The translations under genes were made by a program, and so were the position numbers. From the NCBI GenBank assembly GCA_014238055.1, contig JABABV010000007.1, positions 1 through 35,601 of the forward strand: a stretch of DNA of 35,601 bases. Reading direction: 5' to 3'. Source of the DNA: Mycoplasmatales bacterium (GTDB lineage Bacteria; Bacillota_I; Bacilli_A; Mycoplasmatales; JABABV01). Under the pieces are notes generated by a model. That model was not told the origin of the DNA, searched no databases, and was given only the letters and a program-made list of their open reading frames with translations. Position 1 is the first letter of the stretch; each line of letters opens with the position of its first letter. Positions 1-35,601 of this stretch are shown here, piece by piece.

Positions 1-1243
1 CTCCGGTAGCACTTGCTTTTCCACCTACTGCAACTGCTGATAAATCAGAAGGTGTAGTAAAGTTTACTGCTGATCCGTCAGTTCCACCAGGAGCAACATC
101 TCAAATAATTTCTCCTAATTTATCAGCAACAGGTTTATGAACACTTGGTCAATCTGATTGCCCAAAATTCCCAACTTTAATTACTGAATGTTTACCAGAA
201 CCTGTTCCATTACTTATAACATCAATATTACCAGCTTTACCAACTAGTGCTGTACGAACAAAGAATGATGAACCAATTGCAGATGCTCCAGCTTTTAAAT
301 GAGTGTCATCTGAGTGAGCCCCTTTACGCATTCCTGCATAAATCAATGCTGTTGTTCCTTGTCAATCTATTGAAGCGAAATCAGCTTTTTTACTAGATAA
401 TGTATTATCTGTTCCTACTGTTGCTTCTTTAGCAAAACCAACATACGATTTTGCATTAGTACCGTAATCAGCTAAGTATCATGTAACGCCATCTGCTGCA
501 TTATAATTTGATGTATATCAAATTCCGTTTTTAGTAACACCAATTGCTGCAGTTGTACTTGCTCCACTTGCGTCAGGTACAGCTGATATTGCTAAAAAGC
601 CATCTTCACCGGTGATTGTTTTTGTACCATCCATACTCTTAAATGTATTTGTAACTGCTTTATTAGTATAACTTGCATTCTCACTATTATAGTAAGCAGT
701 ATTATTTAAAGTATAATCAATTGTTGATAACAATTTTTTAAATACTAATAAATGTCTTTCTTTAATATCGATAGAAATTTTCCCTAAAACTGTAACTATA
801 GGTGATCCATCATCAGATTTTTTACTTGTAGTAAATGAAGTATTATCATATTTAATTTTAATACTTGTTGGACGACTTGAACTGTTTTGAGAAACAGTTA
901 AAGATCCTGCAGGCATTTCAGCATCATTTTTAAAACTAGCAAAGATATATAAATGACTAAAGTATTTAGTAGATATATCTAGTTTATTTGCTTTAATAAT
1001 TGCTGCTGCTGCATCAGTAATGTTAGAAATACTAATATCAATAGTAGCTTTAGTCCCTATTCCGGCTGTAGAAGAAGTTTTACGAGCATCTTGTAAGACT
1101 TTCGCAACTGCTTGACTAAGAACCGCAGTATACTTATTTGTATTATCAGAAGAAGATCCACAACTTACAGTTGTCATGGTAGTTGCCCCAACGGCACCTA
1201 AAGTGGCTCCTCCAACAATTAATTTAGAAAATAGTTTTTTCAT
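1..1243 (-). CDS. lipoprotein, 3'-truncated by window edge
   Basis: ATG at 1243 preceded by GGAGG; signal peptide and lipobox TTVSC; open to base 1 when TGA=Trp (track ORFs 518-1243 and 149-346 are in the same frame). Confidence 0.85.
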
Positions 1244-1594
1244 ATTTATCCTCCGAATTATTTTATTTATAACTTTATAACATATCCATTATTTAGTTTA
1301 TAAACCATGGTTTTTTATTATTTAATATAACAATGTAATTCTTTACATAAACTTATATAATTTAGTTTTTTAAATTCGTATACGTATAGAGATTGTTAAC
1401 AATAACTATCAGTTTTATTTCTATACATTAATATTATAATTGTTTTTTAATTTTTTTGCAAAATTTTAATTAAAGAAAAACTACTAAAAACTACTTATTA
1501 ATAAAGATTTATAGATTATATAAGGACTATTCTCAAAACATAAATGCTCATTAAAGATTATTATTTGATATAATAGTTCAAGGTGATTTAATTA

Positions 1595-2335
1595 ATGAAA
1601 TATTTATCAATAATTTATGGAAATTGTAAAAACAGTAAACACACAGCAATAAACTACTTAGAAGAGCATGGTTTTAAAAAAACTAATTACAAAAATTTAA
1701 GTAGCCAAACTAACCAAAAGTTATACATAGTCGATAGTTTAACGAGAGATCAAATTATCGATATTAAAAAAAATAAAGAATATAATTATAAACCAATTTA
1801 TTTTATAAATCGAAACGCTAGTTGAGATTTTAGTAATAACGAACTAGATATTAGAGATGAATTAAGAAATAATATCGATACAACTTTCGCAACTCAAGAT
1901 AACATTTTAAAAATTGTTGATCTTTTTTTTAAAATTGCAAATTGAGAAAAACCTTTACTAATATTTAAATCTTTTGGATTTAAATATGGAATTGTTCAAG
2001 ATTTAGATATCGTTTTCAACGTAAGAATTTTACCAAATCCTTATTGAGATGAAAATTTACGTCATATTTCTGGTGAAAACCAAGTTGTTGTTGACTATGT
2101 TTTAAATACTGATTTTTCAAATAAGTATTTAAAAAATATCAAAAGTAATATCGACTATTTTTTAGAAAAATCATTCTCAAGACCTAATGGAAAACATAGT
2201 TGAGTTTTTGCTCTAGCTTGTACAGGAGGAATGCATCGTTCTGTAGTTAGTGCTGAATGAATTGCTAAACAATATCATAAAGAATATAATGTTATTGTTT
2301 GACATGACAATTTAAATAAAATAAAGGTGATCTAA
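1595..2335 (+). CDS. rapZ: RapZ-like (YvcJ family) nucleotide-binding/RNase adapter protein
   Basis: 246 aa with TGA=Trp; C-terminal [10 protein letters not shown] motif; directly upstream of yvcK and whiA. Confidence 0.85.
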
Positions 2336-2339
2336 AAAT

Positions 2340-3299
2340 ATGCAAAATATATCAAAACCTAATGTTGTTGTTATCGGTGGTGGGACTGGACTATCGACTT
2401 TATTATCAGGCCTAAAAGATATCAAAAACATTAATCTTTCAGCAATCGTAACTGTTTTTGATGACGGCTCTTCGACTGGAGTTTTAAGAAAAGATTTTAA
2501 AATCCCAGCAGTTGGTGATCTTAGACAAGTTATTAACGCTTTATCAAACTCTTCAAATAAATCAATTTTGAATGATTTAATGCGCTATCGCTTTCAAAAT
2601 AAAGATAGCTTATTAGATAATCATTCTCTTGGTAATTTGATCATGACAGCTTTAATCGATATTCAAGGCGATTTTAAAGCTGGAATTGAAGCAATTTCTC
2701 AAGCTCTAAACATTACTGGAAAAATAATTCCTGTAACAGATAAATCTATAAACATAAAAGCTTTAACGATTAATAATAATATTATTCATGGTGAAAGTAA
2801 TATAGGTAAAAGTCCCGAACGCCTAAAAAAGATTTTTCACAGTAAATTAATTAATGCTAATCCTGATGCAATACTAGCTATTAATGATGCCGATTATATC
2901 GTTTATGGAATCGGTTCACTTTATACTTCAATTATTTCTAACATCGCTTTGCCAGATATTCGTGAAGTTCTTAGAAGTACGAAAGCAAAGCATATTTATT
3001 TATGCAACATAATGCAACAACCAGGAGAAACGATTGGTTATGATTCACAAGATCACGTCGATGCTATCGAAGAACATTTAGGTAAAAATGTTATTGATCT
3101 CGTTGTTACTAACTCTTTTTCTATTCCTGAAGAAATCTATCAAAAATACGTTGATTCTAATCAACGTATCGTGCCAATTAATTTTACTAATAAAAAAATA
3201 AAAATAATTAGAGCGCCTCTTATTGAGATAACTGAAGATAAAACTATTAGACATAATACGAATTTAATCAAAAAAGCATTTTCTAAAATTTTTATATAA
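2340..3299 (+). CDS. yvcK: gluconeogenesis factor YvcK/GlmR family
   Basis: VVVIGGGTGLSTLLSGLK, VFDDGSSTGVLRKDF, GDLRQ motifs; rapZ-yvcK-whiA synteny. Confidence 0.95.
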   Translation: MQNISKPNVVVIGGGTGLSTLLSGLKDIKNINLSAIVTVFDDGSSTGVLRKDFKIPAVGDLRQVINALSNSSNKSILNDLMRYRFQNKDSLLDNHSLGNLIMTALIDIQGDFKAGIEAISQALNITGKIIPVTDKSINIKALTINNNIIHGESNIGKSPERLKKIFHSKLINANPDAILAINDADYIVYGIGSLYTSIISNIALPDIREVLRSTKAKHIYLCNIMQQPGETIGYDSQDHVDAIEEHLGKNVIDLVVTNSFSIPEEIYQKYVDSNQRIVPINFTNKKIKIIRAPLIEITEDKTIRHNTNLIKKAFSKIFI

Positions 3300-3320
3300 T
3301 TTTAAAATAGAAGGTTAAAT

Positions 3321-4256
3321 ATGCCATTTTCATTTTCAGCTACTGCTAAAAGCGAAAGCATTAAAGCAGATATGACAAAAAATCAGCTAAAATATTTTTT
3401 AGCTGGCTTTTTCGTAGTTAATGGAATTTATAAAATATATCGTGAAAGTTCAATCATTCGTTTGAGTAATTTAAACGCTACTATCATTAAAGAAATTTAT
3501 AAAAAAGTAAACAAACTTTTACCCGAGATAAAAACAACAATCTCAGTCTTAAAAGAAAAAAACTTTAAGAATACTAGTAATTATTTTATTGAAATTGATC
3601 CAGGAAATTTATTTTTTGAAATGATATTTGGATTTCAATATCGTGATGTCTTTTCAAATTTATTAATCCCTAAACAAATTGAAAAAGATGATAATTTTAA
3701 ATATTTTGTCAATGGTATTTTTGTAGCGAATGGCTCTGTTTCGCGACCTAATTCTAAATATTATCATTTAGAATTTTCGTTAAACAATTTAGAACTAGCT
3801 AACGTTATTTTAAAACGCTTAAAAAAATATTTTCCTAATTTTAAAATCTTACAACGTAAAAATAAATGTTTATTATATATTAAAAAAGCGAATGATGTTT
3901 CTGATTTTATCAAATTCATTAATGCTCCTAATATGGTAATTTTATTTGAAGATAGTCGGATATCTCGCGACTTTATGAATTCAATTAATCGTTTAAATAA
4001 TTTTGATATTTATAATCAAGAAAAAACTAATAGTGCTTTCTTGCGTCATTACGAAATTATTAAAACATTAAAATCTAAAAAATTAATCTATAGTTTAGAT
4101 GAAAAATATCAAAACTTTATTAAAATTAGAATTGAACATAAAGAAGCTTCGTTAGATGAATTAGCAATTATCATCAATGAAAAATATAAATATAATATTA
4201 CTAAGTCGGGAATCAATCATTGATTAAGACATTTAAAAAAAGTTAGTTTATCATAA
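3321..4256 (+). CDS. whiA: DNA-binding protein WhiA
   Basis: N-terminal LAGLIDADG-like and C-terminal HTH features; synteny; one in-frame TGA near the C-terminus. Confidence 0.9.
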
Positions 4257-4271
4257 ACTAACTTTTTTTAA
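4236..4271. terminator. bidirectional rho-independent terminator between whiA and smpB
   Basis: AAAAAAGTTAGTTTA-tca-TAAACTAACTTTTTT perfect stem with U-tracts on both strands. Confidence 0.85.
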
Positions 4272-4699
4272 TAATTATTAATCTTGCGATCACTTTTCTG
4301 TTTTAAAGCTTGACGCTTATCGTGAGCGTTTTTACCTTTTGCAAGACCAATTTTAAGTTTTACTAAACTACGACCATTGATATACATTTTTAATGGGATC
4401 AACGTTAATTGTTGCGTTTTTTGTAAATACTCTAATTTGATGATTTCTTTTTTATGTAGTAATAATTTACGAGTCCTTAAAGGATCTATCGGAATAAAAC
4501 CAACAGCATATTTATAAGGAGCGATATGCATATTAACTACTTGAGCTTCATGATTTCTAATCGAAACATAAGCTTCTTGTAAAGAAACCTCGCCTTTTCT
4601 AATCGACTTAATTTCAGAACCGTTTAAAACGATTCCAGCTTCATAATCTTTAATGATCAAATAATTATGATATGCTTTTTTATTATTAGCTATTTTCAT
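4268..4699 (-). CDS. smpB: SsrA-binding protein SmpB
   Basis: NKKAYHNYLIIKDYEAGIVLNGSEIKSIRKG and KGKNAHDKRQALK. Confidence 0.95.
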   Translation of the reverse strand: MKIANNKKAYHNYLIIKDYEAGIVLNGSEIKSIRKGEVSLQEAYVSIRNHEAQVVNMHIAPYKYAVGFIPIDPLRTRKLLLHKKEIIKLEYLQKTQQLTLIPLKMYINGRSLVKLKIGLAKGKNAHDKRQALKQKSDRKINNY

Positions 4700-4701
4700 A
4701 A

Positions 4702-5175
4702 TTATTTTTCTTTAAAAATTATTTCTGGACCGCTAAACTGACTAAATTTAACATTAGCTGCTTTTAACATACGTTTACTAGCTTGCACAGCTACTAAACC
4801 TTGATATTTATCAGAGTCATAAACTATTTCTGTAACACCACTTTGAATAATTTGTTTAGTACATTGATTACAAGGAAATAAAGTGACATACATTTTAGCG
4901 TTATCTAGACGAGAAACTGAATTAATGATGGCATTAGTTTCAGCGTGGACTACATAAGCGTATTTAGACTCTAAAAAGTCTTCTGAATCATCTCAAGAAA
5001 AGACATCATCACTAATACCGCGTGGAAAGCCATTATAACCAACCCCAACGATTTGATTTTTGTCATTTACGATACAAGCTCCAACTTGAGTATTGGGATC
5101 TTTTGAACGGGCAGCAGAAATTTTTGCGACACTCATAAAATATTGATCTCAACTAATATAATCTTTACGTTTCAT
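4702..5175 (-). CDS. dCMP deaminase / ComEB-type cytidine deaminase
   Basis: 157 aa; HAETNAI and PCNQC zinc motifs. Confidence 0.9.
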
Positions 5176-5190
5176 AAATTTCTCCTTTAT

Positions 5191-7455
5191 TTATTTATTT
5201 TCTTCTTTTGCTGTTGATTTTTCTGATTCAACATCTTTAGCAGCTTTAAGAACTACGATACGGTTTTTCGGTTTTGCTGCTTTACGGTTTTTCTTTAAGT
5301 TTTCGTTAATTGTCATATCAACTAACTCTAAATCAATTTTACCTTCTTTACGATCGGCCCCGACAACATTAACTTCTATTTCTTGCCCTAAAGAGAAAGT
5401 TCTCTTTGAATGCAGTCCAATTAATTGCATTGAATTTGGCATGAATTCATAATCATCATCGGTTAGTTTTGTTGTATGTACTAATCCATCAAATAAACTA
5501 TTAATTTCAACAAAGAAACCAAAACTATTTACTGAAGCAATAATACCTTTAAGTTTTTGACCAACGTATCGCTCAAAGTATTGAGCTTTTTTCATATCAT
5601 TAACGGCTCTTTCACATTCAACTGACTTAACTTCACAATTACTGATTTGTTCAGAAATAGCATGAATTTTAGCTAATTCTTCAGTTTTATTAATATTAGC
5701 GTTATTATCGAATAAATATTTACGTAATAAACGGTGAACTAATAAATCTGAATAACGACGAATTGGTGACGTGAAATGTGTATAGTCTTTCAACGCTAGA
5801 CCGAAATGACCAGTTGGTTTTTCACTATAACGTGCTTTTTGCATCGTACGTAATAATAAAATTTTAATAATATGAGAAACAGGACCTTCAGGGAACTTTT
5901 CAACTAGTTGTTGTAATTGTTTTGAAGTTGGGTTCGTTGAAATATTACTTGTACTATATCCAAAGAATTTAACCATTTTAACAAAATCAATAATTTTTTG
6001 TGGTGTTGGTTTTTCATGGATACGGTAAATAAATGGTAATGTTTTCGTTCTAATTGAATGAGCAATCGTTTCATTAGCACTAACCATAAAGTTCTCAATT
6101 AAACGTTGTGCTACGCCACGAGGATTAGGTTTAATACTAATTGGGTTACCATCTTTATCAACTTTAATTTTAGCTTCTGCTAAATCAAAATCAATCGTTC
6201 CGTTAGCACGACGGTTTTTAATAATAACGTTTGATAATGCAATTGCATCATCTAATAATTGCATTACTGGTTTATGATCAGCCATAACTTCATCACTAGC
6301 AGTTTTTCCAAGAATATCATTAACATCACTATAATTTAAACGTTTAGTTGTTTTTATATAACTTGGAAAAATTTTGTAAGAAACAGTTTTTCCATCATGG
6401 TCTATTTCCATTTGACAACTAATTGTTAATCTTAAAACAGATGGATTAAGTGAACAAATACCGTTAGATAGAATTGCTGGAAGCATCGGAATTACACGAT
6501 CAACTAAATAAGTTGAATTACCACGTTTAAGCGCTTCTTTATCTAAAATACTATCTTCTTTCACATAATGTGAAACATCGGCAATATGAACTCCTAATTG
6601 GAAGTTACCATTAGCTAATTTCTTAACACTAATAGCATCATCTAAATCTTTAGAATCTTTACCATCGATCGTTACTAATATTTCATCAGTTAAATCAATT
6701 CTTTTTTCAGAATTATCTTTAACTGGTTCTTGCGCTTTTTTCATCGCTTCAGCAGTAACTTCATCACTAAATTTTAATCTAATATTATGACGATATATTT
6801 GTGATAAGATGTCGACTCCAGGATCGTTGACGTGTCCTAAAATTTTAACAATTTTAACTTCAATGATTCCGTCTTCTAAATATCTAACGATTTCACACGC
6901 AACTTTATTACCATCAACAACTTTTTCAGGATTAATAATTTTAAAATGAGCCATAAATTTACGATCATCTGATTGTAATAAAGTATGTCCTTCTTTTTTA
7001 TAAATTAGTCCAACTACGTTGTTATTAGCACGTTCAGTGATTTCTAATACTTTAGCATCAAGTTTAGATTTTTGATATCAAGAAACATAAGTTTGATATC
7101 TAACGTGATCACCGTGAAATGCTCCTTTAGTAAATTCAGCATTTACGTAATAATCTTCGTTATTATTTTCATCTTCAACGTCTGGTGTGATAAATCCAAA
7201 ACCTTTTTTATTGATTGAAATCTTACCAGTACCTTCACTAACGATTTTCAAAACTGAATAATCACCAATTTTATTTTTAATGACAGCATTTTCAGCTTCT
7301 AAAATACTCATCGCACGACGAATATCTTTAAAACGATATCCTTGTTTTTCAAAATGAGTTGCTATTCTTCCTAAACGAGAAGGACGATAAAACTTACTCT
7401 CCATATGATTAACGATTAATTCTTTTAATTTTAATGTTTTACTATTGATCAACAT
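5191..7455 (-). CDS. rnr: ribonuclease R
   Basis: 754 aa with TGA=Trp; RNB motifs IDGKDSKDLDDAISV, HFTSPIRRYSDLLVHRLL; C-terminal S1 domain. Confidence 0.95.
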
Positions 7456-7543
7456 ATTAATTCCTCAATTCCCTTTACATTTTCTTTAATACAAATCGTA
7501 TTAATAAATTATCAGTTATACAATTATCGCTTATATATAAAAT

Positions 7544-7572
7544 AAAAAAAGCTATCTTAGGTAGCTTTTTTT
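7544..7572 (-). terminator. rho-independent terminator after secG
   Basis: AAAAAAAGCTA tcttagg TAGCTTTTTTT. Confidence 0.8.
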
Positions 7573-7573
7573 A

Positions 7574-7810
7574 TTAAGACACATAAGTTTTTATTAAGAC
7601 GGCTAACGTAATAAATAAAGCACCAAAAATATAAGTTAAAATAGTTATCAATCTATCGTAACCACGTTCTTTAGTTTTTCCAAAAAGATCGATTTCATTA
7701 GAACCCATCAATGCTCCAGAAACCCCTTTAGCTTTACCAGCTTGCTTTAGTCCTAAAAATATCAAAGCAAATGATACTAATATTAACGAAACAATTAAAA
7801 AATCTTTCAT
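7574..7810 (-). CDS. secG: preprotein translocase subunit SecG
   Basis: 78 aa, two TM segments, conserved position upstream of rnr. Confidence 0.85.
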   Translation of the reverse strand: MKDFLIVSLILVSFALIFLGLKQAGKAKGVSGALMGSNEIDLFGKTKERGYDRLITILTYIFGALFITLAVLIKTYVS

Positions 7811-7892
7811 ATTAATACTCCTTTATTTATAGTTATTTAAATATACGTTACAGATATCTTACAATATTATACATTAATTATTATAAATATTA

Positions 7893-8975
7893 TTAATTTT
7901 TAATTATTATTATTCAACTAATAATATAAATTAAAACAATAATCACCGAAATTGAAAGTTGTCATCAATATTTTATGACTTTTTTCTTAAATATAGAACC
8001 GATTAATACTTTAATTGAAAATAAAAAAGTAATGATTAAAATCGATATAATAATAATTTCTAAATTTTTATCGTGACCAACAGCATCGATAATTGGTGCT
8101 TTGTAATACGATAGATCAGCGAAAAATAAAATACTAAAATTAAAAATTTGCGCTCCTACAATAGCACTAACTGCTAAATTAACTAATCCTTTTTTAACTA
8201 ACAAGAATAGTGAGACTATTTCAGGCATCGCCATTACTCAAGATAATAACGTTCCTCCAACAGTATCTTCTTCAATGTGGTAACCACCTTCAGAAAAAGG
8301 TAAGACCATAACATCAGCAATACTATTTAAAATTATCGCTCCAATCACTAAAACCATTCCATATAGCGAAAGCATCATTCAAGATTTAGGAGCTGAAAAA
8401 ATTACGCCCTCATTTTCTTTAACGACTTTTAGTTCAGCTTCGGTTTCATTATCAGATGATTCAAAAAATCACGACATAATTAAGAACCCAATATAAATAG
8501 CGATTAATAATAATGGTAAAATTCCAAAATGAATTCCAAATAAATGAATATTAAGATCGTTTCCAGAAAAAATAAACATTGAAATTAAAGCACTAACACC
8601 AAAAACAGTAAAAAGTAAAGCGTTATTATAATTATTTAATTTTTTAAAAATTAAAACTCTTAAAAAACAAAGATCACAAACAGCGGTCATGATCATATTA
8701 AACATATTTGAACCTAAAACATTACTGACGGCAATTTTTGGATTATCGCTAGCGGCTTGAAAAACACTAGTGACGATTTCAGGAATTGAAGCTAAAATAG
8801 CAATTACAAAAACACCAATAAAAGCCCCTTCTACTTTACTATTTTCAGTAATTAAAGCACTATACTTAACAACTTTAACTGCTCCAAAGAAAACAATAAC
8901 TACAATTACTAAAAATAATAATCATAAAGTTCCTAAGTTAGTAATATATTTAATTCAATTTTCTAAAAAGTTCAT
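7893..8975 (-). CDS. sodium/calcium exchanger family (CaCA) membrane protein
   Basis: 360 aa with TGA=Trp; duplicated alpha-repeat motifs (SIPEIVTS..ASDNPKIAVSNVLGSNMFN and MAMPEIVS...NLAVSAIVGAQIFN). Confidence 0.85.
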
Positions 8976-9074
8976 ATTTCCTCCAAATATTTAAATTTAT
9001 TATAAATTATAGCTAAATAATATTATAATTAATCTATAGGGTAAAGCGTTATTTTTGAGTTATTTAAGACGGGG

Positions 9075-9443
9075 TTGGTTGTTATTTTTAATAAATTACT
9101 AAAAATTTTATTTTTTCAAAATAATTCATCAGTTAATATAATCGATGAAAGTAAACTAGGAAAAATTATTTATAATAAAAAATGAATCATTATAGATTTA
9201 AGACCTAGTGCTGAGTTTAAAACTTCACATATATTATTATCAACTAATTTAAATATCATTAAATTTAAAAAACGTTATCATAAATACATTAATAAAAATC
9301 AAAAAATATTATTAGTTTGCAGACACGGTAAACAGTCGCCTACTTTAGCAAAATATTTATTAAATAAAGGCTATAATGTATCAATTTTAAAATACGGTTT
9401 TCAAAATCCTAAATTACTCGAAAGTAAATGAATTATAAAATAA
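9075..9443 (+). CDS. rhodanese-like domain protein (start codon uncertain, TTG)
   Basis: IIIDLRPSAEFKTSHI...ILLVCRHGKQSPTLAKYLLNKGY with two in-frame TGA. Confidence 0.65.
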
Positions 9444-9444
9444 T

Positions 9445-10743
9445 TTAATCTAAAAAATCTTTTAATCAAAAGAAAGATTTTTTAGGAATTCTAAGATTTT
9501 GTTTTAAATCTAGAGAAATAAGTCCATAACGTTCTTTATAAGATTTAGTTCAATTTCAATTATCGATATAATTTAATATTATTAATCCTTGGCAATTAGA
9601 TTCTGATCTAATTGCTTTTTTAACAGCGATGATTTGATTTTTTAAATAATTGATGCGGTATTGATCTTCAACTACTCCAGAATCATTTGCATGTAATCTT
9701 TCATCTGCCATTCCAATCCCTTTAATAGAGACGATCGTTTCGATGTTGTTATAAGAATTTTTAATTATCATTAAAGAATTAAATAGATCATCATTTATTA
9801 ATTTTTTATTTTTATTAATTATATCATATCCAAAGTTAAATTCAGTGTGATCTAAATTAGCTTTAACAATTTTTGAATTTTTATAAATTAAGTTTAAAAA
9901 ATCTATTGATCAATCTTTAATAGATTGCTCTTCTTCACAAGTAATTTCTAATTCAATTTTATATTTTTTTGCTATTTCTAATAATTTATAATGAATTTTA
10001 TTATCAATAAAAGCATTTAATAATAATTGGTGTTCTCAAACGTTTGCAATGTTTGCGGCTTCTTTATCTTCGAGTTTATCACTAGCTGGATAAGCAATTT
10101 CTAAATTCAGACCAATCCCGATTTTAGTTTTTAGTTTTTTAGTTTTAAAAATATTAACAGCATTTTTATGAGCTAAAATAATATTTACAACGCTTTGTAA
10201 CATTTTAACTATATTATTTTCTGCTGGATAATGACTACTATTGACGTATTGGCCTAAAAGATCTTGCATCGGTTCATTAAAAGTAATTCACTTATGCACC
10301 CGACTACCAAATAATTTGAAACATTTTTCAGCGTAATAACTAAATTTAACAATACTTTCTTTAGTCGTTCAACCACCTTTTTCAGATAATCATAAAGGCA
10401 TATCAAAATGAAAAAGACTAACTATCGGTTTCATTCCTAAAGCAATAACTTTATCAATTAATTTATTATAAAATTCAACTGCTACAAGGTTGATAGTTTT
10501 TCCATCAGGAATTAAAAATGTTCATTGAATAGATAAAGCAAAACAATTAAAATTTAATTGTTTTGCAAAAGCAACGTCTTCTTCGTAATGTTTAATAAAA
10601 TCATTACGTACATAAATTCCTTCTTCAAATAAATAAACACTTTCCATAAATCAATAATCTCAAACAGAAAGTGATTTTTTAGTTCCGATACCTTCAGTTT
10701 GAGGCGCTGAAAAACCGCCTCCTCAAAGAAAATTATTGTTCAT
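9445..10743 (-). CDS. glycoside hydrolase family 1 (6-phospho-beta-glucosidase-like), atypical active site
   Basis: 432 aa with TGA=Trp; N-term FLWGGGFSAPQTEG, ITFNEP acid/base motif, C-term KERYGLISLD. Confidence 0.85.
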
Positions 10744-10780
10744 TATAGAGCTCCTATTATTTAAAAATTTAGAAAATAAA

Positions 10781-12232
10781 TTATTCTTTAATTAATTTAC
10801 TATTAGTTTTTTTAACGAATTTACTAAATACAAAATCCATAAAGTATCCAACTATTATAATAGCAGTAAAAATTATTACTGTATATGTTAGCGTTGCATA
10901 TGTTGATGTAAAGATATCAGTTGAAACTGAAAACATTTCATAAATATTATCGATTAAACTAATGATTGGTACAATAATAAAGAATGACGCTCCTATTATA
11001 GCTGATATTTTGAAAAATTTTATTTTTTTAACTTTTACTTTATTAGTGTATCGATTAATAACAGCATATATAAAGACAATCCCTAACATGATTAAAATAA
11101 TTGCTGTTTGTCAATTAGAAACAACATCGATAAAATCAAGCGTTTTACCAAATACAAAATGACCAATTAAGAAACTAAAAACCGTTGCTAAAAAAGATAA
11201 AGTATATAAGAAATATCCGCTACCTGCTGGACTTCCATTAGGATTCTTTTTAATAATTAATTTTTTATATGGGAAGTAATGAGGTGAGTCTACCGCATCA
11301 CTGACCATTCGCATTCCTCCAGTAGTAAATCCATTTAACGATCCTAAAGCAGCAAAGACTACTGAAATATCGATAATTTTTTCAAATCAAACTGGGAAAG
11401 CGTGATGAGAAAAAGAAATAACTGAACCAGTATCTCAATCTTTACTTGCAAAAGAACCAGCTGTTTTAGAAAAAATAGCTACTGAAATTAAAGCGTAAAA
11501 AATAATAATACTAATAACTCCAACGATAACAATTTTTGGTAAATTACGATCAGCATTTTTAACTGATTTTTTAATTGAAAAAACATAATAGAACCCATCG
11601 AAAGCATAGAAGACTGCCGGAAGCGCTAAAATCATTCCTAAAATTCCGTGATTTTTAATTGTTTTTCCAGAAATAATAATATCTGGACTACTAAAATTAG
11701 TAATTGAACTAGTTATTAATCCCGCAACAACTACAACAATTAAAGGAAATAATTTAAAGATTGTTGCAAAGTTTTGTGTGATATGAGGAATTTTAATAAA
11801 TTTAGAATTAATTCCCATAAATCAAGTTAAGTAAAATAATGTTAAAATTAAATTAGCTCACCATGGAGCGTGGTATCCGAAAATAGCTCAAGTAAAATTA
11901 GCACCATAAAATGCTAAAGTTGTATAAATAAATGGAAAATATAAGAAAGTTAGAAATCAAACTAACGTTCTCCCATATCGTTTACTAACGAAAGCATTAG
12001 CTCAAGAAACGATTCCTGAATCAGTTTCTTTCTGAGAACTAATAATCTCTAATAGAGCAATCGCTGCAAATAATACTCCGATCCCTCCAATAACTCACGC
12101 TAATAAAGTGTAAACTCCTGAACCAGTACTATTTATAACACTAGTGTTTTTAAAAAATATTCCTACTCCGACAATTGTTCCAATAACATAAGCTAATGCC
12201 GTTATGAAACCAATATTCTTTTTATTAGACAT
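10781..12232 (-). CDS. APC superfamily amino acid permease
   Basis: 483 aa with TGA=Trp; VIGTIVGVGIFFKN, FAFDGFYY-type motifs, ~12 TM; RBS AAGGAG. Confidence 0.9.
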
Positions 12233-12255
12233 AGTTTTCTCCTTGTTTTAAAAAT

Positions 12256-12294
12256 AAAAAAAATAAATAATACTAAAATAAATTAGCATTATTT
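12256..12294 (-). terminator. terminator between leader ORF 3 and permease start (attenuator candidate)
   Basis: Minus strand AAATAATGCTAA-ttattt-TTAGTATTATTT (one G.U) followed by ATTTTTTTT; ~25 nt upstream of the permease RBS. Confidence 0.7.
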
Positions 12295-12353
12295 ATCGTT
12301 AAAAAATATAAAAATATAAAAAATAATATTTTAAATAATTTATCACGATAATC

Positions 12354-12467
12354 TTATGTTAGTTGAGCAGAGCTAAGCATTCGTTTATTTCCAAAAAGAA
12401 CATACAAAAAGTTAATAATTGTAACATTATTATTAATTTCTAAGTTGTTAAAATTAGAATTAAACAT
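12354..12467 (-). CDS. leader peptide ORF 3 (37 aa) MFNSNFNNLEINNNVTIINFLYVLFGNKRMLSSAQLT
   Basis: ATG preceded by GGAGAAAACAA; TATAAT -10 at 12526-12531; followed by terminator then permease. Confidence 0.6.
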   Translation of the reverse strand: MFNSNFNNLEINNNVTIINFLYVLFGNKRMLSSAQLT

Positions 12468-12619
12468 TTGTTTTCTCCTTGTAATTGAAATAAATTACTC
12501 AAAATTTTAAGACTATATTAGAACAATTATACACTTTTTTTTACTTTTTTCCAAAAAATAAAGTAAAATAGTAGCAACAACCCATCTATTCAACGTTGGA
12601 AAGAAGGTAAAACAACCTC

Positions 12620-13423
12620 ATGCATCTCTTAAAACAAAACAACCAATACATTACTTTCAATAGTGAAAAGGCTTTAAAAGTTCACGAAAGATTAGCTGAT
12701 AAAAATATTGCCGTTATCGATTTTGAATCTTTTCAATTCGATAAAATCAACCGTGATAAATTTCCTTTAAATATTCATTCAATCCCTTTTTCTTTTTCTA
12801 TCGGTGTTGTTAAATATTCAAAAACTAAAAATAAATATGAACTAGTTAGTGAATATGATTATAATTACTGAAAAATTGATAGCTATAAAGATTTAATTAA
12901 TAAGATTAAAAACTTAGCTTTACAAATGAATCAGATTTGTCAAAAAGAAAAAATCGATCAATTTGTTTTTTTAGGAGCTGAAAACGAATTAAAATGTTTT
13001 CAATTCTTTCACGATATTTTAAAACAAAAAAACATTAATACTATTTTTCAAAAAGGTAAATTAATTAATCGTGATTATTATGATTTATATAAGTTCTTTA
13101 ATGATAAAAAATATTTTAACGTTTTAAAATATAGTTTCAAAATAAGTAATTTTTTCAAAATCAGTGACCGTCCAGATCCGATAAAAAGTCGTCAAATTGG
13201 GATTGCTGCTGGTAAACATTTTAATAGTATGGTTAAAGGTAAAGCAAGTACGGCAGGAAAGCGATTAATCACTAAGATTATTAAACATAATTTATATGAT
13301 ATCTATAAAGGTTATGTAATGATTAATTATTTATTTTCTTTAACTAACGTAAAAGAAAATGAAGTTGTTAATAAAAAAAGCATTAGTAAAACCGATTGCA
13401 ATATAAAATTTTCAATAAATTAA
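12620..13423 (+). CDS. hypothetical protein, possible DUF2779/exonuclease-like domain
   Basis: 267 aa with one TGA=Trp; AVIDFESFQ resembles the DxE motif of DEDD-type folds; assignment tentative. Confidence 0.55.
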
Positions 13424-13446
13424 TTAAATTTATGTTAATATATATA

Positions 13447-13530
13447 TGCCTTTGCAACAATAACCTTTTAACTTGGTCAGGTCCGGAAGGAAGCAGCCAT
13501 ATAAAGAAGTATTGTGTGCGAAGGTTTTTT
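13447..13530 (+). ncRNA. ffs: signal recognition particle RNA (4.5S type)
   Basis: GGTCAGGTCCGGAAGGAAGCAGCC apical domain; flanks TGCCTTTGCAACA...GTGTGCGAAGG pair; trailing U8. Confidence 0.95.
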
Positions 13531-13569
13531 TTATCTATTTTTTAAATATAATAATAAGGAGGTTTTATT

Positions 13570-14043
13570 TTGCTAACTAAAAAGTTAACTCAATTAGAGA
13601 TGTGAGAGAAATTAAATAAATTATCAATCAAAGCTAAAAATAAAGGTGAAATTCCTGTTAGTGCAATCGTATTAAATGATCAAAAAGAAATTATAGCGCA
13701 AGCTTTTAATAAAAACGATCGCACTAATAAAGTGTCTGACCACGCTGAAATTATCGCCCTTAACAAAGCAGGTCGAAAATTAAAGACTTGAAAGCTTATT
13801 GATTGTACTTTATTAGTTACTCTAGAACCATGTGTAATGTGTTTTGGGGCAATCCTCAATAGCAGAGTAAAAAATGTTTATTTCATGCTTAAAACCGATA
13901 AAGGAATCAGTTCTTTAAATTTATTTAATGAGTTGAAAACTAAAACTCATTTAAAAAATTTTAGTGCTGTCAATAATTTACAAACAGCTATATCAAAAAA
14001 AATTATTAAAGATTTTTTCAATGATTTAAGAAAGGGGAAATAA
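13570..14043 (+). CDS. tadA: tRNA-specific adenosine deaminase
   Basis: TTG start after AAGGAGG; HAEIIAL and EPCVMCFGAI; two in-frame TGA. Confidence 0.9.
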
Positions 14044-14049
14044 CAAATT

Positions 14050-15630
14050 ATGACAAAACATTACGTTTCTTTGTATCGAAAATATAGACCAAATTTATTC
14101 AAAAATTTAGTCAGTCAAAAACAAGTAAAAAATGTATTACAAAACTCAATAATAAAACAAGAGATTAGTCATGCATATTTATTTAACGGTCCTCGTGGTA
14201 CTGGAAAAACTTCAACTGCTTATATTTTTGCTAAAGCAATTAATTGTATAAACAATATTAATGGTGATGCTTGCAATAAATGTAAAAACTGTTTATTGAT
14301 CAATAATAACGAAACTTTTGATATCGTTGAAATCGATGCCGCTTCTAATAATGGTGTTGATAATATTCGTGATTTAACTGATAAAGTTACTTATAATCCT
14401 TTAAACTTAATTTATAAAGTTTATATCATTGATGAAGTCCACATGTTAAGTAAAGGGGCTTTTAATGCGTTATTAAAAACATTAGAAGAACCTCCTAAAC
14501 ACGCTATCTTTATTTTAGCTACTACTGAAATTAAAAAAATTCCAATAACAATAATGTCACGTACTCAAAAACATAATTTTCAAAAAATAAAACTTCCTGA
14601 ATTAACAAAACATTTAGAAAGAATTTCTAAAAAAGAAAATATTGAAATAGTTGATCAAGATACTTTACTAAATATTTCTTTCTTAGCTGAGGGCTGTGTT
14701 CGCGATGCTTTATCTCTTCTAGAACAAGTTGCTATTTATCAAGATAATAAAATTGATAATAATGGTTTACTTGAATTATTTAATTATGTAACTATTAGTA
14801 AACAGAGTAATATAATTAAAGCTTTAATAAATAAAGATCAAAAAAATATTTTGGAATTAATTAATTATTTTCAAGATAAAGCGATCAATTATCACGCTTT
14901 AATAAAATCACTAATTTTTCTTTTAAATAGTAACTTAAATAAAAACGAATTAAATTTAGCGCTAAATTTAAAAGAAAATTTAAATAATGCATTATTATTA
15001 TTAAAAAAACTAATTGAATTTGAAACTTTAATTCAAGAAAGTAAAATGCCTCAAATTACTTTTCAATTACTTTTATTAGATAATTTAGATTTAAATATTA
15101 ATAAAAAAAATATCATCATTAAAGATGATACGAAAGAAGTTTTAAAACCTACAATTAAACTTGAAGTGAAACCAATCATTTCTAAAGAAGTTGTTAAGCC
15201 ACAAGTTATTAAAAAACTTGATCAAGTCGTTGAACTAAACGAAGATAAAATTCTTCTATCGTGTGCTAGTAATAATGATATCGATGAATTGAAACAATTA
15301 AAATTGAATTGAAACAATATTAAAAGTAATATTCTAAACGATAGTATCGATCGTAAAGCTTTATTCATTACTAATGCTAAACCTTTATGAATTTATCAAA
15401 ATAATTTAATTATCGGCTTTAAAGAAGCGATTGAAGTTGAAAATTTTAATATCAGTAAAACTGAGTTTATTAAAAACATTAATAACTCAATCGATAGTAA
15501 TCATAATATTATTGCAATTGATCGTAACAAATGAGTTGAAATAAAAAAGCAACTCAAAAATAAGTTGCTTTATAAAAACGATTCCAAAGAAAACGATATC
15601 GATAAATATCGTAATGAAATATTTAGTTAA
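14050..15630 (+). CDS. dnaX: DNA polymerase III subunit gamma/tau
   Basis: LYRKYRPNLFKNLVSQ, GPRGTGKTSTAYIFAKA, IDEVHMLSKGAFNALLKTLEEPP. Confidence 0.95.
15541..15571 (-). terminator. terminator on minus strand downstream of serS, inside dnaX
   Basis: AAAGCAACT-8 nt-AGTTGCTTT followed on minus strand by further T residues. Confidence 0.6.
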
Positions 15631-16908
<1,278 letters not shown>

Positions 16909-16921
16909 GGTTCCCCCAAGT

Positions 16922-19417
16922 TTAATTTAAAAATACTTTGACTTCTTCGTTTTCTAATTGCGGTTCGTTTTCAGTGGGATTATTTTTAAATAAAGCCACG
17001 TTTGAAATTAAATCTTTTTCACGTAATTTAATGATGCGCACACCTTTACTTGAACGAGAGATAGTTTCTTTAATTTGTTCAGACAGAATTCGTATTACAA
17101 TACCTTTTTTAGTAATAATAAGAATGTCTTCATTACCAGATATTACTTTTAAACAGACCAAATTACCAGCTTTTTCAATGTTAATTGTTTTAACACCTTT
17201 TGACCCACGATTAGTAATACGGTAGCTATTAATGTCTGTTATTTTACCAAATCCATACGTTCCAATAGCAAGAATTTTATTACCTTCAAGTGAAGTTGAA
17301 CAGCCAACTACTTTACTATTTGTAAGTTGCATTCCAATAACTCCACGAGAGCTTCTTCCGGTGTTTCTAATAGCGTCTGATCGGAAACGAACGACTTTAC
17401 CATTAGATGCCCCGATAACAACTTCAGTCGAATCATGAACTTCTTTAACAAACATTAAACGATCAGTTTCATCTAATGAAATTGCTATCTTACCGTTACG
17501 GTTAATATTATGAAATTCTGATTTTAAAGTTTTTTTCGTAATTCCTTTTTCAGTAACAAAAATAATTGAACCGTTATCATAATCGTTTAAGTTTAATAAG
17601 AAAGTAACTTTTTCTTTTAAAGCTCGATTTAGCGGTAAAATATTAACTACTGGAATTCCTTTAGCTTGTTTAGAACCTTTTGGTATTTGATGAGCACGGA
17701 GACGATATACGCGTCCTAGATTAGAAAACATTAATAAATCAGAATGAGTATTAGCAACTACTAAATGGCTAATGTCATCTTCTGATAAAGTCATCCCTTT
17801 ACTTCCAACTCCACCACGTTTTTGAACACGATATTCATTAACAGAGATTCTTTTAATATAACCTTTATCAGACATTGAGATAACAACATCTTCTTTCAAG
17901 ATTAATTCTTCATCATCGATACTATGAATTGATCCTGGGATAATTTCACTCTTACGAGGATTACCAAACTTCTCTTCAATAATTCTTAAATCTTTAACGA
18001 TTTCTTCAGTAATTTTATCTTCAGAACGTAAAATTGATTCATTATGATTAATAAAGTCTCATAGTTTATTTAGTTCGATTTCAATACGACTTCGTTCTAA
18101 ACCAGTTAAACGTTGTAAACGCATTTCTAAGACTGATTTTGCTTGATTAGCATTCAACTCATACGTGCTTACTAATTGTTTGATCGCTTCTTCAGCGCTC
18201 GCTGCTTCTTTAATTAATTTAATAACTGCATCAATATTTTTTAAAGCAATTGTTAAACCTTCTAAAATTTCGCAACGCTTGTGAGCTTTTTCTAGTTCGA
18301 AAGAAATTTTACGTACTAAAATATTTTTACGATGATTTAGATAAACACTTAAAGCTTTTTTAACTGTTAACACTTCAGGGCGGCCATCGACTAAAGCAAG
18401 TAAATTAATACTGAAACTAGTTTGTAGTGGTGTCATTTTAAATAATTTATTTAAAATTACTTCAGCAATAACATCTTTACGAACTTCAATAACGATACGC
18501 ATTCCTTTTAAGTTAGATTCATCACGTAAATCAGTTACACCATCAATTGTTTTATTCTTAATTAAATGCGCAATCTTTTCAACTAAACTAGCTTTATTAA
18601 CCATATAAGGAATTTCAAAAATAACGATTCTTTGTTTTCCGTTAGTTAATAATTCTATTTTAGTACGTGAACGAATTACAACTGAACCTTTTCCAGTTTC
18701 ATAAGCTTGTTTAATTCCAACATCACCAAGAATAATTCCCCCAGTTGGAAAATCAGGACCTTTAATTATTTCTGATAATTCAGCAATTGATAATTCTGGA
18801 TTTTCAGCTAAAGCAATCGTTCCAGCAATTACTTCTCCTAAATTATGAGGCGGAATTGAAGTCGCCATCCCAACAGCAATACCACTAGAACCATTTACTA
18901 ATAAATTAGGAAATTTAGCTGGTAAAACTTTTGGTTCGCGTTCAGCACCATCATAATTAGGGACAAAATCAACAGTATTACGATTAATATCAGATACTAA
19001 CATAGCTGATATTTTTGATAATCTCGCTTCAGTATAACGCATCGCCGCAGCGCTGTCGCCATCAACTGAACCGAAGTTACCATGACCATCTACTAAAGGA
19101 TATCTTAGTGAGAAATCTTGTGCCATTCTTACTAAAGTATTGTACGCTGCTTGATCACCATGGGGATGATACTTAGCAATAACTTCACCAACTACACGAG
19201 CTGATTTTTTATGAGCGCGATCATGAGTCATACCTAATTCATTCATTGCAAAAATAATGCGTCGATGAACTGGTTTTAAACCATCACGGGCATCTGGTAA
19301 TGCTCGAGAAACGATAACTGACATCGCATAATCGATAAAAGATGTTTTCATTTCATCGACAATATTTTTAATAACAATATTTTCTTGAAATTCTTCTTTA
19401 TTTTTTATATCATCCAT
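16922..19417 (-). CDS. gyrA: DNA gyrase subunit A
   Basis: [39 protein letters not shown]-terminal beta-pinwheel repeats; one TGA=Trp. Confidence 0.98.
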
Positions 19418-19475
19418 ATTTTCCCCTTTATCCTCTAGTGATTATTATTATTATTTAATTAAATTTATATTATTA

Positions 19476-21401
<1,926 letters not shown>

Positions 21402-21487
21402 TTATAATTTTCATATTTATTACTATTTTATCATTTTTTTAATAATTAATATAGTTATTAGTGATTTAGTCTTTTTATCTAATTTGA

Positions 21488-22615
21488 TTAAAAAGTTCTT
21501 AATGGTAATATCAATTGTTTAAGTCATGGTTTTTCAGTACTAGTAATTAAGGCTGGCTTTAAATTACTGATTAGTTTAATTGAAATAGTTTTTGTATTAA
21601 AAGCACGAACTGCTTCTTTTAAAAATCTTAAATTAAAATTAATATTTATTGCTTTTCCACTAAATTTAAAATCAGTAATGATATCTTCGATCGTTCCGAT
21701 TTCTTTTTGATTATTTTTAACGATAATTTTATCTTTATTGATTTCTAAATTAACACTCGAAATATTGTTAACTGTAAAAATTTCCATCTTATTCATTACG
21801 AAAACTAATTGTTTTGTTTCAATAATTAATTCTGTTTCAAAGTTTTCTGGAATTAAACTAATAACGTTTGGATAATTACCTTGTAAAATTCTAACTTTTA
21901 AAGATAGGGCATTGTAATTGATCACAATAGAGTCAATAGAGATATATAAAATAACAGTTCCTTTATCATCGCTTAAAATTCTAATAATATCTTTAACAAC
22001 TTTAGTTAAAAGACTAAATTTAAATTTAAAATCTAAATTATTGTTTTGTAATAATAAATCGCTATAAGCTAAACGATATGAATCGGTAGCTACTGATTCG
22101 ATTTTTTGATTATTAATATTAAAATTCATAGCATTTAACATAATTCTTTTATTTTCAATATCACTAGCGAAAATAACTTCATTAATATAATTCTTAAGAT
22201 CTTTTAAAGGCATTTTTATTTTATGACCAACATTTTCGATATTAATGTTTGGAAATTCATTATTATCAATTGTATTTAAAGTCATAACTAATTTGTTTGC
22301 TTTAATTATTAATTCATTTTTTTCTTTATTAAAAGTTAGTTCAATGTATTCTTCATTTATTTTTTTTAAGATATTCATGAAATAATTCGGTTTAATTAAA
22401 AAGCTACCAATTTCATCAGATAATAAATTATTTTCATTTATTAAAATAAATTCTTTAATAAACATTGTTCCATTACTTGCAGATAAAATTATTTTTTCTT
22501 TATCGATTGCGAAGTTAACACCTTTGAGGTGGTTGATTATATTATTTGTATCAATTACTTTGTAAACATTGTTCAAAGCATTTAATATTTTTTTTCGTCT
22601 TATTTTTAGTTTCAT
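21488..22615 (-). CDS. dnaN: DNA polymerase III subunit beta
   Basis: 375 aa; sliding clamp features; between dnaA and gyrB. Confidence 0.93.
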
Positions 22616-22666
22616 ATTTTGTTTTTCCTTCTTGTTTGTTTTTTTAAATTATTATTCTATCTATAA

Positions 22667-22794
22667 TTATTATTATTAGGGGTCTGTGTTATGGGGATAA
22701 CTGAAGATTATTATTTTGTAATTATATAATATATATATATATTATATAATTATTTTGATATTTTGCAAGGTTTTTTTTCCACATTTTTTCCACA
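22667..22794. other. oriC: oriC candidate (dnaA-dnaN spacer): DnaA boxes and AT palindrome
   Basis: TTTTCCACA at 22775 and 22786 (11 bp apart), TTATCCCCA on minus at 22692-22700, 34-bp perfect palindrome 22719-22752. Confidence 0.75.
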
Positions 22795-22832
22795 TTAAAC
22801 TAACAAATTTATAGGAGATACTAACATTTTTA

Positions 22833-24194
22833 TTAGTTTAAATTATTTTGTAATTGATCAACAATTTCTTTAATTTTATTTTTACACTTAATATCTCGGT
22901 TTCGACGATTATTAATTTTTTTATAAGAGTTCATGATCGTTGTATGATCACGATTGAAATTTTTAGCAATTTTCTTATAAGTTAAATTTAATAAATCACG
23001 GCAAATAAAGATCGCAATTTGACGAGCTTCAAGGATAACTTTTTGTCGCTGTCTTGAAATTATTTTTTTAACAGTTGTATGATATTTTTTAGCAACGATT
23101 TTTTTAACGTCATCAATTTCAATTATTTTACTTTTATCAGCAATCTCTTGTAAAGCGCTAATAACGTCTTTTTTAGAGATTAAGTCTTTAATAAAGTTAT
23201 TTTGAATCGATCAAAAAATAATTCTTTTAATCGCTCCTTCAATATTTCTAATATTGCTATTAAAATTTTCTGAAATTCATAAAATAGCATCTTCTTCAAT
23301 CGCTGGTAAATTACTATTATTTGCTAATTTTAATTTAATTATACGAGAAGCTTCTTCGATTGATGGATTTTGAATTGAAATCGTTAATCCTGATTGAAAT
23401 CGGGAAATATAACGATCTTCAAAGTCGCCAAGTTCACCAGGTACTTTATCACTAGCGATAACAATTTGTTTATTTTCTTGAATAAAATGGTTAAAAATTT
23501 GAAAAAAGATCTCTTTTGTTTTTTTCATTGTTGAAAAAAACTGAACATCATCTAGTAAAAGAACATCATAATTAAAGTATTTTTCTTTAAAATTTTCAAT
23601 TCCTTGAAAACCAACGTTAAAAGCATTATTCAATTCACCACTAAATTTAGCGCTATCGATATATTTTACTTTTAAGTTCTTATCACGATAATTACTTAAA
23701 CATTTATTTCCAATTGCTTTTAATAGATGAGTCTTTCCAAAGCCTGGTTTACCGTAAATGAATAAAGGATTATAAAGACTTTCTTGACTATCATTAGAAG
23801 AAACTAAAATAGCTGCTTGATACGCTCCGCGATTAAAATTACCATTAACATAGTTAGCAAAAGTAAAACGATCTTTTAAACCAGTATCAGTTGTAAAAAC
23901 ATTTTTCTTGATAATTGCTTCTGATCGATTTGATCATTCTTGTTCTGTTAAAAAGACAATTTTAAAATTACTTTGAGTAACTTCTTTGATTATTTGTTTA
24001 AATTGTTCATCATAAGTCGTCTCAATAATTTGTTTAACAAACTTTGACTTTATTATTATGAAAACAATATTGTTAGTTATTTCTTTGATTTTAATTTTAT
24101 TTTTCAAATAATTATTAAAAAATTCTAATGGAATATTTTCTTTTAATGAAATTTGAAAGTTTTGGTCAATTTTTTTAATATTATTTTTTATCAT
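22833..24194 (-). CDS. dnaA: chromosomal replication initiator DnaA
   Basis: FIYGKPGFGKTHLLKAIGN, DVLLLDDVQFF, NRDHTTIMNSYKKI; 453 aa with TGA=Trp. Confidence 0.98.
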
Positions 24195-24297
24195 AGATAC
24201 CTTCTTAATATAGAAATATTTAATGAATTTACTAAATATAATTATATACTAATACTGATGTGAGTTAAAAACAATTTAAAGAAAGTTGTTAAAGTAG

Positions 24298-24427
24298 TTT
24301 TCCACATTAAAAAACAATTAAAAAGACTATTATTAAAGGAAAATTATTTGTTTTACAATATAGGTTAGTATATTTATTGTGTAAAAAATAAGTAGTTGCG
24401 TAACTTTTATGTTAATTATGGGGAAAA
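24298..24427. other. second DnaA-box region upstream of dnaA
   Basis: TTTTCCACA at 24298-24306; TTTTCCCCA-like on minus at 24419-24427. Confidence 0.55.
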
Positions 24428-24486
24428 ACAATTTATGAATTACTGAAAAAGTCTATTAAAATAAGGTTTTTTAACATTTTTGAATT

Positions 24487-24522
24487 GATTTATAGTATAA
24501 TGATTAAGATTTATAGTATAAT
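24487..24522 (+). repeat. 15-bp direct repeat GATTTATAGTATAAT x2, 21-bp period, promoter-like
   Basis: Identical copies at 24487-24501 and 24508-24522, each with a TATAAT hexamer. Confidence 0.7.
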
Positions 24523-24653
24523 TATTATGTAATGAAAGAATAGTTGTTAAATTTATTCGTTAAATATAATTCGATAATTAATGGTATAATTTAATAATTC
24601 TAAATAACTTTTTTATATAATTCTTGTATAAAACGAAAGGAAGTGTTCTAAAA

Positions 24654-25091
24654 ATGTGACCATTTAGCAAAAAAGATAAATCTCAAAATACAGAAGTAGA
24701 CAATAATAAAAATATCGAAACACCAGTTGAGGATAATAAACCAACACCGAAAGCTGATGTTGAAAAAGCCCCTGTAAAAAAACCAGTTGCAAAAAAAACA
24801 GTTAAAAAACCAGTTGCAAAAAAGAAAACAACAGCGAAAAAGAAATCCGCTCCTAAAAAAGCTACTAGTAAAAAAGTAAAAGAGAAAATTTATGTGGGCG
24901 ATAAAAATAAAATAGTTACTTTACGTCTAAGTCATGATCTTTTATCTAAAGTTAAAAAACATGCATCTGAAAATAAAAAAATGACATTATCACAATTCAC
25001 TAGACATTTATATAATTTAGAACTTGAGAAAATCGAGAATTTAAAAAATAAATTAAATAATAATTTAAATGTTGAACCTGAATTTGAATAA
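24654..25091 (+). CDS. Lys/Pro/Ala-rich (H1-like) protein with C-terminal ribbon-helix-helix domain
   Basis: 145 aa (ATG TGA start region rejoined); KKPVAKKTVKKPVAKKKTTAKKKSAPKKATSKK followed by IVTLRLSHDLLSKVKKHASENKKMTLSQFTRHLYNLEL. Confidence 0.8.
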
Positions 25092-25111
25092 TTCATTAAT
25101 TTACTTTTTAT

Positions 25112-25140
25112 AAAAGATATATTAATTTATATCTTTTTTT
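25112..25140 (+). terminator. rho-independent terminator
   Basis: AAAAGATATA ttaatt TATATCTTTTTTT. Confidence 0.75.
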
Positions 25141-25245
25141 ATTATCTTAACTACAAAAGCAAATAATCAATTTTATTTTAAATAATATATATAATTATAA
25201 TTAGTATTAAAATTTTTAGTAATGAAAGGATTGTTTCGTTAAATT

Positions 25246-26985
25246 ATGAATAATAAAAAATTCACTTTAAAAGAATTAGTCTGATATGGATTTAATTATG
25301 TTTCAAGTATTACTTTTACATTAGTGTTCTATACATTAATTTGAGGTAAATCTGGATCACAAAGTAAAAACGTTGGTATTAATTTAATTTGAATCATGGC
25401 AATAGTTGGTGTTGTTGCAACAGCGTGTGCAATGTGTTTTGCTAAATTAACTAAAGTCCATAAAGTTACTAACGGAGGAGCTTATAGTTATACGAGAACT
25501 CAATTCGGTAAATTTATGGGTTGAGCAATTTTATTTTTACAATATATGAGCTTACCGATTAGTATTGTTTCTCAAATTATTTCGATGGTTAGTGCTAACT
25601 TCGTAAATCCTGATAGTTTTCTTTATGTTGGTGGTTTAAAAAACAATCACTTTAATCTATTTGAAGGTTATTGAGGACATTGATCTTCTTTAATATTAGA
25701 TAGTTTTGGAATCCTTATATATATAATAGCAGCAGCTTTAATTTTTTTAGGATTGAAAAAATTTAAAAAATTAATAAATGGTGTGTTTTATTTAAAGTGA
25801 ATCTTTACGATCGTTCTAGTAATCGGAGTTTCAGTTTTATTCTTTATGAATATATCTTCACCATCAGAAAGTAATAATATCGTTAATTTAGCAAAACATC
25901 ATTCAGCGATTAGTGTTTCTTTATTTGCTAATGTTTTTGCTTCAACTTTCTTTTTCTTTGGAGGAACGGAAACTTATATTACAATTGGAAAAAATGTTGA
26001 AAAGCCAGAAAAAAATATTGCTCGAGCGATATTAATTATTATGTTAATTTCGACAATGTTCTATTTAGTTACAACGATTTTATTTATGGGAGCGTTCTCA
26101 CAACCTTTTAGTTCTAATCCAAATATTCAAGCATTTACGATCTTAGGGATTAAATTAAATGCCCCTTGATTAGAATATATCGGAGTAATTTTTATGCTTT
26201 TAGCAACAATTTCTTTAAAATTTACTGCCGGAATGCAAAATGGTTTATATAGTGGAGCAATTTTAGAGCCGCAAGCTCGCGAAGGTTTTGTTAGTGAAAA
26301 ACTTGGAAAATTAGATAATGATGGAATTGCAATGAAAGCAAGTAAGTTTAATTTATTAATTACTGCTGCTTTTGCAATTATTTGATTATTGATTCCTGAT
26401 TTAATTCAAGGCTTAACTGATAAAAAACCATTTAGTTATTCAGCTATCACTGGAGAAGCTGGTATATTTATGATGTTTTTATATTTAATAGTGGTCTCTA
26501 TTTGTATAAAACTAGCGTGATTGAAGAAAATTCAATTTAAAAAATATGAATTTGCAATGTGAATTCTTTTAATCATATTTTTACTATGACAAGTTTATGC
26601 CTTTTTTGCTGGAGTCTTTGATGGTATTAATGGAACGATCAAACATCTTCCAATATATGTTAAGAATGATGATCAATTAGCAACTTATTTAATTCAATTA
26701 ATTTATTTATTATTAACAGCAATATTATTAATTAGTATTTATTGATTATATTACTTACCAAAATATCGTGCTCGTTTAATAAAAGATAAATCAATTCAAG
26801 CAGAATTAGATTCTGAGTTTGTAATGATCGATGATTGAGCTTTTATTTCTCGCTCAATCGAAGATAAGTTAGATGATTATTTATTACGTGTTGATAAAAT
26901 TGGTAATAATATTGATAAGACTCATCGTAAAGTTGCAAGTCAGCTGAAAAAAATCGTTAATGAAAACGAACCAGAAATTAAGTAA
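25246..26985 (+). CDS. APC superfamily amino acid permease (paralogue A1)
   Basis: 579 aa with many TGA=Trp; multi-TM; strong similarity to the 28834 protein. Confidence 0.9.
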
Positions 26986-27081
26986 AATAAACTAAAAAAT
27001 AATAATTAGATATATTAAATATCGTTTAATGATTAAAAAAGGTTCTTTTTTGTATTAAAAAATAACTTTTTTTTAAATTTA

Positions 27082-27111
27082 TTGACTTTATCTTGTTTTT
27101 GTTGTTATAAT
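27082..27111 (+). promoter_or_regulatory. promoter of leader 1
   Basis: TTGACT-18-TATAAT; ATG begins 9 nt after the -10. Confidence 0.75.
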
Positions 27112-27120
27112 TGTTTCATA

Positions 27121-27240
27121 ATGTTAAAACAAAATCTATGAAACAACCAAATTATGACTTCTTCTTTTAAAGGCACAGCAGTTACGTCTGCTTACGCTTT
27201 AAATATTTTGTCATATTTTTTAAAAGTTTCAAATTGTTAA
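27121..27240 (+). CDS. leader peptide ORF 1 (39 aa) MLKQNLWNNQIMTSSFKGTAVTSAYALNILSYFLKVSNC
   Basis: Near-leaderless ORF behind strong promoter; N-terminus shared with leader 2; followed by terminator. Confidence 0.65.
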
Positions 27241-27284
27241 TTCCAATAAATTAATAAAAATTAATTTATAATAATAAAATTAAA

Positions 27285-27328
27285 AATAAACTTTTGAAAT
27301 AATAGAAAATTCAAAGGTTTATTTTTTT
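27285..27328 (+). terminator. terminator of leader 1 (attenuator candidate)
   Basis: AATAAACTTTTGAA / TTCAAAGGTTTATT 14 bp stem (one G.U) then T-run. Confidence 0.85.
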
Positions 27329-27437
27329 AATTAAATTATCGATTTAACGATAATTTAACATTATACTAAAAGTTAGTTAAATATTATAACTAGCTTCATA
27401 TAACATAAATAATTCTACATGAGGAGTTTGAATTAAA

Positions 27438-28787
27438 ATGATAAATCTAAATGGAAAAGAAGAAGTTTTAACATTAGAATGTGTATTTTACAACGATGTT
27501 AAAAATGATTTTATAGTTAAAAGTAATTTTGCTACAACTCTATTAGTTGATGAAAAAAAACTTTATGTATATATTGATCGCCATCAAACAGGAAACTATT
27601 TCGAATATTACCGTAAATTATTAACTGTTCTAGAAAAGAACAAATATAATTTAAACATTAATGTTGATTCATTTGTAAGTAAAGACTTAAGCCAAGAAGA
27701 TGCTTTTCATTTACTTGCTACATTAGCATTCTATAATAACTACAATGACAAACGCTTAAACAACAAAGAATATCAAGAATTAAATTTTAATTTAGTTACT
27801 AGTTATCCAAAAGCTAAAGAAGTATTTGAACGTTTAGCAATTATTAACTCTAGTGTTAATAAAGTAAGATTTTTACAAGACTTACCGCCAAACATTTTAA
27901 ATTCTGAAGTATTAGCTGATAAAGTAGTTAATGAATTAAAAGGGCACAGTAATTTAAAAATCACTGTTCTTGGAAAACCAGAATTACAAAAATTAGGCAC
28001 AGGTTTATTATTATCTGTTAATGCCGGAAGTAATTTTGATCCTAAAATTGTTGCTATTGAATATCAAGGAAATCCTGATTCAAATGAAAAAGTTGCCTTA
28101 GTTGGTAAAGGGATTACTTTTGATACCGGAGGATATTCAGTTAAGTTACGCGAATTTATGCGTTTAATGAAATTTGATATGTCTGGTGCTGCTGTTACGG
28201 CTGGAGTTATGAATAATTTAGCAACTTTACAACCAAAAATAAATGTTGTTGGAATATTATGTATTACAGATAACAAAATTGGACCTTTAGCAACTGCTCC
28301 AGATTCAATTGAAACATCATATAATGGTTTAACTGTTGAAATTAATAACACTGATGCCGAAGGTCGTTTAGCGATGGCTGATGGAATCACTTACGGAATC
28401 CGTAATTGTAATGCTACTAAAGTTATGACAGTAGCAACTTTAACAGGAGCGATTATTACTGCTCTTGGGAAAGAAATTACTGGAGTATTTTCAACTTGTG
28501 AAACATTTTATAAACAATTCGAAAAAGCTAGCCTACTAAGTCATGAAAAAGTATGACGCTTACCGTTTAACGTTACTTTTAAAGAAGACTTAGAGCATTC
28601 ACAAATGGCCGATATTACTAACCACAACTATAAAAATCATGGTGGTTCAGCCGTTGCTGCGTCATTCTTAAACTTCTTTACCGAAGGATTACCGTTCTTG
28701 CACTTAGACATCGCGGGTACAGCTACTCGTAATGAACGTGGTACAGGAATAATGATAAAAACTTTAACAGAATTATTTTGTTTATAG
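27438..28787 (+). CDS. pepA: leucyl aminopeptidase (M17)
   Basis: GKGITFDTGGYSVK and NTDAEGRLAMADGITYG; 449 aa with TGA=Trp. Confidence 0.95.
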
Positions 28788-28833
28788 ATTATATATTTAT
28801 TGTGTTTATATTTAATTAAAAAAGGAGAAAAAA

Positions 28834-30561
28834 ATGAGTTCACAAAAATTTACACTTAGAGAGTTAGTTTGATACGGATTCAACTACATGGTTGGAGTTA
28901 CGTTTACAGCTGTTTTTTATTCACTCGTATGAGGATCTAAAGACGCTATTGGAATTAACTTACTTTGAGTTATGGCTCTTGGTGGTCTTGTGGCTACTGG
29001 TTGTGCGATGTGTTTTGCTAAATTAAGTAAAATTCATAACGCCGACAACGGAGCAGCTTATATTTATACGCGTACACAATTAGGGAAATTCATGGGATGA
29101 GTAATTTCATTCTTACAATATATGTGTTTACCTATCATTGTAGTTTCTCAAATCATGTCAATGGTTAGAATTAATTTTAATTCACCAGGTACTTTCTTAT
29201 TTCTAGGAGACTATTTCGGTAATTGAACTGGACTAGCTTTAGATCTTTTTGGAATCACTATTTATATGATTGCTTCAATGGTTATCTTTTTAGGAATTAA
29301 AAAATTCAAAAAATTCTTAAAAATGGCAATTTATATTAAATGAAGTTCAACAATATTATTAATTCTTGGAGTACTAGTTTTATTCTTTATGAATATCTTT
29401 AGTTCAACAGAAGGTAATAACTTAGTAAATCTTGCAAGAGATCATTCAACATTATCGGTGACTTCATTTGCAACAGCATTTGCTTCAACATTTTTCTTTT
29501 ATGCTGGATTCGAAACTTATATAACAGTTGGGAAAAACGTTGAAAAACCAGAAAAAAATATTGCTCGTTCAATTATATATGTAATGTTAATTACGACAGT
29601 ATTTTACTTATTTACAACATTTATATTCATGGGAGCTTTCTCAGAAGCATTTAATAAGAATCCAAATATTCAAGTATTTTCATTCTTAGGTAATGATTGA
29701 AATATGAAAACTATTGGATATGTCGGAGCATTTATTATGCTATTTTGTACAATGGCTCTTAAATTACAAGCCGGAATGCAAAATGCTTTATTCAGTGGAG
29801 CTATTTTAGAACCACAAGCTCGTGAAGGATTTATTCCAGATCAGCTTGGTGAATTAGATGAAGAAAATATCGCTAGAAAAGCTAACGTAGTTAACTTAAT
29901 AGTTACTGGTGTATTTGCTTTAATTTGATTAATTTTCCCAGATATCATCACAGGAGTAACTGGAAAACCAGCGTTTGATTATGCTGCGATTACTGGTCAA
30001 ATTGGTATTTTTGAAATGATCCTTTATAGTGTTATCGTTGTTATTTGTTTAAAACTTGCGTTTGAAAAGAAAATGCAATCTGGTTTATTTCAAGTAATAT
30101 TTTGAATGTTTTTATTTGCATTCTTAATGTGACAAGTCTATGAATTCTTCGCAGGAGTGTTTAATGGAATTAACGGAACATTAAATCACTTAGATGCATA
30201 TGATGGACAACAGTCAACAACATACTTTATTGAATTAGGATACTTTATTTTAATTATAGCTACTGCTATATGTAGTTACATGTTCTACTACTTACCAAAA
30301 TATCGTGCCCGTTTAGCAAAAGATCCTTCAATTCAAGTTAAACTTGATGCTGAATTCACAATGGTAGATGACTGAGCTTTAGTATCTCGTGAAATCGAAA
30401 ACTATATCGATGAATACGTTGCTCGTTCTAAAAAAATTGGTCTAAAACCAGATTTCGCTTACCGTGAAACTGCTAATAAAATTAAAGATACAATTATTAA
30501 TTCTGAACCAGACATCGAATACGCGTCTCGTGCTAAAAAAACCCTTTTAGAAAAAGAATAA
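28834..30561 (+). CDS. APC superfamily amino acid permease (paralogue A2)
   Basis: 575 aa with TGA=Trp; RBS AAAGGAG; paralogue of the 25246 protein. Confidence 0.9.
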
Positions 30562-30570
30562 TTATCAAAC

Positions 30571-30604
30571 AAAAAAACCACTAATTAATTTAGTGGTTTT
30601 TTTA
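30571..30604 (+). terminator. rho-independent terminator
   Basis: AAAAAAACCACTAA ttaa TTTAGTGGTTTTTTT. Confidence 0.85.
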
Positions 30605-30630
30605 TATTGATTTTTTAATTAAACTAAATA

Positions 30631-31800
30631 TTAAAAATCATATACGTATACATTTTTTCAAGTATAGTTAAATGCTTCTAATGATAGTTTAGTTTTATCA
30701 CGATAAACTTCTAAATTCATAGAATGATTTTTTCAATCTCCAGAAGTATGGCGAACCCGAAAAGAAATTTCAATAATTCTTCTAAGGATATTTGGCCCTT
30801 TTTCTATAGCTGGGATAAAAATTTTATCAAAACTATTGATTTTAAAATCAGCATTACTTGGAAATCCGTTTTTATTTAAATAGTTTCTGATTTGATAGTC
30901 TTGACTATGACTGTTAGGGCCGTTGGGATCTTTTTGAAAAGACATTCAATTACTGCTCAAGAATTGGTTTATGTTATTAAGTCCATCACTAATTTCTTTA
31001 TTTAATAATGTATTATATTTAGCAACCGATTGCAATTGAACTATTTTAGTAAATTTTCAAGATTTTATGTTATAAGTTGATCCTTGATAATAAGAAATCA
31101 TTGCTTTAATAGGATCGGAATCATAAGCACCATTTTTACCTTTTTTAGAAATAATAGCTGTTATTGTTTGATCATTATTGTTAGTAGTTGGTTCTCCCGC
31201 CATTCCTGCATAATCATCACCAGCACCAACGCCACCATAGATATCAAATTCAGCTTGATCAGTTGTGATTCATTTTGTTTGTGATTCATTTCCATAAGTT
31301 CATCTTAAAGCATTAACAACATCAGAATCACGAACTCTTTTAATTAAATCTTTTGGTAATACTGAAGTTGCTAAATCACGAAAATGTTCTCAATTTGCTT
31401 CTTCAGGTGTAGTAGGTTGTCCGTAGCATTTTCAATCATCAAGATTATAATTAGTATTTATAACGTAAGTAATGCGAAATTTTGCTAATGCAGAATTACT
31501 TTTTCTAATGATCGTAGCAGTAATAGTTAAATTATCAGTTTCTACTGCTGGTTGATCTTGAAATTCAAAATCACTTTTATCGATATTGTTTCATGCAGGT
31601 GGTTGAGTAGCTTTAATGATATCTTCAAAACTAGCTCGCAAAGCATCTTTTTTAAAAACATCTCAAGAACCTTTTTTGGGGTTTGTATTATGATGGTTGC
31701 AACTAACTAGTACACTAAATGTAGATAAAGTTATAGCAGTTATAGATGTTGTAAAAAATATTAATTTAAAAATTTTTTTAAATTTCTTTTTATTATTCAT
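30631..31800 (-). CDS. lipoprotein with possible internal duplication
   Basis: 389 aa with TGA=Trp; signal peptide and lipobox VLVSC. Confidence 0.85.
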
Positions 31801-31949
31801 AAATAAAACACATCCTTTATTGATTAAACCTTAATTTTATTTTGTATCATTATTTTATTAGTCATCTTTATATTAATATTTTAACATCTTTTATTTTATG
31901 ATAATTTTATATTTATATATTACGTCTTACTATATTTCAATGAAATTAA

Positions 31950-31979
31950 TTGACATATTATAGTTAACACTGCTATAAT
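31950..31979 (+). promoter_or_regulatory. promoter of leader 2
   Basis: TTGACA-18-TATAAT with TGC extended -10; ATG 9 nt after the -10. Confidence 0.8.
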
Positions 31980-31988
31980 TAGGTCATA

Positions 31989-32099
31989 ATGTTAAAGAAA
32001 AATACTTGAAACAACTCAAATCAAAACTTTAAAGATGCTTCTAATAGCGCCTCTTTAAACTTTTTCTATCTTAATTTGGGTTTCTTTTTAAATAAATAA
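31989..32099 (+). CDS. leader peptide ORF 2 (36 aa) MLKKNTWNNSNQNFKDASNSASLNFFYLNLGFFLNK
   Basis: Same promoter spacing and N-terminal peptide as leader 1; followed by terminator. Confidence 0.65.
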
Positions 32100-32140
32100 T
32101 ATAGCTAATTTTAAATAATTAGTAATTTATAAAAAATAAA

Positions 32141-32183
32141 AAAAACAAACTCAAAATATTAAAAATTTGAGTTTGTTTTTTTA
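32141..32183 (+). terminator. terminator of leader 2 (attenuator candidate)
   Basis: AAAAACAAACTCAAA / TTTGAGTTTGTTTTT 15 bp stem and T-tract. Confidence 0.9.
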
Positions 32184-32255
32184 TTTAATTTAGCATCATA
32201 ACTATCGAGATTATTAAAGCATATTAAAATAATAATTTTAAAAAGAGGTAATAAA

Positions 32256-33851
32256 ATGGATCAAACAGAATTTGTAAACATAGAGACGCCAACAGTCACC
32301 GGTAAAAAAGATAAAATAGTCGAAACGAACTCTAAAAAAAATAAATATGGACTACCAACTGCAGTTTCACTAGTAGTTGGAATAATGATCGGAAGCGGAA
32401 TATTTTTAAAGAATAAAGATGTTATCGAAAATACTCATTCAGTAGCATTGTCATTGTTTTCATGGATCTTGGGTGGGATTGGTGTTTTATGTGCCGCTCT
32501 TGCCCTTATCGAAATAATCTCTGTTAAAACTAAAGATAACAATGATGGGATTATTAGTTGAGCTTCAGCTATGGTAGGTCGTAAATTTAGTAATATTGTA
32601 GCTTGGTTCTTTTTAATAATATATGTGCCAATAATTTATGCAACATTAGCGTGTTACGCCGCTAACTTTACAGCTAAATCTTTCCATTATGGAGAACATA
32701 ATTGGATCTTTCAATTCGGTTTATCAGTTATATTCTTTAGTTATTTCGTAATCGTAAATGCATTATGAAATAAACCAGGCAGATTATTTCAATTTTGATT
32801 AACTGTTTGTAAATTAATTCCTTTGTTTGTAATTATTCTAGTAGGACTTTTATCATTACATTCAGCTAAACATATCTTTGATCCAGTAACTAATGACACA
32901 GGCCATCCTTTAAAAGCTAATTATGGTGGGATCTTATTAGCTTTACCAGGAATTTTATTTGCTTTTGATGGTTTCTATTATGTCGCTAATACACGTCGCG
33001 ATATGAAGAATCCTAAAAAAACTTTACCAAGAGCAATCATTATCGGTATTACATTTGCGGCATTATTTTATGCTTTATTTTCAATTGCTATTTTTAGTAT
33101 TAACGGTTTAGAGCATCGTAATATCGCTCATGGTGCTGGTTCAGCTGACCATTATGCTGATTTAACGTTCGCTTCATGGTTTGCTAAATTTATTAATTAT
33201 ACAGTTATCTTAGCAACACTAGTTGGTCTTAACGGTTATACGATCGTTGGTTCAAGAATCATTAAAAGTTGTAGTGCTCGCTTCGACTTAAAATGAAATA
33301 AAGTTGTTCAAAAAGAAACTAAAAGCGGAGCTCCTTTAGGAGCTGGAATATTTGGATATATTAGTGGGATGATATTTTTAGTAGGAGCATTATTAATCGG
33401 AATGGTTTATGCTAAAGCTAAAGGTGATTATGCAACTGATGGATTTGTTAAGATTATTGATTTCTTATCAAATTGAGAAACGATAATAATGTTATTTATG
33501 ATTTCAGTAGTATTTTTATTTGGAATTATTAATCGTTTCAAAAACCGTGTTGGGGTTGAAAAGAAATGATATTTCATTCCAACAGCAGTCGTAGCTATTT
33601 TATTTTTCGTAATCGTACCTACTTCAAATATCGTTATGCGAGCAATTTGAGCTTGAGGTCCAGATAACGCCACTGATCATGCAAAAGCACTCCAAAATCA
33701 AATCTTAATGTATATTTTATTCGGTTTCTTATTGTTTACGATGATTGGAATGTGAATTAAAAATCATCCTAACTTTATCGACGATAAAAACAAAAAGGAA
33801 ATTAAAGTTTTAGAAGATAAAAATAAAAAAAACATTAATAAGAAAACATAG
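32256..33851 (+). CDS. APC superfamily amino acid permease (paralogue B1)
   Basis: GLPTAVSLVVGIMIGSGIFLKN, LLALPGILFAFDGFYYVANTRRDMKNP; TGA and TGG Trp codons. Confidence 0.9.
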
Positions 33852-33880
33852 TTTTCAAAAAATAAAAAATGAGGTTTAAA

Positions 33881-35425
33881 ATGAAGACAGATAATAAAGA
33901 TAAAATTGAAATCGCCTCCAACACGAGTGGTGGGGTTTTAATTGATGAATCTAAAAATAAAAAATACGGTCTATTAACGGCAATATCTTTAGTAGTAGGA
34001 ATAATTATTGGGGGAGGAATCTTTCTAAAGAATGCTGGAGTTATTGCTCAAACACAATCAGTTATGTGAACTTTCATCGCTTGAATTGTTGGGGGAGTTG
34101 CAATTACTTGCGCCGCTCTTGCTTTTATGGAAATTATTTCTTCAGAAAAAGAAGGCAAAAATAATGGAATTGTTGGTTGAGCCGATAAAATGGTTGGTAA
34201 AAAATTTGGAAGTTTATTTTCATGATTTTTTCTAGTTATTTATGTAAGCGCAATTTATACGACGCTAGCATATTATGCAGCTACGTTTACAACTTCAGCT
34301 TTCGGAATGGAAAATCCCGCTTGATACGTCCACTTTCTAATAGCGGGAGGATTCTTAAGTTACTTCTTATTAGTTAATGGATTGTTTAATAAACCGGGAC
34401 AAATATTTCAATTATTTTTAACGATTTTCAAATTAATTCCTTTAATCATGATTATCTTATTTGGGATCTTTGGAAAATCTAGTTTTGATATTTTTGATTC
34501 AATTACGAATAATGGAAAGCCAATGGCTTCCAAAGGATTTTCGGGAATGATCTTAGCACTTCCAGGAGTTCTGTTTGCTTTTGATGGTTTCTATTACGTT
34601 GCTAACGCTAAAGGTGATATTAAAGATGCTGATCGTAATTTACCTAAAGCAATCTTAATTGGGATTTTATTTACAGCAATATTTTATGCTTTAATATCAC
34701 TAGCAGTATTTAGTATTAGTGATCCATCTACTAGAGATTTAGCTAATGGAGGAGGAACAGCTGACGCTTTTGCGAAAGCAACATTTTCACCATGATTTTC
34801 TAAATTTATTAGTTATACGATTATTATTGCAACTTTAGTTGGTCTTAACGGTTATACGATCGTAGGAACACGTTTAATTAAAACGTGTAGTAAACGTTTT
34901 AAAATACCGGGAATTAAATTATTACAAATTGATTCTAAAAACGGAGCTGCTCTAGGAGCTAGTATTTATGCTTTAATTTTATCGTTAATTTATTTAGCGA
35001 TCTCGGCTTTGATCGGAATTACAGTTTATGCTCATTTCTTACATAATAAAGATAGTTCTGCTTCGATGATTACGAATAGATCAGCTGGATTTGGTGAAGT
35101 TATTAACTTTATCTCTAATTGACAAACAGTAATTGTTTTAATTATGATTTCAATTTTATTCTTTTTTGGAATCGTAAATCGTTTCACTAAAAAAGTTGAT
35201 GTTAAAAAACAATGATATTTTTTACCAACAGCGATCATTTCGATTTTATTTTTCTTAGCGGTACCGATTTATTCAATAATACAAACTTCAATCGATGGTT
35301 GAGGTAAAGCTAATGATGGTGATTCGCGAACTTTAATTTATATCTTAATTGGGATAGTTGCTATCTTGTTAATGGGATTATTATTAAAGACGAAAAAAAC
35401 ACCAGAAAAACTAATCACTGAATAA
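33881..35425 (+). CDS. APC superfamily amino acid permease (paralogue B2)
   Basis: 514 aa with TGA=Trp; GAGG RBS before ATG at 33881; paralogue of the 32256 protein. Confidence 0.9.
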
Positions 35426-35436
35426 TATTAATTTTT

Positions 35437-35470
35437 AAAAAATCAACTTTTAATGTAAGTTGATTTTTTA
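35437..35470 (+). terminator. rho-independent terminator
   Basis: AAAAAATCAACTT ttaatgt AAGTTGATTTTTT. Confidence 0.85.
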
Positions 35471-35555
35471 TTTAAATTGTTGTTGTTGTATAATATTAAT
35501 ATAAGGAGAAATGATAATATAGTTAATTACTTTATCGACAATAAGGAGTCAATAA

Positions 35556-35601
35556 AATGTTAAATAAAAAATTTATAAAACTTTTAAGTATAACTTTGAC
35601 G
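35556..35601 (+). CDS. start of a CDS cut by the window edge (signal-peptide-like N-terminus MLNKKFIKLLSITLT)
   Basis: AAGGAG RBS then ATG, open to end. Confidence 0.5.

Follow-up and report, generated by a model that had tools for sequence, protein, structure and literature searches.

In Escherichia coli, the trpL and hisL leaders combine a short open reading frame (ORF) with mutually exclusive RNA pairings 1:2, 2:3 and 3:4 and a terminator ahead of the structural genes, and their early codons overlap segment 1; the leaders described here share this plan, with 1:2 as a predicted pairing. In trp attenuation, the antiterminator (2:3) has to form first. Unlike trpL and hisL, the present leaders have no control-codon run, precede genes for uptake and peptide breakdown instead of biosynthesis, start their ORF at the 5′ end of the transcript, hold segment 2 within the end of the ORF instead of after it, and carry an AU-rich terminator; they also belong to a different phylum. 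Leader peptides were long known from Proteobacteria and Actinobacteria only, until regular examples were put forward for bacilli (PMC2965389). The attenuators of ilv-leu in Staphylococcus aureus, whose leader peptide is backed by mutations (PMC5794164), and of hisZ/hisS in bacilli (PMC2965389) likewise join a leader peptide to a terminator in low-GC Gram-positive relatives, but unlike the present leaders they show clear runs of the amino acid that fits the target (Leu-rich and His, respectively). The trpL/rnTrpL attenuator of Sinorhizobium meliloti resembles the present leaders in its leaderless ORF, with a transcript starting at the ATG, and differs in serving Trp biosynthesis, in encoding a 14-aa peptide with roles in trans, and in its alphaproteobacterial host (PMC7298713). 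T-box leaders also provide amino-acid-responsive antitermination, but through a tRNA-binding RNA for which a leader ORF is not needed, and a T-box survey counted only two such elements in Mollicutes.

Few regulators are known in Mollicutes, and an average of 18% of the mRNAs in mollicutes is reported to be leaderless (PMC4014445). Bacillus subtilis is reported to be mostly uncoupled in transcription and translation, and expressomes have been seen in cells of Mycoplasma pneumoniae (PMC7858274). Searches of the open literature (most subscription journals lay outside this scope) turned up no account of ribosome-mediated attenuation from Mollicutes; a general survey of attenuation makes no mention of Mollicutes or Mycoplasma, and attenuation is not mentioned in the Mollicutes transcriptome papers searched. 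The principle is known, but its setting here, with leaders that start at the transcript end and occur in at least three copies in a member of the Mollicutes, seems to be undescribed.

The window, i.e., the whole 35,601-nt stretch of DNA analyzed, is contig C142 of an 845-kb genome in 164 contigs. The organism is a wall-less bacterium of the class Mollicutes with a small genome, and among the genomes compared its genus and family contain only this one. TGA is read as Trp, as indicated by a tRNA with anticodon TCA (labelled SeC by ARAGORN) and by 2268 in-frame TGA codons vs. 107 TGG. Our main reading, to which we assign a probability of about 0.75, is that leader 2 is a ribosome-mediated transcription attenuator of the permease pair downstream and that the genome has at least three leaders of this kind, leader 2 included. 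The architecture is well supported by sequence and computation, and from it we infer the function.

Leader 2 begins with a forward-strand promoter at 31950–31979 (TTGACA-18-TATAAT with an extended −10, TG; TGCTATAAT), with the −35 box at 31950–31955 and the −10 box at 31974–31979. In a scan for sigma-70-type sites over 13.6 kb (22000–35601), it was the sole 12/12 match among 88 promoter-like sites. The ATG of leader ORF 2 (31989–32099, forward strand; 36 codons, MLKKNTWNNSNQNFKDASNSASLNFFYLNLGFFLNK, W7 encoded by TGA) lies 9 nt past the −10 box, and the spacing predicts a transcription start near 31986, 3 nt 5′ of the ATG, so that the 5′ untranslated region is at most a few bases long. The ORF is leaderless or nearly so, no Shine–Dalgarno (SD) sequence precedes its ATG, and its length was matched in 2.9% of dinucleotide shuffles. 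An intrinsic terminator stands between the ORF and the first permease gene, B1. Its 5′ arm (segment 3, 32141–32155) and 3′ arm (32166–32180; segment 4, 32166–32182 with the U run) form a contiguous stem that we re-read as 15 bp, the length previously given, in a hairpin of about −16 kcal/mol; the folding energy of the whole leader is 5.2 SD lower than that of dinucleotide shuffles. Permease B1 (32256–33851, forward strand) has an SD sequence of its own, AGAGG, and belongs to the APC superfamily, L-type-like (Pfam PF13520, 2.9e-54; TIGR00911, 1.4e-28), with LAT-type and bacterial APC transporters as its relatives in the PDB. It is followed by a second APC permease, B2 (33869–35425, forward strand), which is 48% identical to it, and a contig scan with B1 returned two distant relatives only.

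A similar arrangement stands upstream in the window. The leader 1 promoter (27082–27111, forward strand; TTGACT-18-TATAAT, extended −10) is one of two sites scoring 11/12 in the same scan and is followed on that strand by leader ORF 1 (27121–27240; 39 codons, MLKQNLWNNQIMTSSFKGTAVTSAYALNILSYFLKVSNC) and a terminator with arms at 27285–27298 and 27310–27323 and then a U run. Its target is an M17 leucyl aminopeptidase gene (27438–28787, forward strand; Pfam PF00883, 3.1e-99), downstream of which profile searches identified an APC permease (28834–30561, forward strand); a 389-aa minus-strand ORF with no Pfam or NCBIfam match (30631–31800) separates these genes from leader 2. The sequence-only reading had likened the two leaders in promoter geometry and opening peptide, and this likeness extends through the first nine codons: from the −35 box to codon 9, 47 of 66 bases are identical, vs. 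42 of 103 beyond it. Judged from these identities, leaders 1 and 2 have a promoter-plus-start module in common and diverged after codon 9, and their antiterminator and terminator sequences are unlike each other. The pattern search proposed at the outset, run for promoter plus MLKxNxWNN across 298 genomes of the order, gave two matches in the source genome (leaders 1 and 2) and no further ones in the remaining 297.

Leader 3 was found by examining the DNA upstream of every APC permease in the source genome. It lies on contig C164 (G000:C164; L142) at 3096–3173, with TTGACA-17-TAATAT-9-ATG. Its ORF has 25 codons (MKSLLIKRNRKSTHSVTTSMIFCFK), its terminator is predicted at −21 kcal/mol, and the APC permease that it precedes lies at 3311. 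The peptide (MKSLLIKRNRK...) is unrelated to those of leaders 1 and 2, and leader 3 repeats their plan with other sequences.

In all three leaders, the antiterminator 2:3 and the terminator 3:4 are mutually exclusive, and the antiterminator overlaps the ORF: its 5′ strand is the ORF end (last ∼25 nt), at nt 98–110 of 120 in leader 1, 86–102 of 111 in leader 2, and 63–73 of 78 in leader 3. Segment 2 of leader 2 (ATTTGGGTTTCTTTTT, 32074–32089, forward strand) lies at the 3′ end of leader ORF 2. Within it, TTTGGGTTT (32075–32083) pairs with AAACTCAAA (32147–32155) at 9/9 positions with one G·U, as had been proposed, and that proposal understated the duplex, since five more U–A pairs (32085–32089 with 32141–32145) follow a single C·C mismatch; the duplex of segment 2 with the 5′ arm has −9.1 kcal/mol. 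Segment 2 of leader 1 (TTTTAAAAGTTTC, 27218–27230, forward strand) pairs in the same way with the 5′ arm of its terminator. Against dinucleotide-shuffled ORFs, the 2:3 duplex had p = 0.056, 0.002, and 0.031 for leaders 1, 2, and 3, respectively, with a combined p of 3.2e-4 (4.2e-4 by codon permutation), and the leader ORFs are longer than in shuffles (combined p = 0.007). In the predicted folds of all three leaders, segments 2 and 3 are separated by a small hairpin (approximately 32101–32131, forward strand, in leader 2).

The pairing of segments 1 and 2 is less distinctive. Segment 1 of leader 2 (32008–32021, forward strand; codons 7–11) is predicted to pair with segment 2 (32074–32084 in this pairing) in the minimum free energy structure when the ribosome is absent. 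All coordinates earlier assigned to leader 2 were correct when the sequence was re-read, those of these two segments included; the 1:2 pairing is AU-rich, and its complementarity is not beyond chance when taken alone (p = 0.37 for leader 2, 0.13 for leader 1, and 0.36 for leader 3). What holds of the paralogous attenuator with mutually exclusive pairings posited by the sequence-only reading is an attenuator-type leader ahead of the permease pair in which 2:3 and 3:4 exclude each other, repeated on the same plan in leader 3; 1:2 lacks significance of its own.

Folding was staged with a 28-nt ribosome footprint and energies calculated at 37°C for RNA that is AU-rich. Before the 3′ arm of the terminator exists, the ORF end holds the 5′ arm with P ∼0.8, 0.8, and 0.6 in leaders 1, 2, and 3 for stalls across most of the ORF, and this probability falls to ∼0 with the ribosome on the last codons. 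Without a ribosome and with transcription modeled to just beyond segment 2, this segment pairs with the opening 45 nt of the ORF (1:2) with P = 0.51, 0.72, and 0.44, and this pairing is lost once the A-site is at codon 7 or later (P = 0 in leader 2). For the full-length RNA at equilibrium the terminator is preferred at every ribosome position (P ∼0.94), so the switch must be kinetic, with the antiterminator forming first. In these models, the three states correspond to those of classical (trp-like) attenuation.

Attenuation by a ribosome that senses amino-acid supply seems to be the best reading of the leaders. Because the RNA is predicted to start only a few bases from the leader AUG, a ribosome could load as soon as the RNA emerges. 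Fast reading to the end of the ORF would cover segment 2, allow the terminator 3:4 to form, and turn the permeases off. When aminoacyl-tRNA is short, a halt in the early or middle codons would leave segment 1 covered or unpaired, and segment 2 could capture segment 3 before segment 4 is made, so that RNA polymerase would read into the permease genes; the small hairpin would help the antiterminator to form first by bringing segments 2 and 3 together. With no ribosome, 1:2 would tend to form first and termination would be favored. An attenuator of this kind would work through translation of the leader and would answer amino-acid shortage.

Within the 711 kb that we surveyed, the three leaderless leaders are confined to amino-acid uptake genes. 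Free upstream DNA of 130 nt or more precedes 216 genes there, and a short ORF of any kind plus a terminator was present in 13 cases. Six of the 216 genes encode an amino-acid permease or peptidase, and all three leaderless, strong-promoter leaders with a terminator fall on those six (hypergeometric p = 1.2e-5, an optimistic value because the uptake-gene set was compiled once two of the three leaders had been seen). The other candidates are weak, consisting of short SD-led or poorly promoted ORFs and one tRNA-like hairpin, and their terminators may belong to the preceding gene. In ∼135 upstream regions of permease and aminopeptidase genes from related genomes we found no convincing comparable leader and hence no phylogenetic conservation of the elements; the three leaders cannot be aligned with one another, and all come from one genome.

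Other explanations must be weighed against attenuation by a translating ribosome. These could be real premature terminators whose readthrough is set by an RNA-binding protein, by temperature, or at a fixed partial level, with the ORF incidental or minor. The terminators are indeed strong, translation of the leader ORFs is putative, and the antiterminator probability just before the 3′ arm is made is similar in leaders 1 and 2 whether the ribosome is absent or stalled. Against this explanation, three leaders join an ATG, always 9 nt from the −10 box, to an ORF end that is itself the antiterminator strand, and the ORFs exceed shuffles in length; we consider it unlikely, though it is the most probable of the alternatives. 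We regard as improbable that the leaders sense a translation inhibitor or their own nascent peptide, as in erm- or ABC-F-type regulation, with MLKxNxWNN as an arrest motif: the first nine codons are common to leaders 1 and 2 despite later divergence, as an arrest motif would be, but leader 3 follows the same plan with an unrelated peptide, and the leaders precede genes for permeases and an aminopeptidase instead of resistance genes.

Somewhat less probable again is that the short transcript or peptide is itself the product, acting as a small protein or trans-acting RNA like rnTrpL/peTrpL of S. meliloti. A leaderless short mRNA that ends at a terminator does resemble rnTrpL (PMC7298713), but the peptides of leaders 1 and 2 show no conservation past codon 9, that of leader 3 differs throughout, and such a role would in any case be compatible with attenuation. 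Very improbable, finally, is a diverged T-box or amino-acid riboswitch. A T-box-like element does occur once in the genome, on contig C87 ahead of a PheS-like gene, and is its only match to the T-box model RF00230, with none at the leaders. Segment 2, however, sits within an ORF, and a search with 4227 Rfam families gave no match in 26900–32400 (leaders 1 and 2) at E up to 1. Leader 3 had no Rfam match either with the E limit set at 0.1, and T-box and Rfam leader-family identities were rejected on this basis.

If ribosome-mediated attenuation is correct, its signal is not obvious from the peptides. None of leaders 1–3 has a control-codon run in its codon composition for an amino acid handled by its target. 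Asn is enriched in leader 2 (7/25, p = 0.0028, uncorrected for the 20 amino acids compared) and in the weak candidate leader 4 described below, but not in leaders 1 or 3. Leaders 1 and 2 have one Trp codon each, and their codons 7–9 are Trp-Asn-Asn. Codons 8–10 of leader 3 are Arg-Asn-Arg (CGC AAC CGC), in which AAC is flanked by two copies of CGC, a codon that the genome uses rarely (0.17 relative to the commonest Arg codon). Composition does not establish sensing of any single codon (Trp, Asn, or Arg). A few early codons may set the signal, namely W7-N8-N9 (leaders 1 and 2) and R8-N9-R10 (leader 3); alternatively, a ribosome stalled anywhere upstream of segment 2, or slowed ahead of the last ten codons, may be enough. 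Going by their predicted products, the target genes, which encode an aminopeptidase and relatives of LAT-type transporters, fit amino-acid supply as that signal. Lacking control-codon runs, the leaders would be blunt, general sensors.

A broader version of this idea, which we offer tentatively and think rather doubtful, is that the genome has a small regulon of leaderless-ORF attenuators at amino-acid uptake genes without any single control codon, in which any slowing before the last ten codons would open the gene and the leader would serve as a general meter of amino-acid supply. That version would require tight coupling of transcription and translation and initiation at a bare 5′ AUG. If attenuation operates here as proposed, a minimal cell would tune amino-acid import without a regulatory protein, with the ribosome as sensor, and the leaders would allow the coupling of transcription to translation to be tested genetically in a Firmicutes-derived lineage.

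A possible fourth leader precedes another APC permease gene in the window (10781–12232). It is an SD-led, Asn-rich ORF of 37 codons (12354–12467, minus strand; MFNSNFNNLEINNNVTIINFLYVLFGNKRMLSSAQLT, nine Asn) followed by a terminator-like hairpin (12294–12265, minus strand), and it is a weak candidate only, because no antiterminator was found in the ORF (p = 0.55 for a duplex with the terminator arm). The SD region ACAAGGAGAAAAC occurs twice, 5′ of this small ORF (12467–12354) and 5′ of the permease gene itself. Structured RNAs recovered alongside include a bacterial small SRP RNA at 13441–13537 of the window (71 bits) and, elsewhere in the genome, a tmRNA (L120:18939–19346) whose tag is GNSKKETVPTYMLNNASSSMMMSAMA according to ARAGORN. 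The T-box-like element upstream of the PheS-like gene (L128:7183–7368; C87:44183–44368) scored 49 bits (E = 2.9e-10), under the gathering score, and from its position a T-box, too, seems to be in use in this organism.
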